Notes under the pieces: model-generated
The model's database searches: none
What the model saw: the letters and a program-made list of their open reading frames with translations, nothing else
Told to the model about the DNA's origin: nothing
Part shown: piece after piece, positions 1-64,000 of the stretch
Layout of the letters: every line of letters starts with the position of its first letter
Position numbering within the stretch: the stretch's first letter is position 1
Assembly: GCF_027922305.1 (NCBI RefSeq)
Contig: NZ_BSFK01000016.1
Coordinates: 616,565-680,564, forward strand
Direction of reading: 5' to 3'
From: Methylopila jiangsuensis
GTDB lineage: Bacteria > Pseudomonadota > Alphaproteobacteria > Rhizobiales > Methylopilaceae
Length of the DNA stretch: 64,000 bases
Made by a program: the position numbers and the translations under genes

Positions 1-1141
1 GCTCGCCGGCGAGCGCAGGTTCCGTCAGCCGGAAGCGGTTCCAGCCCGCGAGCGCCAGCAGCACCCCCACGAGGCCGAGCTTGGCGAGCAGCAGCCGGCC
101 GTAATCCGAGCCCCACAGCGCCGCCATGCTCCCCAGCTGGATCACGGCGAGCGGCGTCCCGGCGAGCACCAGCGCCGCCACCGTCGCCGGGGCCGCGCGG
201 GAGAACCGCGCCAGCGCGGGCCTGGAGAACCGCGTCGCCAGCACGAGCAGCGCGCCCGCCCAGACCGCGGCGGCGACGCCATGCGCCGCCACGGCGGGCA
301 GGGTGGCCCAGCGGGGCGCGGCGGTGGCCGCATGGCCGCTGGCGGCGAGCGCCGCGCCGACGCCGAGAAGGCCGAGCGTGGCGAGACCGGCGGCGGACCC
401 GCCGCGGACCACGAGCGAGCCGGCGGCGGCCAGCAGCGCCAGCCCGGCGAGGAGCGCGGTGCGGACGTAAGTCGTGGCGCCGCCGGCGGCCCAGACCTCC
501 GGCCGGAGCAGCGCGTCGAGCGGAAGCCCCAGCGCGTCGAGCCCCTGAAGCCCGAGCGACAGCGGCGCGGCGACGAGGCCGAGCGCCGCGAGGCCGAAGA
601 CCATGCGGTCCGCGCCTTGGCCGTCGGCCAGCCAGACGCGGGCGAAGGCGGCGCCGGCGCCGAACAGCAGCGCCAGCCACAGCGCGGCGCGGGCGGCCCA
701 GATGGCGCCGGCGAGCGCGGCGTCGCCGGTCTTCGCGGTGGGGGAGGCCTGCGGCGACGCCGCGCCGGCGCCGATGGCGAACGACGTGGTCCCGCCGATC
801 GGATGGCCGTCCTCGGACGCCACGCGCCAGCTCAGAAGATGCGCGCCCGCGGCGAGCGGAGCCGGCAGGCCGATGGTCACCTTGGCGCCGTCCGCCTGCG
901 CCTGAAGCGCCTGCGCCGCGCCGTCCGGCCCCACCAGCCTGAGCGCGAGCGGGGCCACCGGTTCGTTGAAGGTCAGCGTCAGCCGGGCCGGCGCCTGCGC
1001 CAGCACGGCGCCGTCGGCGGGGTCGGCCCGGATCAGCGCCGCATGGGCGTGGGCCGCGCCGATCATCCCCGCCAGCAGGCCGAACGCCGCCGCGGCGCGA
1101 ACCGCGACGGCGATGAGCGTCAGGCGCCGGCGTCCGGTCAC
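1..1141 (-). CDS. CopC-CopD fusion copper protein (3' end beyond window)
   Basis: The protein combines an N-terminal CopC domain with the start of a CopD-type multi-pass membrane domain, as in YcnJ-like copper proteins. The GTG start (1141) overlaps the stop of the upstream DUF1775 gene in a GTGA, so the two are translationally coupled. Residues 1-32 form a signal peptide ending AHA, which leaves a histidine as mature residue 1, the usual CopC Cu(II) ligand. The CopC signature EDGHPIGG follows about 80 residues later. After that the sequence is Ala/Leu/Gly-rich and hydrophobic, consistent with CopD helices. The frame stays open to base 1, so the C-terminus is missing. Known role of the family: periplasmic copper binding and transfer across the inner membrane. 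Import rather than resistance is inferred from the PCuAC and TonB receptor genes upstream in the same operon. Confidence 0.85.
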   Translation of the reverse strand, partial: MTGRRRLTLIAVAVRAAAAFGLLAGMIGAAHAHAALIRADPADGAVLAQAPARLTLTFNEPVAPLALRLVGPDGAAQALQAQADGAKVTIGLPAPLAAGAHLLSWRVASEDGHPIGGTTSFAIGAGAASPQASPTAKTGDAALAGAIWAARAALWLALLFGAGAAFARVWLADGQGADRMVFGLAALGLVAAPLSLGLQGLDALGLPLDALLRPEVWAAGGATTYVRTALLAGLALLAAAGSLVVRGGSAAGLATLGLLGVGAALAASGHAATAAPRWATLPAVAAHGVAAAVWAGALLVLATRFSRPALARFSRAAPATVAALVLAGTPLAVIQLGSMAALWGSDYGRLLLAKLGLVGVLLALAGWNRFRLTEPALAGE

Positions 1142-1668
1142 CGCTTGGGCAGCAGCGTCACGCCGGGAGCCGGCTTGTCCAGCTCCGCGCCGGACTGGCC
1201 GGCCTGCGGGATCTCGATCCAGCGCTCGGCCGCGCCGCCGGGACACTCCTGCACCACAGGGAAGTACAGCTTCTCGCCGGCCGGCAGGTCGGGCGCCAGG
1301 AAGCCGGAGACCACGAACTCGTCGTAGAACTCGTCCGGCAGCTCGCCGCCGCTCCAGATCACCTCGACCACGCCTTCGCTGAGTTTGGCGCCGTGGTAGA
1401 AGTCGTAGGTCCTGGCGTAAGGCCCCTTCACGGTCTTCAGCGTCCAGCCGGGCTTGGGCATCGGCTTCACGGCGATCACGCCCTCAGGGATCTTCACCCG
1501 GAGCGTGGTGGTGGGCGCGCCCTTGCAGCCGTGGGGCGTCTTGAACACCGCCTTGTAGCCGGCGCCCACCGGCGCCTCGCGGGTCTCCAGCGTCACATGG
1601 GCGCTGGCGCCGGCGGCGGGGACCAGCAGGGCCGCCACGGCGGCGGCGCGGATGAGGGCGCGGGTCAT
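1138..1668 (-). CDS. YcnI/DUF1775 periplasmic copper-binding protein
   Basis: A 176-residue secreted protein of the YcnI (DUF1775) family. I chose the ATG at 1668 because it opens directly onto a signal peptide (MTRALIRAAAVAALL, cleavage after AGASA). The mature protein then begins HVTLE; in characterised YcnI the mature N-terminal His is the core of a mono-histidine brace for Cu(II). An upstream in-frame ATG at 1701 would give an unnatural N-terminus. A conserved Trp lies in VIWSGG, with acidic residues in PDEFYDEF, and the PVVQEC segment typical of the family is near the C-terminus. It is third from the end of the copper operon, after PCuAC and directly overlapping CopC-CopD. The likely job is a periplasmic copper chaperone or store. 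Confidence 0.88.
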   Translation of the reverse strand: MTRALIRAAAVAALLVPAAGASAHVTLETREAPVGAGYKAVFKTPHGCKGAPTTTLRVKIPEGVIAVKPMPKPGWTLKTVKGPYARTYDFYHGAKLSEGVVEVIWSGGELPDEFYDEFVVSGFLAPDLPAGEKLYFPVVQECPGGAAERWIEIPQAGQSGAELDKPAPGVTLLPKR

Positions 1669-1690
1669 GCTCGTAATGTCCTGTCTGCGG

Positions 1691-2206
1691 TCAGTGGTCA
1701 TGGCCGTCCTTCGCCCCCGCGTTCGCGGGCGCATCCTTGCCCGGCGCCGTGGCGCCGATGGCCTCCACGGCGAACTCCACGTCCACCGATCCGGCCTTCT
1801 CGAAGGTGAGGCGGCCGGCGAAGCGCTCGCCCTTCGCGAGCGGGCGCTTCAGGTCGAAGAACATGACGTGATAGCCGCCGGGCTTGAACGCCACCTCGCC
1901 ATGGGCCGGCGCGTCCACGCCGTCGGGCAGGGGCCGCATGGTCATGGTCCCGTTGGCGACGGACATCTGGTGGATCTCCGTGCGGCCGGCGATGTCGGAG
2001 GTCACCGACACCAGCCGGTCGCCCTCGGCGCCGGTGTTGCGCAGCGTCAGGTAGCCGCCGGCCACGTTGGCGCCCTTGGGCGTGGCGCGGGACCAGGGAT
2101 GGTCGATCGCGATCGCCCCGGCCTTGTACTCATGGGCGGAAAGCGGCGCCCCCGCCGCGACGAGCGCGGCGAAGGCGAGGGCGGCGAGGGCGCAGGTCCG
2201 TGTCAT
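1691..2206 (-). CDS. PCuAC-type periplasmic copper chaperone
   Basis: A 171-residue protein of the PCuAC (DUF461) family, which carries Cu(I) in the periplasm and can deliver it to the CuA site of cytochrome oxidase. The ATG at 2206 is preferred over the GTG at 2263. It has AGGAAAG about nine bases upstream and starts a signal peptide (MTRTCALAALAF) cleaved near LSAHEY. The Cu(I) ligand pattern of the family is visible: HPW near the N-terminus, then EIHQM, a Met pair in TMTMRP, and GGYHVMFFDL, with a further His-rich tail DGHDH. The gene ends 23 bases before the DUF1775 start and begins 54 bases after the TonB receptor gene. A caa3-type oxidase is encoded at 53111-57783 and would be a plausible client, but that link is inference. 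Confidence 0.9.
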   Translation of the reverse strand: MTRTCALAALAFAALVAAGAPLSAHEYKAGAIAIDHPWSRATPKGANVAGGYLTLRNTGAEGDRLVSVTSDIAGRTEIHQMSVANGTMTMRPLPDGVDAPAHGEVAFKPGGYHVMFFDLKRPLAKGERFAGRLTFEKAGSVDVEFAVEAIGATAPGKDAPANAGAKDGHDH

Positions 2207-2259
2207 GATCGTCGGGCTTTCCTGAACGGGGTTGGGGCCGGCGAGGGCGGGGGCGGCGC

Positions 2260-4437
2260 TCACCAGCGGTACTTCACGCCGGCGTAGACGGCGCGTCCGG
2301 TTCCGGGCTCGTAGAGCGGCGAGTTGAGCGCCGCGCGCTCGGTGATGCTGGCGCTCGAAATGTATTTTTCGTTGGTCAGGTTTCGGCCTTCAACATAGGC
2401 CGAAAGGGCGCCGCCGGCGTCATAGCCCACCTTCGCTCCGAGAAGCGCGTAGGCCTTGGTCTTCTGGGTGTTGGCGTTGTCGACGTAGTAGGCCTCCGGA
2501 ACCCACTCCACGTTCGGCCCGGCGTAGACGCCGGACGGATGCTTGTAGAGCAGCTCCGCGCGCACGTAATGGCGCGGGGCGCCGGGCAGGTCGTTGCCCT
2601 TGATGGACGTCTTGGGGGTGGACGGGCCGCCGGCCGAGACTTTCTGGTCGCCGTCGAAGTAGAAATCGTTGAACGTGTAGGCGACGTTCAGCCAGAGCTT
2701 GTCGACCTCCGCCGGCGCGCCCGCATCGCCCTTGGCGACGAGGCTGGCGTCGACGCCCTTCACGAACAGACCCTTCCACACCGCGGCGCCGAAGCCGAGT
2801 TCGACGCCCTGATGCACGGTCTTATCGAGGTTGACGACCGTGCAGGAGCCGAGATTGGTTCCGTCCTGGCACTGCAACTCGTCCTTGATCTCCATGCGAT
2901 AGAGCGCGACGTCCCAGGTGAAGTCCTCACGCGCGCCGCGCGTGCCGATCTCGTAGGTCCAGGCCTTCTGCGGCTTCGCCAGCGCGGCGCTTGCGAAGCT
3001 GTTCTCGCCGTAGCTTGGAGCCTCCACCGAGCGCGAGACGTTGGCGAACGCCTGCCATGTGGGATCGATGTTCCACAAAAGGCCTATCTTCGGGCTGAAC
3101 TCGGAGAAGCTCTTTGAGCCGGAATCGTCCGCCCGCGTGTCGGACGGGTTGTAGAGCGCGTCGTCGAAGAAGCGGTCTTTCTGGCTGCGCTTGGCGTAGA
3201 GGAACTGGATGCCGGTCACCAGCCCGACGGTCGGCGCCGCGAAGAAGGTGTTCTCGGCGTAGGCCGAGACGTTCCTGGAGGTCTGCTCGGCGTCTGAACG
3301 CTTGCCGCCTTTGCTCCCGCCGACGTTCACATAGTTCCGGGCGTCGTTCTCGCCGTTGTGCAGGTTGAGGCCCGCCACCAGCCGGTTGGCGTGGCCGGCG
3401 ATCTCGCGCTCGTCGGTCACGCGGGCGAAGCCGCCGTAGTCGAAATATTTGTAGTCGAGCCACTGGTAGATCGGGTGTTCCAGATGGCGGCTGACCACGA
3501 AGGCGCCGGCCTCGACCGAGGTGGCGTCGCTCAGGCGGAACGTGGTCTTGTTGGCGAAGCGCAGCGTGTCGATGTTGCGCTCGTAGTCCTGCGCGACATT
3601 GCCGGAGTTGGCCCGCTTCGGGTTCTTCAGCGCCTGCTCTCGGGTCACAGCCCCGGGGATGTTCTGATCCACCGTGTTGGCGTTGAGATAGAACCGCGTC
3701 TCCACGTCCTCCGACAGCCGGTAGCCGATGTTGGCGCTCACCCGGGCGGCGTCGCCGTCGCTGTGGTCGCGGAATCCGTCCGCCCGCTGCCAGGAGCCGG
3801 TGATGAAGTAGTCCGCGTTTCCATGCACGCCGCCGGAGCTCGCCTGCGTCCGAACATGGCCGAAGGAGCCCACGTCGATCCCGCCCTGCGCCACGCTCGC
3901 GATCGGATCGCGGCCCGTGGCGGTGACGAAGTTGATGGCGCCGCCAAGGGCGTTGGCGCCGAAGCGCAGCGCGTTGGCGCCCTTGTAGACCTCCACCAGC
4001 CGGTAGGCGGACGGGTCGATCTCCTGGAAGTCGCCATAGCCGTCGGCGGTGTTGATGGGCACGCCGTCCAGATAGAGCTGGACGCCGCGCAGGTGGAAGT
4101 TGCGCGACAGGCCGGAGCCGCGGATCGAGAGCCGCGTGTCGTCGCCCCATTTGGGCTGGGCGAACACGCCCGGCGTGTAGTCCAGCGCGTCCTTGACGGT
4201 GAGGGCGGGGGAGGTGCGCTTGTAGGTCTCGGCGTCGATCACCTCGACGGCGCCGGGCGTGCGCTCAAGCTCCCGCCGGGTGGCGTCGAGGCCGGGGGAG
4301 GTGAGGCTTAGGGCGCGGGCGCCCGCGCCCTCCACGTTGAGCTCCGGCAGCGGGATCTCGGGTTCGGCGGACTGGGCGTGAGCGAAGGCGGGCGCGCAGA
4401 CGGAGGCGACGCCGGCCAGCAGCAGGGTGCGAAGCAT
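2260..4437 (-). CDS. TonB-dependent outer-membrane receptor
   Basis: A 725-residue TonB-dependent receptor. Residues 1-21 are a signal peptide (cleavage after AFAHA). A plug domain follows (ALDYTPGVF, LSIRGSGLSR, YKGANALRFGANALGGAIN), then a long beta-barrel ending YAGVKYRW, with the expected C-terminal aromatic residue. The size is normal for the family. The sequence itself resembles the FecA-like siderophore receptors and does not reveal the substrate. Every following gene in the operon (PCuAC, DUF1775, CopC-CopD) is a copper protein and the preceding one is DUF2946, so copper or a copper chelate is the best inferred substrate. Iron-siderophore or another metal complex remains possible. Confidence 0.9.
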   Translation of the reverse strand: MLRTLLLAGVASVCAPAFAHAQSAEPEIPLPELNVEGAGARALSLTSPGLDATRRELERTPGAVEVIDAETYKRTSPALTVKDALDYTPGVFAQPKWGDDTRLSIRGSGLSRNFHLRGVQLYLDGVPINTADGYGDFQEIDPSAYRLVEVYKGANALRFGANALGGAINFVTATGRDPIASVAQGGIDVGSFGHVRTQASSGGVHGNADYFITGSWQRADGFRDHSDGDAARVSANIGYRLSEDVETRFYLNANTVDQNIPGAVTREQALKNPKRANSGNVAQDYERNIDTLRFANKTTFRLSDATSVEAGAFVVSRHLEHPIYQWLDYKYFDYGGFARVTDEREIAGHANRLVAGLNLHNGENDARNYVNVGGSKGGKRSDAEQTSRNVSAYAENTFFAAPTVGLVTGIQFLYAKRSQKDRFFDDALYNPSDTRADDSGSKSFSEFSPKIGLLWNIDPTWQAFANVSRSVEAPSYGENSFASAALAKPQKAWTYEIGTRGAREDFTWDVALYRMEIKDELQCQDGTNLGSCTVVNLDKTVHQGVELGFGAAVWKGLFVKGVDASLVAKGDAGAPAEVDKLWLNVAYTFNDFYFDGDQKVSAGGPSTPKTSIKGNDLPGAPRHYVRAELLYKHPSGVYAGPNVEWVPEAYYVDNANTQKTKAYALLGAKVGYDAGGALSAYVEGRNLTNEKYISSASITERAALNSPLYEPGTGRAVYAGVKYRW

Positions 4438-4553
4438 GGAAGAAACAACCCCGGAGGGGCGCGACGCCGCCCGGGGCTTCGGAGAAGCCGGCGCGCGTCG
4501 CGGAACAGGTCAGGACAGGGCGAAGACAGGCGTGCGGCCGCAAACGGCCGCGA

Positions 4554-4952
4554 TCACGCCGTCGCCGGTGGCCCTCGTGGGCTTCGGACCCGTTCCCTGT
4601 CGCGCCGCGGAGCGCTCTCGACTGCGGCCGTGGGCGAGGTGGCCCGGATGTCGGACGGGTAGCGCAGCGTCGTGTCCGGCGCGGCTGGGGCCGGCGTGAA
4701 ATGGGCGGAGCCGAGACAGCCTATGCCGCAGCAGGCGAGGCGGGATTTCTCCGCCGGCGCGTGCTGCTCGCTCGCGGCGTCGCCATGGTCCGCGGCCGAG
4801 CACAGGATCGAGAACGGATCGAGCGCGTCATGGGCGCCGTGATGGGGCGCGACGCTCGCCAGCGCCGCCTGCGCGACGACGAGATAGGCCAGCGCGACGA
4901 CGCCGAAGCGCCGCAGCCACCCGAACCCTCGTCTGCGCGAAGCCGTTCCCAT
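4554..4952 (-). CDS. DUF2946-like small secreted/membrane protein
   Basis: A 132-residue protein with an arginine-rich start and one hydrophobic segment (residues 18-33, VVALAYLVVAQAALAS) that can act as signal or anchor. A histidine-rich stretch (APHHGAHD) and cysteines in SILCSAAD and LACCGIGC follow. This arrangement is typical of DUF2946 proteins, which occur beside TonB receptors and copper genes. The His/Cys content suggests metal binding, but no function is established. It begins the copper operon, 116 bases ahead of the TonB receptor. The C-terminal 40 residues are Arg/Pro-rich and look poorly conserved. Confidence 0.65.
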   Translation of the reverse strand: MGTASRRRGFGWLRRFGVVALAYLVVAQAALASVAPHHGAHDALDPFSILCSAADHGDAASEQHAPAEKSRLACCGIGCLGSAHFTPAPAAPDTTLRYPSDIRATSPTAAVESAPRRDRERVRSPRGPPATA

Positions 4953-5015
4953 GGCATCGCCCTTAGCATGGCGGAAGCGCGGCGCCTATGAGGCGGAAGC
5001 GACGACGCGGGGCGA

Positions 5016-5813
5016 TCAGCCGTTGTCGCGGAAGCCGGGATAGAGGGTCATGCCGCCATCCACGTAAAGCGTGGCGCCGACCATGTAGTCCGCGAGATCG
5101 GACACGAGCCAGGTCACGGCGTTGGCCACATCCTCCACGTCGCCGATGCGGCCGTAGGGGATGAGCTCCAGCAGCTTGTCGGCGTTGGGGCCTTGGGTCT
5201 CCTCGGCGTTGATCGGGGTGGCGATGGCGCCCGGCGACACCGCGTTCACCCGCACGCCCTCGCCGGCGGTCTCCTGCGCCAGAGTCTTCATCAGCATGGC
5301 GACCCCGCCCTTGGAGGCGGCGTAGTTCACATGCCCTGCCCAGGGGATCACGTCATGCACCGAGCTGACGCACACGATCTTGCCGAGCGCCCGCGACACG
5401 TCCCGCCGCCCTTGCGCGCGAAAACGCCGCAGGGCCGCCTGGGCGCACAGGAACTGGCCGGTGAGGTTCACGTCGATCACCTTGCGCCAGTCGTCCAGCG
5501 TGAGGTCCACGGCCGCGGCGTCCCGCTGCAGGCCGGAATTCGCCACCAGAATGTCCACCGCCCCCCAGCGCTCCACGGTCTCCGCGAACAGCCGCTCCAC
5601 CTCGGAAGGCTCGGACACGTCCGCGCCGCAGGCGAAGGCCTGCCCGCCCTCCGCGGTGATCTGGTCGACCAAAGCGCTGGCGGCTCCGGCGCCGGAATGG
5701 TAATTCACGGCCACGCGAGCGCCTGCGCGCGCGAGCGACAAGGCTGTGGCCCAGCCGATCCCGGAGCTTGCTCCGGTGACGATCGCGATCTGACCATGAA
5801 GGCGAATCTGCAT
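5016..5813 (-). CDS. Short-chain dehydrogenase/reductase (glucose 1-dehydrogenase-like)
   Basis: A 265-residue classical SDR. The NAD(P) glycine motif TGASSGIG is at residues 13-20. The NAG motif appears as NSG (92-94), the catalytic Ser at 150-151 (CVSSVH), and Tyr/Lys in YAASK at 164-168. The PG motif follows the active site (VSPGAIATPI), and the C-terminus has YVDGGMTLYPGF. Closest in style to the glucose/ribitol dehydrogenase subgroup; the true substrate cannot be read from sequence. I chose ATG 5813 because GGAG lies upstream and the Rossmann fold starts at once; the open frame extends to 6014 but the extra residues are low-complexity. It is transcribed away from the NUDIX gene, with about 160 bases between. 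Confidence 0.85.
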   Translation of the reverse strand: MQIRLHGQIAIVTGASSGIGWATALSLARAGARVAVNYHSGAGAASALVDQITAEGGQAFACGADVSEPSEVERLFAETVERWGAVDILVANSGLQRDAAAVDLTLDDWRKVIDVNLTGQFLCAQAALRRFRAQGRRDVSRALGKIVCVSSVHDVIPWAGHVNYAASKGGVAMLMKTLAQETAGEGVRVNAVSPGAIATPINAEETQGPNADKLLELIPYGRIGDVEDVANAVTWLVSDLADYMVGATLYVDGGMTLYPGFRDNG

Positions 5814-5976
5814 ATGGTCTCCAGGGGCCGGAACGGCGCGGCCGTGTCGTTCGTATGAAACGTTGGGGACGTATGGACGTTCCTCCATGCGGACGTCCGC
5901 GAAACCGGGCTCGCGGCGACGGCCGGGGGCGCGGCGGACCTTCGGGGCGCGGCGCGGCGCCGTTGTAGGCTGAGAG

Positions 5977-6486
5977 GTGTCTGATACGGGAATGGCCAAG
6001 AGCTCGAAAAACAAGAAGATCGAGCCCGATCAATACGGGGTGCTGCCCTTCCGCGTGTCCGACGACGGGCTGCAGGTTCTCATGGTCACCTCGCGCCGGT
6101 CGAAGCGCTGGATCATCCCGAAGGGCTGGCCGATGAAGGGGCGCACCGCGCTCGGCGCGGCCGTGCGCGAAGGATTCGAAGAGGCGGGCATCTACGGGCA
6201 GGGTCTTAAACCGTCGCTCGGCGTGTTCCGTTACGCCAAGCGCATGAATTTCGGGCGCTCGACCTCGCTGCGCATCGAGGTGTTCCCGATGGCGGTCACC
6301 GAACTGCTCGAAAACTGGCCGGAACGCGACGAGCGCGAGCGCCGCTGGATGACCGTCGACGAGGCGGCGGAGGCGGTTCCGGAGCCCGACCTGAAGGCCA
6401 TCATCCTTGCTCTGCCCGAGCGGCTGGAGGCCGAGGGCGCGAAGGACGCGTCCCCAGACGACAAGGCCGAAGCGTCGGCGCATTAA
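5977..6486 (+). CDS. NUDIX hydrolase
   Basis: A 169-residue NUDIX protein. The NUDIX box spans residues 50-72: G50, then R64-E65, E68-E69 and G71, with the REGFEEAGI metal-binding core intact. The usual Glu at box position 7 is Arg here. It is preceded by RWIIPKGWP, a form common in alphaproteobacterial relatives of diphosphoinositol-polyphosphate phosphohydrolases. The likely reaction is hydrolysis of a nucleoside diphosphate linked to another group; the substrate is unknown. The start is uncertain: GTG 5977 or ATG 5992 (MAKSSKNKK). Neither has an ideal ribosome-binding site. Confidence 0.85.
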   Translation: MSDTGMAKSSKNKKIEPDQYGVLPFRVSDDGLQVLMVTSRRSKRWIIPKGWPMKGRTALGAAVREGFEEAGIYGQGLKPSLGVFRYAKRMNFGRSTSLRIEVFPMAVTELLENWPERDERERRWMTVDEAAEAVPEPDLKAIILALPERLEAEGAKDASPDDKAEASAH

Positions 6487-6582
6487 ACATGTGACGAGAT
6501 GCGGGCGCCGTCGCCGCGCCCGACGCTCGTTGGCTGAACCGTCCTGCTCTATCCTGATCCCGTATCGAGACCAGGAGCCGTC

Positions 6583-8001
6583 GTGTCGGAAAGCCGAATC
6601 ATTCCGGTCGTGCTCTGTGGCGGCTCCGGCTCCCGGCTGTGGCCCGCCTCGCGCGAAAGCTACCCGAAACAGTTCCTCGCGCTCGCGGGCGAGCGCACGC
6701 TGCTGCAGGACACGGTGCTGCGGGTGGCGGACCCGGCGCGCTTCGCCCCGCCGATCATCGTCGCCAACGCCGAGCACCGCTTCATCGTGGCGGAGCAGAT
6801 GGCGCAGATCGGCGTCACGGCCACCATCGCGCTTGAACCCGCCCGCAAGGACTCCGCCGCGGCCATCGCCGCCGCCGCCCGGCTCGCCGAACTTCAGGGG
6901 CACGATCAGGTCATCCTCGTGCTCGCCTCAGACCATGTTATCCTGAACGACGCGGCGTTCCGCGCCGCCGTGGAGACCGGGCGTCCCGCGGCGCAGGGCG
7001 GGCGCATCGTCACCTTCGGCGCGCCGCCGACCGAGCCCACGTCCCGCTACGGCTACATCCGCCCCGGCGCGCCGCTGGACGGGGCGCCGGGCGTGCGGGA
7101 CGTCGCGGCCTTCGAGGAGAAGCCGGACCGGACGCGCGCGGAAGCGCTGCTCGCCGACGGCTGCCTCTGGAACTCCGGCAACTTCCTCTGTCTCGCCCGC
7201 ACGCTGCTCAACGAACTCGATCGCTATGCGCCGGAGATTGCGGGTCCCGCCCGCCTCGCCGCGGACAAGGCGGTCAAGGATCTCGACTTTCTCCGGCTCG
7301 ACGCCGCGGCCTTCGGGCTGGCGGAGGCGAAGTCGATCGACTTCGCGGTCATGGAGCGCACGGCGCTGGCGGCGGTGACGCCCGCCGACTTCGGCTGGTC
7401 GGACGTGGGCGGCTGGGCCGCGCTGTGGGAGATCGCGCCCCACGACCACGCCGGCAACGCGCTCGTGGGGCCGACGGCCGCCATCGACAGCTCCAACTGC
7501 TACGTGCGCTCCGAAAAGCCCATGACCGCGGTGGTGGGCATGACCGACGCCGTGGTGGTGGCGACCCAGGACGCGGTGATGGTGACGACCCGCGACCGGG
7601 CTGACGGCATCAAGACGCTGGTGGCCGAACTCACGCGCCGGGGCGAGCCGACGGCGGTGCGCAGCGTGCTGTCGCACCGGCCCTGGGGCTCGTTCCAGGT
7701 GATCGACGACGGCCCCCGCTTCCAGGTCAACCACATCACCGTGAAGCCGAAGCGCCGGCTGTCGCTGCACCGGCACATCCACCGCGCCGAGCACTGGATC
7801 GTGGTGCGGGGCGCCGCTCAGGTGACGCTGAACGGCGAGGAGCGGATGCTGCACGAGAACGAGTCGGTTTATGTGCCGATCGGCGTCGCCCACCGTCTCG
7901 CCAATCCGGGCGTGATCCCGCTCGAGATCATCGAGGTGCAGACCGGCAGCTACCTCGGCGAGGACGACATCGTCCGGCTCGAGGACGACTATCGCCGCTG
8001 A
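6583..8001 (+). CDS. manC: Mannose-1-phosphate guanylyltransferase / mannose-6-phosphate isomerase
   Basis: A 472-residue bifunctional enzyme of the ManC/AlgA/CpsB family. The N-terminal part makes GDP-mannose from mannose 1-phosphate and GTP: CGGSGSRLWPASR near residue 11, YPKQFLAL after it, and FEEKPDR near residue 182. The C-terminal cupin (from about residue 360) carries the phosphomannose isomerase signature RPWGSF and the metal ligands in HRHIHRAEHW (about 390-400). The GTG start has CAGGAG five bases upstream. GDP-mannose feeds exopolysaccharide or lipopolysaccharide synthesis. The nearby TPR-glycosyltransferase (9159-11273) could be a consumer of activated sugar, but there is no operon link. 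Confidence 0.95.
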   Translation: MSESRIIPVVLCGGSGSRLWPASRESYPKQFLALAGERTLLQDTVLRVADPARFAPPIIVANAEHRFIVAEQMAQIGVTATIALEPARKDSAAAIAAAARLAELQGHDQVILVLASDHVILNDAAFRAAVETGRPAAQGGRIVTFGAPPTEPTSRYGYIRPGAPLDGAPGVRDVAAFEEKPDRTRAEALLADGCLWNSGNFLCLARTLLNELDRYAPEIAGPARLAADKAVKDLDFLRLDAAAFGLAEAKSIDFAVMERTALAAVTPADFGWSDVGGWAALWEIAPHDHAGNALVGPTAAIDSSNCYVRSEKPMTAVVGMTDAVVVATQDAVMVTTRDRADGIKTLVAELTRRGEPTAVRSVLSHRPWGSFQVIDDGPRFQVNHITVKPKRRLSLHRHIHRAEHWIVVRGAAQVTLNGEERMLHENESVYVPIGVAHRLANPGVIPLEIIEVQTGSYLGEDDIVRLEDDYRR

Positions 8002-8007
8002 CGCCGT

Positions 8008-8724
8008 TCACGCGCCGTCGAGCCGCGGGCCCCAGTCCTCCACCCGGCCGGAGGCGAGGCGGCGTTCGGCGTGGCGGCGCCAGCCGTCGGGCAGGCCCGG
8101 CAGCGCCGCCATGGCGGCGAGTTCGTCCCGGTTCAGGACCTCCACGTAGAGGATGCGCCATAGCCGGGCGAGCGGCCAGTCCGGCGCCCGGCGCTCCACC
8201 AGCCTCAGCGCGTCGCCGGGCGCGACGACGCCGGGCTCCAGCACCCGGTAGTACCAGCCGGTGCGGCCGCTCGCCTGCACCTCGGCCGCGAGCCGCGGCC
8301 GCGCGAAGCGGGCGTTGAGCTTCCAGCACGGCTGCCGTCCCTGCGACGCCTCGACCAGCGCGGTTCCGAGCCGGAACACGTCGCCGAGCGCGACGGTCGC
8401 CTCGGTGAGGCCGCGGGTGGACAGGTTCTCGCCAAAGGCGCCGGGCGCCGTCAGCAGCGGATGTGGTCCGATCTCCGCGGTCCAGGCGGCGTAGTGCTCG
8501 AACGGATAGTGGTGCACGGCCTTGTCCGGGCCGCCATGGACGCGCAGGTCGCCCTGCGCGTCGCCCTCGAAGCCACAGGCCCCGAGCGCAAGCGGACGGT
8601 CCGTCGGGCGCTTGGCGATCCCGCTCGGCGCGGCGCGGGGGCCGAGCGGCGCCAGCGCGCCGACGAGCAGCGCGTCGAGATGGACCGCATCGCCGGGTTG
8701 CGCGGCAGGGCCTCCGTCGGTCAA
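8008..8724 (-). CDS. MOSC domain protein (YiiM-like)
   Basis: A 238-residue MOSC-domain protein with the C-terminal three-helix extension of the YiiM type. Visible landmarks are GFEGDAQGD and HGGPDKAVHHYP early, GAFGENLSTRG mid-protein, and the MOSC cysteine in RQPCWKLNARF. YiiM and related MOSC proteins bind molybdenum cofactor and act in reduction of N-hydroxylated compounds or 6-hydroxylaminopurine. The start is TTG (8724), supported by a strong AAAGGAG six bases upstream. It converges on manC with six bases between stops and diverges from the ArsC-like gene. Confidence 0.85.
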   Translation of the reverse strand: MTDGGPAAQPGDAVHLDALLVGALAPLGPRAAPSGIAKRPTDRPLALGACGFEGDAQGDLRVHGGPDKAVHHYPFEHYAAWTAEIGPHPLLTAPGAFGENLSTRGLTEATVALGDVFRLGTALVEASQGRQPCWKLNARFARPRLAAEVQASGRTGWYYRVLEPGVVAPGDALRLVERRAPDWPLARLWRILYVEVLNRDELAAMAALPGLPDGWRRHAERRLASGRVEDWGPRLDGA

Positions 8725-8758
8725 GGTCGCGCTCCTTTGCGGGAAGGGGAGGTCCGGG

Positions 8759-9103
8759 GTGGTCGAGCTTTACGGCATCAAGACATGCGACACGGTCCGC
8801 AAGGCGCGGGCGTGGCTCGACGCGCGCAGCGTCGCCTACACGTTCCACGACTTCAAGGCCGAGGGCGCGTCGCCGGAGCGGCTCGCCGCATGGGCGGGCG
8901 AGGTCGGCTGGGAGACATTGCTGAACCGCGCCGGGACCACCTTCCGCAAGCTCCCGGACGACGACAAGGCGGGCCTCGACGAGGCCAGGGCGCTGGCGCT
9001 GATGGCGGCGCATCCCACCCTGATCAAGCGCCCCGTGGTCGAAGGCGCCGGGCGGCTGCTTGTGGGCTTCAGGCCCGAGATTTACGAGGCGGCGTTCGGC
9101 TGA
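8759..9103 (+). CDS. ArsC/Spx-family thioredoxin-fold protein (YffB-like)
   Basis: A 114-residue protein of the arsenate reductase/Spx fold. It starts MVELYGIKTCDT, with the single catalytic-position cysteine at residue 10 and no second Cys in a CXXC. RTL is replaced by TTFRKL, and IKRPVVE (the IxRPxxx motif) and VGFRPEIYE near the end are intact. The family includes real arsenate reductases and uncharacterised YffB proteins; with no ars genes nearby, arsenate reduction is not supported. The GTG start has GGGGAGG about eight bases upstream. A longer open frame upstream overlaps the divergent MOSC gene and is not needed. Confidence 0.85.
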   Translation: MVELYGIKTCDTVRKARAWLDARSVAYTFHDFKAEGASPERLAAWAGEVGWETLLNRAGTTFRKLPDDDKAGLDEARALALMAAHPTLIKRPVVEGAGRLLVGFRPEIYEAAFG

Positions 9104-9158
9104 GCGTCGCGCCTCTGGCGCGGATCGCCGTTTCGCTTGCGCTAAGGGGACGTGAGGG

Positions 9159-11273
9159 ATGGACGCAATGAGCGGGACGGCAGGGCGCGATCCGCGGATG
9201 GACACGATCGAGGCGGCCGTACGGGACGGCGACTTCGCGCGGGCTCAGGACATCCTTGCAACCTTTTCGGACACGCCGGAAGGGAACCCGCAACGCCTCG
9301 CGCTCGAAGCCGCCTGTGCGGCCGGGCGGGGGGACTTCGACGAGGCCGTTCGGATCTGGCGTCGCTGCGACGAGCTGTTCGGCCTCGTGGGAGAGGATCT
9401 GGGCGCCTTTGGCCTCGCGTTGGAGCAGTCCGGCCGCATCCCGGACGCCTTGTCCGTCTATCGTCGTTTGCAGGTGACGCGCGAGGGCGACTGTCTCGGC
9501 GCTTGGGAGGAAGCGCGGCTGCAGGGCCTGCTGGGCGAGCACGCCGCGGTCCTGAACGTGCTGGAGGCGGCTCTTCAGACCGCCCCCAGTCGCAAGATCG
9601 AGATAAGGCTGCGCGCCGTCCGCGCCCGGCGGGCGGCGATTGTCGGGCGGTTCGCCGAAGCTCTGGCGGACTATGTTCTGCTCGCTCGGCTCCAGCCGCA
9701 GAATCCGCGCGGATTGCTCGGGCAGGTGCAGGTTCATCTGAAGAACTTCGACGAGGCGTCGGCGCGGGCCGCGCTCGCGGAGGCGGCCGCGCGACATCCC
9801 GACGACATGCGGCTGCTCGGGAGCGAAGCGCGTCTCCTCCTGCAGTATGGCGACGACGACGCTTTCGTGGTCTTCGTCGGGAAACTGGCGGCTTTACCCC
9901 TTTCGGACGACGTCTATCGCGGCCTGATCTCCAACCTGTTCCGGTCGCGGGTGTGGTTCTTCACCGAGGAGCTGCGTCGCCGGCTCCTCGCCGCCGCAGG
10001 CGACGCCGGACGGCAGGAGATCCTTCTCGGCGTTCTCAGCCGGCAGGTCAGTTCCCCGGACGAAAACCTGAGCGCCGCCCGCAAGGCGATGGATGGGCTT
10101 GCGGCCCATCCGGACAGCCCCGCCGGACTGGCCGCGCGGGTGCGCCTCGCCACGGCTCTGATCGAGGCGGGCCTTCTGGCCGAAGCGGAGACGATGGCCG
10201 GTCAGCTTGCGATCAGCGTGCGCGACTGGCCCCATGCGCCCGCGATCATGGGCGAACTGCTCGAATGGATGGCCGTTCGCAGGGGCGACGTGGAGGCGGC
10301 GCGGCGGGCGTACTGGCGGCGGCGGCGGATGCACGCCCACAACGACAGGACCGACGAACTCGACTGCGTGCGCATGCCGCCCGGGGCTCCGCCGGAGGTG
10401 GCGGTGGTCTGTCAGTTGCGCAACGAACGGGTGATGCTGCCGGCCTTCTTCCAGCATTACCGGGCCTTGGGCATCGAACGGTTCGTGATGATCGACAACG
10501 GCTCCACGGACGGGAGCTTCGAGCATCTGCTCGCGCAACCGGATGTGGAGCTGTATCGCACCTATGCTCCCTTCCGGCGCGCGGAATCGGGCAATGCTTG
10601 GACCAACCCCCTGATCGGCCGGCCGGACTACGTCCGCACGCTGTGTCTGCGCGTCGATGCGGACGAGCACCTGGTCTACCCGCATTATGAGACCCGGCCG
10701 ATCGCCATGCTCTGGCGCCATATGCAGGCCGAGGGCTCCGAGGTGCTCGCCGGCTTCATGCTCGACATGTTTCCGGAGACGACGGATCAATTGCAGGCGG
10801 AGGATTTCGTCGCGGCGTCCACGTTCTACGATCTTCCGCCCGAGCCGGCGCCCGCGACGTCCTGCCCCTATGTGGCGCATCGCGGGGGACCGCGCCGCAG
10901 GTTCATGGACGGCCCGGCCGTGCTTTTGACGAAGTGTTCCGGCCTGCGGGGCGGCGGCGCCGTCGAGCAGGTCCACATGTCGCATTTCGCTTCGCCGGCG
11001 ACCGTCTCGTCCGTGAGCATGGCGCTGCTGCATTACAAGTTTCGGCCCGACGTGTTCGAGCGCGCCGTCCGCGTCGCCGGCGAGCGCCAGTACGCCTCCG
11101 GGTCGCAGTCCTATTCGCGGTACGGCTCGCTGCAGACCGACCAGCGACGCATGTTGCGGTCGGACGATACGCGCGTCTTCAACGGGTCGGCGGGGCTGGT
11201 GGCGAACGGCGTGCTGCGCTCCACGCCCGCGTGGGACGACGGGGTCCGTCCCGCTCCCGTCAGGGCCGGATGA
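9159..11273 (+). CDS. TPR-containing family 2 glycosyltransferase
   Basis: A 704-residue protein in two parts. Residues 1-400 are an alpha-helical repeat region of TPR/alpha-solenoid type (for example AALAEAAARHPDDMRLLGSE and several R-A-x-E-A-G helices). From about 413 comes a GT-A domain of the Glyco_tranf_2_4 type: CQLRNERVMLPAFFQHYRAL, MIDNGSTDGS, and LRVDADEHLVYP supplying the DXD metal site near residue 500. Such proteins add sugars to surface polymers or glycoproteins; the acceptor is unknown. It lies about 1.2 kb from manC on the same strand. The 3' end overlaps the L,D-transpeptidase gene by 14 bases, tail to tail. Confidence 0.82.
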   Translation: MDAMSGTAGRDPRMDTIEAAVRDGDFARAQDILATFSDTPEGNPQRLALEAACAAGRGDFDEAVRIWRRCDELFGLVGEDLGAFGLALEQSGRIPDALSVYRRLQVTREGDCLGAWEEARLQGLLGEHAAVLNVLEAALQTAPSRKIEIRLRAVRARRAAIVGRFAEALADYVLLARLQPQNPRGLLGQVQVHLKNFDEASARAALAEAAARHPDDMRLLGSEARLLLQYGDDDAFVVFVGKLAALPLSDDVYRGLISNLFRSRVWFFTEELRRRLLAAAGDAGRQEILLGVLSRQVSSPDENLSAARKAMDGLAAHPDSPAGLAARVRLATALIEAGLLAEAETMAGQLAISVRDWPHAPAIMGELLEWMAVRRGDVEAARRAYWRRRRMHAHNDRTDELDCVRMPPGAPPEVAVVCQLRNERVMLPAFFQHYRALGIERFVMIDNGSTDGSFEHLLAQPDVELYRTYAPFRRAESGNAWTNPLIGRPDYVRTLCLRVDADEHLVYPHYETRPIAMLWRHMQAEGSEVLAGFMLDMFPETTDQLQAEDFVAASTFYDLPPEPAPATSCPYVAHRGGPRRRFMDGPAVLLTKCSGLRGGGAVEQVHMSHFASPATVSSVSMALLHYKFRPDVFERAVRVAGERQYASGSQSYSRYGSLQTDQRRMLRSDDTRVFNGSAGLVANGVLRSTPAWDDGVRPAPVRAG

Positions 11274-11685
11274 CCACCCGCGCCGCTCCAAACCCCTTCT
11301 GCTGCACCAGATTGTAGAGGATGGCGGCGTTGGCGGTGTGCAGCCGCACGCAGCCGTGGCTGGCGGGCCGCCCCAGCGAGCGCACGTAGGAGGTGCCGTG
11401 GATGGCGTAGCCGCCTCGGAAGAACACCGAATAGGGCATCGGCGACATGTCGTACTTGCGGGAATGCCACATGCGGGCGGTGCGCGTCGGGCGGTAGGAG
11501 CCGGTCGGGGTGACATAGCCGCGGCGGGCGGTGGAGACCGGCCACGAGTAGGCGCGGGCGCCGTTCACCACCACGTCCATGCGCTGCTTCGACAGGCTGA
11601 TCTGGGCCACCACGGTGGCTTCCGCCGGGGCTGCGGCGGCGAGGCCCAAAGCCACGGCGGCGAAGGCGAGAGCACGCTTGAACAT
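11260..11685 (-). CDS. L,D-transpeptidase (YkuD domain)
   Basis: A 141-residue secreted enzyme. The signal peptide is residues 1-23 (MFKRALAFAAVALGL, cleavage near AEA). The YkuD catalytic motif is complete: H96 in YAIHGTS, then SHGCVRLH at 109-116 with the nucleophile C112. The conserved TPTGSYRP segment lies at 59-66. It is a short single-domain form that probably makes 3-3 peptidoglycan cross-links or attaches outer-membrane proteins to peptidoglycan. ATG 11685 is chosen because it opens the signal peptide; the frame extends upstream to 11742 without a plausible ribosome site. Confidence 0.92.
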   Translation of the reverse strand: MFKRALAFAAVALGLAAAAPAEATVVAQISLSKQRMDVVVNGARAYSWPVSTARRGYVTPTGSYRPTRTARMWHSRKYDMSPMPYSVFFRGGYAIHGTSYVRSLGRPASHGCVRLHTANAAILYNLVQQKGFGAARVVIRP

Positions 11686-11797
11686 GACGACGACGCCTCT
11701 TGACGCAAAGCCCCCCGGCCCATGGCGAAACTGTGGCGCCAATGCGGCGAAGAGTCGAATCAGGCGTCGTCACGGCTTCGCGAACGGCTTCGCGCGC

Positions 11798-11835
11798 GAA
11801 AAAAGCGCCGGAGCCGCTGGGATCGGCTCCGGCGC
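11798..11835 (-). terminator. Intrinsic terminator after glnT
   Basis: A perfect 11-bp stem (11805-11815 with 11825-11835, GC-rich, 9-base loop) is followed on the minus strand by a run of six T. It lies 33 bases beyond the glnT stop and should end the glx/mgs-glnT transcript. Confidence 0.85.
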
Positions 11836-11867
11836 CCTCGGAGGCTGCGGACGTTCGGGGCGGAACG

Positions 11868-13160
11868 TCAGCAGTCGAGCGTGTTGTCGCGCTCCCACTG
11901 GGTCAGGTGGCGGGCGTAGTTGTTCCACTCCACCGTCTTGAGTTTGGCGTAGGCGGCGACGAACTCCTCGCCGAACATCGCCTTCGTGGCGGGCGACGAC
12001 TCGAACGTCCGGATCGCGTCGAGCAGGTTGAGCGGCAGCTTCTTGCAGTCCGTGACGGTGTGGCCGTCCGTGTACATGTTGATGTCGAGGCGCTTGCCGG
12101 GATCGCGCTTGTTCTCGATGCCATCGAGGCCGGCCGCCAGGATCGCCGCCTGCAGCAGATAGGGGTTCGCCGCGCCGTCGCCGAGGCGGAACTCGAACCG
12201 GCCCGCATCCGGAATGCGGATCATGTGGGTGCGGTTGTTGCCGGTGTAGGTGATCGAGTTCGGGGCCCAGGTCGCGCCGGAGGCCGTCCGGGGCGCGTTG
12301 ATGCGCTTGTAGGAGTTCACCGTCGGGTTGGTCAGCGCGCAGATGGCGTCGGTGTTGTGCATCAGGCCGCCGATGAAGTGGTAGCCCAGTTCGCTGACGC
12401 CGAGCTCGCCGGCCGGATCCTCGAACAGGTTCGTCTTGCCGTCCCACAGCGACACGTGGGCGTGGCAGCCGGAGCCGGTGAGGTTCACGAACGGCTTGGG
12501 CATGAAGGTGGCGCGCAGGCCGTGCTTCTCGGCGATCGACCGCGCCATGAACTTGTAGAAGGCGTGCTGGTCGGCGGTCTGCAGCGCCGGACCGTAGTTC
12601 CAGTTCATCTCGAACTGGCCGTTCGCGTCCTCATGGTCGTTCTGGTAGGGCTTCCAGCCGAGCTGGACCATGGCGTCGCAGATTTCGGTGATGACGTCGT
12701 AGCGCCGCATCAGGGCCTGCTGGTCGTAGCAGGGCTTTTCGGCGGTGTCGGAGAGGTCCGAAATCTGGGTGCCGTCGGCGTTGACCAGGAACATCTCGGG
12801 CTCGATGCCCGATTTCATCTCGTGACCGGACCGGGCGATCAGCCGCTTCAGCGTGTTGCGCGGGGCGTGCTCGACCTCCTTGCCGTCCATCCAGAGATCG
12901 GAGGCCAGCCAGCCCACTTCCGGCTTCCACGGCAGCTGGATCAGGCTGTTCGGGTCGGGCTTGGCGAACAGGTCGCTGTCCGAGGGGCTCATGTCGAGCC
13001 ACGTGGCGAAGCCGGCGAAGCCGGCGCCGGCCTTCTGCATGTCGCCGATCGCGCCCGCAGGAACCAGCTTGGCGCGCTGGGCGCCGAAAAGGTCAGTGTA
13101 AGAGATCAGGAAGTACTTGATGCCGCGGTCTCGCGCAGCCTCCTGAAGATCGATCGCCAT
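11868..13160 (-). CDS. glnT: Type III glutamine synthetase GlnT / gamma-glutamylmethylamide synthetase GmaS
   Basis: A 430-residue glutamine-synthetase-fold enzyme. Catalytic-domain landmarks are SGIEPEMFLV (metal-binding EPE), GQFEMNWN, and GCHAHVSLWDG; FEFRLGDGAANPYL near the end is the substrate-side signature. The length fits the GlnT/GmaS group rather than the 470-residue GlnA. These enzymes ligate ammonia or methylamine to glutamate using ATP. The position directly after the three glutamate-synthase-like genes is the arrangement of both glxBCD-glnT and of mgsABC-gmaS in the N-methylglutamate pathway, so GmaS activity is likely but unproven. ATG 13160 has AGGGGA five bases upstream; the frame extends to 13208 but lacks a ribosome site there. 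Confidence 0.85.
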   Translation of the reverse strand: MAIDLQEAARDRGIKYFLISYTDLFGAQRAKLVPAGAIGDMQKAGAGFAGFATWLDMSPSDSDLFAKPDPNSLIQLPWKPEVGWLASDLWMDGKEVEHAPRNTLKRLIARSGHEMKSGIEPEMFLVNADGTQISDLSDTAEKPCYDQQALMRRYDVITEICDAMVQLGWKPYQNDHEDANGQFEMNWNYGPALQTADQHAFYKFMARSIAEKHGLRATFMPKPFVNLTGSGCHAHVSLWDGKTNLFEDPAGELGVSELGYHFIGGLMHNTDAICALTNPTVNSYKRINAPRTASGATWAPNSITYTGNNRTHMIRIPDAGRFEFRLGDGAANPYLLQAAILAAGLDGIENKRDPGKRLDINMYTDGHTVTDCKKLPLNLLDAIRTFESSPATKAMFGEEFVAAYAKLKTVEWNNYARHLTQWERDNTLDC

Positions 13161-13231
13161 CGCGGTCCCCTCGATCGCCCCGTTTTGGGGTCGATGTTGA
13201 AAGTTCACAGCCGTCTCCTGATCTGTTTCAT

Positions 13232-13257
13232 CCCCGGCGGCTCCGTCGCCGCCGGGG
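13232..13257 (-). other. Stem-loop between glxD and glnT
   Basis: A perfect 10-bp GC stem (13232-13241 with 13248-13257) with a 6-base loop sits in the 143-base gap between the glxD stop and glnT start. No T-run follows, so it is not an obvious terminator. It could be a processing or attenuation structure that sets a different glnT dose; that is a guess. Confidence 0.4.
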
Positions 13258-13303
13258 TTGGCCCCGACGGCTGCATTCGACGGGCCTTTTATCGTTGTCG
13301 TTC

Positions 13304-14650
13304 TTAGAAGCGTCCGGTGAGGCCCGGGATCCAGTCGGTCCCCGCGATCGGCACCTGCGCCATGGCGGCGGCTTCGATGGTCAGCGCCACCAGATCCTCG
13401 GGCTCGAGGTTGTGGACGTGGCTCTTGCCGCAGGCGCGGGCGATGGTCTGCGCCTCAAGCGTCATGACCGAGAGGAAGTTGGCGAGGCGGCGGCCGGCGA
13501 TGATCGGGTCCAGACGCTTCATCAGCTCCGGATCCTGGGTGGTGATGCCCGCCGGGTCGCGGCCCTCGTGCCAGTCGTCATAGGCGCCGGCCTTGGAGCC
13601 GAGAGCCTCGTACTCGCTCTCCCACTTCGGGTCGTTGTCGCCGAGCGCCACCAGAGCCGCGGTGCCGATGGCCACCGCGTCGGCGCCGAGCGCCAGCGCC
13701 TTGGCCACGTCCGCGCCGTTGCGGATGCCGCCGGAGACGATGAGCTGCACCTTGCGGTGCATGCCGAGCTCCTGCAGCGCCTTCACCGCCTGACGGATGG
13801 CGGCCAGCGTCGGGATGCCCACATGCTCGATGAACACCTCCTGCGTGGCGGCGGTGCCGCCCTGCATGCCGTCCACCACCACCACGTCGGCGCCGGCCTT
13901 CACCGCAAGCGCGGTGTCGTAATAGGGACGCGCCGCGCCGACCTTGACGTAGATCGGCTTCTCCCAGTCGGTGATCTCGCGCAGCTCCTCGATCTTGATC
14001 TCGAGGTCGTCCGGGCCGGTCCAGTCGGGATGGCGGCAGGCGGAGCGCTGGTCGATGCCTTCGGGCAGGGTGCGCATCTTGGCGACGCGGGGCGAAATCT
14101 TCTGGCCGAGCAGCATGCCGCCGCCGCCGGGCTTGGCGCCCTGGCCGACCACCACCTCGATCGCGTCCGCCTTGCGGATGTCGTCGGGGTTCATGCCGTA
14201 GCGCGACGGCAGGTACTGATAGACCAGCTTGTTCGAGTGGCCGCGCTCCTCCTGGGTCATGCCGCCGTCGCCGGTGGTGGTGGAGGTGCCGACGGCGCTG
14301 GCGCCGCGGCCGAGCGCTTCCTTCGCCGGGCCGGAGAGCGAGCCGAAGCTCATGCCGGCGATGGTGACCGGAATCTTCAGCTCGATCGGCTTCTTGGCGA
14401 AGCGGTCGCCCAGCACCACGCCGGTGCCGCACTTCTCGCGATAGCCTTCCAGCGGGTAGCGCGACATGGACGCGCCGAGGAACAGCAGGTCGTCGAAGTG
14501 GGGCAGCTTCCGCTTCGCGCCGGCGCCGCGGATGTCGTAGATGCCGGTCGCCGCCGCGCGGCGGATCTCGGACAGGGTGTAGGCGTCGAAGGTCGCGCTC
14601 TCGCGGGGGAGGGTGCGGGGGGCCGCCGGGGCCTTGACGTGCTCGTTCAT
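13304..14650 (-). CDS. glxD: FMN-binding glutamate-synthase-like subunit (GlxD / MgsC)
   Basis: A 448-residue protein equivalent to the FMN/iron-sulfur synthase domain of glutamate synthase. It contains GMSFGSLSGPAKEALGRGAS, GQGAKPGGGGMLLG, the glutamate-synthase loop VVDGMQGGTAATQE, and SGGIRNGADVAKALALGADA for FMN phosphate binding; a Cys near the C-terminus (ARACGKSHVHNLE) fits part of the iron-sulfur region. In the three-gene N-methylglutamate synthase this subunit (MgsC) carries the transferase reaction. In Rhizobium-type clusters it is GlxD. It lies 12 bases after glxC. Confidence 0.88.
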   Translation of the reverse strand: MNEHVKAPAAPRTLPRESATFDAYTLSEIRRAAATGIYDIRGAGAKRKLPHFDDLLFLGASMSRYPLEGYREKCGTGVVLGDRFAKKPIELKIPVTIAGMSFGSLSGPAKEALGRGASAVGTSTTTGDGGMTQEERGHSNKLVYQYLPSRYGMNPDDIRKADAIEVVVGQGAKPGGGGMLLGQKISPRVAKMRTLPEGIDQRSACRHPDWTGPDDLEIKIEELREITDWEKPIYVKVGAARPYYDTALAVKAGADVVVVDGMQGGTAATQEVFIEHVGIPTLAAIRQAVKALQELGMHRKVQLIVSGGIRNGADVAKALALGADAVAIGTAALVALGDNDPKWESEYEALGSKAGAYDDWHEGRDPAGITTQDPELMKRLDPIIAGRRLANFLSVMTLEAQTIARACGKSHVHNLEPEDLVALTIEAAAMAQVPIAGTDWIPGLTGRF

Positions 14651-14662
14651 GGCCTCAGCTCC

Positions 14663-15370
14663 TCAGTAGGCGGACGCGTTGTCGACGTGGAAGTGGTAGA
14701 GCGTGCGGGCCGAGCCGTAGCGCTTGAAGTCGGACGGATCGACCTGGCCGTCGAGGCCGGCGGACTTCAGCTTCTCGAACACCTGGGCCTTGTGCTCGTC
14801 GCGCATCTCCTTCTCGACGCAGTCGGCGCCGAGGCTCGTCACCGAGCCGCGCACGTAGAGCCGCGCCTCGTAAATGGAGTCGCCGAGCGCCTCGCCCGCG
14901 TCGCCCAGCACGGTGAGCGTGCCCGCCTGGGCCATGAAGGCCGACATGTGGCCGATGGAGCCGCCGACCACGATGTCGACGCCCTTCATGGAGATGCCGC
15001 AGCGGGCGCCGGCGGAGCCGCGCACCACCAGCAGGCCGCCATGGGCGGTGGCGGCGGCAGCCTGGCTGGCGTCGCCCTCGACCTCGACGCGGCCGGACAT
15101 CATGTTCTCGGCCACGCCGACGCCGGCGTTGCCGCGCACGATCACCGTCGCCTGCTTGTTCATGCCGGCGCAGTAGTAGCCGACCGGACCGTCGATCTCG
15201 ACGGTCACGGGGGCGTCGAGGCCGGCCGCGATGGCGTGCAGGCCGCGCGGGTTCGACACCCGCCACAGCGAGGCGTTGGATCCGTCCTTCAGCGCGTGCA
15301 GGGCGGCGTTCAGATCGCGGACGGTGGCCGCGGCGAGATCGAAGGAATGGCTTTGCGTGCTCGCGTTCAT
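14663..15370 (-). CDS. glxC: GXGXG-domain subunit (GlxC / MgsB)
   Basis: A 235-residue right-handed beta-helix protein matching the C-terminal GXGXG domain of glutamate synthase. Repeats carrying paired glycines are visible (GNAGVGVAENMMSG, GSAGARCGISMKG, GDAGEALGDSIYE, RGSVTSLGADC). It is the structural subunit between the amidotransferase-like and FMN subunits. ATG 15370 (MNASTQSHSF) starts the conserved region; the open frame upstream overlaps glxB and is ignored. The preceding glxB ends 31 bases upstream. Confidence 0.88.
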   Translation of the reverse strand: MNASTQSHSFDLAAATVRDLNAALHALKDGSNASLWRVSNPRGLHAIAAGLDAPVTVEIDGPVGYYCAGMNKQATVIVRGNAGVGVAENMMSGRVEVEGDASQAAAATAHGGLLVVRGSAGARCGISMKGVDIVVGGSIGHMSAFMAQAGTLTVLGDAGEALGDSIYEARLYVRGSVTSLGADCVEKEMRDEHKAQVFEKLKSAGLDGQVDPSDFKRYGSARTLYHFHVDNASAY

Positions 15371-15401
15371 GAGCGGCGCCCCCGGTTCGGTGTTGTCGTC
15401 G

Positions 15402-16292
15402 TCAGGCCGCGGCGCGGTCCCAGAAGTAGACCTTGGCCGGCTCCGGCTCGAAGATCTTGGCGTTCTCAATGCCCGGCAGGCCGGCGAGCGCCCGGTATTC
15501 GGACCCGAAGGCCACATACTGGTCGGTCTCGGCCATGACGGCGGGCTTGCAGGCGATGGGGTCGCGCAGCACGCCGAAGCCGCTCTCGGTGCCCACCACG
15601 AAGGTGTAGAAGCCGTCGAGGTCGTTCAGCGAGTCCTCGAGCGCCTCGCCGAGCGTGCGGCCTTCCTTCATGCGCCAGGTCAGGTAGCCGGCGGCCACCT
15701 CGCTGTCGTTCTCGGTCTGCACCTTCACTCCGGCCTTCTCCAGGTTGCGGCGGACGGTGCGGTGGTTCGACAGCGAGCCGTTGTGCACCAGGCACTGGTC
15801 GAGGCCGGTGGAGAACGGATGCGCGCCGTTGGTGGTCACCGCGCTCTCGGTCGCCATGCGGGTGTGGGCGACGCCATGGGTGCCGGACATCTTGGCGAGG
15901 TCGAAGCGGACGGCCACGTCCGTCGGCATGCCCACCTCCTTGTAGAGCTCCATGCGGGCGCCGGCGCCGACCACGGTCACGTCGGGCGCGACCTCGGCGA
16001 GCTGGGCGCGGATCTCGGCCTCGCGGCCGGCCGGCACGGTCAGCACCGCGTGGGTGGCGCGGGCGACCACGTCGATCCCGTCGCCGAGCTTGGCGGCGAG
16101 CGCCTTGAAGTCGTAGCCCTCGGCCGCGCGCAGGGTGAGCTTGGTCTCGCCCTTCTCGCCTTCGCCGTAGACGGCGAAGCCGGCCGAGTCCGGCCCGCGG
16201 CCGCACATGGTGCCGAGCATGCCGCTCAGCAGTTCGCCGAGCTGCGGCTCAAGCGACTTGTCCTTCAGAAACAGTCCGACAATGCCGCACAT
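15402..16292 (-). CDS. glxB: Class II glutamine amidotransferase-like subunit (GlxB / MgsA)
   Basis: A 296-residue Ntn-hydrolase subunit. It begins MCGIVGLFL, so Cys2 becomes the N-terminal nucleophile after Met removal. Further family residues are CGRGPDSAGFAVYG, THGVAHTRMATES (the conserved Arg and the stretch that closes on glutamine), and HNGSLSNH with NDSE. It supplies ammonia or acts on gamma-glutamylmethylamide in the MgsABC version. First gene of the structural operon, 186 bases from the XRE-cupin regulator gene. Confidence 0.9.
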   Translation of the reverse strand: MCGIVGLFLKDKSLEPQLGELLSGMLGTMCGRGPDSAGFAVYGEGEKGETKLTLRAAEGYDFKALAAKLGDGIDVVARATHAVLTVPAGREAEIRAQLAEVAPDVTVVGAGARMELYKEVGMPTDVAVRFDLAKMSGTHGVAHTRMATESAVTTNGAHPFSTGLDQCLVHNGSLSNHRTVRRNLEKAGVKVQTENDSEVAAGYLTWRMKEGRTLGEALEDSLNDLDGFYTFVVGTESGFGVLRDPIACKPAVMAETDQYVAFGSEYRALAGLPGIENAKIFEPEPAKVYFWDRAAA

Positions 16293-16478
16293 GACGCTGG
16301 CGCTCCCATCTCCTGCAGCCCCTCGGGCTCGTTAGGGAGGACGCTATCTCCGCCGCGTGGCGGCGTCAATCTGCGTGAAAAAATAATTCTTGAGAGGAAA
16401 CTTGGTCGGCGCCGCAAACCTGCTCCGCGCCGCGCTCGGGAGGAGGCGACGACAACGGCGGACCAATCCGGTTCGCCG

Positions 16479-17156
16479 TCAGTCCTTGTCGTACATGATG
16501 ACCGAAAGATAGGTCATGGGCTTGACCACCAGCTTCTCCGGACCGTGGGGCGCGCCGGAGTCGAACAGCAGCGTGTCGCCGGGCTTCAGGTGGTAGCTGT
16601 TGCCCGCATGGGCGTAGATCACCTCGCCCGTCAGCATGTAGATCAGCTCCGTCCCCTCGTGCTGGAAGGCGGTGTAGGGGGCGGCGTCCTCGGTGAGGGT
16701 GATGAGGTAGGGCTCGCAGGCGATGGCCCCGCCCAGCATGTGGCCGAGCAACTCGTAGTTGTGCCCCACCTTGGTGCCGCGGCGCTGGATCACCACGCCT
16801 TGCCCCGACGGCACGTAGGAGCAGTCGCGCCGCTCCTCGAACTCCGAGAACAGCAGGCTGATCGGCATGTTGAGCGCGGAGGCCAGCGTCTGCAGCGTCG
16901 ACAGCGACGGCGAGATCTGGCCGTTCTCGATCTTGGACAGCATGCCCGTGGACACGGTGGCGGCGCTGGCGAGCTCCGCCACCGTCAGGCCCATCAGCTT
17001 GCGGTGGTGGCGGATCTGCAGCCCGATCGCCTGTTCGAGCGTGCGCCGTTCGGCGGCGGCCGGCGCGCCCGAGCCCGTGACGTAGATGTCGTCCTGGGCG
17101 GCGGGAGCGGCGTCCTCGAAGGCCGGCGCGGCGGCGGTGGCGGATTTTCGTGCCAT
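16479..17156 (-). CDS. XRE-family regulator with cupin sensor domain
   Basis: A 225-residue transcription factor. The N-terminal 35 residues are Ala-rich. An XRE helix-turn-helix covers about 40-95 (LGLTVAELA-type helix, then STGMLSKIENGQISPS). A cupin_2 domain covers about 135-220 (HEGTELIYMLTGEV, LKPGDTLLFDSGAPHGPE). Regulators of this class sense small nitrogen compounds such as amino acids, polyamines or their derivatives. It sits just upstream of glxB on the same strand and most likely controls the glx/mgs-glnT genes. A perfect inverted repeat directly upstream of its own start (17166-17217) is a candidate operator. Confidence 0.88.
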   Translation of the reverse strand: MARKSATAAAPAFEDAAPAAQDDIYVTGSGAPAAAERRTLEQAIGLQIRHHRKLMGLTVAELASAATVSTGMLSKIENGQISPSLSTLQTLASALNMPISLLFSEFEERRDCSYVPSGQGVVIQRRGTKVGHNYELLGHMLGGAIACEPYLITLTEDAAPYTAFQHEGTELIYMLTGEVIYAHAGNSYHLKPGDTLLFDSGAPHGPEKLVVKPMTYLSVIMYDKD

Positions 17157-17165
17157 GCCAGCTTT

Positions 17166-17217
17166 CTTGTGAAGAAACGATGTCCTACGCTAGCGAAAGC
17201 GAACGTCCCTTCACAAG
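17166..17217. promoter_or_regulatory. Candidate operator: 9-bp perfect inverted repeat upstream of the XRE-cupin gene
   Basis: CTTGTGAAG (17166-17174) and CTTCACAAG (17209-17217) are exact reverse complements, 43 bp centre to centre, or about four helical turns. The inner arm starts ten bases upstream of the regulator ATG. A weaker relative, CTTGAGAGG, lies in the gap upstream of glxB near 16391. Placement suggests autoregulation by the XRE-cupin protein; binding is inferred. Confidence 0.45.
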
Positions 17218-17261
17218 CCTTGTCTTCGGCAAGATCGTATTTTTGGGGGGATGCCCGCGTT

Positions 17262-17312
17262 CCGCGCAGGCGACGGCGCCGCGCGGCTCCTGCTCTTCAC
17301 GGGGACGTCCCC
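17262..17312 (+). promoter_or_regulatory. Candidate guanidine-II (mini-ykkC) riboswitch
   Basis: Two hairpins with ACG-starting tetraloops lie just before the Gdx gene. P1 pairs CCGCGC (17262-17267) with GCGCGG (17281-17286) and GGCG with CGCC around the loop ACGG (17273-17276), with one bulged A. P2 is GGGG-ACGT-CCCC (17301-17312). The linker is 14 bases, and GGAG follows at 17326 with the start codon at 17339. This is the architecture of the guanidine-II class, in which both loops read ACGR and contact each other when guanidinium binds. P1 fits the consensus fully; the last loop base of P2 is T instead of a purine. The downstream gene is exactly the expected target. Confidence 0.6.
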
Positions 17313-17338
17313 AGACAACGTGACCGGAGATCCACCCC

Positions 17339-17653
17339 ATGGGATGGACCTATCTGCTGCTCGCGGGCCTGACGGAGATCGTCTGGGCCACCAGCCTGAA
17401 ATACTCCGAAGGCTTCACCAAACTCGGGCCGACCGTGGTGACGGCGGTCGCGCTCGCCTGCAGCCTGACGCTGCTGGGCCTCGCCCTGAAGACGCTGCCG
17501 ATCGGACTCGGCTACGCGGTGTGGACAGGAATCGGGGCCGCGGGCGCGACCATCGTGGGCATGATCCTGTTCGGAGACCCGGTGGAGCCGCTGCGGCTCG
17601 CCTGCATCGGGCTGATCGTGGCCGGCGTGCTTGGCCTCAAGTTCGTGGCCTGA
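17339..17653 (+). CDS. gdx: Guanidinium exporter Gdx (SMR family, SugE-type)
   Basis: A 104-residue four-helix protein of the small multidrug resistance family. The residues that mark the guanidinium-specific Gdx subtype are all present: Glu13, Trp16, Ser42, Tyr59 and Trp62, together with the LKYSEGFTK loop (20-28). It works as an antiparallel dimer exchanging guanidinium for two protons at the inner membrane. GGAG lies nine bases upstream of the ATG. The leader holds two ACG-loop hairpins typical of a guanidine-II riboswitch. Older annotations call such genes sugE, quaternary ammonium transporter; the residue set favours Gdx. Confidence 0.92.
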   Translation: MGWTYLLLAGLTEIVWATSLKYSEGFTKLGPTVVTAVALACSLTLLGLALKTLPIGLGYAVWTGIGAAGATIVGMILFGDPVEPLRLACIGLIVAGVLGLKFVA

Positions 17654-17675
17654 CCTTAAGCGCTCGGGGCGGCCG

Positions 17676-17870
17676 TCACGCCATCACGTCGACGACCGAC
17701 CCGACGCCGGCCGGCGTCTGGGCCTTGCTGGTCTCGGCGACCTGCGCCACCAGATTCGCGACCATCTGCTGCTGCTCGTTCGCGATCTTCAGCGCGGCGA
17801 TGGAGAAGCCGTCGCGGGTCTGCTGCGACTTCGAGGCGACGGCCGAGGCGGCGAGCGAGCTGACGTCCAT
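17676..17870 (-). CDS. YjfB-like putative motility protein
   Basis: A 64-residue protein beginning MDVSSLAASAVASKSQQ and followed by a KIANEQQQMVANLVAQV helix. This is the pattern of the small YjfB-type putative motility family (MD-S-x-A start, amphipathic helix with a Q-rich centre). ATG 17870 has GGAG about ten bases upstream; an in-frame extension to 17903 has no good site. No flagellar or chemotaxis genes are nearby, so the motility label is weak. Confidence 0.6.
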   Translation of the reverse strand: MDVSSLAASAVASKSQQTRDGFSIAALKIANEQQQMVANLVAQVAETSKAQTPAGVGSVVDVMA

Positions 17871-17969
17871 GGGAGCGATCTCCGGTCGTGACGCCGGAAC
17901 CATGGCCCTTCGGGATTTAACGCCCCGTTAAGAAGGGTCCGTAAATACCGCCGATTCCAAAAGCCCGAA

Positions 17970-18851
17970 TCAGCGCGTCGGCACCGGCTCCGCGCCGCGG
18001 TAGTCGTAGAAGCCGCGCTGGGTCTTGCGGCCGAGCCAGCCGGCCTCGACGTATTTCACCAGCAGCGGGCAGGGGCGGTACTTGGAGTCCGCGAGGCCCT
18101 CGTAGAGCACCTGCATGATCGACAGGCAGGTGTCGAGGCCGATGAAGTCGGCGAGCTGCAGCGGGCCCATGGGATGATTGGCGCCGAGCCGCATGGCGGT
18201 GTCGATGGCGTCCACCGAGCCTACGCCCTCGTAGAGCGTGTAGATCGCCTCGTTGATCATGGGCAGCAGGATGCGGTTGACCATGAAGGCGGGGAAGTCC
18301 TCGGACACCGCCACGGTCTTGCCGAGCCGGTCGATCAGCGCCTTGGCGCTCTCGAAGGTCTCGTCCTCGGTCGCGATGCCCCGGATCAGCTCCACGAGCT
18401 GCATCAGCGGCACCGGATTCATGAAGTGGATGCCGATGAAGCGCTCGGGCCGATCGGTGGAGGCGGCGAGCCGGGTGATGGAGATGGACGAGGTGTTGGT
18501 GGCCACCATCGTCTCCGGCTTCAGCGCCGGGCACAGCTCCGAGAAGATCTTGCGCTTGATCTGCTCGTCCTCGGTGGCGGCCTCGATCACCAGATCGCAG
18601 GCGCCGAGATCGGCGTAGGTGGGCGCCGTGACGATGCGCTCGAGCGCCGCCGCGCGGTCGGCGTCGCTGATGGCGCCCTTGGAGACCTGACGCTTCAGGT
18701 TGCCGTCGATGACCTCGCGGGCGGCGGCGAGCCGGTCGGCCGAGATGTCGTTGAAATGCACGTCGACCCCGGCGAGGGCGCACACATGGGCGATGCCGCT
18801 GCCCATCTGTCCGGCCCCGATCACGCCGATCTTGCGAATCTCCGTCGCCAT
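17970..18851 (-). CDS. hbd: 3-hydroxybutyryl-CoA dehydrogenase
   Basis: A 293-residue enzyme oxidising (S)-3-hydroxybutyryl-CoA to acetoacetyl-CoA with NAD(P). The Rossmann motif GVIGAGQMGSG lies at the N-terminus. NTSSISITRLA supplies substrate-binding Ser/Asn, and the catalytic His is in GIHFMNPVPLMQLVE with the partner Glu in the VELIRG stretch. The C-terminal domain has LGANHPMGPLQLADFIGLD and ends in WLGRKTQRGFYDY, all family signatures. ATG 18851 is used because residues upstream of it are low-complexity. It follows etfB-etfA on the same strand after 130 bases, the usual grouping in alphaproteobacteria, and links acyl-CoA oxidation to the respiratory chain. Confidence 0.93.
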   Translation of the reverse strand: MATEIRKIGVIGAGQMGSGIAHVCALAGVDVHFNDISADRLAAAREVIDGNLKRQVSKGAISDADRAAALERIVTAPTYADLGACDLVIEAATEDEQIKRKIFSELCPALKPETMVATNTSSISITRLAASTDRPERFIGIHFMNPVPLMQLVELIRGIATEDETFESAKALIDRLGKTVAVSEDFPAFMVNRILLPMINEAIYTLYEGVGSVDAIDTAMRLGANHPMGPLQLADFIGLDTCLSIMQVLYEGLADSKYRPCPLLVKYVEAGWLGRKTQRGFYDYRGAEPVPTR

Positions 18852-18981
18852 CTTCACCGCCTGGCCGTTCCGTCCATCATGCCGTTCCGGCCGCAGCGCG
18901 GCCGGAACCTGATTATGTGCTGCGGCGCACAAGAATCCAGCGCCGCAGGCATGCCAGTTCTAGCGCCTCGGAAGGCGGGCG

Positions 18982-19923
18982 TCACTTGGCCTTGGCGATT
19001 TCCGCCTGCAGCTCGGGAGCGACGGTGAAAAGGTCCGCCACCAGCCCGTAATCCGCCACCTGGAAGATGGGCGCGTCCTCGTCCTTGTTGATGGCGACGA
19101 TGACCTTGGAGTCCTTCATGCCGGCGAGGTGCTGGATCGCGCCGGAGATGCCCAGCGCCACATAGAGGTCGGGCGCCACGATCTTGCCGGTCTGGCCCAC
19201 CTGCTGGTCGTTCGGGGCGTAGCCTGCGTCCACTGCGGCGCGGCTCGCGCCGATGGCGGCGCCGAAGGCGTCGGCGAGCGGCTCGATCACCTCCTCGAAC
19301 TTGGCCTTGGAGCCGAGCGCGCGGCCGCCGGAGACGATGACCTTGGCCGAGCCGAGCTCGGGCCGGTCCGACTGGGTGAGGTCCTCGCCCACGAAGGCGG
19401 ACAGCGCCGGGTCGGAGGCCGCGGCCACGTCCTCGACCGCCGCCGAGCCGCCGTCGCCGGTCGCCTGGAAGGCGGAGGTGCGAACCGTGATGATCTTCTT
19501 GGGGTCCGAAGTCTTCACCGTCTGCAGCGCGTTGCCGGCGTAGATCGGGCGCTCGAAGGTGTCCGGCGCCTCGACCTTGGTGATGTCGGAGATCTGCATC
19601 ACGTCGAGCTTGGCCGCCACGCGGGGCAGGATGTTCTTGCCCGTGGTCGAGGACGAGGCCACCAGCGCGTCATAGGCGCCCATCAGGCCGAGGATCAGCT
19701 CGGCGAAGGGCTCGGCCAGGCCGTGGGCGTACTGGTCGCCCGAGGCGACGAGCACCTTCTCGACGCCGGAGAGCTTGGCCGCGGCGTCCGCCGCGCCCTT
19801 GGGGGCCTTGCCGGCCACGAGGATGTGGACCGGCGCGCCGAGCGCGATGGCGGCGGTGAGCGCCTTGGCGGTGGCGTCGCCGAGCGCGTCTTCGTGATGA
19901 TCGGCCAGAAGCAGGGTCGTCAT
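18982..19923 (-). CDS. etfA: Electron transfer flavoprotein alpha subunit
   Basis: A 313-residue ETF alpha subunit. The N-terminal domain starts [15 protein letters not shown]. The C-terminal FAD domain has [38 protein letters not shown] and [17 protein letters not shown], then ends in the conserved [15 protein letters not shown] stretch. ETF takes electrons from acyl-CoA and other dehydrogenases (including dimethylglycine- or sarcosine-type enzymes) and passes them to ETF-ubiquinone oxidoreductase. The gene follows etfB after three bases, so the two subunits are co-translated. Confidence 0.97.
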
Positions 19924-19926
19924 GGT

Positions 19927-20676
19927 TCAGATCACTCCCGCTTCGGTCTTCAGCTTCTGCACCAGCTCGGAGACCGAGCCCACCTTCACGCCCGCCTGCC
20001 GCTTCGGCGGCTCGGAGGTCTTCAGCACGGTGAGGCGCGGCGCCACGTCCACGCCGTAGTCGGCCGCCGCCTTTTCGGCGATCGGCTTCTTCTTGGCCTT
20101 CATGATGTTGGGCAGCGAGGCGTAGCGCGGCTCGTTGAGGCGCAGGTCGGTGGTCACCACCGCCGGCAGCTTGAGCGACACGGTCTGCAGGCCGCCGTCC
20201 ACCTCGCGGGTGACGGACACGGCGTCGCCCTCGGGCGCCACCTTGGAGGCGAAGGTGCCCTGGGGCCAGCCGAGCAGCGCGGCCAGCATCTGGCCGGTCT
20301 GGTTGCAGTCGTCGTCGATCGCCTGCTTGCCGAGGATCACGAGGCCGGGCTGCTCCTCCTCCACCACCTTGGCGAGGATCTTCGCCACCGCCAGCGGCTC
20401 GACGGTCCCGTCGACCTTCACGAGGACGCCGCGGTCGCCGCCCATGGCGAGGCCGGTGCGGATGGTCTCGGCGGCCTGGGCCGGGCCGATGGACACCACC
20501 ACCACCTCGGTCGCCTTGCCGGCTTCCTTCAGGCGCAGCGCTTCTTCGACCGCGATCTCGTCGAAGGGATTCATCGACATCTTGACGTTGGCCAGCTCGA
20601 CGCCCGACCCGTCCGGTTTGACGCGGATCTTGACGTTGTAGTCGACCACTCTCTTGACGGGGACGAGTACCTTCAT
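19927..20676 (-). CDS. etfB: Electron transfer flavoprotein beta subunit
   Basis: A 249-residue ETF beta subunit. It starts [19 protein letters not shown], has [19 protein letters not shown], and the AMP-binding/recognition region [20 protein letters not shown]. The signature [19 protein letters not shown] follows and [12 protein letters not shown] is near the C-terminus. Length is standard. It heads the etfB-etfA-hbd group; about 200 bases separate it from the dnaA stop, and the promoter presumably lies there. Confidence 0.97.
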
Positions 20677-20823
20677 CGCGTCGATGACCTCGGAACGTGT
20701 GTGGCTCTGCCCGGGGCCGCGGCGCCGCAGCCGGCGCGGGCCCCGAAAACCCGCCCGATCAGGGGGGCGGCGGCGGGGAACGCGGCGGACAGTAGGCGTG
20801 CTGCGCCTGCGAAGTCAACGCGC

Positions 20824-20851
20824 CGAAAGGCGGGTCCGAACGCGCCTTTCG
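20824..20851 (-). other. Stem-loop after dnaA
   Basis: CGAAAGGCG (20824-20832) and CGCCTTTCG (20843-20851) form a perfect 9-bp stem with a 10-base loop, 24 bases beyond the dnaA stop. No T-run follows, so it is at most a weak or Rho-assisted transcript end. It lies in the etfB upstream region. Confidence 0.4.
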
Positions 20852-20875
20852 AAGGCCCGCGGACCGTCCTTGAGA

Positions 20876-22351
20876 TCAGTCCAGCAGCAGCCGCTTCAGC
20901 AGTTCGATCTCGTCCGCAAGCGTCTGGTCCGTGGCCACGAGGCCGTCGATCTTGCGCACCGCGTGCAGCACGGTGGTGTGGTCGCGGCCGCCGAACCGGC
21001 GCCCGATCTCCGGCAGCGAGCGCAGCGTCATCTGCTTGGAGAGGTACATGGCGACCTGACGCGGCCGCACCACCGTCTGGGTGCGGCGCGAGGACAGGAT
21101 GTCCGCCCGGCTGACGTTGTAGTGCTTGGCGACGATGCGCTGGATGTCCTCGATCTTGACCCGCTTCGGCTCCACCTGCCGCACCAGGTCGCGCAGGGCG
21201 ATCTCGGCCATCTCCACGCTGATCGGCGCGCCGGTCAGGGTGTTGTGGGCGAGCAGGCGGTTGACGGCGCCGTCCAGGTCGCGGCCGTTGGCGGTGACGG
21301 TGCGGGCGACGAAGGCGATCACCTCCGCCGGCACGTCGAACTTCGGGTGCAGCGCCCTGGCCGCCGCGACCCGCTCCATCAGGATCTTGGCGCGCAGCTC
21401 CTCGTCGAGCGAGCCCATCTCCAGCGTCAGCCCGCCCGCGAGCCGCGAGCGCAGCCGCTCGTCCACGCTTTCGAGTTCGGACGGAGCGCGGTCGGCGGCG
21501 ACGATCACCTGCTGGCGGCCGTCGAGCAGGGCGTTCAGCGTGTGGCCGAACTCCTGCTGCACCGTCTTGCCCTGCAGGAACTGCAGGTCGTCGATGATCA
21601 GCAGGTCGATCGCCCGGAGCCGCTCCTTGAAGGTGAGCGCGGTCTGGGCCTTCAGCGCCGCCACGAAGTCGAACATGAACTTCTCGGCGGTGAGATAGGT
21701 CACGCGGCGGCCGGAGGTCTCCACCGCATGGGCGGTCGCCTGCAGCAGGTGGGTCTTGCCGAGGCCGACGGCGGCGTGGATCACCAGCGGGTTGAAGGTG
21801 ACCGGATCGCCGGGCCGGGCGCGGGCGATCTGCAGCGCCGCGGCGTGGGCGAGCTGGTTGGAGCGGCCGACCAGGAAGGTGTCGAGGGTCAGGCGGCGGT
21901 CGAGCGGCGAGCCGTCCAGGCGCCGGCCCTCGCGCGCGGCCGAAGGCGCGGCGGAGCCGGCCGCGGCCGGCGAGGACGCGCGCTCCTCCGGCTCGAAGCG
22001 GGGCGCGGGCGCCACCACCACGTCGCCGGCGCTCGCCGCGAGCTTCGGCGCGGCCACCCGCACGCCGAGCGCGATGCGCGCCACCTCCGCGGCCTCCTCG
22101 GCCAGCACCGTGGTGATGCGGTCCACGTAATGCGACTGGATCCAGCTCTTCAGGAAGCGCGTCGGCACCGACAGATGGGCCACGCCGTCCTCGACCCGGT
22201 CGAGCGCGATGCGCCCGAACCAGCTGGTGTAGACGTCCTCGCCATATTCGGCGCGCAGCCGCTCGGTCGCCCGACGCCAGGCGGCCTCATGCTGGGCGCC
22301 GTCCTCGGCGGCCGGGGAGGTCGAGAAACGTTCGGACGAAGCAGGGAGCAT
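20876..22351 (-). CDS. dnaA: Chromosomal replication initiator DnaA
   Basis: A 491-residue DnaA. Domain I is about 22-90 ([18 protein letters not shown]). Domain II is an Ala/Pro-rich linker. The AAA+ domain III starts near [13 protein letters not shown] and contains Walker [13 protein letters not shown] and Walker [14 protein letters not shown]. Domain IV has the DnaA-box-binding signature [20 protein letters not shown] 22351 ([10 protein letters not shown]) is preferred over the longer frame to 22474, whose extra residues are arginine- and proline-rich. The gene is 76 bases downstream of a rhodanese gene and about 1.2 kb from rpsT, a neighbourhood common in Hyphomicrobiales near the chromosome origin. 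Confidence 0.97.
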
Positions 22352-22427
22352 CGGACCTCTCCGGGGGTAAAAGGGTCGACGATCGATCGGAAGGGCGAAA
22401 GGGAACCGGCGGCGCGTCGGCGCCGCG

Positions 22428-22871
22428 TCAGTTCTGGATCCAGGGCAGGCCGTCGGCTTTCCAGCCGCCCACATGGCCGCGCTGGCGCTCGCCGTCGAGC
22501 GGGCCTTCGAAGCCGTTGACCACGTTGTAGGCGCGGGTCCAGCCGAGCGCGGTCAGGGCCGCCGCCGCCCCCTGGCTGCGGGCGCCGCTGCGGCACAGGA
22601 AGAACACCGGCGAGGTCTCGTCGAGGCCCGCGGCCTTCAGCGCGGCGGCGGTCTTCTCCGCGAAGTCCGGATCGATCTGCATGGTGGGGAACGTCTGCCA
22701 CTCCTGCAGCACGGCGCGCTTGCCGAGCGACGACAGGTCCGGCACGCCGACGAAGGACCATTCCGCGCTGGTGCGCACGTCCACAAGCGCCGCGGAGGCC
22801 TCCGCGCTGATCGTCGTCCAGGCGTCCTGGGGGGACACGTCGCCAGCGTAGGAACCGCGCGCTTGAGACAT
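22428..22871 (-). CDS. Rhodanese domain protein
   Basis: A 147-residue single rhodanese domain. The active-site loop is [14 protein letters not shown], with the persulfide-forming Cys near residue 93. [18 protein letters not shown] is the N-terminal CH2A motif, and [14 protein letters not shown] follows. The loop CRSGAR is of the sulfurtransferase type. The partner is unknown. It lies upstream of dnaA on the same strand (76-base gap), so dnaA may be partly transcribed with it. Confidence 0.9.
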
Positions 22872-23494
22872 GAAAGGCCCTCGCCGGACTGAGGGTCCGA
22901 CGCTCCATCGTACGAGGTGACTGCGAAAGCGTCGCCGGGCGCAAAAGACCGATGCCGATCTTTATCGCCGTCCAGGCTATTCAGACAAATTGTGTGGGTG
23001 AGAAAACGAGGATGGCTTGAGTCTTAGAGGCGCTATCTTTGTTTTCTCTTGTGAGAACTGCGCTTTCTGCTTTCCCGAAGTGAAAAAGTAGTTAAGGCGT
23101 CTCCATGGATTGGAAGATACACAGGGGGTCCGGGGGGCGCAATGGCTGCCGATGAGCGAATCGGTCGCGGTCGGAGCGGGCGGAAGGGAGGCGGTTTCAA
23201 GGCCGGCTCTCAAACCTCTGCATAGCCAGCAAAATCGCATTGACGGGGCGGCGCGAAGCAGCTCTCGGGCCCCCCGCAGAATCTTTATCGGGCGCTTCGG
23301 AATCCGTCCTCATGGTGTCGGGATTCCGTCATCTCTCCGACGTCTTGCCAGTAAGCCTTTGAGAAACGTAACGTATTTCTGTTCGGGCCGAAGGCGTCGG
23401 CGGCCGTGATCGGCGTGATGCGGGATTCCCCGAGTCAAGCCGGATTCTGGCATGCCGCAGCGCGCCGAGGTCGCGCTGCGCGCGGGACGAACGC
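22872..23494. other. Long intergenic region between the rhodanese gene and rpsT
   Basis: No convincing gene. Bases 22960-23110 are clearly AT-richer than the surroundings. An 8-bp perfect inverted repeat (CGGAATCC at 23298-23305, GGATTCCG at 23321-23328) is present, and a second partial copy of its right arm lies near 23422. I looked for DnaA boxes (TTATCCACA and close variants on both strands) and found none. The position beside dnaA and rpsT makes an origin possible, but nothing seen proves it. Confidence 0.4.
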
Positions 23495-23523
23495 AAAAAG
23501 CCCGGCGCGAGGCCGGGCTTTTC
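23495..23523 (-). terminator. Intrinsic terminator of rpsT
   Basis: An 8-bp GC stem (AGCCCGGC paired with GCCGGGCT, loop CTCGC-like) is followed on the minus strand by TTTTTGCG. It lies 23 bases beyond the rpsT stop. Confidence 0.9.
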
Positions 23524-23545
23524 AGCGGGCGATGATTTCAGCCGA

Positions 23546-23812
23546 TCACGCGCTCAGGGCGCGCACCCGGGCCGCGAGGCGGGACACCTTGCGGGAGGCG
23601 GTGTTCTTGTGCAGCACGCCCTTCTGGGCGGCGCGCATGATCTCCGGCTCGGCGGCGCGCAGCGCCGTGAGGGCGGCGCCGGACTCGCCGGAGGCGATCG
23701 CCTCCTCGACCTTGCGCAGGAAGGTGCGCATGCGGCTGCGGCGGGCGCCGTTGACGGCGGTGCGGCGGGCGATCTTGCGAACGGCCTTCTTGGCCGACGG
23801 CGTGTTGGCCAT
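23546..23812 (-). CDS. rpsT: 30S ribosomal protein S20
   Basis: An 88-residue basic protein of the S20 family. It starts [20 protein letters not shown], contains [19 protein letters not shown], and ends with [20 protein letters not shown], the conserved S20 C-terminus that binds 16S rRNA. Length is normal. It has its own terminator at 23495-23523. Confidence 0.98.
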
Positions 23813-23945
23813 GGGCGTCTTGATCCTTCAGGTCACGGACGCGGCGGGCCGGATGATCCTGGCGCGGCGTCTCGAACAAACGACGAGCGGCGAGCTCATC
23901 CGCCCGCCGCGAGTGCCGGTCTCCTAGCAACACTGGCCCTCCGCG

Positions 23946-25289
23946 TCAACGGCGCGCGTCGGCGAAGGCTTGGTCGCCATTGGCCGCTCCGCCTTCGAAA
24001 CGCGCGCGGGGCCAGGTCACGCGCACCACCGCGCCGTTTTCGGGCGCGGCGGCGTTGCCGAGATCGAGCTGCGCGCCCGAGCGCTCCAGCAGGGTCTTGG
24101 CGATGAAGAAGCCCAGGCCCAGCCCGCCCGCCTCGGCGTCGTGGCCGTGGTCGGAGGAGCGGGTGGAGACGTAAGGCTCGCCAAGCCGGGACAGCACCTC
24201 GGGCGCGAATCCCGGCCCGTCGTCGGCCACCTCGATCGCCACTTCGCGCTCGTCCCACCGCACGGCCAGCCGCACCCGGCTCTCGGCGAAGTCCACCGCG
24301 TTCTCCACGATGTTGCCGAGGCCGTAGAGCACGCTCGGGTTCCGCCGCCAGGACGGCGCCGAATCGGGTTCGCCCTCGAACGCCGCCTCCAGCGCGACGC
24401 CGAAGTTGCGGTGCGGAGCCACGATCTCCTCGAGCAGATGGCGCATGGTCAGAAGGTCGAACGGCGCGTCGTGCTCGTCGAGCGAGGTCAGCTTCTTGAG
24501 GATGTCGCGGCAGCGCGCCACCTGCTCCCGCAGCAGGGCGATGTCCTCGGCGTGAGGGCCGGGGGTGAGCGCCCGCTCCAGCTCCTTGGACACCAGAGCT
24601 ATGGTGGCGAGCGGGGTGCCGAGTTCGTGGGCGGCGGCGGCGGCGAGTCCGTCGAGCGCCGACAGGTGCTGCTCGCGCGCCAGCACCAGCTCTGTCGCGG
24701 TCAGGGCCTCGCTCAGCTCGCGGCCCTCCTCGGCCACCCGCCACGCGTAGACGCCGATGAAGCACAGCGCCAGCAGCAGCGCGGTCCAGATGCCGGCCAC
24801 ATAGAGCTCGGGGATCGCCAGCGGCTCCGGCGCGCTCCAGGGCAGAGGCCAGCGCCAGACCGAGATCACGGTGGCGGCGCCCATGACGAGGACGCCGAGC
24901 GAGGCGGTGGTCGCCGGCGGCAGGGCGGTGGCGGAGATCATGACGGGGGCGAGGAACAGCACCGCGAACGGGTTCTCCAGCCCGCCGGTGAAGAACAGCA
25001 GCGCCGCGAGCTGGAGCACGTCGTAGCCAAGCAGCGCCGCCGCCTCGTTCGGGGTCAGGCGATGGGTGGTGGGGTAGCGCAGCCGCAGCGCCACGTTGAG
25101 CGCCGCGGACAGCGCGATGGCGGCGAAGCAGGCGCCGATCGGCAGCGGGAAGCCGAGCCCGCCATGCACCACGACCACCGCCGCGCTCTGGCCGGCCACC
25201 GCGAGCCAGCGCAGCCGCACCAGCGTGTCGAGCCTCAGGCCGTGGCGGACGACAAGGCGCGGGTCTTGGGAGGAAGCGGTCGAGGCCAC
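23946..25289 (-). CDS. regB: Redox-sensing histidine kinase (RegB/PrrB/ActS family)
   Basis: A 447-residue membrane kinase. Six hydrophobic segments occupy the first ~190 residues, with the quinone-site signature GGLENPF between two of them. The H-box is AAAAHELGTPLATI, and the redox-active Cys lies downstream in VARCRDILKKL, as in RegB. N, G1 and G2 boxes are NIVENAVDFA, VADDGPGFAPE and GGLGLGFFIAK. The family phosphorylates a RegA/PrrA/ActR response regulator that controls respiration, CO2 or nitrogen metabolism by redox state. No response-regulator gene is adjacent. The start is taken as GTG 25289; an extension to 25421 is open but low in conservation signals. Confidence 0.88.
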   Translation of the reverse strand: MASTASSQDPRLVVRHGLRLDTLVRLRWLAVAGQSAAVVVVHGGLGFPLPIGACFAAIALSAALNVALRLRYPTTHRLTPNEAAALLGYDVLQLAALLFFTGGLENPFAVLFLAPVMISATALPPATTASLGVLVMGAATVISVWRWPLPWSAPEPLAIPELYVAGIWTALLLALCFIGVYAWRVAEEGRELSEALTATELVLAREQHLSALDGLAAAAAHELGTPLATIALVSKELERALTPGPHAEDIALLREQVARCRDILKKLTSLDEHDAPFDLLTMRHLLEEIVAPHRNFGVALEAAFEGEPDSAPSWRRNPSVLYGLGNIVENAVDFAESRVRLAVRWDEREVAIEVADDGPGFAPEVLSRLGEPYVSTRSSDHGHDAEAGGLGLGFFIAKTLLERSGAQLDLGNAAAPENGAVVRVTWPRARFEGGAANGDQAFADARR

Positions 25290-25458
25290 GGGACGTCTTT
25301 CTGCAGGGGCGAAGCGGCGGTCTATACCGGGTTTGCTATACGGGGCTTGGGCGCCGCGCGCACCGTCGGGAGACGATGGGACCATTGACGCGACGGCGGA
25401 TCGGCGGAATCGTCGGCGCAAGGGCTATTGCGCCGCAGCATCGCGAAGGATCACTCCC

Positions 25459-27132
25459 ATGGTGCGTGGAACCACGGAAAGCGGCATCGGTCAGTTCGGC
25501 GGCGCGCCAGTCTCCACCGACTGGGGCGGCTCAGCCGCCGCCATGCCGCTCTACTGGATGTATGAGGCGGTGCAAAGTTCGCTCGGGCCCGCCCGCGCCA
25601 TGGCGGAGGCCGGACGCAGCTACTTCAAGAGCCCGGGCAATCCGCTGTCGCAGACACCGTGGGGGCGCAAGGTCAGCGCTCTGTGCGAGGTGTTCGAGCG
25701 CGCCACCCGGCGCTACGGCAAGCCGGAGTTCGGCCTGCCCACCACGCTGGTGCGAGGTCAACGCGTGGTGGTGACCGAACGCACCGTGTGGAGCCGGCCG
25801 TTCTGCAATCTGGTCCATTTCGACCGGGCGCTGCCGCGCGGCGCCCGCAAGCAGTCGAACCTGCTGATCGTGGCGCCCATGTCCGGCCATTACGCCACGC
25901 TGCTGCGCGGCACGGTGGAGGCCATGCTGCCCGACCATGAGGTCTACATCACCGACTGGACCGACGCCCGGCTGACGCCGCTGAGCGAGGGCGCGTTCGA
26001 TCTGGACGACTACATCGACTATCTGATCTCCATCTTCCACTTCCTGAAGGGCGACTGCCACGTGATGGCGGTGTGCCAGCCGGCGGTGCCAGTGCTGGCG
26101 GCGATCGCCCGCATGGAGGCGGAGAACGACCCCTATACGCCGCATTCCATGACGCTGATGGGCGGGCCGATCGACACCCGGGAGAACCCGACCGCGGTTA
26201 ACCAGGTGGCGATCGACCGCGGCATCGACTGGTTCCGCTCCAACGTCATCACCATGGTGCCCTGGCCGCATCCGGGCGTGATGCGGCAGGTCTATCCGGG
26301 CTTCCTGCAGCTCACCGGCTTCGTGTCCATGAACCTCGACCGGCATCTCTCTGCCCACAACGACTTCTTCAACCACCTGGTGGAGGGCGACGGCGACTCC
26401 GCCGAGAAGCACCGCGAGTTCTACGACGAGTATCTCGCCGTCATGGACCTCACCGCGGAGTTCTACCTGCAGACGGTGGACACGGTGTTTATCCGCCACG
26501 CCCTGCCGAAGGGCGAGATGACCCATCGCGGCAAGCCGGTGGACTGTTCGAAGATCACCCGCTGCGCGCTGATGACGGTGGAGGGCGAGCGCGACGACAT
26601 CTCCGGCGTCGGCCAGACCAAGGCGGCGCACACGCTGTGCTCCAGCCTCTCCGACGACAAGCGCGCCCATTACCTGCAGGAAAAGGTGGGCCATTACGGC
26701 GTGTTCAACGGCTCGCGCTTCCGGGCCGAGATCGCGCCGCGCATCCACGACTTCATCCTGTCGAACGAGCCGGGGCTCGCCCGCGCCCAGCCCGCGGCGA
26801 AGCCGGCGCCCCAGCCGGCCGAACCCGTGACGCCCGCGGACGCGGCGGCGCCGGATCTGTTCCCGGAGACGGCCGCCGCCGCCGTGGCCGCGAAACCCGC
26901 GCCCGCCGAGCCCGGCAGGCATGCGGACGACCTGACCCGGATCGACGGCGTCGGCCCGAAGCTGCAGCAGCTGCTGAACGAGGCGGGCATCTTCCACTTC
27001 TGGCAGCTCGCCCGCCTGACCGACGAGGAGCGCGCGGCGCTCGACGCCAAGATGACGCCCCCCGGCCGCGTCAGCCGCGAACGCTGGGTGGAGCAGGCCA
27101 GCGCGCTTGCGGAGGCCGGCGAGGCGGATTGA
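25459..27132 (+). CDS. phaZ: Intracellular polyhydroxyalkanoate depolymerase with C-terminal helix-hairpin-helix domain
   Basis: A 557-residue protein. Residues 1-430 match the intracellular PHB depolymerase family: the N-terminal PLYWMYEAVQSSLGPAR, a LIVAPMSGHYATLLRGTVE beta-strand/oxyanion region, the active-site cysteine C206 in MAVCQPAVP, and VGHYGVFNGSRFR carrying the catalytic His. A low-complexity Ala/Pro linker (about 435-485) leads to DDLTRIDGVGPKLQQLLNEA (490-509), a helix-hairpin-helix unit. The enzyme releases 3-hydroxybutyrate from storage granules. AAGGA precedes the ATG by about eight bases; open frame upstream belongs to the divergent kinase region. phaB, phaA and phaR lie nearby. 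Confidence 0.9.
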   Translation: MVRGTTESGIGQFGGAPVSTDWGGSAAAMPLYWMYEAVQSSLGPARAMAEAGRSYFKSPGNPLSQTPWGRKVSALCEVFERATRRYGKPEFGLPTTLVRGQRVVVTERTVWSRPFCNLVHFDRALPRGARKQSNLLIVAPMSGHYATLLRGTVEAMLPDHEVYITDWTDARLTPLSEGAFDLDDYIDYLISIFHFLKGDCHVMAVCQPAVPVLAAIARMEAENDPYTPHSMTLMGGPIDTRENPTAVNQVAIDRGIDWFRSNVITMVPWPHPGVMRQVYPGFLQLTGFVSMNLDRHLSAHNDFFNHLVEGDGDSAEKHREFYDEYLAVMDLTAEFYLQTVDTVFIRHALPKGEMTHRGKPVDCSKITRCALMTVEGERDDISGVGQTKAAHTLCSSLSDDKRAHYLQEKVGHYGVFNGSRFRAEIAPRIHDFILSNEPGLARAQPAAKPAPQPAEPVTPADAAAPDLFPETAAAAVAAKPAPAEPGRHADDLTRIDGVGPKLQQLLNEAGIFHFWQLARLTDEERAALDAKMTPPGRVSRERWVEQASALAEAGEAD

Positions 27133-27161
27133 CGATCTGAAGCGACTGTTTGAGCGGGTCG

Positions 27162-27197
27162 AACGGCGGGCGTCTCACCATGGCGTCCGCCGTTTTC
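27162..27197 (+). terminator. Probable terminator of phaZ
   Basis: AACGGCGGGCGTC (27162-27174) pairs with GGCGTCCGCCGTT (27182-27194), with two non-Watson-Crick positions, and is followed by TTTTCC. It lies 30 bases after the phaZ stop. Confidence 0.65.
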
Positions 27198-27366
27198 CGT
27201 TGCGCCGGCCATAGCGGTGCGCGTCCGGCCGAACGACGCCGCGCGCAGGAGCGACCGGGCGTCATATGATCTTTTATTCTTTTCTTATTTTTTAGCTTGC
27301 CTTAGATAGCGATTACCGAGGCCGTCGGCCAAAGCGCGGAATGTCTTATTATTTTTGGAGCCTGTC

Positions 27367-27771
27367 ATGAAAACTCTGAGCCTGCTCGCCGGCGCCGCCC
27401 TGCTGTTCGCCGTGGCTCCCGCCATGGCGCAGACCATCCCCTCGGGCGCCGATGTGCTGAAGACCTACAACAAGGACGGCGACGACACGCTGGAGCTCGC
27501 CGAGGTGATCCACCTCTCCGCCAAGCTCTACAATGAGATCAACCCGGACGGGGATTCGACCCTCGAGCCGGACGAGACCAAGGGCCGCCTGACCGCCTCC
27601 GACTGGAAGAAGGCCAACAAGGACGGCGACAAGACCCTCGAGGTCGACGAGTGGCTGTCGATCGCCCGCAAGCGCTTCGCCGCCGCGGACAAGAACAAGG
27701 ACGGCAAGCTCACCGCCGCCGAACTCGACTCCAAGGCCGGCCGCGGCGTGGTGGTCCTGATCGCCAAGTAA
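27367..27771 (+). CDS. lanM: Lanmodulin (periplasmic lanthanide-binding EF-hand protein, Hansschlegelia type)
   Basis: A 134-residue secreted protein. Signal peptide residues 1-21 (cleavage after AMA). Four EF-hand loops follow at 35-46 (NKDGDDTLELAE), 59-70 (NPDGDSTLEPDE), 84-95 (NKDGDKTLEVDE) and 108-119 (DKNKDGKLTAAE). Loops start only 24-25 residues apart, giving the 12-13-residue spacing that marks lanmodulins rather than calmodulin-like proteins. The length and the C-terminal AAELDSKAGRGVVVLI match lanmodulin closely. Only loop 2 has Pro at position 2, as I recall for the dimerising Hansschlegelia quercus lanmodulin. It binds rare-earth ions in the periplasm and is tied to lanthanide-dependent methanol oxidation. 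TGGAG lies six bases before the ATG. Confidence 0.92.
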   Translation: MKTLSLLAGAALLFAVAPAMAQTIPSGADVLKTYNKDGDDTLELAEVIHLSAKLYNEINPDGDSTLEPDETKGRLTASDWKKANKDGDKTLEVDEWLSIARKRFAAADKNKDGKLTAAELDSKAGRGVVVLIAK

Positions 27772-27841
27772 GGCGATCCCGCCGGCGCCGCGCCGGCTCG
27801 GAGCCTGTTCGGACATCGCCGCAGCGCGGGATTGAAGCTCC

Positions 27842-27872
27842 CGTCATGCCTGAGACACGCTTGGGCATGACG
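27842..27872. repeat. REP-like inverted repeat, copy 1
   Basis: CGTCATGCCTGAG (27842-27854) and CTTGGGCATGACG (27860-27872) pair over 13 bases with two imperfect positions and a 5-base loop. The outer nine bases, CGTCATGCC/GGCATGACG, recur exactly in the hairpin at 49297-49326. Both copies lie just after a plus-strand gene. Confidence 0.5.
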
Positions 27873-27907
27873 CTGGCGCGCTCTTCCATACGGACTCTTG
27901 GAATATG

Positions 27908-27944
27908 AAAAAGCCGCGGCGTCCATGAGGCGCCGCGGCTTTTT
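27908..27944. terminator. Bidirectional terminator between lanM and phaB
   Basis: A 14-bp perfect stem with A5 on the left flank and T5 on the right, so it reads as an intrinsic terminator in both directions. It separates the converging lanM and phaB genes, 26 bases from the phaB stop. Confidence 0.92.
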
Positions 27945-27970
27945 CGTCGGTCGTCAGATCCCGCGCGGCG

Positions 27971-28696
27971 TCAGCCGGCGATGTACTGGCCGCCGTTGAT
28001 GGTCAGCGTGGAGCCGGTGATGAAGCCGGCCTTGTCGCTCGCCAGATAGACCACGGCTTCCGCGATCTCGTCCGCTTCGCCCAGACGGCCTGCCGGGATG
28101 GTGGCGATGATGCTCTCGCGCACCTTCTCCGGCACCGCCATCACCATGTCGGTGGCGATGTAGCCCGGCGCGATCACGTTGACGGTGACGCCCTTCTTGG
28201 CGTTCTCCTGCGCCAGCGCCTTGGTGAAGCCGATCACGCCCGCCTTGGCGGCGGAGTAGTTCGCCTGGCCCATCTGGCCCTTCTGGCCGTTGATGGACGA
28301 GATGTTGATGATGCGGCCGAAGCCGCGCTCGCGCATGCCGTCGATCACCGGACGGGTGACGGTGAACATGGAGTCGAGGTTGGTGCTGAGCACGTCGCGC
28401 CACTGCTCGAACGTCATCTTGTGGAACATGCCGTCGCGGGTGATGCCGGCGTTGTTCACCAGCACGTCGATCGGGCCCACCTCGGCCTCGACCTTGGCGA
28501 CGCCGGCGGCGGAGGCTTCCGGATCGGCCACGTCCCACTTGAACACGGCGATGCCGTGCTCGGCCTTGAAGGCGTTCGCCTTCTCGTCGTTGCCGGCGTA
28601 GGTGGCGGCCACGTTGTAGCCGGCCTTCTTCAGCGCGATCGAGATCGCCTCTCCGATGCCGCGGGTGCCGCCGGTGACGAGCGCCGTTCGAGCCAT
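27971..28696 (-). CDS. phaB: Acetoacetyl-CoA reductase
   Basis: A 241-residue SDR that reduces acetoacetyl-CoA to (R)-3-hydroxybutyryl-CoA with NADPH for PHB synthesis. It starts MARTALVTGGTRGIGEAIS, has VLVNNAGITRDGMFHKM, the catalytic serines in INISSINGQKGQMGQ, and Tyr/Lys in NYSAAKAGVIGFTKALA. The PhaB-specific GQMGQANYSAAK stretch and the end NGGQYIAG separate it from FabG. It lies 108 bases downstream of phaA in the same direction. Confidence 0.95.
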   Translation of the reverse strand: MARTALVTGGTRGIGEAISIALKKAGYNVAATYAGNDEKANAFKAEHGIAVFKWDVADPEASAAGVAKVEAEVGPIDVLVNNAGITRDGMFHKMTFEQWRDVLSTNLDSMFTVTRPVIDGMRERGFGRIINISSINGQKGQMGQANYSAAKAGVIGFTKALAQENAKKGVTVNVIAPGYIATDMVMAVPEKVRESIIATIPAGRLGEADEIAEAVVYLASDKAGFITGSTLTINGGQYIAG

Positions 28697-28804
28697 TCTA
28701 TCCTCCCAGAAACATATGTGATCGTTCGGGCGCCGTCGTCGCCGCCCGTTGAAGCGTCCGGACCAGCGCCGGCCGCGTCGCGGCCGGCCGAAGCGTGCAA
28801 GGCG

Positions 28805-29986
<1,182 letters not shown>

Positions 29987-30312
29987 GCTCAGTCCTCCGG
30001 GCTTCATGTCAGGTCGCTGCGCCGCAAGATCGCGGCGGGGTGGTCGAGTTATCGGAACCGGGGCTTGACGGCGTCAAGACAACCTATGTCGATTTGCGCG
30101 AGACCTCGCCCAAAGGCCTAGCCGGAGCGGCGGAAACCCATGCGACACAGGTCTAAGAGTCCTCCGCACTGCACAAAAATCTGGCGGCCGCCCGATTTTC
30201 GCCTTACCCTTGAATGGCCCCGGCCATGACAGCATGCGCCGCGGCGCGGGAGGACAGGCCGAGAACGCCGGCCAAGAACGCCGGCGCCAGAAGCCTCAAG
30301 CAAGGCGCCAAC

Positions 30313-30891
30313 ATGTCGAGTACGTCGGATCCGATCACCATCAAGAAATACGCCAACCGGCGACTCTACAACACGGGCACGAGCACCTACGTCACGCTCG
30401 AAGACCTCGCCGCTATGGTCAAGAAGGGCGAGGACTTTCATGTGGTCGACGCCAAGAGCGGCGACGACATCACCCATCAGGTCCTGACGCAGATCATCTT
30501 CGAGCAGGAAAACAAGGGGCAGAACCTTCTCCCCATCACCTTCCTGCGCCAGTTGATCCGCTTCTACGGCGACAGCGTGCAGAGCTTCGTGCCGAAGTAT
30601 CTGGAGCTGTCCATGGGCGCTCTGACCCGCGACCAGGACAAGATGCGCGCGACCCTCGGCGCCTTCGGCGGCGCGTCGTTCCAGAGCGCGGTCGAGGAGC
30701 AGATGCGCGTCAACGCCGCCATGATGGAGCGCGCGTTCCGCATGTTCACGGCGTTCCCCGGACAGGCGGAGCCCGCCGCGGCCGAGACCCCGGCCCGCGC
30801 CGAAGACAAGGCGGGCGACCTGGACGAACTGCGCCGGGAAATGGCGGAGATGCGCGCGCGTCTCGACAAGGTGGCCGGCGAGAAAAACTGA
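30313..30891 (+). CDS. phaR: Polyhydroxyalkanoate synthesis repressor PhaR
   Basis: A 192-residue regulator. The DNA-binding PHB_acc_N domain comes first (ITIKKYANRRLYNTGTSTYV, then VTLEDLAAMVKKGEDFHVVD). Granule-binding PHB_acc segments follow (THQVLTQIIFEQENKG, LLPITFLRQLIRFYGDS). The C-terminus is an Ala/Glu-rich predicted coiled coil (DELRREMAEMRARLDKVA). PhaR binds both PHB granules and the promoters of phasin and PHB genes. ATG 30313 has AAGG nearby; upstream in-frame codons to 30214 lack conservation. It diverges from phaA. Confidence 0.93.
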   Translation: MSSTSDPITIKKYANRRLYNTGTSTYVTLEDLAAMVKKGEDFHVVDAKSGDDITHQVLTQIIFEQENKGQNLLPITFLRQLIRFYGDSVQSFVPKYLELSMGALTRDQDKMRATLGAFGGASFQSAVEEQMRVNAAMMERAFRMFTAFPGQAEPAAAETPARAEDKAGDLDELRREMAEMRARLDKVAGEKN

Positions 30892-31030
30892 CGGCCGGGC
30901 CGCGTCCCGCACGAGGCGATCGATCTGATTTTCGTGCGGGTTGCGGCTAAAGTTTCAGATCCGGCCTCTGCCAAACTTAAAAAGCGCTCTAATTGTGGTC
31001 CCGCATACGTCTGGCTGGAGCGGGAGCCCG

Positions 31031-31252
31031 ATGCCCTTCATCGTCATGGAGCCCGGCGGCTCACGGTCCTGCCACACGGTGGAGCGGGCGTCCGAAGCGC
31101 TGGCGCTCAAGGCCAACCTGCAGGGGAGAAAAGAGCCGCGAACCGTGTTCGTGTTTCGGCTGGACGCCGTGGGTGACAGCGAACTGTCGGCGCTCGCCGA
31201 AAGCGAGGGGGACGACGGCGACGGACCTAGCTTGGGAGCGGTTCCGCGATGA
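31031..31252 (+). CDS. Hypothetical small protein
   Basis: A 73-residue protein starting MPFIVMEPGGSRSCHTVERA, with GGGAG a few bases before the ATG. The first 50 residues look protein-like (ALALKANLQGRKEPRTVFVF); the last 20 are acidic and disordered (ESEGDDGDGPS). No family is recognised. It sits between phaR and an opposing unknown gene, whose stop it overlaps by 26 bases. Confidence 0.5.
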   Translation: MPFIVMEPGGSRSCHTVERASEALALKANLQGRKEPRTVFVFRLDAVGDSELSALAESEGDDGDGPSLGAVPR

Positions 31253-31598
31253 CGAGGCCGGAGTCGTTCAGCCAGAGATTCCAGCGCGCCACCAGAGCGG
31301 CGAGCGCGTGTTCGCGAGACGTGGCCATGCCGCCCAAAGGGTCAACATGCGCTCCGTCGTCGAAGTCCATGCGCCGGAGAGCGAACAACGCCCAGTGCCA
31401 GTGGCCGTTTTCTCCGACGCATAGTCCTCCGATGGCCACAAGACGGGAGTATACGGTGACGACGTCGCCGTCGTCTCCGTCGAGATAGGACAACATTTTG
31501 AAGACCCCGAATTCACTGTTCTCGGGGGTTAAAACGTCCACGCCTATGTTTCGTTCCGGGACAGGGTTGGAAAACAAGCTGCGCGCTCTAGAGGCCAT
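31227..31598 (-). CDS. Hypothetical protein
   Basis: A 123-residue open frame with normal-looking residue use (VVTVYSRLVAIGGLCVGENG, GHWHWALFALRRMDF, MATSREHALAALVARWNLWL). It has no signal peptide or membrane segment and no family I recognise. Base composition is lower in GC than the neighbouring genes, which hints at separate ancestry. The start may be 31598 or the internal Met at 31496; neither has a clear ribosome site. It lies head-on to the small gene at 31031-31252 and diverges from prfC. Confidence 0.5.
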   Translation of the reverse strand: MASRARSLFSNPVPERNIGVDVLTPENSEFGVFKMLSYLDGDDGDVVTVYSRLVAIGGLCVGENGHWHWALFALRRMDFDDGAHVDPLGGMATSREHALAALVARWNLWLNDSGLVIAEPLPS

Positions 31599-31747
31599 GC
31601 GCGGCTTGCGTCCCGCGCCCGCGCATGCGAGGCATCGGCCCCGGCCGGCGCGGTCCGGCCCGGCGCGACGGCGGCTTGAGACCGGCGCGAGGGGGCCTCA
31701 GTCGCCGCGCCCCGACACCCAGCCGCCGAGCGCTTGACGATCCCTCC

Positions 31748-33352
31748 ATGACCGACGCCGCCTTGTCCGCCCCCTCGACCCCGCTCGCCCGCGAGGTCGC
31801 GCGGCGGCGCACCTTCGCCATCATCAGCCATCCGGACGCGGGCAAGACCACGCTGACCGAGAAGCTGCTGATGTTCGGCGGCGCGATCCAGCTCGCGGGG
31901 CAGGTCAAGGCCAAGGGCGAACGCCGCCGCACCAAGTCCGACTGGATGGGCATCGAGCGCGAGCGCGGCATCTCGGTCGTCACCTCTGTGATGACGTTCG
32001 AGTACCGCGACTGCGTGTTCAACCTGCTCGACACGCCGGGCCACGAGGACTTCTCGGAGGACACCTACCGCACGCTGACCGCGGTCGACTCCGCGGTGAT
32101 GGTGATCGACGCCGCCAAGGGCATCGAGGCGCGCACCCGCAAGCTGTTCGAGGTCTGCCGCCTGCGCGACATCCCGATCGTCACCTTCATCAACAAGATG
32201 GACCGCGAGAGCCGCGATCCGTTCGAGATCCTCGACGAGATCGAGAAGACGCTGGCGCTCGACGCCACGCCGCTGACCTGGCCGATCGGCCGCGGCCGCG
32301 ACTTCGCCGGCACCTACGAGCTCGCCACCGGCCGCATCCGGCTGGTGGATGGCGGCGGCGACGTGGCGGGCACCGGCGAGGATTCGCTCGCGGGCCTCGT
32401 GTCGCCGGAGCGGGCCGCGGAGACGCAGGAGGAGCTGGAGCTGGCGCGCGGGGCGCTGAAGCCGTTCGAACTGGACTCGTTCCGGGAGGGCCATCTGACG
32501 CCGGTGTTCTTCGGCTCCGCGCTGCGCAATTTCGGCGTGCGCGACCTGCTGGACGGCCTCGCCGATCTCGCGCCCGCTCCGCAGGGGCTTGAGGCGGACA
32601 AGCGGGCGGTGAAGCCGGAGGAGGAGCGCATGACCGCCTTCGTCTTCAAGGTTCAGGCCAACATGGACCCGAACCACCGCGACCGCATCGCCTTCGCCCG
32701 GCTGTGCTCGGGCAAGCTCACCCGCGGCATGAAGGCCCGGCTGACGCGCACCGCCAAGACCATCGGCCTGCACGCGCCGCAGTTCTTCTTCGCCCAGGAC
32801 CGGCAGCTGGCCGAGGAGGCCTTCGCCGGCGACGTGGTGGGCATCCCCAACCACGGCCTGCTGCGCATCGGCGACACGCTGACCGAGGGCGAGGACATCG
32901 CCTTCCTGGGCGTGCCGAGCTTCGCGCCGGAGATCCTGCGCCGGGTTCGGCTCGAGGACGCCATGAAGGCCAAGAAGCTGAAGCAGGCGCTGCAGGAGCT
33001 GGCGGAGGAGGGCGTGGTGCAGGTGTTCCGTCCGTTCGACGGCTCGCCGGCGCTGGTGGGCGTGGTCGGCCCGCTGCAGCTCGACGTGCTGACCGACCGG
33101 CTGAAAAGCGAATACGGCGTGGAGGTCGGGTTCGAGCAGAGCCAGTTCGCGCTGGCGCGCTGGGTTTCGGCGGCGAAGAAGAGCGATCTGGACGAGTTCC
33201 TGGCCGGAAACCGCTCCAGCCTCGCGGAGGACCTCGACGGCGATCCGGTGCTGCTGGCGGGCTCGGCCTTCCAGATGAACCGGGCGCAGGAGCGCTGGGG
33301 CAACGTCGCCTTCACCGACATCAAGGACGTGCGCAAGCCGCCGTCGGCCTGA
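31748..33352 (+). CDS. prfC: Peptide chain release factor 3
   Basis: A 534-residue translational GTPase that recycles RF1/RF2 after termination. G1 is ISHPDAGKTTL, G2/switch I WMGIERERGISVV, G3 DTPGHEDFSED, and G4 FINKMDRE, all in order. The RF3-specific parts follow: TWPIGRGRDFAGTYEL, PVFFGSALRNFGVRDLLD, and the C-terminal GVVGPLQLDVLTDRLKSEYG. Length is normal. I chose ATG 31748 because the family begins a few residues before the G1 motif. Confidence 0.97.
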   Translation: MTDAALSAPSTPLAREVARRRTFAIISHPDAGKTTLTEKLLMFGGAIQLAGQVKAKGERRRTKSDWMGIERERGISVVTSVMTFEYRDCVFNLLDTPGHEDFSEDTYRTLTAVDSAVMVIDAAKGIEARTRKLFEVCRLRDIPIVTFINKMDRESRDPFEILDEIEKTLALDATPLTWPIGRGRDFAGTYELATGRIRLVDGGGDVAGTGEDSLAGLVSPERAAETQEELELARGALKPFELDSFREGHLTPVFFGSALRNFGVRDLLDGLADLAPAPQGLEADKRAVKPEEERMTAFVFKVQANMDPNHRDRIAFARLCSGKLTRGMKARLTRTAKTIGLHAPQFFFAQDRQLAEEAFAGDVVGIPNHGLLRIGDTLTEGEDIAFLGVPSFAPEILRRVRLEDAMKAKKLKQALQELAEEGVVQVFRPFDGSPALVGVVGPLQLDVLTDRLKSEYGVEVGFEQSQFALARWVSAAKKSDLDEFLAGNRSSLAEDLDGDPVLLAGSAFQMNRAQERWGNVAFTDIKDVRKPPSA

Positions 33353-33448
33353 ACCGGTCCGTTTACGGTCCGGCCATTCGGGACCGTTACGATGGCGCCC
33401 ATGAGGAGCGCGCCACTCGGGCTCCCCGGAGGCCGGACGGCGTGGACC

Positions 33449-35116
33449 ATGCGTGACATCTCGAACGGCGCGCGCGCGCCATGGGCGGCGCTGGCGGTCG
33501 CCCTGGTCGCTGTCGTCTACGGCGCGGTCTGGAGCCTCTTCCCGCACATCTCCGCCGGCGCGGTCGCGAACGATCTGCTGTTTCTGGAGGACGGCGCCCG
33601 CCGCCTCGCCGCCGGCCTAGCGCCCCACGCGGAGTTTCACCTTCCGACCGGGGTCCAGCCCTATCTCGGCTATCTGTGGGCCACGCGGCTTTGGCCGGGC
33701 CTGCCGCCGCTCATGGGCGCGCAGCTGGTCGGCTTTCTGCTGCTGGCGCCGCTGCTGATCGCCGCAATGGCGCGGGCGCCGGGCCGCGTCGCCGCGCTCG
33801 CCCTGCTGGGGCTGACCGCGCTCGTGACGCTGGCGCCCATCGACCTGTTCATGTCGGACTTCTACGGGATCTCGTTCCACGCCAGCTACAACCGGCTGGC
33901 GAGCGGGCTGGCGCTGGTCTGGTTCGCGCTCGTCTTCGGCCGGGGGACGCGGTCGGCGGCGGTGGACGGCGGCCTTATGGCCTATGCGCTGCTGCTGGGC
34001 TTCTTCCTGAAGATCGTGACGCTCGGCGTGATCCTCGCGCCGGTTCTGGCGCTGGCCGTGTTCCGAGCGGACTGGCGCAAGATCGCGGCGCTGGGGCTCG
34101 CGCTCGCAGCCGTGGCGCTGGCGGCGCTGGAGGCGTCGACCGGAATCGTCTCGGCTTACGTCGGCGACATCCGGGAGATGAGCGCGGTCAATTCCGGCCG
34201 CGCGATCTATTTCTTCGCGTCCTTCATCTTCAAGACCTTCTTCGCGCAGGCCCTGCTCGGCCTGCTGATCGCGGCGAGCCTCTGGGAGCGTTTCAGCGAT
34301 GCGCGGGCGCGGAAGCTGACGCTTTGGGGCGCGGCGGAGGCGCTCGCCACGCCGCTTGCGGTCGCCGCCGGGGCGCTGGCGCTCGACCTGCAGGAAAGCC
34401 AGGCCACCGGCGGCCTCGGCTTCGTGGCCGCGGCGGGCCTGCTGTTCGCGCCGGGCCTGATCGGCGGCGCGTCCCGGGGCGCGAAGCTGGCGGCGGCCTC
34501 CGCGCTCGTCACCCTGACGGCCGGCGCGCTCGCCGTGCTGGCGTTCCAGATCGCCGCGGCCTCTGCGCTGAACCGGCTCGGGGCTCCGATCGCGGTGGAG
34601 ATGGTCCAGCGCTACCTGCCGGGCGCCACCGTGGCCGAAGGCCTGCTCAGGCCGCAGGAGGCGCAGGCCGCGCTGTGGGGACTTGAGGGCGAGACGGGCG
34701 ATGCCGCCCGCCGGATCGCCGCCGACGGCGTGCGGCTGTCGGATCACACGCTCTATCTGGCGCAGTGGCGCACGGTGGACGAGGCGCTGAAACGCCTGCC
34801 CGCGGGGGAGGCGGCGTCGTTCGGCCGGGTCATGACGCTGTCCGGCGTCGACCTGTTCGGGCTGGCGCTCGACGCGCGGCCGGCGGTGGGAACGTGGATC
34901 GTGCATGACGTGGGCCGCACCGTGGCGCCCATGACGCCGGAGCAGGCGCGGGCCTATCTCGCCGGCGCGGACACGGTGTTCGAGCCCACCTGCCTGATCG
35001 TGCAGGCGCCGGGCGCGGAGCCCATGACGCCGTGGTTCGCGGCGACGCTTAAAGCCGAATTCGAGGCCCGGCCGCTGACGCCGTGCTGGACGCTGCACCG
35101 CCGCGTCCTGCGCTGA
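33449..35116 (+). CDS. Polytopic membrane protein, possibly GT-C type
   Basis: A 555-residue protein with about ten hydrophobic segments in the first 380 residues and a C-terminal soluble part (from about 380, with VWIVHDVGRT-like and EPTCLIVQAPGAEPM stretches). An early loop, LEDGARRLAAGLAPHAEFHL, resembles the first periplasmic loop of lipid-linked sugar (GT-C) transferases, where acidic residues are catalytic; this is a weak resemblance. No firm family. It starts 96 bases after prfC; the start could also be ATG 33392. It converges on yqaA with three bases between stops. Confidence 0.7.
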   Translation: MRDISNGARAPWAALAVALVAVVYGAVWSLFPHISAGAVANDLLFLEDGARRLAAGLAPHAEFHLPTGVQPYLGYLWATRLWPGLPPLMGAQLVGFLLLAPLLIAAMARAPGRVAALALLGLTALVTLAPIDLFMSDFYGISFHASYNRLASGLALVWFALVFGRGTRSAAVDGGLMAYALLLGFFLKIVTLGVILAPVLALAVFRADWRKIAALGLALAAVALAALEASTGIVSAYVGDIREMSAVNSGRAIYFFASFIFKTFFAQALLGLLIAASLWERFSDARARKLTLWGAAEALATPLAVAAGALALDLQESQATGGLGFVAAAGLLFAPGLIGGASRGAKLAAASALVTLTAGALAVLAFQIAAASALNRLGAPIAVEMVQRYLPGATVAEGLLRPQEAQAALWGLEGETGDAARRIAADGVRLSDHTLYLAQWRTVDEALKRLPAGEAASFGRVMTLSGVDLFGLALDARPAVGTWIVHDVGRTVAPMTPEQARAYLAGADTVFEPTCLIVQAPGAEPMTPWFAATLKAEFEARPLTPCWTLHRRVLR

Positions 35117-35119
35117 GGC

Positions 35120-35554
35120 TCAGGCGGCGGTGACGGCCAGCGCCAGCAGCACGTAGCGCCCGACCTTCGCCAGCGTGACCAGCGCCAGGAAACTCCCCAG
35201 CGGCTCGCGCAGCATGCCGGCCACGAGGGTGAGCGGGTCGCCGATGATCGGCGCCCAGCTCAGGAGCAGCGACCAGCGGCCGAACCGGCGATACCAGCCG
35301 GCGGCGCGGTCGAGGCCTGCGGGCGAGACCGGAAACCAGCGCCGGCCGCTGAACCGCTCCACCTCACGCCCCAGCCGCCAGTTGATCAGCGCGCCCAGCA
35401 CGTTGCCGAGGCTCGCCACCGCCACCAACGCCCAGACCGGCTGCCGCCCCAGCGCGATCAGCCCGGCGAGCGCGGCCTCGGACTGGGCGGGAAGCAGCGT
35501 CGCGGCGAGCAGGGCGGCGAGGAACAGGCCGCCGTAGGCGCCGAAGTCGGTCAT
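35120..35554 (-). CDS. yqaA: YqaA-family inner-membrane protein (VTT/DedA-like)
   Basis: A 144-residue membrane protein. It starts near LFLAALLAATLLPAQSEAAL, followed by ASLGNVLGALINWRLGRE, the helix signature of the YqaA/DedA (VTT) group, and SWAPIIGDPLTLVAGMLR. Members are thought to act in lipid or small-solute transport; YqaA itself is uncharacterised. Confidence 0.85.
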   Translation of the reverse strand: MTDFGAYGGLFLAALLAATLLPAQSEAALAGLIALGRQPVWALVAVASLGNVLGALINWRLGREVERFSGRRWFPVSPAGLDRAAGWYRRFGRWSLLLSWAPIIGDPLTLVAGMLREPLGSFLALVTLAKVGRYVLLALAVTAA

Positions 35555-35634
35555 GAGGCGGAGATCCGGGGCGTCGCTATGGCGCCCTCATGCCCCAGCC
35601 GGCATGGCGCATCCAGCGCTTTCGGCGGACGGCG

Positions 35635-36501
35635 TCAGCCGAGGCCGGCGGGCGAGTGGTCCCGGCCGGCGATCTCCGCCACCTCCGGCGGCCCGCTCCA
35701 GGCCGTGTGAGGCGCGCCCTGAAGCCGGCGTGGGGCCACGTCCCAGCGCTCGCCGGTCCAGGCCCGCACCTCCAGCTCCACCACGCCGTCCTTGGCCACG
35801 GTGAGGCGGTGATAGGCGTTCGGCTCGCCCCGGAGCCGGGTGGAGGTGGCGGTGGAGGCCTGGACCACCTTCATGGGGCGGCGGCCTTCGCCGGGGATCT
35901 CGTGCACATGCACGTAGCCGCGGTGCAGGTGGCCCGCAAGCACGAGCCGCACATTGTTGCGCAGGAAGCAGGCCACGGCCTCGTCGGCATGGCCGACCAC
36001 GTCGAGATCGGGCGCGCTTTCGGGCGCGTGCAGCGGATGGTGCGCCACCACGATGCGGGTGAGATGCGGCGGCAGCGCCGCGAGGCGCTTCTCCAGCCGC
36101 CGGAGCTGGCGCAGCCCGAACCGCCCCTTCGACCAGTCGAAGCCCCAGGCCATGCGGCGCGCGGTGTTGAGGCCGATGACGGCCACGGTGTCGTCGGTCC
36201 AGGTCGGCTCGATCTCGCGGGAGATGAAGCGCCGCCAGCGGGCGTAAGGGTCGAGGAAGCGCTGGGCGAGGTGGATGTAGGTGATGTCGTGGTTGCCGGG
36301 CACCGCGAACACGGGGGCCTTCAGGCTGCGCAGGAAGGCGCCCGCGGCGCGGTACTCGTGGCGGTAGGCGTGCTGGGTCAGGTCGCCGGAGACCACCACC
36401 AGATCCGGCGGATCGGCGTTGATCTCGGCCCGGAGCGCCTCCACCACCACCGGATCGACCCGGTCGAAGTGAATGTCGGACATATGGACCAGACGGGTCA
36501 C
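35635..36501 (-). CDS. Calcineurin-like metallophosphoesterase
   Basis: A 288-residue phosphoesterase with the full set of metal motifs: MSDIHFDRVD near the N-terminus, VVVSGDLTQHAY, VPGNHDITYI, HHPLHAPE and AGHLHRGYVH. The subgroup resembles Icc/CpdA-type cytosolic enzymes, but the substrate is not shown. The start overlaps the stop of the diacylglycerol-kinase-like gene by four bases, so the two are coupled and may act in the same lipid-related process. Confidence 0.88.
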   Translation of the reverse strand: MTRLVHMSDIHFDRVDPVVVEALRAEINADPPDLVVVSGDLTQHAYRHEYRAAGAFLRSLKAPVFAVPGNHDITYIHLAQRFLDPYARWRRFISREIEPTWTDDTVAVIGLNTARRMAWGFDWSKGRFGLRQLRRLEKRLAALPPHLTRIVVAHHPLHAPESAPDLDVVGHADEAVACFLRNNVRLVLAGHLHRGYVHVHEIPGEGRRPMKVVQASTATSTRLRGEPNAYHRLTVAKDGVVELEVRAWTGERWDVAPRRLQGAPHTAWSGPPEVAEIAGRDHSPAGLG

Positions 36502-37439
36502 GGCGCGGCGTTCTCCGTGAGCATGGGCGCGGGCTCGGCGCCGTCGGCGACGCGCGGGGCCAGCACCTTCAACGCCCTCGGCCGGATCACGTAGCGCAGC
36601 GGCGGTTTCAGCAGCATGGTCTCGCCGTCGTTCATCACCCGGAGCAGCCGGCGCCGGCTGGTCACGGTGAGCGCCGGCACCTGGTGGGTCTCCAGATCCG
36701 CGTCCCGGGTCCAGTCGCCGAGCGCCATGCGGGCCGAAAGCCGCAGCAGCGGCCAGACGCTGAGCCTGCGGGTGGCGTAGAGCGTCAGCTCGCCGCCGTC
36801 GAGCCGGGAGCGGGTGAGCACGGAGCCGAAGCCCTCGTCATAGGCGTTGTTCGCCACCACGATCGCCTTGGAGCGCAGCGTCACCGGGCCGTCGCCGAGA
36901 TCGAGCCCGACACGCATGGGCGGATAGCGATAGAGGCCCTTCAGCCCGGCGGCGACCAGCCGCCACCAGCCGAGCGCGCCCATGTGCTCCCGGCCCTTCT
37001 CCCGCCGCTCCGCCAGCCGCGACGGCAGGCCCAGCATGGAGTTGCACAGGAACACATGGCCCGACACTTCGCCCACGTCGATGGCGCGCACCTCCCCGTC
37101 CGCCATGGCGGCGATGGCGGCGTCGAGGTCCAGCGGCAGCTTCAGGTCCTTCGCCAGCAGGTTCATGGTGCCGAAGGGCAGGGGCGCGAGCGCGATGTCG
37201 GTTCCCGCCAGAATCTGCGCCGCGGCGGCGACGCTGCTGCTCCCGCCCGCCGTGACCACGGCCTCCGCCCCGGAGTCGCGGGCGCGCTCCATGCGCGCGA
37301 CCACGTCGCCGGAGCCTCCGTCGAAAACGTCGACCACGTCGAAGCCGGAGGCGGAGAGCTTGCCCGCGATCTCCTCCGCCGCGTCGCTCCGCCCGAGCAG
37401 GGCCCCGGCGGAGCGGTTGACGACGAGCGCGACCTTCAC
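36498..37439 (-). CDS. Diacylglycerol kinase-family protein with altered catalytic loop
   Basis: A 313-residue DAGK_cat/YegS-type protein. It starts MKVALVVNRSAGALLG, has APLPFGTMNLLAKDL (the PxGTxN motif) and a YegS-like C-terminal domain (SKAIVVANNAYDEGFG, VMNDGETMLLKPPLRY). The GGDGT nucleotide-binding loop that normally follows VVTA reads GGSSSV here, so the catalytic Asp, Gly and Thr are all changed to Ser. Kinase activity is therefore doubtful; a lipid-binding or regulatory role is possible. It is coupled to the metallophosphoesterase gene by a 4-base overlap. Confidence 0.8.
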   Translation of the reverse strand: MKVALVVNRSAGALLGRSDAAEEIAGKLSASGFDVVDVFDGGSGDVVARMERARDSGAEAVVTAGGSSSVAAAAQILAGTDIALAPLPFGTMNLLAKDLKLPLDLDAAIAAMADGEVRAIDVGEVSGHVFLCNSMLGLPSRLAERREKGREHMGALGWWRLVAAGLKGLYRYPPMRVGLDLGDGPVTLRSKAIVVANNAYDEGFGSVLTRSRLDGGELTLYATRRLSVWPLLRLSARMALGDWTRDADLETHQVPALTVTSRRRLLRVMNDGETMLLKPPLRYVIRPRALKVLAPRVADGAEPAPMLTENAAP

Positions 37440-37458
37440 CTGCCCACCGCCTTCCGGG

Positions 37459-38859
37459 TCACGCTTCCGCCGCCGCGTCGTCCTGTTCGATGAAGCGCTG
37501 CAGACGCTCCTGGTCGCGACCGGCGCCGGTGACGAAATACATCAGCGCGATCAGCGCGATCAGGCCGAAGGCGATGGCCGGCGCCACGACGCCGCCGGCC
37601 TGGAACAGCCGCACCACGATCAGCGAGCCGCAGACGATGGCGCCGAGGATCGGCACGATGATCGGCACCTCGAACTTGCCCGGCTTCTCGTCCGGGCGAC
37701 GCTTCAGCACCACGAGCGCCACGTTCACCACCGTGAACACGGTCAGCAGCAGCAGCACCGTCGCCTGGGCCAGCGCCTTGATGTCGCCGAGCAGGGACAG
37801 GACCATCACGATCGCCAGCAGCGTCAGGATCGCCACGTGGGGCGTGCGGCGGGTGGCGTGCACCTTGCCGAGCGCCTGCGGCATCAGCCCCTGCCGGGAC
37901 ATGCCGTAGAGCAGGCGCGAGCCCATGATCCAGTTGACGAGGGCCGTGTTCGACACGGCGAAGATGGTGACCACCGACAGGATGATGGGTGGGAACCACG
38001 GCGCGGCGCGCTTCACCACCTCGACCAGCGCCAGCTCCTTCGGCAGTTCGCTCCAGTGCATCACCGACACCGCGGAGATCGCCACCGCCATGTAGATGAT
38101 GGTGGCGCCCACCATGGCGAGGATGATGGCGAGCGGCACGTTGCGGCTCGCGTCCTTGCACTCCTCGGACACGTTCAGCATGTCCTCGAAGCCGATGAAG
38201 GAGAAGAAGGTCAGCACCGCGCCCTGCATGATCAGGACCGCGATCGCGCCCATGTCGCCGTTGTGGCTCGTCTCGGGCGGGAACTCGGTCAGCGGGTTGG
38301 ACCCCCAGTAGGACACCGAGACCGCGATCACCAGCAGCAGGCCCGAGGCCTCGATGATGGTGCAGACCACGTTGAAATACATGGATTCCTTGATGCCGCG
38401 CAGCAGGATGCCGGCGACGATCAGCAGGAAGCCGAAGGCCAGAACCCAGACCGGCACGGCCTCGAGCCCGAGCAGCTTCTGCACGCTCGCCGCCACCACG
38501 TTGGACTGGGTGGCGATGGAGGTCAGCCCCGAGCACACCACCGCGAGGCCGACCACGTAGGACAGCATGGGAATGCCGTAGGCGCGCTGGGTCACATAGG
38601 CCGCGCCGCCGGCCTTGGGGTGGCGGGAGACCACGTTGGCGTAGGACAGGCCCGTCAGCATGGCGGCGATCATCGAAACGACGAAGGCCATCCACACCGC
38701 GCTGCCGAGCTGGCCGGCGGCCTGGCCGACGAGGCCGTAGATGCCCGCGCCCAGCATGGAGCCGAGGCCGTAAAGCGTGATCTGGAACAGCGTGACGGAG
38801 CGGTCGAGCGTGGGCTCGCCGTCCGGACCCGTGGTGGCTGCGACGTCGGATGCGCTCAT
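37459..38859 (-). CDS. APC-family amino acid permease
   Basis: A 466-residue permease with 12 predicted membrane segments. The conserved first helix reads LYGLGSMLGAGIYGLVGQAA. The APC motifs FFSFIGFEDMLNVSEECKD (helix 6 break) and NTALVNWIMGSRLLYGMSR are clear. The likely role is proton-coupled uptake of an amino acid or amine; specificity cannot be read. The ATG at 38859 has GGGGAGA about eight bases upstream. The OmpA-domain gene ends about 210 bases upstream with its own terminator. Confidence 0.88.
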   Translation of the reverse strand: MSASDVAATTGPDGEPTLDRSVTLFQITLYGLGSMLGAGIYGLVGQAAGQLGSAVWMAFVVSMIAAMLTGLSYANVVSRHPKAGGAAYVTQRAYGIPMLSYVVGLAVVCSGLTSIATQSNVVAASVQKLLGLEAVPVWVLAFGFLLIVAGILLRGIKESMYFNVVCTIIEASGLLLVIAVSVSYWGSNPLTEFPPETSHNGDMGAIAVLIMQGAVLTFFSFIGFEDMLNVSEECKDASRNVPLAIILAMVGATIIYMAVAISAVSVMHWSELPKELALVEVVKRAAPWFPPIILSVVTIFAVSNTALVNWIMGSRLLYGMSRQGLMPQALGKVHATRRTPHVAILTLLAIVMVLSLLGDIKALAQATVLLLLTVFTVVNVALVVLKRRPDEKPGKFEVPIIVPILGAIVCGSLIVVRLFQAGGVVAPAIAFGLIALIALMYFVTGAGRDQERLQRFIEQDDAAAEA

Positions 38860-38997
38860 GCGCTTCGATCTCCCCTCGTGGACGCCGCTCGCGTCGGCGT
38901 TTTCCCATCGTGAAGACTTTAGGGCGGGCTTTAAGCGCAACCAGCGGCGCCGGGGGTGGAGCGCTCCGGATTTCTGCGTGAGAAACAGGCGCGAACG

Positions 38998-39026
38998 AAA
39001 AAGGCGCGCCGTGGGGCGCGCCTTTC
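38998..39026 (-). terminator. Intrinsic terminator of the OmpA-domain gene
   Basis: AAAGGCGCGCC (39000-39010) and GGCGCGCCTTT (39015-39025) form an 11-bp perfect stem with a 4-base loop. On the minus strand it is followed by a TTTTT run. It lies 47 bases beyond the stop at 39073. Confidence 0.88.
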
Positions 39027-39072
39027 ACCGAGATGCGGGCGCGACCCGGCGGGGGCGCCGGATCGCGACCGG

Positions 39073-41040
39073 TCAGTTCTGGCTGGTCTGCAGCAGCGGG
39101 GTGATGTTGCGGATGGCGACGCGGCGGTTGCGCTCCTCGGGGCCGTCCGTCTTCACCTTGAGGTACTGCTCGCCGTAGCCCTGGGTGGTCAGGTTCTCGG
39201 CCGGGATGCTGAAATATTTGGTCAGCACCTCGGCGACCGACTCCGCGCGCCGGTCGGACAGCGAGAGGTTGTCCTCGTCGGAGCCGACCGCGTCGGTGTA
39301 GCCCTCGACCATGAAGATGGTCTTGGGGTCCTTCTTGATCGCGTCCTCCATCGCCAGGCCGATGTTCTCGAGCTTGGTGATCTGGTCGTCGCGCACGTCC
39401 CAGGAGCCGGTGTCGAAGGTGATCGAGTCGATGTCGACGCTGCGCACGCTGTCGCGCACTGGCGGGTTGTAGCGGATCTCGTCCAGCGTGTACTTGCGCT
39501 CCAGCTTGCGCACCGGCGGAGCGGTGAAGGCGGTCTCGATCTGGCGGTAGGAGGCGCGGTCGGCGTCGACCACATACTCCTCGCGCGGGATGTCGATCAC
39601 CGGCGGGGGCAGGTCGAGCGGCACGAACACGCTGTTGCGGGGGCCGCGCGGCCGGTTGTCGATCAGCACCACCTCCTCGCCGCGGTAGCGGCGGGAGCGG
39701 CGCAGCAGGCGGCCGTCGTCGTCCACATAGGTGTAGATCTCCGAGCCGTCGGGCCGCACCGAGATGCGCACCGTCTCGTCGCCGCGCCGCTCCTCGCGCC
39801 AGTCGCGCGCGCCGTAGCGGAAGCGCGAGCCTTCGTCCCGGCGGATGATGGTGCGGCCGCCCTCGCGGATGATGGTGCGGTCGCCCTCGGTGATGATCAC
39901 CCGGTCGCCTTCGCGCCGCTCGCGCCGCTCCGAGCGCAGCCGGTCGATGCGGTCGTTCAGGCGGTCCTGCTCGCTGCGGGCGTCGCGGCGCTCGTCGCGG
40001 ATGCGGCGCTGCAGGTCGTTGATGCGCCGCTCCTGATCGGCGGTGCGGCCCTCCTCACGACGATCCCGCTCGTCCCGGCGGTCCCGGGCCTCGTCGCGGC
40101 GGTCCCGGTCGTCCCGGCGATCGTCGCGGGCGTCGTCGCGGCGGTCTCGGAGGTCCTTCAGCCGGTCGTCGCGGGTCTCGTCGGCGCGGTCGCGGCGGTC
40201 GTCGCGGGCGTCGTCCCGACGGTCGCGCTGCTCCTTCAGCCGCTCGTCACGGTTCTGATCCGCCTGGTCGCGACGGTCCCGGCGATCCTGCTCCGCCTGA
40301 TCACGTGCGTCCTTGCGGTCCTCGCGGGCCTTGTCGGCCTGATCCTTGCGATCCTGGTCCCGGCGCTCCCGCAGTTCGCGAAGGCGATCTTCCCGGCTGG
40401 ACTCCTTGCCGTCCTGCGCCTGGTCACGCCGATCCGGCCGGTCACGCTCGGCCTGATCCTTTTTGTCGGTCGGGTCCTTGCGGTCCTCGCGAGCCTTGTC
40501 CGTCTGCTGCTTGCGCTCCTCCTGACGTTCGCGCAGTTCGCGCACGCGCTGCTCGCGCGTCTGACCGGCCTGCTCCCGATCGGGACGGTCCGGCTTCTCG
40601 GCGCGCTCGGGACGATCCGGGCGCTCGACCTTTTCAGGTCGGTCGGCGCGGTCCGGACGCTCCGCCCGTTCGGGCTTCTCGGCGCGGACGGGCTTGTCCG
40701 GACGTTCGGCGCGCTCCGGCCTCTCCGGACGGTCCGGCTTCTCGGTGCGCTCCGGCCGCTCCGCGCGCTCGGGCTTGGGCTGGCGCTCCTGTCGTTCCGC
40801 GCGATCGGGGCGCTCCTGACGTTCGGAACGCTCCGGCCGCTCCGCCCGGTCGGGTTTTTCGGCCCGTTCGCCGCGTTCCGGACGCTCGCGCCTCTCGGGG
40901 CGCTCGCCGTCCGCCTGCGCCGTCACCAGCGCGCGCTCGACGCCCTGCGCGAAGGCCGGCGGCGCGGAGTAGGGGATCGCGAAAGCCAGGGCCGGAAGCG
41001 CGGCGCCGGCGAGGAGAAGAAATCGGGTCGCTTTCATCAT
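39073..41040 (-). CDS. OmpA-domain outer-membrane protein with giant Arg/acid repeat
   Basis: A 655-residue secreted protein in three parts. Residues 1-32 are a signal peptide (MMKATRFLLLAGAAL, cleavage near AFAQ). Residues 45-372 are almost entirely Arg, Glu, Asp, Lys, Pro and Gln: first ERPERAEKPDRP-type repeats (45-165), then REDRKDARDQ-type repeats (165-372). From about 375 come EGDRTIIREGGRTIIRRDEG and a structured part, ending in a complete OmpA peptidoglycan-binding domain (about 535-650): ITFDTGSWDVRDDQ, VEGYTDAVGSDEDNLSLSDR, GYGEQYLKVKTDGPEERNRR. Such DUF-OmpA proteins link peptidoglycan to the envelope. It is followed by a terminator. Confidence 0.85.
   Translation of the reverse strand: MMKATRFLLLAGAALPALAFAIPYSAPPAFAQGVERALVTAQADGERPERRERPERGERAEKPDRAERPERSERQERPDRAERQERQPKPERAERPERTEKPDRPERPERAERPDKPVRAEKPERAERPDRADRPEKVERPDRPERAEKPDRPDREQAGQTREQRVRELRERQEERKQQTDKAREDRKDPTDKKDQAERDRPDRRDQAQDGKESSREDRLRELRERRDQDRKDQADKAREDRKDARDQAEQDRRDRRDQADQNRDERLKEQRDRRDDARDDRRDRADETRDDRLKDLRDRRDDARDDRRDDRDRRDEARDRRDERDRREEGRTADQERRINDLQRRIRDERRDARSEQDRLNDRIDRLRSERRERREGDRVIITEGDRTIIREGGRTIIRRDEGSRFRYGARDWREERRGDETVRISVRPDGSEIYTYVDDDGRLLRRSRRYRGEEVVLIDNRPRGPRNSVFVPLDLPPPVIDIPREEYVVDADRASYRQIETAFTAPPVRKLERKYTLDEIRYNPPVRDSVRSVDIDSITFDTGSWDVRDDQITKLENIGLAMEDAIKKDPKTIFMVEGYTDAVGSDEDNLSLSDRRAESVAEVLTKYFSIPAENLTTQGYGEQYLKVKTDGPEERNRRVAIRNITPLLQTSQN
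39925..40908 (-). repeat. Arg/acid-rich tandem repeat inside the OmpA-domain gene
   Basis: About 980 bases encode imperfect tandem units: first a six-residue ERPxRA/EKPDRP unit, then REDRKD and RRDDARDD units. At DNA level the units are degenerate 9- and 18-mers of GC-rich codons. This creates open frames in several other frames, none of which looks real. Confidence 0.85.
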
Positions 41041-41353
41041 CAACCTTGTTCGTTTCCGCCTGCGCTCTCCTGTGAAGAGCGCGTATTGCCCCATGATTTC
41101 GTCTGTGTCTGAGCGCAGAATGCGGCCGGCCCAAGGCGACTCTACATTTTGAGCGTAAGACGTTTCAGGTTTTTATGCTTCTTAAGTCGATATAGGCGTG
41201 CGGCGTCCTAGCCGGATGGCGGCGCGAGGACTTCGGAAACGCACTGAGCCCACGCGAGGTTCCATCTCAGGTCTCTGTGCCGCCCTCCGCTATGGCCGCG
41301 CGACTAGAAGTGGGCTAGACGAACTGAACGCAAAATGAACCGGGCGGAATGGC
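41041..41353. other. Divergent promoter region between the OmpA-domain and DUF900 genes
   Basis: No gene seen. Bases 41140-41210 are AT-richer than the flanks and are the probable site of the divergent promoters. A CTCTCCTGTGAAGAG hairpin-like stretch lies near 41066. No operator that I can name. Confidence 0.5.
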
Positions 41354-42595
41354 ATGGCGTTGCGGAAACTGTCGCTTGGACTGTGCCTCGCGCTCGCCGC
41401 GTGTCTGTCCGGCTGCGGCGGCCGCGCCGTGGGCGTGCTGACGCCGATCGCGCCGCAGGCGCTGGCCCCCGGCGCATCCCGGGTGGAGCTGATGGCCGCC
41501 ACCACCCGCAAGCCCTCGTCCGATCCCGGCGTGCTGTTCTCCGGCGAGCGGGCGAGCCGCATCTCGCTCACCCGCATCGGCGTTTCGGTGCCGCCGGACG
41601 CGGGCCGGGTCGCCGGCGAGGTGCAGTGGCCCAAACGGCTGCCGCCGGACCCCACCAAGGAGTTCGCCACGCTGGAGGCGACGCCCGTCAGCCGCGACGA
41701 GGCCCGCGTCTGGTTCCGCCGGCAGGCCGGCGGCAAGCGCCACGTGCTGCTGTTCGTTCACGGCTTCAACAACACCTACGAAGACGCGGTCTACCGCTTC
41801 GCGCAGATCGTGCACGACAGCCGCACCGACGCGGTGCCTGCGCTGTTCACCTGGCCGTCCCGCGCCAGCGTCTTCGCCTACAATTACGACCGCGAAAGCA
41901 CCAACTACTCCCGCGACGCGCTGGAGGAGGTGCTGCAGAGCCTCGCCGACGAGCCGGACGTGAAGGACGTTTCGGTGCTGGCGCACTCCATGGGCAGCTT
42001 CCTCACCATGGAGGCGCTGCGGCAGATGGCGATCCGCGACGGGCGCATCGCGCCCAAGATCCGCAACGTCATCCTCGCGGCGCCGGACGTGGACGTGGAC
42101 GTGTTCAAGCAGCAGCTCGGCGAGATGGGCAAGCCCAACGCGCGCCCGCGCTTCACGGTGTTCGTCTCCCGGGACGACCGGGCGCTGAAGGTGTCGAGCC
42201 GCATCGCCGGCGCGGTGCCGCGCCTCGGCGCGATCGACCCCAAGGCGGAGCCCTACCGCAGCGAGTTCGAGCAGGCGCGCATCGACGCTTTCGACCTCAC
42301 CGACCTGAAGACGGCCGATCCGCTGGCGCATGGCAAGTTCGCCCAGAGCCCGGCGGTGGTGCAGGCCATCGGCGGACGGCTGGTGGCGGGGCAGGAAATC
42401 TCCGCCAGCGAGCTGTCGCTCGGCGAGCGGGTGGGCGAGGCGGCGGCGGGCGTGGCCGCCACCGCCGGTTCCGCCGCGGGCGCGGTGGTGACGGCGCCGA
42501 TCGCGATCGTCGATCCCGCGAGCCGCCGCAACTACGGCGAGCGGCTGCGGGACCTGCGCGGCCAGGCCGGCGGAACCCTAGACACCCTCCGGTGA
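41354..42595 (+). CDS. DUF900 alpha/beta hydrolase lipoprotein
   Basis: A 413-residue protein. It begins with a lipoprotein signal (MALRKLSLGLCLALAACL, lipobox LSGC with the acylated Cys at about residue 21). The alpha/beta hydrolase core has LLFVHGFNNTYEDAV, LFTWPSRASVFAYNYDRES, and the nucleophile elbow SVLAHSMGSFL, followed by ILAAPDVDVDVF carrying the acid. These are DUF900 landmarks. The C-terminal ~60 residues are Ala/Gly-rich. The substrate is unknown. It overlaps the next gene by four bases (GTGA). Confidence 0.88.
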   Translation: MALRKLSLGLCLALAACLSGCGGRAVGVLTPIAPQALAPGASRVELMAATTRKPSSDPGVLFSGERASRISLTRIGVSVPPDAGRVAGEVQWPKRLPPDPTKEFATLEATPVSRDEARVWFRRQAGGKRHVLLFVHGFNNTYEDAVYRFAQIVHDSRTDAVPALFTWPSRASVFAYNYDRESTNYSRDALEEVLQSLADEPDVKDVSVLAHSMGSFLTMEALRQMAIRDGRIAPKIRNVILAAPDVDVDVFKQQLGEMGKPNARPRFTVFVSRDDRALKVSSRIAGAVPRLGAIDPKAEPYRSEFEQARIDAFDLTDLKTADPLAHGKFAQSPAVVQAIGGRLVAGQEISASELSLGERVGEAAAGVAATAGSAAGAVVTAPIAIVDPASRRNYGERLRDLRGQAGGTLDTLR

Positions 42596-43227
42596 GCGGC
42601 GCGACGCCGGGGCTTCCGAAACCGGGGCCCTCGAAACCCGGGCCCGAGCCGGAGCCCCGCGCCTGGCAGCGCATGCTGTCCGGCCGGCGGCTGAACCTGC
42701 TGGATCCGTCGCCGCTCGACGTGGAGATCGCCGACATCGCCCACGGGCTGGCGCGGGTGGCGCGCTGGAACGGCCAGACGGCCGGCGCCCACATCTTTTC
42801 GGTGGCGCAGCATTCGGTGCTGGTGGAGCAGGTGGCCGCGCGGCTCTCGCCCGGCTGCGGCGCGGAGCTGCGCCTCGCCGTGCTGCTGCACGACGCGCCG
42901 GAATACGTCATCGGCGACATGATCAGCCCGTTCAAGGCGGTGCTGGGCGGCGAGTACAAGGCGGTGGAGGACCGGCTGATGCGGGCGATCCACGTGCGCT
43001 TCGGCCTGCCGCCGGAGCGGGGCGACGCCGTGAACCGCATCCTGAAGCGGGCCGACCGCACCGCGGCCTTTCTGGAGGCGACCCGGCTCGCGGGCTTTTC
43101 GCTCGCCGAGGCCCGCCGCGTCTTCGGGCGGCCCGAGGGCGCGCCGGCCGACGCGGACCTGACGCCGTGGCCGGCGGATCAGGCCGCGGAGCGCTTTCTC
43201 GCGCGCTTCGCGGCGCTGACCGCGTGA
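42592..43227 (+). CDS. HD-domain phosphohydrolase (YfbR-like)
   Basis: A 211-residue protein starting at a GTG that overlaps the DUF900 stop. After a proline-rich N-terminus comes LSGRRLNLLDPSPLDVE. HD motifs follow: VAQHSVLVE, LLHDAPEYVIGDM, and later KRADRTAAFLEATRL, giving the metal-binding H...HD...D set. It is similar in layout to the YfbR 5'-nucleotidase and related nucleotide phosphohydrolases. Coupling to an envelope lipoprotein gives no clear hint about function. Confidence 0.85.
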   Translation: MSGATPGLPKPGPSKPGPEPEPRAWQRMLSGRRLNLLDPSPLDVEIADIAHGLARVARWNGQTAGAHIFSVAQHSVLVEQVAARLSPGCGAELRLAVLLHDAPEYVIGDMISPFKAVLGGEYKAVEDRLMRAIHVRFGLPPERGDAVNRILKRADRTAAFLEATRLAGFSLAEARRVFGRPEGAPADADLTPWPADQAAERFLARFAALTA

Positions 43228-43271
43228 CGACGCCGCCTCGGGGAAAGAGCGGCGCCGTCGCGTTTCGAGGC

Positions 43272-43739
43272 TCAGCCGAACAGGTTGAGATCGTCGAGCA
43301 GGCCGCCGACCGCGCCGAGCGTGGCGTCGACCGTTCCAAGCGCTCCGTCCGCGACGGAGCCGACGCCGTCATAGGCCGCGCCCAGAAGCGGCCCGAGCAC
43401 GCCGCCCACCACCGGCAGATCGCCCACGACGCCGCCGACCGCGCCGACGACGTCGTCCACCGCGCCGAGCGCGACGTTGGCGACGCCCTCCACGGTCGCG
43501 ACCTCGGCGCCGACCAGATCGGTCACCGCGCCGACCGCGTCCAGCGTCGCGCCGCCGAGCCCATGCACGGCGTCGCCGACGCCGCCCACCACCGGCGCCA
43601 GCGCGTCGCCCGCGACCGGCAGGTCGGTGACGACGCCTCCGGCCGTGTCGACGAGGTCGCCCACGGCGCCGACCGCGCCTGCGGCGACCTCGTTGAGATC
43701 GAGAAAGCTGAGGGCGCCGGAAAGATCGAGTTGAGCCAT
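43272..43739 (-). CDS. Gly/Val/Asp-rich repeat protein
   Basis: A 155-residue protein of very biased composition (Gly, Val, Ala, Asp, Leu). The start MAQLDLSGALSFLDLNEVAA and the end GGLLDDLNLFG are the only non-repetitive parts. The body contains an internal duplication about 68 residues apart: GGVVTDLPVAGDALAPVVGG (34-53) and GGVVGDLPVVGGVLGPLLGA (102-121). No Cys, no cleavable signal peptide and no RTX nonapeptides. Valine-rich strands separated by Gly-Asp suggest a stacked beta structure or surface-active protein. No family recognised. Confidence 0.7.
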   Translation of the reverse strand: MAQLDLSGALSFLDLNEVAAGAVGAVGDLVDTAGGVVTDLPVAGDALAPVVGGVGDAVHGLGGATLDAVGAVTDLVGAEVATVEGVANVALGAVDDVVGAVGGVVGDLPVVGGVLGPLLGAAYDGVGSVADGALGTVDATLGAVGGLLDDLNLFG

Positions 43740-43876
43740 TGTTGGAAAAGTCCTTCTCTTCCGAGCGGGGCCGGAATGGCGCGCCGCTGGGGCATGACGG
43801 GATTTCACGCATGAAATTCCGGACTTTCGCCGATCGCCAGATGGCGAATGCGTGATCGGCGCGATGATGTGATCAT

Positions 43877-44488
43877 ATGATGACTCTGATGGCAAATTCC
43901 GGTGAGGCTGGAGAGATTTCGCTTTTGAGCGCAGAGGCTTGGAAGGGGCGTGCGACGGACGCCGAAGTGATCGTCTGCCCGCGCTCGCGCCTTGCGGAGG
44001 CGTTCCGGCGCGCGCCTGACGCGCGGCTGCTGACCCTCACCTCCGACCCGTCGGAGCCCGCGCCCGAGGGCCTGATCGAGGCGGACCGGCTGCTCCTCGC
44101 CTTCAACGACATCGCCGCGCCGCGCTCCGGCTTTGTGGCGCCGGACGGCTCCCATGTGGCGGCGGCGCTCGCCTTCGCGGCGCGGGATCCGCGGCCCCTG
44201 ATCGTGCAGTGCTACGCGGGCGTCAGCCGCTCGCCGGCCATGGCCTACGCCATCGCCTGCGCCCGCCGGCCGGACATGGACGAAGCCGCGATCGCCGGGG
44301 AGCTGCGGCGCCTCAGCCCCAGCGCCACCCCCAATCCGCGCATCGTGGCGCTGGCGGACGCCCTGCTCGGGCGCGACGGGCGCATGAGCGCGGCCATCGC
44401 CGCGCTGGGACGCGGGGCGGAGGCGTATGAGGGCGAGCTGTTCGCGCTGGCGCTTAGCCGGCTTCCGGCGCCGGGGGCGCGGTCATGA
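43877..44488 (+). CDS. Tyrosine/dual-specificity phosphatase-family protein
   Basis: A 203-residue protein with the phosphatase P-loop CYAGVSRSPA (CX5R) and AFNDIAAPRSGFVAPD before it, a layout common in alphaproteobacterial PTP-like proteins. Downstream residues SPSATPNPRIVALADALLG are also typical of the group. The start is uncertain: ATG 43877 lacks a ribosome site, while GGAGAG at about 43910 would serve a TTG at 43925 (LSAEAWKG). The stop overlaps the next gene in an ATGA. Confidence 0.78.
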   Translation: MMTLMANSGEAGEISLLSAEAWKGRATDAEVIVCPRSRLAEAFRRAPDARLLTLTSDPSEPAPEGLIEADRLLLAFNDIAAPRSGFVAPDGSHVAAALAFAARDPRPLIVQCYAGVSRSPAMAYAIACARRPDMDEAAIAGELRRLSPSATPNPRIVALADALLGRDGRMSAAIAALGRGAEAYEGELFALALSRLPAPGARS

Positions 44489-45465
44489 GCGCGGCCGCCA
44501 CCGTCGAGATCGGCCTGTCCGCCGCCGTGGTGGCGGTGGAGGGCGACGCGCCGCTCATCCTGGTGGCGCAGGCGGCGGACGCGCGTACGCCCCTCGGCCT
44601 GCCGTCCGGTCCGTTCGATCCGCTGACGCGGCGCACGCTGGAGATCGCGCTGCGGGCCTCCATCGCCCGCCAGACCGCGCTGGACGTGGGCTATGTGGAG
44701 CAGCTCTACACCTTCGGCGATCGCGGCCGCGCCGCTTCGCCGGACGACACCGCCCCCCATGTGGTCTCCATCGGCTATCTGGCGCTGACCCGGCGGCCCA
44801 GGGACGTTGCGGAGCTGGCCAAGATCGGGGCGAGTTTCCAGCCCTGGTACGCCTTCTTCCCGTGGGAGGACTGGCGCCGCCGCCGGCCCGAGATGCTGGA
44901 CGCCGCGATCCTGCCCGCGCTCGAACGCTGGACCGCCGAGGCGCCGGAGGCCGTCACCGGCCGGGCGCTGCCGCGCATCGTGCGCGCCCGGCAGTGCTTC
45001 GGCCTCGACGGCGCGCCCTGGGACGAGGAGAAGGTGCTGGACCGCTACGAGCTGCTCTATGAGGCGGGCCTCGTGGAGGAGGCCCGCCGCGACGGCCGTC
45101 CGGCGGCGCTCGCCCGCGCGGCCGCCGACACGCCCAGGCTCGGTCAGGCCCTGCGCGACGACCACCGCCGCATCCTCGCCACCGCCATGGGGCGGCTGCG
45201 CGCCAAGCTGAAGTACCGGCCCGTGGTGTTCGAGCTGATGCCGCGCGACTTCACGCTCACCGCCCTGCAGCGCACGGTGGAGGCCATCGCGGGGCGCCAT
45301 CTGCACAAGCAGAACTTCCGCCGGCTGGTGGAGGCGACCGCGCTGGTGGAGCCCACCGGCGCCGCGGAGACCGCCACCGGCGGCCGCCCGGCCCAGCTCT
45401 ACCGCTTCCGCCGCGAGGTGCTGGAGGAGCGTCCGGCGCCGGGTCTGCGATTCGGCCGCGGCTGA
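44485..45465 (+). CDS. NrtR-like NUDIX-related transcriptional regulator of NAD metabolism
   Basis: A 326-residue protein with an N-terminal NUDIX-like fold (SAAVVAVEGDAPLILVAQAA, GPFDPLTRRTLEIALR) lacking a complete NUDIX box. The C-terminal winged-helix domain has FELMPRDFTLTALQRTVEAI, HKQNFRRLVEATALVEPTG and GRPAQLYRFRREVLE, the NrtR signature. NrtR proteins repress NAD biosynthesis or salvage genes and respond to ADP-ribose. No NAD genes lie nearby. It is coupled to the phosphatase gene by an ATGA overlap. Confidence 0.82.
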   Translation: MSAAATVEIGLSAAVVAVEGDAPLILVAQAADARTPLGLPSGPFDPLTRRTLEIALRASIARQTALDVGYVEQLYTFGDRGRAASPDDTAPHVVSIGYLALTRRPRDVAELAKIGASFQPWYAFFPWEDWRRRRPEMLDAAILPALERWTAEAPEAVTGRALPRIVRARQCFGLDGAPWDEEKVLDRYELLYEAGLVEEARRDGRPAALARAAADTPRLGQALRDDHRRILATAMGRLRAKLKYRPVVFELMPRDFTLTALQRTVEAIAGRHLHKQNFRRLVEATALVEPTGAAETATGGRPAQLYRFRREVLEERPAPGLRFGRG

Positions 45466-45525
45466 CGGGACGTGGGCTGCGGGCGCGCTATAACGCTGCG
45501 CCGGACACCGAGGCTCTTCACCACC

Positions 45526-46968
45526 ATGCCGACCGATCGCGTGCTCGTTCCGGGCGACACCTGCTGGCGCGAAGCCCGCGCCGACCGCTTCGCCTTCATC
45601 GTGGACGCGGCGGACTATTACCGCGCCGCCAAGCAGGCGATCCTGTCCGCGCGCCGTTCGGTGACGCTGATCGGCTGGGACTTCGACTCCCGCATCGAGC
45701 TGGAGCCGGGACGCGCCACGCTCGAAGGCCCCAACCGGCTGGGACCGTTCCTCAAGTTCATCGCGGACCGGCGGCCCGAGGTGCGCATCCGCCTGCTGAA
45801 GTGGAACCTCAGCCTGATCGAGACGCTCGGCCGGGGCGAGACGCCGATCTACCTGATGCAGTGGATGATGCGGAAGAACATCACCCTGAAGATGGACGCG
45901 GAGCATCCGCCGATCGCGGCCCACCACCAGAAGATCGTGGTGATCGACGACGCGCTGGCCTTCTGCGGCGGCATCGACATGACGCTCGGCCGCTGGGACA
46001 CCCGGGAGCACCGCGCAGAGGACGACCGCCGCCGCTCGCCCTGGGGCCGGGCGCTGCCCCCCTGGCACGACGCCACATGCTGCGTGGACGGCGAGGCGGC
46101 GCGGGCGCTCGGCGATCTCGCCCGCGAACGCTGGCGCCGCGCCACCGGCGAGACGCTGGAGCCGGCCGCCTGCGACGGCGACGCCTGCGATCCCTGGCCG
46201 GAGTTTCTCAAGCCGACGCTCACCGGCGTCGATGTGGGCGTGGCGCGCACGGTGGGCGCCTTCAACGACCAGAAGCAGATCGTCGAGATCGAGCGCCTCA
46301 CGCTCGCGGCCATCGCCGCGGCGAGGCGCACGCTTTACGTGGAGAGCCAGTATTTCGCCTCCCGCGCGGTGGCGGAGGCCATGGCCAGGCGGCTCGCCGA
46401 GCCGGACGGGCCTGAGATCGTGGTGATCAACCCGGAATCCCAGGACGGATGGCTGGAGGAGGCCACCATGGGCGCCGCCCGCGCCAAGCTGGTGCGCGTC
46501 GTGCGCCGGGCGGACCGGCACGGGCGCTTCCGCATCTTCTGGCCGGCGACGCCCGAGGGCGAGCCGATCTATGTGCACGCCAAGATCCTTGTGGTGGACG
46601 ACCGCCTGATCCGGGTCGGCTCGTCCAACCTCAACAACCGCTCCATGGGCTTCGACACCGAATGCGATCTGGCGATCGAGGCGGGCGGGGACGACGGGGC
46701 CTTGCGCGCCGCGATCGCCCGGCTGCGCGACGATCTGCTGGCGGAGCATCTTGGTTCCACGCCGGAGGAGGTCGCAGCCGCCATCGGGCGGGAGGGGTCG
46801 CTGATCCGGGCGATCGAGTCGCTTTCGGGACAGGGGCGCCGGCTGGTTCCGCTGGAGGCGCGGGAGGTGGGCGAGATCGAGGACGCGCTGTCCGAGACCG
46901 ATCTGGTCGATCCCGAACGCCCGCCGGGCCTGTGGCGGCGGCTGCGGCGGCGCGTGGGGCTGCGCTGA
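45526..46968 (+). CDS. Phospholipase D-family protein (cardiolipin synthase-like)
   Basis: A 480-residue protein with two HKD motifs: HHQKIVVIDD (about 132) and HAKILVVDDRLIRVGSSNLN (about 350). Between them is ALPPWHDATCCVDGEAARAL, and after the second SMGFDTECDLAIEA. The N-terminus (FAFIVDAADYYRAAKQAIL, SVTLIGWDFDSRIEL) is of the eukaryote-like bacterial PLD type. No membrane helices. It probably hydrolyses or transfers phospholipid headgroups. It lies 60 bases after the NrtR-like gene; ATG 45526 is the first plausible start. Confidence 0.88.
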   Translation: MPTDRVLVPGDTCWREARADRFAFIVDAADYYRAAKQAILSARRSVTLIGWDFDSRIELEPGRATLEGPNRLGPFLKFIADRRPEVRIRLLKWNLSLIETLGRGETPIYLMQWMMRKNITLKMDAEHPPIAAHHQKIVVIDDALAFCGGIDMTLGRWDTREHRAEDDRRRSPWGRALPPWHDATCCVDGEAARALGDLARERWRRATGETLEPAACDGDACDPWPEFLKPTLTGVDVGVARTVGAFNDQKQIVEIERLTLAAIAAARRTLYVESQYFASRAVAEAMARRLAEPDGPEIVVINPESQDGWLEEATMGAARAKLVRVVRRADRHGRFRIFWPATPEGEPIYVHAKILVVDDRLIRVGSSNLNNRSMGFDTECDLAIEAGGDDGALRAAIARLRDDLLAEHLGSTPEEVAAAIGREGSLIRAIESLSGQGRRLVPLEAREVGEIEDALSETDLVDPERPPGLWRRLRRRVGLR

Positions 46969-47052
46969 CCGTCTCTGCGATTCTGCAGACAAGGGGCTTG
47001 CGTTGTCTTACATCCTTGCGGCAGCGCACATCTCTCTTCGCCGGGACGCCGC

Positions 47053-47940
47053 ATGCTCGCCTGGGACGACTTCCGACTGGTCAAATGCATCTCCGAACGC
47101 CGTTCGCTCGCGGGCGCGGCGGTCACGCTCGGCGTCAACGCCTCGACGGTGTTCCGCCGGCTCGGCGCGCTGGAGGAGCGGCTCGGCGCCCGGCTGTTCG
47201 AGCGCGGCCGCGCCGGCTACGCGCTCACCCCCGCGGGCGAGGAGATGGTGGAGATCGCCGAGCGCATGGGCGAGGACATCCTCGCCTTCGAGCGCCGGGT
47301 GTCGGGGCAGGATCTGGCGCCCGCGGGGGATCTGCGGATCACCACCAACGACTCCATGCTCATCCACCAGCTCACCGGCCTGTTCGCCGGTTTCCGCAAG
47401 GCCTATCCCGACATCACGCTGGACGTTGTGGTGGGCAACGCGCCGCTCAACCTGTCAAAGCGCGATGCGGACGTGGCCATCCGCGCCACCTCCAACCCGC
47501 CCGAGACGCTGGTGGGCCGCCGCCTCGCCGACATCCGCTGGGCGGTCTACGGCGCCGCGCCGCTCACGCCCGTGACGACGCTGGAGGAGCTCGCCGACCT
47601 GCCCTGGATCGGGCCGGGCGACATGCTGGCGCCGCTGCAGCGCTGGCTTCGGGAGACCATGGGCGAGCGCAAGATGGTCTACAGGCTCTCCACCGTGCTC
47701 GGCATGGCGGAGGCGGTGGCGGCCGGCATCGGCGTCGGGCCGCTGCCCTGCTTCATCGGCTGCTCCACGCCGGGGCTGGTGCGGCTGTTCGATCCGCCGA
47801 ACCAGTCGCCCGCCTCGCTGTGGCTGCTGACCCACCCGGACCTGCGGGCGAGCGCCCGGGTGCGCGCCTTCATGGACTATATGGGCCAGGAGCTCGGCCG
47901 CCGCCGGGACCTGTTCGAGGGCGCGCGCGAGCCGGCGTAA
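47053..47940 (+). CDS. LysR-family transcriptional regulator
   Basis: A 295-residue regulator. The helix-turn-helix covers about 6-65 (SERRSLAGAAVTLGVNASTV, FRRLGALEERLGARLFERG, LTPAGEEM). The substrate domain has GRRLADIRWAVYGAAPLTP and LSTVLGMAEAVAAGIGVGPL. It belongs to a branch with a short linker. The target is unknown; the PLD gene is upstream and a small secreted protein gene downstream. Confidence 0.9.
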   Translation: MLAWDDFRLVKCISERRSLAGAAVTLGVNASTVFRRLGALEERLGARLFERGRAGYALTPAGEEMVEIAERMGEDILAFERRVSGQDLAPAGDLRITTNDSMLIHQLTGLFAGFRKAYPDITLDVVVGNAPLNLSKRDADVAIRATSNPPETLVGRRLADIRWAVYGAAPLTPVTTLEELADLPWIGPGDMLAPLQRWLRETMGERKMVYRLSTVLGMAEAVAAGIGVGPLPCFIGCSTPGLVRLFDPPNQSPASLWLLTHPDLRASARVRAFMDYMGQELGRRRDLFEGAREPA

Positions 47941-48061
47941 GACGCCGCGCTGACTGCGGCCCGCTTCGCCGTGGCGCCGAAAGAACCTCGCCGCAGCGCG
48001 CATAGACAGGCCGCGACCGCTCGCCCACTGTCGGCCCCCTGGGGCTGACAAGGAGACGATT

Positions 48062-48406
48062 ATGGATCGACGATCTCTGGTCCTCGGGCTGCTCGGAGCC
48101 TGCGGGGCCGCCGCGCTGCCCGTGTTCGCGGCGCGCCCGGCAGGCGCCGCGCCCCTGAGCGCGCGCCCGGCCGAAGCCCTTCCCGCCGCGGAGCCCGTGG
48201 ACATGGCCGAGGGCGGCGTGGCGCCCGACGGGTCCTCCGTGGAGAACGCGCAGCACCACCGCCGCCGCAGGTATCGCCGCCGCCACAGGCGCCATTACGG
48301 CCACCGCCGCTACGGCTACTACCGTCGTCCCCGGCGCTATTACCGGCGGCGCCGCTGCCGCACCTACGTGAACTCCTGGGGGCGGCTGGTGCGTCGCTGC
48401 TGGTGA
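48062..48406 (+). CDS. Secreted His/Arg/Tyr-rich small protein
   Basis: A 114-residue protein. The twin-Arg start MDRRSLVLGLLGACGAAAL leads to a signal peptide, followed by an acidic stretch (EALPAAEPVDMAEGG). Then comes a highly basic tail rich in Arg, His and Tyr (QHHRRRRYRRRHRRHYG, RRYGYYRRPRRYYRRR), ending CRTYVNSWGRLVRRCW with two cysteines. Proteins of this kind are common in Rhizobiales; the tail could bind peptidoglycan, polyanion or metal. AAGGAG lies before the ATG. Function unknown. Confidence 0.75.
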   Translation: MDRRSLVLGLLGACGAAALPVFAARPAGAAPLSARPAEALPAAEPVDMAEGGVAPDGSSVENAQHHRRRRYRRRHRRHYGHRRYGYYRRPRRYYRRRRCRTYVNSWGRLVRRCW

Positions 48407-48489
48407 CGTCGGCGGCGTCGGGGGCTCGACGCGGCCCCTGAAATCAGGACCAATGCGGGCCGTCTCAAAGGCCAGCCGAGGATCCGCCG

Positions 48490-49257
48490 ATGACCACGCT
48501 TCCGACCGACCGCGCCGGCAGGATCGCCGAGGCCGTGCGCCTGCTGGCCGACGCGCGCGGCGAAGGGCGGCGTCTCGCGACGCCGCCCTTCGAGATCGCC
48601 GACGATGAGGAAGCCACGGCGATCCACTTCGCGGCGGTCGAGGCGCTTGGCCCCATCCGCGGCTGGAAGGTGGGCGCGGCCTCGCCGGAGGCGACGCCCG
48701 CCGCCGGGGCGCTGACCGCCGACACCCTGTTCGACGGCCCGGCGGCGCTGCCGGCCTATGCGCTCGGCGCGGTGGAAGGCGAGATCGCCGTGCAGCTCGG
48801 CCGCGACCTTCCCGCCCGCGACGAGCCTTACGCGACCGACGAGGTGCTGGCCGCGGTGGCGAGCTGGCGCCCGGCGATCGAGGTGCTGGAAAGCGCCTTC
48901 GACGGCTGGCGCGGCCAGCCCAAGCCCTGGAAGGTGGCGGATCGCCAGAGCCACGGCGCGCTGGTGCTGGGCGCGCCCGCCCCGGCGGCGCCCGCGACGC
49001 CGCTCGGCGCGCTGCCGGTGCGGCTGTCGGTGGACGGCGAGATCGTCTTCGACCACGAGGGCGGCAACACCGCGGGCGACCCGACCCGGCTGCTGGTCTG
49101 GCTCGCGAACCACCTGCGGGGAACCGACCGCTTCCTGAAGGCGGGCGACGTGGTGACCACCGGCTCCGCCACGCCGTTCCTGCAGGCCAAGCCCGGCCAG
49201 AGGGTGCGGGTGGAGTTCGCGGAGCTTGGATCGGTTGAGGCGACCTTCGGGGGCTGA
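48490..49257 (+). CDS. 2-keto-4-pentenoate hydratase-family protein (MhpD-like)
   Basis: A 255-residue protein of the MhpD/fumarylacetoacetase-like fold. VEALGPIRGWKVGAASPEAT near residue 50 and AVEGEIAVQLGRDLPARD are the substrate and metal region, followed by ALVLGAPAPA and FDHEGGNTAGDPTRLLVWLA. FLKAGDVVTTGSATPF is the conserved C-terminal motif. It would hydrate a 2-hydroxypenta-2,4-dienoate in meta-cleavage pathways, but no partners are present, so the substrate is open. Confidence 0.85.
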   Translation: MTTLPTDRAGRIAEAVRLLADARGEGRRLATPPFEIADDEEATAIHFAAVEALGPIRGWKVGAASPEATPAAGALTADTLFDGPAALPAYALGAVEGEIAVQLGRDLPARDEPYATDEVLAAVASWRPAIEVLESAFDGWRGQPKPWKVADRQSHGALVLGAPAPAAPATPLGALPVRLSVDGEIVFDHEGGNTAGDPTRLLVWLANHLRGTDRFLKAGDVVTTGSATPFLQAKPGQRVRVEFAELGSVEATFGG

Positions 49258-49296
49258 ACGCCTCTTCAAACGTCGGAAGCCGGCGTTCGAAACGCA

Positions 49297-49326
49297 CGTC
49301 ATGCCCGCCGCACGGCGGGCATGACG
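49297..49326. repeat. REP-like inverted repeat, copy 2
   Basis: CGTCATGCCCGCC (49297-49309) and GGCGGGCATGACG (49314-49326) are exact reverse complements with a 4-base loop. The outer nine bases match the hairpin at 27842-27872. It lies between the converging hydratase and Tag genes and may also end transcription, although there is no T-run. Confidence 0.6.
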
Positions 49327-49357
49327 ATGTCGTGGCTCCGCCTTTGGACGCGAGGCT

Positions 49358-49945
49358 TCAGCCGCCGTGGCGGAAGCAGTCGGTCAGGTGGTCGTCCACC
49401 ATGCCGACCGCCTGCATGAAGGCGTAGACGATCACCGGGCCGCAGAAGGTGAAGCCGCGCCGCTTCAGGTCTCTGGAGAGGGTCTCCGACAGCGGCGTCG
49501 AGGCCGGCACCTCGGCGATCTCCCGCCAGCGGTTCACGATCGGCGCGCCGTCCACGAAGCCCCAGAGATAGTCCGAGAAATCCTCGCCCCGGTCGCGCAT
49601 GGCGAGATAGGCGCGGGCGGACTTCACCGCGCCCTCGATCTTCAGGCGCGAGCGCACGATCCCGGCGTCCCCCAGCAGGCGGGCCACGTCGTCCTCGCCG
49701 AAGCGGGCCACGATCTCCGGGTCGAAGCCCTGGAAGGCGGCGCGGAAGCCGTCGCGCTTGCGCAGGATGGTGATCCAGGCGAGCCCGGCCTGGAACCCGT
49801 CCAGCATCAGCTTCTCGTAAAGCGCGCGGGGGTCGCGCTCAGGCCTCCCCCATTCGTCATCGTGATAGGCCACGTAGAACGGATCGGTCCCGCACCAGCG
49901 GCAGCGGCGATGGCCGTCCGGGTGCAGCGGCGCGCTTTCGCTCAC
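49358..49945 (-). CDS. tag: DNA-3-methyladenine glycosylase I
   Basis: A 195-residue DNA repair enzyme removing 3-methyladenine. Family landmarks are CRWCGTDPFYVAYHDDEWG, LDGFQAGLAWITILRKRDGF, and ends in RRGFTFCGPVIVYAFMQAVG with DDHLTDCFRH. The zinc ligands are Cys in the CRWCG region and His/Cys near the end. The GTG start overlaps the stop of ygfZ (GTGA). Confidence 0.95.
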   Translation of the reverse strand: MSESAPLHPDGHRRCRWCGTDPFYVAYHDDEWGRPERDPRALYEKLMLDGFQAGLAWITILRKRDGFRAAFQGFDPEIVARFGEDDVARLLGDAGIVRSRLKIEGAVKSARAYLAMRDRGEDFSDYLWGFVDGAPIVNRWREIAEVPASTPLSETLSRDLKRRGFTFCGPVIVYAFMQAVGMVDDHLTDCFRHGG

Positions 49946-50799
49946 GCCGCGCCCTCGCCGGGATAGGCGAAGCGGGCCCAGGCGGGCTTCTCCAGCGTCA
50001 GCATGGCGGAGCCTGCGATCAGCGGCTGGCCGGCGGCCGCCGCCTCCGCCGCCCGGTCGAGGCGCAGCAGCGCGAGGCCGCGGCCCTCCACCGACGAGCC
50101 CATGCGGCCGATGGTCCTTTCGCCCGCCATGACCGCTTCCCCGATCGAAGGCCGGCCGTCCAGCAGCACCGGCGTCACGCGGGTGCGGGCGGTGCCGCGA
50201 TGCTCCATGCGGCTCACGATCTCCTGCCCCACGTAGCAGCCCTTCTTGAAGCTGACGCCGTTGAGCTGGTCCATGCAGGCTTCGTGCGGGAAGGTGTCGC
50301 CATAGACGAAATCGAGCCCGCCGATGGGAACGCCGAGCGCCACCCGATGGGCGCGCCAGGCGTCGAGGCTGTCGGGCAGGCCGCCGGGAAGCGCGGCGCC
50401 GGCCGGCAGATAGGCCCGCTGGCCGAGCGCCGGCAGGCGCGGATCCTGAACCGCTTCGCCCTCGAAGGCGGGCAGCAGCCCGTCGCCCCACAGCGCCGCC
50501 ACCCGGAAGGCGCCGCTCTCGTCGGCGATCTCCACCTTGGAGCGCAGCTTGTAGAGCGTGAGCCGCCGGGCCACGTCGGCGGCGAGCGGCTTCGGCAGGT
50601 CGAGCCGGAAGCCGTCTCCCGAGCGGGAGACGATCATGTCGGCGATGATCTTGCCCTGGGGCGTGAGCAGCGCGGCGTAGGCCGCCTGTCCCGGCGCGAG
50701 GCCCGAAACGTCGTTGGTGAGCAGGTTGTCGAGGAACGGGCCCGCTTCGGCGCCGCCGACCCGCAGCAGCCCGCGGCCTTCGAGAAATGCGGCGCGCAT
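49942..50799 (-). CDS. ygfZ: YgfZ/GcvT-family folate-binding protein
   Basis: A 285-residue protein of the COG0354 family used in iron-sulfur cluster assembly. It has FLDNLLTNDVSGLAPGQAAY near the N-terminus, the key KGCYVGQEIVSRMEHRG motif with its reactive Cys in the middle, and the GcvT-like C-terminal barrel. The family needs folate and supports radical-SAM and aconitase-type enzymes. The start codon ATG is at 50799; its neighbours are tag and the divergent dihydroorotase gene. Confidence 0.93.
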   Translation of the reverse strand: MRAAFLEGRGLLRVGGAEAGPFLDNLLTNDVSGLAPGQAAYAALLTPQGKIIADMIVSRSGDGFRLDLPKPLAADVARRLTLYKLRSKVEIADESGAFRVAALWGDGLLPAFEGEAVQDPRLPALGQRAYLPAGAALPGGLPDSLDAWRAHRVALGVPIGGLDFVYGDTFPHEACMDQLNGVSFKKGCYVGQEIVSRMEHRGTARTRVTPVLLDGRPSIGEAVMAGERTIGRMGSSVEGRGLALLRLDRAAEAAAAGQPLIAGSAMLTLEKPAWARFAYPGEGAA

Positions 50800-50895
50800 G
50801 CGAAAAGCTCCTTCCGCCAGTTGCCTTCGAGGTCGCGCGAAGGTAGGCCCCGGCGAGCCCCGTCTTCAAGCCGAACCTTCATCCGGGAGGCCGCG

Positions 50896-52230
50896 ATGGC
50901 CGAAGCCTTCGATCTCATCCTCAAGGGCGGCGTGGTGGCGAACCACGACGGCGAGCGCCGCGCCGACATCGGCGTGCGCGGCGGCCGCATCGCCGGGATC
51001 GGCGACCTCGCCCGCGCCTCCGCCGGCGAGACCGTGGACTGCTCGGGGCTTCACCTGCTGCCGGGGGTGATCGACACCCAGGTCCATTTCCGCGAGCCGG
51101 GCGCGACCCACAAGGAGGATCTGGAGACCGGCTCCCGCGCCGCGGTGCTGGGCGGCGTCACCGCCGTGTTCGAGATGCCGAACACCAATCCGCTCACCGT
51201 GACCGCCGAGGCGCTGGCCGACAAGCTCGCCGCGGCCCGCGGCCGCATGCATTGCGACCACGCCTTCTTCGTGGGCGGCACGCATGAGAACGCGAAGGAC
51301 GTGGCCGAGCTCGAGCGCCTGCCGGGGGCGGCCGGCATCAAGATCTTCATGGGCTCGTCCACCGGCTCGCTGCTGGTGTCGGACGACGCGGGCGTGTCCG
51401 AGATCCTGAAGCGCACCCGCCGCCGGGTCTCTGTGCATTCCGAGGACGAGCCGCGCCTGTCCGAACGCAAGGGCCTGCGCGTTCCCGGCGATCCCGCGAG
51501 CCACCCGGTGTGGCGCGATCCGGAGGCGGCGCTGAAATGCACCCGCCGCCTCACCGCCATCGCCCGCCAGCACGGGGCCAAGGTGCATGTGCTGCACATC
51601 TCCACCGCCGAGGAGATGCGCTTCCTCGCCGACTTCAAGGACGTAGCGACGGTGGAGACCACGCCCCACCACCTGACGCTGGGCTCGGACGCCTATGAGC
51701 GGCTGGGGACGCGGGCGCAGATGAACCCACCCGTGCGCGACGACGCCCACCGCGCCGGCGTCTGGTGGGGCCTCACCCAAGGGATCGTCGACGTGCTCGG
51801 CTCCGACCACGCCCCCCACACGCTGGAGGAGAAGGCCAAGGCCTATCCCGACAGCCCCTCGGGCATGACCGGGGTGCAGACGCTGGTGCCGATCATGCTC
51901 GACCATGTGGCGGCGGGCCGTCTCAGCCTCGCCCGTTTCGTGGACCTGACGAGCCACGGCCCGTCGCGCATCTTCGGCATCGCCCGCAAGGGCCGGCTCG
52001 CGGTGGGCTACGACGCCGACGTGACCGTGGTCGACCTCAAGCGTCGCCGGACCATCACGAACGACTGGATCGGCTCCCGCAGCCAGTGGACGCCCTATGA
52101 CGGCGTCCCGGTGCAGGGCTGGCCGGTGGGGACCGTCATCCGCGGCCGCCGGGTGATGTGGGAGGGCGAGATCGCCGCGCCCGGAACCGGCGAGCCGGTG
52201 CGCTTCCTCGACGCCCTGCCGCGCGGATGA
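50896..52230 (+). CDS. pyrC: Dihydroorotase (class I, PyrC/AllB-like amidohydrolase)
   Basis: A 444-residue amidohydrolase. The metal HxH motif is in PGVIDTQVHFREPGATHKED. MPNTNPLTVT, GIKIFMGSSTGSLL, HVLHISTAEE, TPHHLTLG and GSDHAPHTLEEK contain the other ligands and the substrate Asp. It is the longer DHOase type also used for allantoinase-like enzymes; dihydroorotase (pyrimidine synthesis) fits the HFREPG pattern. GGGAGG lies six bases upstream of the ATG. Confidence 0.9.
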   Translation: MAEAFDLILKGGVVANHDGERRADIGVRGGRIAGIGDLARASAGETVDCSGLHLLPGVIDTQVHFREPGATHKEDLETGSRAAVLGGVTAVFEMPNTNPLTVTAEALADKLAAARGRMHCDHAFFVGGTHENAKDVAELERLPGAAGIKIFMGSSTGSLLVSDDAGVSEILKRTRRRVSVHSEDEPRLSERKGLRVPGDPASHPVWRDPEAALKCTRRLTAIARQHGAKVHVLHISTAEEMRFLADFKDVATVETTPHHLTLGSDAYERLGTRAQMNPPVRDDAHRAGVWWGLTQGIVDVLGSDHAPHTLEEKAKAYPDSPSGMTGVQTLVPIMLDHVAAGRLSLARFVDLTSHGPSRIFGIARKGRLAVGYDADVTVVDLKRRRTITNDWIGSRSQWTPYDGVPVQGWPVGTVIRGRRVMWEGEIAAPGTGEPVRFLDALPRG

Positions 52231-52359
52231 TCGGCGCGCCGCCGCTTGTCCCCGTCGGGTGGGGCGCCATGTTGCATCGCGTTGGCGGGGCGTCCTAAGA
52301 GGTAGGCCGCTGGCCGGGCTCCACGCTCCGCTCCCGATTCGCTTCAGGAGGCGCCTTTC

Positions 52360-52998
52360 GTGATCGACGACGTCTCGCTGATCGCGACGGGCATCGCCAT
52401 CGGCGTGGGCGTGAACGCGCCCGTCGGTCCGGTCAACGTGATGTGCATCCACCGGGCGGTGCGCAACGGCGCGGCCTCCGCCATGGCGGCGGGGACGGGC
52501 GCCTTCGTGGCGGACGTGCTGTTCGCCGGAATGGCCGCCTTCGGCGTCACCGCCATCTCCAATTTCGTCGAGGGGCATCTCGCCGTCATCAAGGTGCTGG
52601 GCGGCGCGATCATGCTCGCCTTCGGCGTCAAGCTGCTCTATGCGCCCCGCTCCACCAACGCCGCGCCGGCCAACGACACGCGGCTGTCGCTGTTCAACGC
52701 CGCCTTCACCTCCTTCGCGCTCACCGCCACCAATCCCGCCGTGCTTCTGGGCTTCGTCGCCATCTTCGGCGGACTTGTCGGCATCGGCGACAAGCCCGGC
52801 GACTTCGAGACCGCGGCGCTGCTCACGCTCGGCGTCACCATCGGCAGCGCGGCCTGGTGGCTGATGCTCTCCATGGGCGCGAGCCGGCTGCGGGAGCGCA
52901 TCGCCGAGCGCTGGCTCGGCCGCATCAACACCCTGTCCGGCGGCGCGGTGGCGCTGTTCGGGCTCGTGGTGCTGCTGAGCGTGGCGCTCGGCTACTGA
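52360..52998 (+). CDS. LysE-family amino acid exporter
   Basis: A 212-residue protein with six hydrophobic segments. The N-terminal segment GIAIGVGVNAPVGPVNVMC and GTGAFVADVLFAGMAAFGV carry the LysE/RhtB layout, and FTSFALTATNPAVLLGFVA is the conserved central motif. It probably exports a small amino acid or related metabolite. The GTG start has AGGAGG eight bases upstream. Confidence 0.88.
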   Translation: MIDDVSLIATGIAIGVGVNAPVGPVNVMCIHRAVRNGAASAMAAGTGAFVADVLFAGMAAFGVTAISNFVEGHLAVIKVLGGAIMLAFGVKLLYAPRSTNAAPANDTRLSLFNAAFTSFALTATNPAVLLGFVAIFGGLVGIGDKPGDFETAALLTLGVTIGSAAWWLMLSMGASRLRERIAERWLGRINTLSGGAVALFGLVVLLSVALGY

Positions 52999-53110
52999 GC
53001 CGGCTGCGTCTTTTCTGGAACATGTCGAAAATTTGGTCGGATCGGGGCTGGGCCGGGGCCGGGGCGCGCGCTAGCTGCCCATCGTCCCTGACGCGCCATC
53101 GAGGCCCGCC

Positions 53111-54094
53111 ATCGCCGCTCTCCGGTTCACGCTCCCCGCTCTCGCCCTGTTCGGGCTCGGCCTGTCGTCCTGCTCCGGCGTCCAGTCGGCGCTCGATCCG
53201 GCCGGCCACGAGGCGCGCGAGGTCGCAACCCTGTTCTGGGTCATGGCGATCGGGGCCGGCGTGGTCTGGTGCCTGGTGCTGGGCGTCGCGGTCTACGCCA
53301 CCCGCATCCGGCCCGATCCGCACGAGGAGGCGGTCGGCTGGCGGCTGATTCTGTGGGGCGGCGTGGTGTTCCCGACCGTGGTTCTCGCCGCGCTGCTGGT
53401 CTTCGGCCTCGGGCTGATGCCGCAGCTGCGCGAGCCGGGGGAGGGGCTGCGGATCGACGTCTCCGGCGAGCAGTTCTGGTGGCGGGTGACCTACCGCCCG
53501 GCGGACGGGCCCGCGGTCGTCTCCGCCAACGAGATCCGCGTGCCGGTGGGCGAACGGGTGGAATTCGGTCTCACGAGCCCCGACGTGATCCACGCCTTCT
53601 GGATCCCCGCGCTCGGCGGCAAGGTGGACATGATTCCCGGCCGGGAGAACCGGCTGGTGCTGAAGGCGGAAAAGCCGGGAACCTACCGCGGGGCCTGCAC
53701 CGAATTCTGCGGCGCGAGCCACGCGCTGATGGCCTTCGACGTTGTGGCGATAGAGAAGGCGGCGTTTTCGGCCTGGCTCGCCGCGCAGGCGACGCCGCCG
53801 TCGCCGCCCGAGGGCGAGGCGGCGCGGGGGCGCGAGCTGTTCCTGCGTCACGGCTGCGGCGCCTGCCACCGGGTGGCGGGCACGGAGGCGGCGGGCGAGG
53901 TGGGGCCGGACCTGACCCGCTTCGGCGCCCGCGCCACGCTCGGCGCGGCGACGCTCGCCAACACGCCCGACAACATCGCCCGCTTCGTTCGCGAGACCGG
54001 CGCGCTGAAACCCCGCGCCAAGATGCCGGCCTATCCCAATCTGCCCGGCGAGGAGCTCGCCGCCATCGCCGCCTATCTCGGGAGCCTGAAATGA
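53111..54094 (+). CDS. coxB: Cytochrome c oxidase subunit II with C-terminal haem c domain (caa3 type)
   Basis: Subunit II of a caa3 oxidase. After a lipoprotein-type signal (residues 2-20, lipobox LSSC, Cys21) come two membrane helices (about 41-63 and 74-98). The periplasmic cupredoxin part has GEQFWWRVTYR and the CuA ligand set CTEFCGASHALM near residue 196. A fused cytochrome c domain contains CGACH near 249 and a Met ligand in KMPAYPNL. The reading frame opens at 53075 but holds no ATG, GTG or TTG before 53243, which lies within the first helix. GAGG lies six bases before ATC 53111, so I propose ATC (or CTG 53075) as start. The stop overlaps the next small ORF. Confidence 0.85.
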   Translation: MAALRFTLPALALFGLGLSSCSGVQSALDPAGHEAREVATLFWVMAIGAGVVWCLVLGVAVYATRIRPDPHEEAVGWRLILWGGVVFPTVVLAALLVFGLGLMPQLREPGEGLRIDVSGEQFWWRVTYRPADGPAVVSANEIRVPVGERVEFGLTSPDVIHAFWIPALGGKVDMIPGRENRLVLKAEKPGTYRGACTEFCGASHALMAFDVVAIEKAAFSAWLAAQATPPSPPEGEAARGRELFLRHGCGACHRVAGTEAAGEVGPDLTRFGARATLGAATLANTPDNIARFVRETGALKPRAKMPAYPNLPGEELAAIAAYLGSLK

Positions 54095-54216
54095 GCGGCC
54101 GGCGGACGAACGACGCTCGAACGCAGGCCTGGAACGGAGCCATCGAGCCCTTGAAAGCCGATCCGCACAGGGCGCGCGGCGAAGACGGCGCATCGCAGGG
54201 AAAGGTCGCGCCATGA
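54091..54216 (+). CDS. Small coupled ORF between coxB and ctaDE
   Basis: A 41-codon ORF (MSGRRTNDARTQAWNGAIEP, then KADPHRARGEDGASQGKVAP). Its ATG overlaps the coxB stop (ATGA) and its stop overlaps the ctaDE ATG (ATGA). The product is hydrophilic and basic, with no membrane segment, haem motif or cysteine. The exact double overlap suggests that it is translated, at least to carry ribosomes from coxB to ctaDE. Whether the peptide has a role is unknown. Confidence 0.5.
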   Translation: MSGRRTNDARTQAWNGAIEPLKADPHRARGEDGASQGKVAP

Positions 54217-56750
54217 CCGACGCCGCGCTGTCCTCGGCCCAGGACGATCCCGAACTGCGCAAGGCGCAGGAGGAGCGCCTGACCCGGACGTGGGAGACCC
54301 CGAAGGGCGTCCGCTACTGGTCGGCCGTCAACAATTCCGAGGTCGGGCTCTGGTACACCGGCACGTCGTTCGCGTTCTTCCTGTTCGCGGGCGTGCTGGG
54401 GCTGATGATCCGCACCCAGCTCGCCGTGCCGGGCAACGATTTCCTGTCGGCCACCTTCTACAATCAGGTCTTCACGCTGCACGGCACGGCGATGATGTTC
54501 CTGTTCGCGGTGCCGATCTTCGAGGCGGTGGCGATCCTGATCCTGCCGGAGATGCTGGGCGCCCGGGACCTGCCGTTCCCGCGGCTGTCCTCCTTCGGCT
54601 ACTGGTGCTTCCTGATCGGCGGCGTGTTCGTCTGCGGCTCGATCTTCTTCAACGCCGCGCCGGACGGCGGCTGGTTCATGTACCCGCCGCTCTCCACCGA
54701 CCACAAGCAGACCGGCATCGGCGCCGACGTCTGGCTGCTGGGCCTGTCCTTCATCGAGGTGGCCTCCATCGCGGCGGCGGTGGAGCTGATCGTCGGCACG
54801 CTGAAGTGCCGCCCGCCCGGCATGCGCATCAACCTGATGCCGCTCTACGCCTGGTACGTGCTGGTGGTGGCGGCGATGATCCTGTTCGCCTTCCCGCCGC
54901 TGATCGCCGGCGACATCCTGTTCGAGATGGAGCGGATGTTCGACTGGCCGTTCTTCGATCCGGCGCGCGGCGGCGACCCGCTGCTGTGGCAGCACCTGTT
55001 CTGGATCTTCGGCCACCCGGAGGTCTACATCGTGTTCCTGCCGGCGATCGCGCTGCTCGCCATGATCGTGCCGACCTTCGCCCAGCGCCCCATCCTCGGC
55101 TACTCCTGGATCGTGCTGGCGGCGGTCGGCACCGGATTCCTGTCGTTCGGGCTGTGGGTCCACCACATGTTCACGACCGGCCTGCCGTCGATCTCGCTCG
55201 CCTTCTTTTCCGCCGCCTCCGAGGCGGTGGCGATCCCGACCGGCGTGCAGATCTTCGTGTTCCTCGCCACCCTGCTCGCGGGCCGGGTGGTCTATTCCGT
55301 GCCCATGCTGTTCGCCATCGGCGCGCTCGGCATCTTCGTGTTCGGCGGGCTGACCGGCGTCATGGTGGCGCTCGCGCCGTTCGACTGGCAGGCGCACGAC
55401 ACCTATTTCGTGGTGGCGCATCTGCACTACACGCTGGTCGGCGGCATGTTCTTCCCGCTGATCGCGGGCGTCTATTACTTCTACCCCTTCGTGAAGGACC
55501 GGAAGCTGTCGGACCGCCTCGGAAAATGGGGCTTCTGGCTGATGTTCATCGGCTTCAACGTCACCTTCCTGCCGATGCACGTCACCGGCCTGCGCGGCAT
55601 GCCGCGGCGCGTGTTCACCTACGCCGAGGGGCTCGGCTTCGACGCGCTGAACATGGTCTCCACGGTTGGCGCCTTCGTGTTCGCCGCCGGCGTGCTGGTG
55701 GTGACCTGGGATGTGCTGCGCCCCAAGGGCAAGGAGCCCTACGCCCCGCGCAACCCGTGGAACGCGGGCACGCTGGAGTGGCTGTCGGAGAATCCCGGCA
55801 AGGAATGGGGCGTGCGCACGGTGCCGATCGTCAGCACCCGCTATCCGCTGTGGCAGCAGCCGAACTTCGTGCGCGACTACGACGAGGGCCGGTTCTACCT
55901 GCCCGACGCCGAGGAGGGACAGCGCGAGACGCTGATCACCTCGGTGCTGGACGCGCGGCCGGTCCAGTGCCTCAGGGTGCCCGGCAACTCCTTCATGCCC
56001 ATGGGCGCGGCGGTTCTCACCGGCGGCGCCTTCATCGCCGCCACCTTCTACGCCTGGACGCTGACCATCCTGTTCTCCATCGCGGCGCTGGCCGCGATCG
56101 TGACCTGGCTGTGGCGGGGCACGGCGGTGATCCCGGAGAAGGCGGAGAAGGACGTCGGGCTCGGCCTCAAGCTGCCGCTCTACGTGTCCGGGCCGGACTC
56201 GGTCGGGTGGTGGGCGATGTTCATCACCATGATCGGCGACATGTCCGCCTTCGCCAGCCTGATCTTCGGCTACTTCTTCTACTGGACCATTCACGCCTCC
56301 GGCTTCCCGGGCGGTCCGGGGGCGGGTCCGGGCCTCGTGTGGCCGGGCCTCGCCATGGCGCTGGGCGCGGCGGCCTGGGGCGCGATGCTCGCCGCCCGCC
56401 GCGCCAACGCCGCCGACAGGCCGCAGGCGCTGCGGCTGCTGCTCGTGTTCGCCGTGGCGCTGGCGGCGGCCTCGGCCGCGGCGCTGCTGTGGGGGCCGCA
56501 TGCGAGCGGGCTCGACCCCAAGTCCCACGTCTATCCGGCGACCGTGTGGATCATCGCCATCTGGACCGCGGTCCACCTGGGCGTCGGCGTGATCATGACG
56601 CTCTACTGCCTCGCCCGTTCGCTGGGCGGCCGGCTGACCGCGGCCTACGACATCGACATCCACAACGTGGCGCTGTTCTGGCACTTCGCCCTCGTCACGC
56701 TCGGCGTCACGGTCGCGACGCTGGCGCTGTTCCCGCTGGCGGTGCGGTGA
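54213..56750 (+). CDS. ctaD: Cytochrome c oxidase subunit I + III fusion
   Basis: An 845-residue fusion. The first ~560 residues are subunit I: YTGTSFAFFLFAGVLGLMIR, HGTAMMFLFAVPIFEA with a haem ligand, FWIFGHPEVYIVFLPAI (His-Tyr of CuB), WVHHMFTTGLP (CuB histidines) and HDTYFVVAHLHYTLVGGMFF (haem a and a3 ligands). The C-terminal ~200 residues are a shortened subunit III (SVGWWAMFITMIGDMSAFAS, VWIIAIWTAVHLGVGVIMTL). It reduces oxygen to water with proton pumping in the inner membrane. The fusion is typical of alphaproteobacterial caa3 oxidases. It is coupled to the genes on both sides. Confidence 0.95.
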   Translation: MTDAALSSAQDDPELRKAQEERLTRTWETPKGVRYWSAVNNSEVGLWYTGTSFAFFLFAGVLGLMIRTQLAVPGNDFLSATFYNQVFTLHGTAMMFLFAVPIFEAVAILILPEMLGARDLPFPRLSSFGYWCFLIGGVFVCGSIFFNAAPDGGWFMYPPLSTDHKQTGIGADVWLLGLSFIEVASIAAAVELIVGTLKCRPPGMRINLMPLYAWYVLVVAAMILFAFPPLIAGDILFEMERMFDWPFFDPARGGDPLLWQHLFWIFGHPEVYIVFLPAIALLAMIVPTFAQRPILGYSWIVLAAVGTGFLSFGLWVHHMFTTGLPSISLAFFSAASEAVAIPTGVQIFVFLATLLAGRVVYSVPMLFAIGALGIFVFGGLTGVMVALAPFDWQAHDTYFVVAHLHYTLVGGMFFPLIAGVYYFYPFVKDRKLSDRLGKWGFWLMFIGFNVTFLPMHVTGLRGMPRRVFTYAEGLGFDALNMVSTVGAFVFAAGVLVVTWDVLRPKGKEPYAPRNPWNAGTLEWLSENPGKEWGVRTVPIVSTRYPLWQQPNFVRDYDEGRFYLPDAEEGQRETLITSVLDARPVQCLRVPGNSFMPMGAAVLTGGAFIAATFYAWTLTILFSIAALAAIVTWLWRGTAVIPEKAEKDVGLGLKLPLYVSGPDSVGWWAMFITMIGDMSAFASLIFGYFFYWTIHASGFPGGPGAGPGLVWPGLAMALGAAAWGAMLAARRANAADRPQALRLLLVFAVALAAASAAALLWGPHASGLDPKSHVYPATVWIIAIWTAVHLGVGVIMTLYCLARSLGGRLTAAYDIDIHNVALFWHFALVTLGVTVATLALFPLAVR

Positions 56751-57145
56751 TGATCGCCTCCGCCCGCGCCAGCCTGATCACCCTGATCGCCGCGCCCACC
56801 GCCTGGGCGGCGCATTTCCTGACGTCCTACGTCATCGCCGCCACCGCCTGCGCCAAGACCATGGCGGACGCCCGCGTGTTCACCGGCGCCGCCTGGCCCG
56901 ACCTGACGCCGGCGCGGATCGCCATCGGCGTCGCGACGCTTGCGGCGCTCGGCGTGATCGCCCTCTCGACCCGGCAGGCGCTGGGGCACTGGCGCGACGG
57001 CGACGCCGAACCGCCCTACGACGACGCCACCCGCGACGACCGCCAGCAGTTCCTCGGCTACGCCACCCTGCTGCTCTGCGGCCTGTCGGCGGTCGGCGTC
57101 GTGTTCGTGGCGCTGCCGGCCGTGTTCATCGGGGACTGCCGGTGA
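56750..57145 (+). CDS. Small membrane protein of the caa3 operon
   Basis: A 131-residue protein with three hydrophobic segments (SLITLIAAPTAWAAHFLTSY, IAIGVATLAALGVIALST, LLLCGLSAVGVVFVALPAVF) and a polar middle (PPYDDATRDDRQQ). No family name known to me; similar proteins occur at this place in caa3 operons. The ATG shares the last base of the ctaDE stop codon, and the stop overlaps ctaG by four bases. Confidence 0.78.
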   Translation: MIASARASLITLIAAPTAWAAHFLTSYVIAATACAKTMADARVFTGAAWPDLTPARIAIGVATLAALGVIALSTRQALGHWRDGDAEPPYDDATRDDRQQFLGYATLLLCGLSAVGVVFVALPAVFIGDCR

Positions 57146-57783
57146 GCCGCGCCGCCGCCATGCTGCTCGGGTTCGGGCTCGCGGTCCTCGCCGCCGCCTG
57201 GGCGCCGGGGACGGAGGCGGCGCTGGGCGGCGGCTTCGCGGCCCACATGATCCGGCACATGGCGGTGGTGGCGGTGGCGGCGCCGCTGATCGCGCTCGCC
57301 CTTGCGGGTTCGCGCCTCGATCCCACGGGCCGCGCGCCGGCGCTGTTCGCGGCGGTGCCCGCCTCGCTGTTCGAGCTGCTGGCGGTGTGGGGCTGGCACG
57401 CGCCGGGCGCCCATGATCTGGCGCGGGCGAGCATGACCGCCTTCGCGGCCGAGCAGGCGACCTTCCTGTTCGCGGGGCTCTGGCTGTGGCTCGCCTGCTT
57501 CGGGCGCGCGGGCGCGGCGGACATGAGCCGGGCCGGGCAGGGCGTGCTCGCCATGCTGCTGACCTCCATTCACATGACCCTGCTGGGCGTGCTGCTCGCG
57601 ACCACCACCCGGCCGCTCTACGACCCGGCGCTCTGCGGGGGCGCGTCGCTGCTCGGGCAGCAGCATCTCGGCGGGGTGATCATGCTGCTGGTGGGCGGCG
57701 GGGTCTATTTCGCGGCCGGCCTCACGCTCGCGGCCCGACTGCTCAGGGAGGACGTTCTGGTTCCGGGAGACGACGCGCGATGA
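57142..57783 (+). CDS. ctaG: Cytochrome oxidase assembly protein CtaG (caa3_CtaG family)
   Basis: A 213-residue membrane protein. His-rich segments between helices are visible: GGFAAHMIRHMAVVAVAAPL, VWGWHAPGAHDLA, LTSIHMTLLGVLLATTT, and LLGQQHLGGVIMLLVGGGVY, all hallmarks of caa3_CtaG. It is thought to deliver copper to the oxidase. This is not the Cox11-type CtaG. The GTG start and the stop overlap neighbours by four bases each, so the operon is translated as a unit. Confidence 0.9.
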   Translation: MSRAAAMLLGFGLAVLAAAWAPGTEAALGGGFAAHMIRHMAVVAVAAPLIALALAGSRLDPTGRAPALFAAVPASLFELLAVWGWHAPGAHDLARASMTAFAAEQATFLFAGLWLWLACFGRAGAADMSRAGQGVLAMLLTSIHMTLLGVLLATTTRPLYDPALCGGASLLGQQHLGGVIMLLVGGGVYFAAGLTLAARLLREDVLVPGDDAR

Positions 57784-58928
57784 CGGGCTGGCGGCTCAAT
57801 GTGCTGATCACGCCGCTCCGGGCGGCGCTGGCCGCCGTGGGGCTCGCCGTCGGCGTGCTGGCCTTCGCGTGGTCCGGCCTGTTCAACGTGGCGGCCACCA
57901 CGCCCCACTGGCCGATCACGGACTGGTTCCTGCACTACGTCATGATCAACTCGGTCAAGACGCGCACCCTCGCCATCGAGGCGCCGGACACGCTGGACTC
58001 GCCCGCCATGATCGCCCGCGGCGCCGGGCATTACGCCAGCGGCTGCGCCAGCTGCCACGGCGCGCCGGGCCGGCCGCGCTCGCCGATCATCCACGAGATG
58101 TCGCCGGTCGCGCCCGATCTCGCCAGGACGGTTCCGAGCTGGGAGCCGAAGCACCTGTTCTGGATCGTGAAGAACGGCGTGAAGTTCACCGGCATGCCGG
58201 CCTGGGTGTCGGGGAGTGAGCGCGAGGACGAGGTCTGGGCCGTGGTGGCCTTCCTGAAACGGCTGCCGGACCTGTCGGAACAGGAGTACGCCCGGCTCGC
58301 CATGGGGGCGGAGACCGATGGCGCGGTGGGCGGGCTCGTCGCCATCGCCCACGGGCCGCAGGGGCCGGCGCCGCGCCCGGACGTGCTGGCGGACTGCGCC
58401 CGGTGCCACGGGCGCGACGGCATGGGCCGCGACGGCGACGCCTTCCCCGTGATCGCCGGCCAGAGCGAGGACTACATCTACGACGCGCTGTCGGCCTATG
58501 CGGTCGGCACGCGCCACAGCGGCGTCATGCAGACCGCGGCGGCGCGCATCCCTTACGCGGAGATCGCGGCGCTCGCGGAGCACTACGCCGCCCAGCCGCG
58601 CCGCCCGGTCGTTCCGGCCGCGACGCCGGACCCGGAGCTGGTGGCCCGCGGCGAGAAGATCGCCCGTGAGGGCGTGCGCGCCACCGGAACGCCCGCCTGC
58701 GTCTCCTGCCACGGGCCGGCGCCCACGGCGCGCAATCCGGCCTACCCGAAGCTCGCGGGCCAGCATGCGAACTATCTGGAGCAGCAGCTCCTGCTGTGGG
58801 AGAAGGAGGACGACAGCCGCGGCGGCGGGCCGTTCCGGGAGATCATGCGCAAGATCGCCTTCCACATGGAGAAGGACGACATCCGCGCCGTCGCCGCCTA
58901 TTACGCCGCGCTGCCGCCCGGCGAGTGA
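57780..58928 (+). CDS. Membrane-anchored three-haem cytochrome c
   Basis: A 382-residue cytochrome. One N-terminal helix (about 10-35, AALAAVGLAVGVLAFAW) anchors it. Haem c motifs are CASCH (about 89), CARCH (about 206) and CVSCH (about 307), with candidate Met ligands such as KFTGMPAWV. The first domain resembles a small class I cytochrome and the last two form a diheme unit like cytochrome c4. It is the final gene of the caa3 operon and probably donates electrons to subunit II or receives them from a dehydrogenase. ATGA overlap with ctaG. Confidence 0.9.
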   Translation: MTGWRLNVLITPLRAALAAVGLAVGVLAFAWSGLFNVAATTPHWPITDWFLHYVMINSVKTRTLAIEAPDTLDSPAMIARGAGHYASGCASCHGAPGRPRSPIIHEMSPVAPDLARTVPSWEPKHLFWIVKNGVKFTGMPAWVSGSEREDEVWAVVAFLKRLPDLSEQEYARLAMGAETDGAVGGLVAIAHGPQGPAPRPDVLADCARCHGRDGMGRDGDAFPVIAGQSEDYIYDALSAYAVGTRHSGVMQTAAARIPYAEIAALAEHYAAQPRRPVVPAATPDPELVARGEKIAREGVRATGTPACVSCHGPAPTARNPAYPKLAGQHANYLEQQLLLWEKEDDSRGGGPFREIMRKIAFHMEKDDIRAVAAYYAALPPGE

Positions 58929-58947
58929 CGCCGGGGACGTCGCGCCG

Positions 58948-59352
58948 TCACGGCCGGCGGTAGGAGGCGGCGCGCAGCTCCAGTTCGGCGGTCGCGGGAT
59001 CGCGCTCGAACACCACCCCCGCCTCGCGCGAGGACATGCGGGCCACGTAGTCGAGCGTCACCCGCCGCTCCTCCACCACCGCGCCGCCGTGCTTCAGCCG
59101 CGCGATCACGGTGACTTCGGCCGCCGCGCTCGGGCCGCGGTTCTCCATCACGAAGCGCGCCACATGGCCGCCGGCGGTGGCGCGGACGTCGCGCACGGTC
59201 GCGACCAGCTCCGGCGGCCCGTCCTCATAGGTCAGGGCCTCGTAGGCCAGAACGCCGAGCACCCCGCAGGCGAGCGCCGCGCCCAGCGCCGCCACCGCCC
59301 ATTCCAGCCGCGCCACCGGCCGCGGCGCCGGCCCGTCGTCCGCCTCGCTCAT
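58948..59352 (-). CDS. TIGR02588-family protein
   Basis: A 134-residue protein with one N-terminal membrane helix (AVAALGAALACGVLGVLAYEAL) and a soluble domain resembling a small immunoglobulin-like fold (ARFVMENRGPSAAAEVTVIA, MSSREAGVVFERDP). It matches the pattern of TIGR02588, which regularly follows TIGR02587 genes. Function unknown. It overlaps the TIGR02587 gene by four bases (ATGA) and converges on the cytochrome gene. Confidence 0.8.
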   Translation of the reverse strand: MSEADDGPAPRPVARLEWAVAALGAALACGVLGVLAYEALTYEDGPPELVATVRDVRATAGGHVARFVMENRGPSAAAEVTVIARLKHGGAVVEERRVTLDYVARMSSREAGVVFERDPATAELELRAASYRRP

Positions 59353-60206
59353 ACGATCAACCTCGCGAAGGCCGCGCCGATCGCGGCGGGAAAGCCGAGC
59401 ACCACCAGCAGCCGCACCGCCGCCACCGCCCCGAGATCGTCGAAGCGGCCGAAGGCCCACATCAGCCCGGCGCAGACGATGAGCGCCACCGCGTAGCCCG
59501 CGAGCGTGTAGCGCAGGAACACGCTCCAGCCGGGAGCGCCTTCGGGATCGGCGGACTCCTGGCCGGAGAACCGCAGCATGTAGACCACGAGATGCAGGGC
59601 CGCGATCGAGACCAGCGCCAGCAGCAGCATGTGGAACGGCGTCATCTCGGCCGCGATCAGGTCCACCTCTTCCGTGGGCGCGACGCTGAAGGACAGGAAC
59701 AGCGCGCCGGTCGCCATGAACACCAGCTCGCCCCAGTAGCCGGCGGCGCGGTCGTGGGCGTGGTCGGCCTCGTCCGGCTGGCCGAACTGCCCCTGCGCCA
59801 CCGCGGCCCCGATGCTGGCCGGCACGGTCTCGATCACGATCGCGCCCATGATCTCGTCGAAGGACATGCGCGGCTCGATCAGCCCGAACAGCGACAGGAT
59901 CACCGCCGAGACGACGAAGCCCACCGCGAAGGCCACCAGCCCGTCCCGCAGGTCGTCGAGCCAGCCGTCGGTCTCCTCGAAGCCGATGAAATGGGACAGC
60001 GCCACCAGCAGCGGCAGCAGCGCGGCCACCAGCGCCAGCAGCCGCAGCCGGTCCATGCCCGCGCCGAGCGACCACATCTCCATGGTCATCAGAACGGGCA
60101 GGGAGAACACCACCGCCCCGCCCGCCGCCCGGCCAAGCCCCAGCAGGAAGCGGCGTTCGATCTGGCGCGGCGTGAGAGAGGGGGCGGCGGCGGACATGGA
60201 TGACAA
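59349..60206 (-). CDS. TIGR02587-family membrane protein
   Basis: A 285-residue protein with seven or eight hydrophobic segments. Landmarks include RAAGGAVVFSLPVLMTMEMW, LSHFIGFEETDGWLDDLRDG, IMGAIVIETVPASIGAAVA and FMATGALFLSFSVAPTEEVD. These fit the TIGR02587 (DUF2391) family, found beside oxidase or stress genes but without known function. Starts at ATG 60206 or 60197. It is coupled to the TIGR02588 gene. Confidence 0.82.
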   Translation of the reverse strand: MSSMSAAAPSLTPRQIERRFLLGLGRAAGGAVVFSLPVLMTMEMWSLGAGMDRLRLLALVAALLPLLVALSHFIGFEETDGWLDDLRDGLVAFAVGFVVSAVILSLFGLIEPRMSFDEIMGAIVIETVPASIGAAVAQGQFGQPDEADHAHDRAAGYWGELVFMATGALFLSFSVAPTEEVDLIAAEMTPFHMLLLALVSIAALHLVVYMLRFSGQESADPEGAPGWSVFLRYTLAGYAVALIVCAGLMWAFGRFDDLGAVAAVRLLVVLGFPAAIGAAFARLIV

Positions 60207-60295
60207 GGCTCCGGCGTCCGGAACCGCCGGACGCCGGGAAGATAGGGCGCGCGCCGCGCAACGTCAGGCGCGGGGCCCGCCTTGGAACGCCGCGT

Positions 60296-62527
60296 TTAAA
60301 GCAGCTTGTCGAGGGTGATCGGCAGATGGCGCACCCGCCGTCCGGTGGCGTGGAACACGGCGTTGGCGATGGCCGCCGCCACGCCGACGATGCCGATCTC
60401 GCCGAGGCCCTTCACGCCGAGCGGGTTGGCCCGGTCGTCCTCGTCCACGAAAATGACCTCGATGTCCGGAGCGTCCGCATGGCTCGGAATGTGGTACTCG
60501 CCCAGATTGGCGTTCATGATCCGCCCGAGCGTGGCATCCCACACGGTCTCCTCGTGCAGCGCCATGCCAAGGCCCATCACCGCGCCGCCGAGGATCTGGC
60601 TGCGGGCGGTGGCGGGGTTGAGGATGCGGCCGGCGGCGACGGCGCTGACCAGGCGCGCCACCCGGATCACGCCCAGCTCCTCGTCCACCCGCACCTCCGC
60701 GAACACGGCGGAGTGGGTGTAGGAGGCGTATTTTTTCGTGAACTCCTCGTCCGGCTCGAACTCGGTCTCCGCCGCGATCCCGTCGCCGCCGGCGGCGCGG
60801 ACGAGATCGGCGTAGGCCACGGTCGCGGCTGGATCGGACGCCAGCGCCACGCCGTCGGCGGTGAAGCGCGCATGGGCGATGGCGGCGTTCGCGAAGGCGC
60901 CGTTCATGCCGCGCGCCTGCGCCAGCAGCTTCTCCTTCAGCGCCGCGCAGGCGGCCTGAACCGCGCTGCCGGCCGAGGCCGCGCCCCAGGAGCCGCCCTC
61001 CACCGGCGCCTTGGGAAGGGTGGTGTCGCCGAGCTTCGCCGTGACCCGTTCGATGGGCAGGCCCAGCGCCTCGGCGGCGATCTGGCTGAGGATGGTGTAG
61101 GCGCCGGTGCCGATGTCGGCGGTGCCGCAGGCCACCTCCAGCCGCCCCTCCGCGTCGAGCGTCGCCCGGGCGGCGTGGGGCTGCATCATCGCCTCCCAGC
61201 AGCCGGTGGCCATGCCGAGGCCGACGAGTTCGGACCCGTCGCGCATGGAGCGGGGCTCCGGGCGGCGCCTGTCCCAGCCGAAACGCTCGGCGCCCTGGCG
61301 GTAGCAGGCTTTCAGCTCCTTGGACGAGAACGGCTTGTCTTCGTTGAAGTCGCGCTCGGCGTAGTTCCGGAGCCGCAGCTCCAGCGGGTCGATCTTCAGC
61401 CTGGAGGCCAGTTCGTCCATCGCGGCTTCGAGCGCGTAGAGGCCGAGCGCCGCGCCGGGGGCGCGCATGTCCGACGGCGTCGAGGTGTCGAGCTTCGCCA
61501 GTTCGTAGGACAGAGTGACGTTGGGACAGGCGTAGAGCAGGCCCGACCAGTTCACGGTCGGCTCCTGATAGTCCTCGTAACGTGAGGTGGCCTGCACCGC
61601 CGCATGGCGGATCGAGGTCAGGCGGCCGTCCTCGGAGGCGGACAGCGCCACCGTGTGCAGCGTGTCCGGGCGCCAGCCCATGGTGTACATCTGCTGGCGG
61701 GTCAGCGTGAGGCGGACGGAGCGCTTCAGCGTCAGCGCGGCGAGCGTCGCCAGCAGCAGGTCGTAGTGCGGCCGGAGCGCCATGCCGAAGGCGCCGCCCA
61801 CGAAGGGCGAGATCACCCTCACCGCGTCGGGATCGAGCCCGAACACGGCGCAGACGTAGGTCTTCGGATTGTTCACCCCCTGGGTCTTGGTGTGGATGGC
61901 GAGGCGGCCGTCGCCCTCCCAGACCACGGTGGTCGCCATGGTCTCCATGGGGTTGTGGTGCTCGGCCGCGACCCGGTAGTCCTCCTGAAGCCGCACCGGC
62001 GCCGCGGCGAACGCCGCCTGCGCGTCGCCGCGGGGAGGAGGCGGCGGCGGAATGCCCGACCGCGGCTCGGGCGGGACATAGGCCGCAGCCTTTGCGGCCA
62101 TCAGGTCCACCTGGGGCGTCTCGGCGTCGTAGTCCGCCGTGATCAGCGCCGCGGCGTCGCGGGCGTGCTCGTGGCTGTCCGCGATCACCAGAGCGATCGG
62201 CTGGCCGCTGAAGTGGATGCGGTCGTCGCAGAACGGCCGGAATGGACTGCCCGGAACCGCCCCCATGTCCTTCAGATAGGGATCGTCTTCATCGGGCAGG
62301 CCCGGATCGCGCTCGTGGCTGAGCACGGCGATCACGCCGGGCGCGGCTTTGGCCGCCGCAAGATGCAGGCTCCGGATGCGGCCGCGGGCGATGGCGCTCG
62401 ACGCCACAGCGCCGTAGGCCATGCCCTCGACGGCGACTTCGGCGGCGTAGCGGGCCCGGCCGGTCACTTTCAGCGGTCCATCCACGCGAGGCTGCGGACG
62501 GCCCACATAGGCAAGAACGTCGTTCAT
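60296..62527 (-). CDS. paoC: Molybdopterin-binding subunit of xanthine-oxidase-family aldehyde oxidoreductase (PaoC-like)
   Basis: A 743-residue subunit binding molybdenum cofactor. It starts VGRPQPRVDGPLKVTGRARY, has SPFVGGAFGMALRPHYDLLL, GWRPDTLHTVALSASEDGRL, and TPSDMRAPGAALGLYALEA. The Moco region VACGTADIGTGAYTILSQIA is followed by VEGGSWGAASAGSAVQA, and the catalytic Glu is in GVKGLGEIGIVGVAAAIANA. Layout and length fit YagR/PaoC. The enzyme oxidises aldehydes in the periplasm or cytoplasm; the true substrate is unknown. Last gene of a paoA-paoB-paoC operon. Confidence 0.9.
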   Translation of the reverse strand: MNDVLAYVGRPQPRVDGPLKVTGRARYAAEVAVEGMAYGAVASSAIARGRIRSLHLAAAKAAPGVIAVLSHERDPGLPDEDDPYLKDMGAVPGSPFRPFCDDRIHFSGQPIALVIADSHEHARDAAALITADYDAETPQVDLMAAKAAAYVPPEPRSGIPPPPPPRGDAQAAFAAAPVRLQEDYRVAAEHHNPMETMATTVVWEGDGRLAIHTKTQGVNNPKTYVCAVFGLDPDAVRVISPFVGGAFGMALRPHYDLLLATLAALTLKRSVRLTLTRQQMYTMGWRPDTLHTVALSASEDGRLTSIRHAAVQATSRYEDYQEPTVNWSGLLYACPNVTLSYELAKLDTSTPSDMRAPGAALGLYALEAAMDELASRLKIDPLELRLRNYAERDFNEDKPFSSKELKACYRQGAERFGWDRRRPEPRSMRDGSELVGLGMATGCWEAMMQPHAARATLDAEGRLEVACGTADIGTGAYTILSQIAAEALGLPIERVTAKLGDTTLPKAPVEGGSWGAASAGSAVQAACAALKEKLLAQARGMNGAFANAAIAHARFTADGVALASDPAATVAYADLVRAAGGDGIAAETEFEPDEEFTKKYASYTHSAVFAEVRVDEELGVIRVARLVSAVAAGRILNPATARSQILGGAVMGLGMALHEETVWDATLGRIMNANLGEYHIPSHADAPDIEVIFVDEDDRANPLGVKGLGEIGIVGVAAAIANAVFHATGRRVRHLPITLDKLL

Positions 62528-62538
62528 TTCGCCGGCCC

Positions 62539-63555
62539 TCAATTGATGACCTTGCGCGACTGGCTCTGGGGCGCGCCGTCGGCGGCCTGTGTCAGGGCGC
62601 GGATGATCGCCCGGCGGGCGAGCGGGATCTTGAAGTCGTTGCCGCCAAGGCCGACCGCGCCCTGCAGCAGGCGATCGGCCGCCTCGGCGAACGCTGCGCG
62701 GGAGGGCGCGGCGCCTTCGAGCAGGGCTTCCGCCTCGCGTATGCGCCAGGGCTTGTGCGCGACGCCGCCCAGCGCCAGACGGGCCGTGACGACGCGGCCT
62801 CCCGCGATCTCCAGCGCCGCGGCGACGGAGACCAGGGCGAAGGCGTAGGACAGCCGGTCGCGCAGCTTCAGATAGCTGTGATGGCGGCCGAAGCGCGGCG
62901 ACGGCAGCTCCACCGCGGTGATGATCTCGCCGCGGTCCAGCGTGACGTCCCGCTCGGGCGCGTCGCCGGGCAGGCGGTGCAGATCGGCGATCGGCAGCGC
63001 GCGGGCCCCGTTCGGCCCCTCCACATGCACGATCGCCTCCAGCGCCGCGAGCGCCACGCACATGTCGGACGGGTGGGTGGCGACGCAGGCCTCGCTCGCG
63101 CCAAGGATGGCGGCGTTGCGGTTGATCCCGGTTCGCGCCGAACAGCCGGAGCCCGGCGCGCGTTTGTTGCAGGCCGTGGCCACGTCGTAGAAGTAGGGGC
63201 AGCGGGTGCGCTGCAGCAGGTTGCCGCCGGTGGTGGCGGCGTTGCGCAGCTGGGCCGAGGCGCCGGCGAGAATGGCGCTGGCGAGCAGCGGGTAGTCGCG
63301 CGCCGCCTGCGGATGGTAGGCGAGGTCGGAGTTGGGCGTCAGCGCGCCGATGCGTAGCCCGCCGGCGTCCGTCGGGATGACGCCGTGGAGCGGCAGCCGG
63401 GTGATGTCCACCAGCCGGCGGGGGGCCTCCACGTCGTATTTCATCAGGTCGACGAGGTTGGTGCCGCCGGCGATGACCCGGGAGCCGGGCTCCGCCGCAA
63501 GCGCCGCGATGGCGTCCTGAAGGCTTTGGGCGCGCAGGTAGGAGAAGGGCGTCAT
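62539..63555 (-). CDS. paoB: FAD-binding subunit (PaoB-like) with extra iron-sulfur cluster
   Basis: A 338-residue FAD subunit. The FAD motif is [20 protein letters not shown] and [13 protein letters not shown]. An insertion carries cysteines in [20 protein letters not shown] and GC, matching the extra [4Fe-4S] site of PaoB. The C-terminal domain has [20 protein letters not shown]. It transfers electrons from the molybdenum site to an acceptor. The start overlaps the paoA stop (ATGA). Confidence 0.92.
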
Positions 63556-64000
63556 TCCGCGGCCTCCTTCGCGCCGGCGGCGCCGGCCATGACGTCGCCG
63601 ATGGCGGCGGCGATGTTGGAATAGGCGCCGCAGCGGCACAGGTTGCCGCTCATCAGCTCGCGGATCTCGTCCGGGGTTCGCGCCTGTCCCTCCGCAACGA
63701 GCGCCACGGCGGAGCAGATCTGCCCCGGCGTGCAGTAGCCGCACTGGAAGGCGTCCCGGGCCACGAAGGCGGCCTGCATCGGATGAAGGTCGTCTGGCGT
63801 CCCAAGGCCTTCGATGGTGACCACGTCGCATCCGTCCCGCATCACCGCCAGCTGCAGGCAGGCGTTCACCCGCCGGCCGTCCACGAGCACGGTGCAGGCG
63901 CCGCACTGGCCCTGGTCGCAGCCCTTCTTGGTTCCGGTGAGATGGAGGCGCTCGCGCAGAAGGTCGAGCAGGGTCACCGCCGGCTCGATCTCCAGCCGTC
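63552..64000 (-). CDS. paoA: [2Fe-2S] subunit (PaoA-like), 5' end beyond window
   Basis: The iron-sulfur subunit of the same enzyme. The plant-ferredoxin cluster is in [20 protein letters not shown] with a later Cys in NACLQLAV. The second cluster is in [10 protein letters not shown] and [16 protein letters not shown]. The frame continues to the right edge ([18 protein letters not shown] precedes the cluster), so the N-terminus and any Tat signal are outside the window. The gene probably starts the paoABC operon. Confidence 0.92.

Follow-up and report, generated by a model that had tools for sequence, protein, structure and literature searches.

A Hans-type lanmodulin gene in Methylopila jiangsuensis and a candidate DNA element shared with xoxF

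The lanM gene and its surroundings

The stretch of Methylopila jiangsuensis DNA analysed here, referred to as the window, is 64,000 nt in length and contains a lanmodulin gene (lanM) of the Hans type. The gene, its leader and its upstream neighbour comprise the following features:

25531..27132, + strand: PHB depolymerase gene phaZ, next gene upstream of lanM, start uncertain (TIGR01849 628.7 bits, cut-off 300.75)
27281..27289, + strand: TTTCTTATT, a second AT-rich block of the lanM leader, looser and farther upstream, from the leader alignment
27345..27353, + strand: leader element CTTATTATT, immediately before the ribosome binding site and identical in 13/13 lanM leaders of the genus
27357..27360, + strand: GGAG ribosome binding site of lanM, by eye
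27367..27771, + strand: lanM, 134 aa, Hans-type lanmodulin, from sequence, tree and predicted fold
27367..27429, + strand: lanmodulin signal peptide, residues 1-21, AMA|Q, by eye
27469..27504, + strand: EF1 loop NKDGDDTLELAE, residues 35-46, from alignment; N1, D3, D5, E9 and E12 as in Hans-LanM EF1
27541..27576, + strand: EF2 loop NPDGDSTLEPDE, residues 59-70, the sole loop with Pro at position 2, from alignment
27616..27651, + strand: EF3 loop NKDGDKTLEVDE, residues 84-95, from alignment
27667..27669, + strand: R101, equivalent of the dimer-interface arginine Arg100 of Hans-LanM, from alignment
27688..27723, + strand: EF4 loop DKNKDGKLTAAE, residues 108-119, from alignment; ligand letters the same as in Hans-LanM EF4

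The reading frame starts with ATG, 6 nt downstream of GGAG; a start at the in-frame TTG at 27355 would make the protein 4 residues longer. The N-terminus, MKTLSLLAGAALLFAVAPAMA|Q, is signal-peptide-like by eye, from which export of the protein to the periplasm would be expected. The four EF loops begin at N35, N59, N84 and D108, spaced 24, 25 and 24 residues apart, and EF1 and EF3 both open with NKDGD. All of this agrees with a preliminary description of the locus, which had reported 134 residues, a signal peptide, four 12-residue loops with starts 24-25 apart, proline at position 2 in the second loop only and two NKDGD loops. The C-terminus given there is likewise as quoted, except that two further residues, AK, follow it. 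An antisense ORF of 155 aa overlaps the gene. No sigma-70-type consensus promoter was found, and no Rfam family covers either the lanM leader region or the region upstream of xoxF. A search of the genome (3.7 Mb, 18 contigs) returned one good copy of lanM, the runner-up having an E value of 0.08.

In 13/13 genomes of the genus lanM is preceded by a phaZ homologue in the same orientation, with 171-1062 nt between the match edges, and genes matching phaB, phaA and phaR by Pfam domain come next in the window. The upstream gene was also considered as a PHB synthase (phaC), which was rejected because both Pfam and NCBIfam identify it as a depolymerase. PHB granules are cytoplasmic. As lanmodulin looks exported, we make no claim that lanM and PHB are functionally linked. 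The gene preceding lanM in Xanthobacter NM-59 is a DUF3141 alpha/beta hydrolase, whose similarity to phaZ is doubtful (28.5 bits).

Lanmodulin matches were found in 13 of 18 genomes searched within the family. These are the 13/13 genomes of its own genus (M. jiangsuensis included, one of them frameshifted), against 0/5 in two other genera. At E 1e-6, 53 of 397 genomes sampled across the order gave matches, Mex-type proteins included, while the plasmid search gave a single match, 37.8% identical, from Methylobacterium nodulans. Hansschlegelia beijingensis carries a second lanM copy (L005 6163-10885) besides one adjoining phaZ (L045, same species inferred). The neighbours of this second copy are genes for a periplasmic binding protein, an ABC ATPase, a DUF6925 protein and a PepSY protein, possibly a metal or metallophore uptake cluster. 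Outside the genus, some lanM neighbours (L023 in genome G010, L027-L030 and L032) resemble parts of a PQQ alcohol dehydrogenase locus when their translations are inspected by eye, namely either a beta-propeller together with a substrate-binding protein, or a PQQ dehydrogenase encoded in the opposite orientation.

Family placement, metal ligands and dimer network

Published statements on Hans-LanM cited below are from the available portion of Mattocks et al. 2023 (PMC10232371). The best match in a PDB sequence search was Hans-LanM (8dq2/8fnr, E 8.9e-46), followed by a lanthanum-bound protein from Ancylobacter lacus (9pi2, E 5.7e-44) and Mex-LanM (6mi5, E 1.1e-15; 8fns, E 1.3e-15); the next match after the lanmodulins was a plant calcium-binding protein at E 0.0028. 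Over 109 mature positions the M. jiangsuensis protein is 86% identical to the lanmodulin of Methylopila turkensis and 71% identical (77/109) to Hans-LanM of Hansschlegelia quercus, as against 37% over 101 positions for Mex-LanM. It thus exceeds the 65% identity used as the threshold for joining the Hans-LanM cluster, a comparison made here with pairwise identities over the 109 mature positions and not with a rebuilt version of the published network. It shows the sequence hallmarks of lanmodulins given by Mattocks et al. 2023: four EF hands within 134 residues (the hallmark being fewer than 200), gaps of 12, 13 and 12 residues between neighbouring loops (12-13) and proline at position 2 in EF2 (at least one loop). 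A picomolar response to lanthanides, selective over Ca, counts as a further hallmark in that work. Given the E value to Hans-LanM, a dN/dS of 0.31 against M. turkensis (NG86, 109 codons) and the 13/13 matches within the genus, the reading frame and its EF-loop pattern are not due to chance.

Phylogenetic analysis set the 17 Hans-type rows apart from all others by a branch that had support values of 99/100 and was present in 100% of 200 bootstrap trees, with the M. jiangsuensis protein as sister to that of M. turkensis (95/84). In a first tree the end branch of one divergent sequence (L038) exceeded 2 changes per column, and there was a warning of long branches meeting; the final tree was rebuilt without it and with three bacterial EF-hand rows as outgroup, and a frameshifted sequence (L011) was left out of both trees. 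The Mex-type rows did not form one group in the tree with the EF-hand rows (2 changes). Taken together with the loop residues and the predicted fold described below, these comparisons support assigning the protein to the Hans cluster of lanmodulins defined in the literature, in keeping with the proline-poor Hans branch named in the preliminary description. Its suggested status as a new member is weaker, since Methylopila is already among the genera listed for the 20-sequence Hans cluster (PMC10232371); the protein, or a near copy of it, may have been counted there. In short, the lanmodulin family concerned is known and valuable, and the protein is an ordinary member of it.

The NCBIfam lanmodulin model (NF053806) gave the protein 97 bits, below the cut-off of 135. 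Hans-LanM (102.5), M. turkensis (102.2) and Xanthobacter agilis (99.2) score similarly, and one Mex-type row scores 174.2. The cut-off therefore excludes 4/4 of the Hans-branch proteins tested, the verified Hans-LanM among them, and the Hans branch may be under-annotated by NCBI's curated model.

Generic Pfam EF-hand models also match the protein (EF-hand_6, 2.1e-09), as they might a calcium EF-hand protein akin to calmodulin, calerythrin or CREC proteins. Loop spacing alone is not diagnostic in this respect, because another EF-hand protein in the same genome (L066) has loop pairs 24 residues apart. However, in a form of the family-tree check proposed in the preliminary description, the M. jiangsuensis protein did not group with the calcium-type rows, which were the three bacterial EF-hand rows, all of them long branches; they split from it at 98/93. 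The protein also carries N1/E9 ligands in EF1-EF3. The AlphaFold2 monomer (pLDDT 90.5, pTM 0.83, from 8 aligned sequences) superimposes on La-bound Hans-LanM 8dq2 with a TM score of 0.93 and an rmsd of 1.0 Angstrom, and a structure search gave Z 21.0 to 8dq2 as compared with 7.9 for the best non-lanmodulin, calcium sensors scoring 7.9 or less. On the tree and the fold-match Z scores we rejected a calcium EF-hand identity, which we regard as extremely improbable.

All loops show the residue pattern of the Hans cluster, with Asn1 and Glu9 in EF1-EF3 and D1-N3-D5-E12 in EF4. In Hans-LanM the residues of the N1/E9 pattern hold La in EF1-EF3, the model of the La crystal has Na at EF4, and loop position 7 is a ligand through its backbone carbonyl (PMC10232371). 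Within the Hans-LanM dimer Arg100 is in contact with Asp85 and Glu91 of the partner subunit, buttressed by its Asp93 (PMC10232371). D86, E92 and D94 of EF3 are the counterparts of these three acidic residues, and R101 is that of the arginine. In an alignment of 30 rows, which left out duplicates of named genome records (L013, L015, L016, L020, L021, L025) and near-copies among the Mex-type loci (L026, L027, L029, L031, L033), equivalents of D85, E91, D93 and R100 are present in 17/17 Hans-type rows and 0/11 Mex-type rows. Of the remaining two rows, the frameshifted L011 lacks the four residues and the divergent L038 has them. The alignment rules out different metal ligands or loss of the dimer arginine.

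These data bear on two differences from Hans-LanM that had been proposed at the outset. The EF1 loop does differ, at positions 4, 7 and 10, with side-chain ligands unchanged. The run R101-K102-R103 before EF4 corresponds to R100-T101-R102 in Hans-LanM, so that the only change is at K102; R101 is the dimer arginine and is conserved. With these ligands spared and R101 conserved, the altered metal selectivity suggested on those grounds finds no support. A related reading is that this Hans-clade lanmodulin binds rare earths but forms no dimer, or has another light/heavy preference, through drift at the interface or in the second shell. Some 29% of the mature positions differ from Hans-LanM, candidate positions for such drift include EF3 position 6, K102 and A105-A106, and our interface comparison comprises the four network residues, with the hydrophobic part of the interface outside it. 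Against such drift, all ligands and all four network residues are kept and the monomer model closely superimposes on Hans-LanM; we consider it unlikely. Nevertheless, the dimer network alone is no proof of selectivity, because the R100K substitution in Hans-LanM barely changed its affinity for Nd or Dy (PMC10232371).

Several relatives deviate from the Hans pattern. One protein of the same genus (L024 1501-1890, genome G252) belongs to the Hans clade, in which it is the first branch (91/90 for the rest), and combines Mex-like EF1 and EF4 loops (DGDKDGTLDIAE, DPDKDGTLDAKE) with Hans-like EF2 and EF3, as if the Hans ligands had arisen in EF2 and EF3 before EF1. L038 (1501-1869, genome G210) is a very divergent four-EF protein with 33% identity to that of M. 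jiangsuensis; it retains EF3 E9/D11 and Arg100-like residues, and its EF2 is degenerate (DRKGDGRIPFAD). In Chenggangzhangella methanolivorans CHL1 (L011 10001-10267, the same place as L025) the lanM frame breaks inside EF3, owing to either a pseudogene or a sequencing error; the stated completeness of this genome is 88%, with 5% contamination.

A candidate element shared by lanM and xoxF

Alignment of the 13 lanM leaders of the genus revealed one invariant run, CTTATTATT, whose end is 13-18 nt away from the start codon. When the leaders were put through 500 dinucleotide shuffles, the longest word shared by all 13 had 3 or 4 bases. Because the lanM leaders are orthologous, this invariance speaks of conservation and not of function. 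The reversed 8-mer, ATAATAAG, is found at -295 to -303 of the best-scoring xoxF in 13/13 genomes (start assumed). Sites of the element are located at window 27345-27353, L069 11184-11192 and L088-L106. The 13 genomes hold 24 xoxF-like genes; among the 11 that are not the best-scoring copy, AATAATAAG occurs twice in each of 2, and 9 are without the element.

The xoxF upstream block around ATAATAAG is strongly conserved. When the xoxF columns were shuffled in blocks of 20, an 8-mer shared with the lanM leaders was common to the 13 genomes in 1/2000 trials, a figure uncorrected for xoxF having been met by search and for promoter A+T bias beyond the block. Genome-wide counts in M. jiangsuensis gave no clear excess over control words: 4 for CTTATTATT against 3 for its reversed control, 3 against 1 for TCTTATTATT and 3 against 2 for TTTCTTATT. 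Among the four CTTATTATT sites one is the lanM leader, one lies reversed about 300 nt upstream of xoxF, and two are, by eye, beside 6-phosphogluconate-dehydrogenase-like/MoxR-like and cupredoxin-like/xseA genes, with no clear link. Requiring GGAG after CTTATTATT in 7 genomes of the genus returned 6 sites in 5 genomes versus 3 control matches, comprising 5 lanM leaders and 1 site upstream of an xoxF copy in genome G215.

The element is absent from the region upstream of mxaF in M. jiangsuensis, from the 260 nt upstream of four Hans-type lanM genes outside the phaZ setting (L005, L009, L010, L023) and from the 400 nt upstream of lanM at 16/16 further loci (L026-L041, 15 Mex-type and L038). Among the papers available for searching, none contained both xoxF and the word AATAATAAG, and no such site is described in the available portions of two papers bearing on the xoxF promoter (PMC9260416, PMC7391723). 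Expression of lanM is MxcQE-dependent in M. aquaticum 22A (PMC9260416, available portion), which makes a regulator shared with methanol oxidation plausible. We therefore put forward CTTATTATT/ATAATAAG as a candidate shared regulatory element. That it ties lanM and xoxF of the genus together as the site bound by a regulator that responds to lanthanide or methanol is a tentative proposal, more doubtful than probable. Any novelty at this locus may lie here. If functional, the element would offer a concrete site for testing lanthanide gene regulation, and rare-earth buffering and a rare-earth enzyme would be switched together.

Proposed role and comparison with known lanmodulins

The genome encodes an XoxF whose best PDB match is XoxF 6oc5 (1106 bits) and whose motif, HDEWDYDG, has an extra aspartate, alongside an MxaF with HDEWDYAG and an ExaA-like enzyme with NDAWDYSG. 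The second aspartate of HDEWDYDG is a mark of lanthanide use. A table entry for PedH, Asp323/Asp325, agrees with this (PMC11845868, available portion). Twenty TonB plug-domain matches provide a candidate pool for a lanthanide receptor. Within the window a TonB receptor gene adjoins those for a PCu(A)C copper chaperone and a DUF1775 protein (1141-4437, - strand), probably a copper uptake set.

We consider it very probable that lanM encodes the exported Hans-type lanmodulin of a Methylopila-Hansschlegelia methylotroph, which is predicted to form a light-rare-earth dimer and would most likely act as a periplasmic buffer for XoxF. After export, EF1-EF3 would wrap rare-earth ions in the periplasm through N1, D3, D5, E9 and E12, turning a loose protein into a compact helical bundle, with EF4 as a presumed weak metal site. 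With a light rare earth at EF3, R101 would reach D86, E92 and D94 of a second subunit to give a head-to-tail dimer, which heavier ions would weaken. The protein is accordingly predicted by analogy to behave as Hans-LanM does, light-rare-earth binding favouring the dimer. Affinity, selectivity and dimerization are all carried over from Hans-LanM, and its published values (La 68 pM, Nd 91 pM, Dy 2.6 nM, Ca 60 micromolar; PMC10232371) serve here as predictions.

As for the cell, the most likely role would be to buffer periplasmic lanthanide, pass it to XoxF and limit its toxicity, a view drawn from work on M. aquaticum 22A. In that strain La induces lanM, and when lanM is lost La is deposited in the periplasm and the membrane is impaired (PMC9260416). 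A buffer and carrier is thus likelier than an essential component, and the role stays uncertain, since methylotrophic growth of M. aquaticum 22A does not need lanM (PMC9260416). The protein is a close natural variant in a family that is useful in practice for rare-earth separation, and with ligands and dimer network fixed and their surroundings varied it would suit fine comparisons of selectivity.

Compared with known lanmodulins, the protein shares four short-spaced EF loops and the overall fold with Mex-LanM of Methylorubrum extorquens (6mi5, 8fns). However, Mex-LanM has Pro2 and Asp9 in every loop and Asp1 in EF1-EF3, lacks the R100 network and is published as a monomer (PMC10232371), and its gene lies in the lut cluster (PMC7391723, available portion) and not beside phaZ. 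The Ancylobacter lacus protein 9pi2 is 67% identical over 109 positions, with the same ligand and network residues, yet second-shell positions of EF1, EF2 and EF3 differ. The genus is named by Mattocks et al. 2023 (PMC10232371), the only paper found in our literature search for lanmodulin together with Ancylobacter. The closest characterized system is Hans-LanM (8dq2, 8fnr). Besides the loop changes in EF1 noted above, the M. jiangsuensis protein departs from it at positions 6, 10 and 11 of EF2, 6 and 10 of EF3 and 2 of EF4, and at K102, none of these substitutions falling on a side-chain ligand. The ligand letters of EF1-EF4, the proline in EF2 only, the R100 network and the fold are the same in both, and the Hans-LanM gene, like lanM here, has phaZ upstream.
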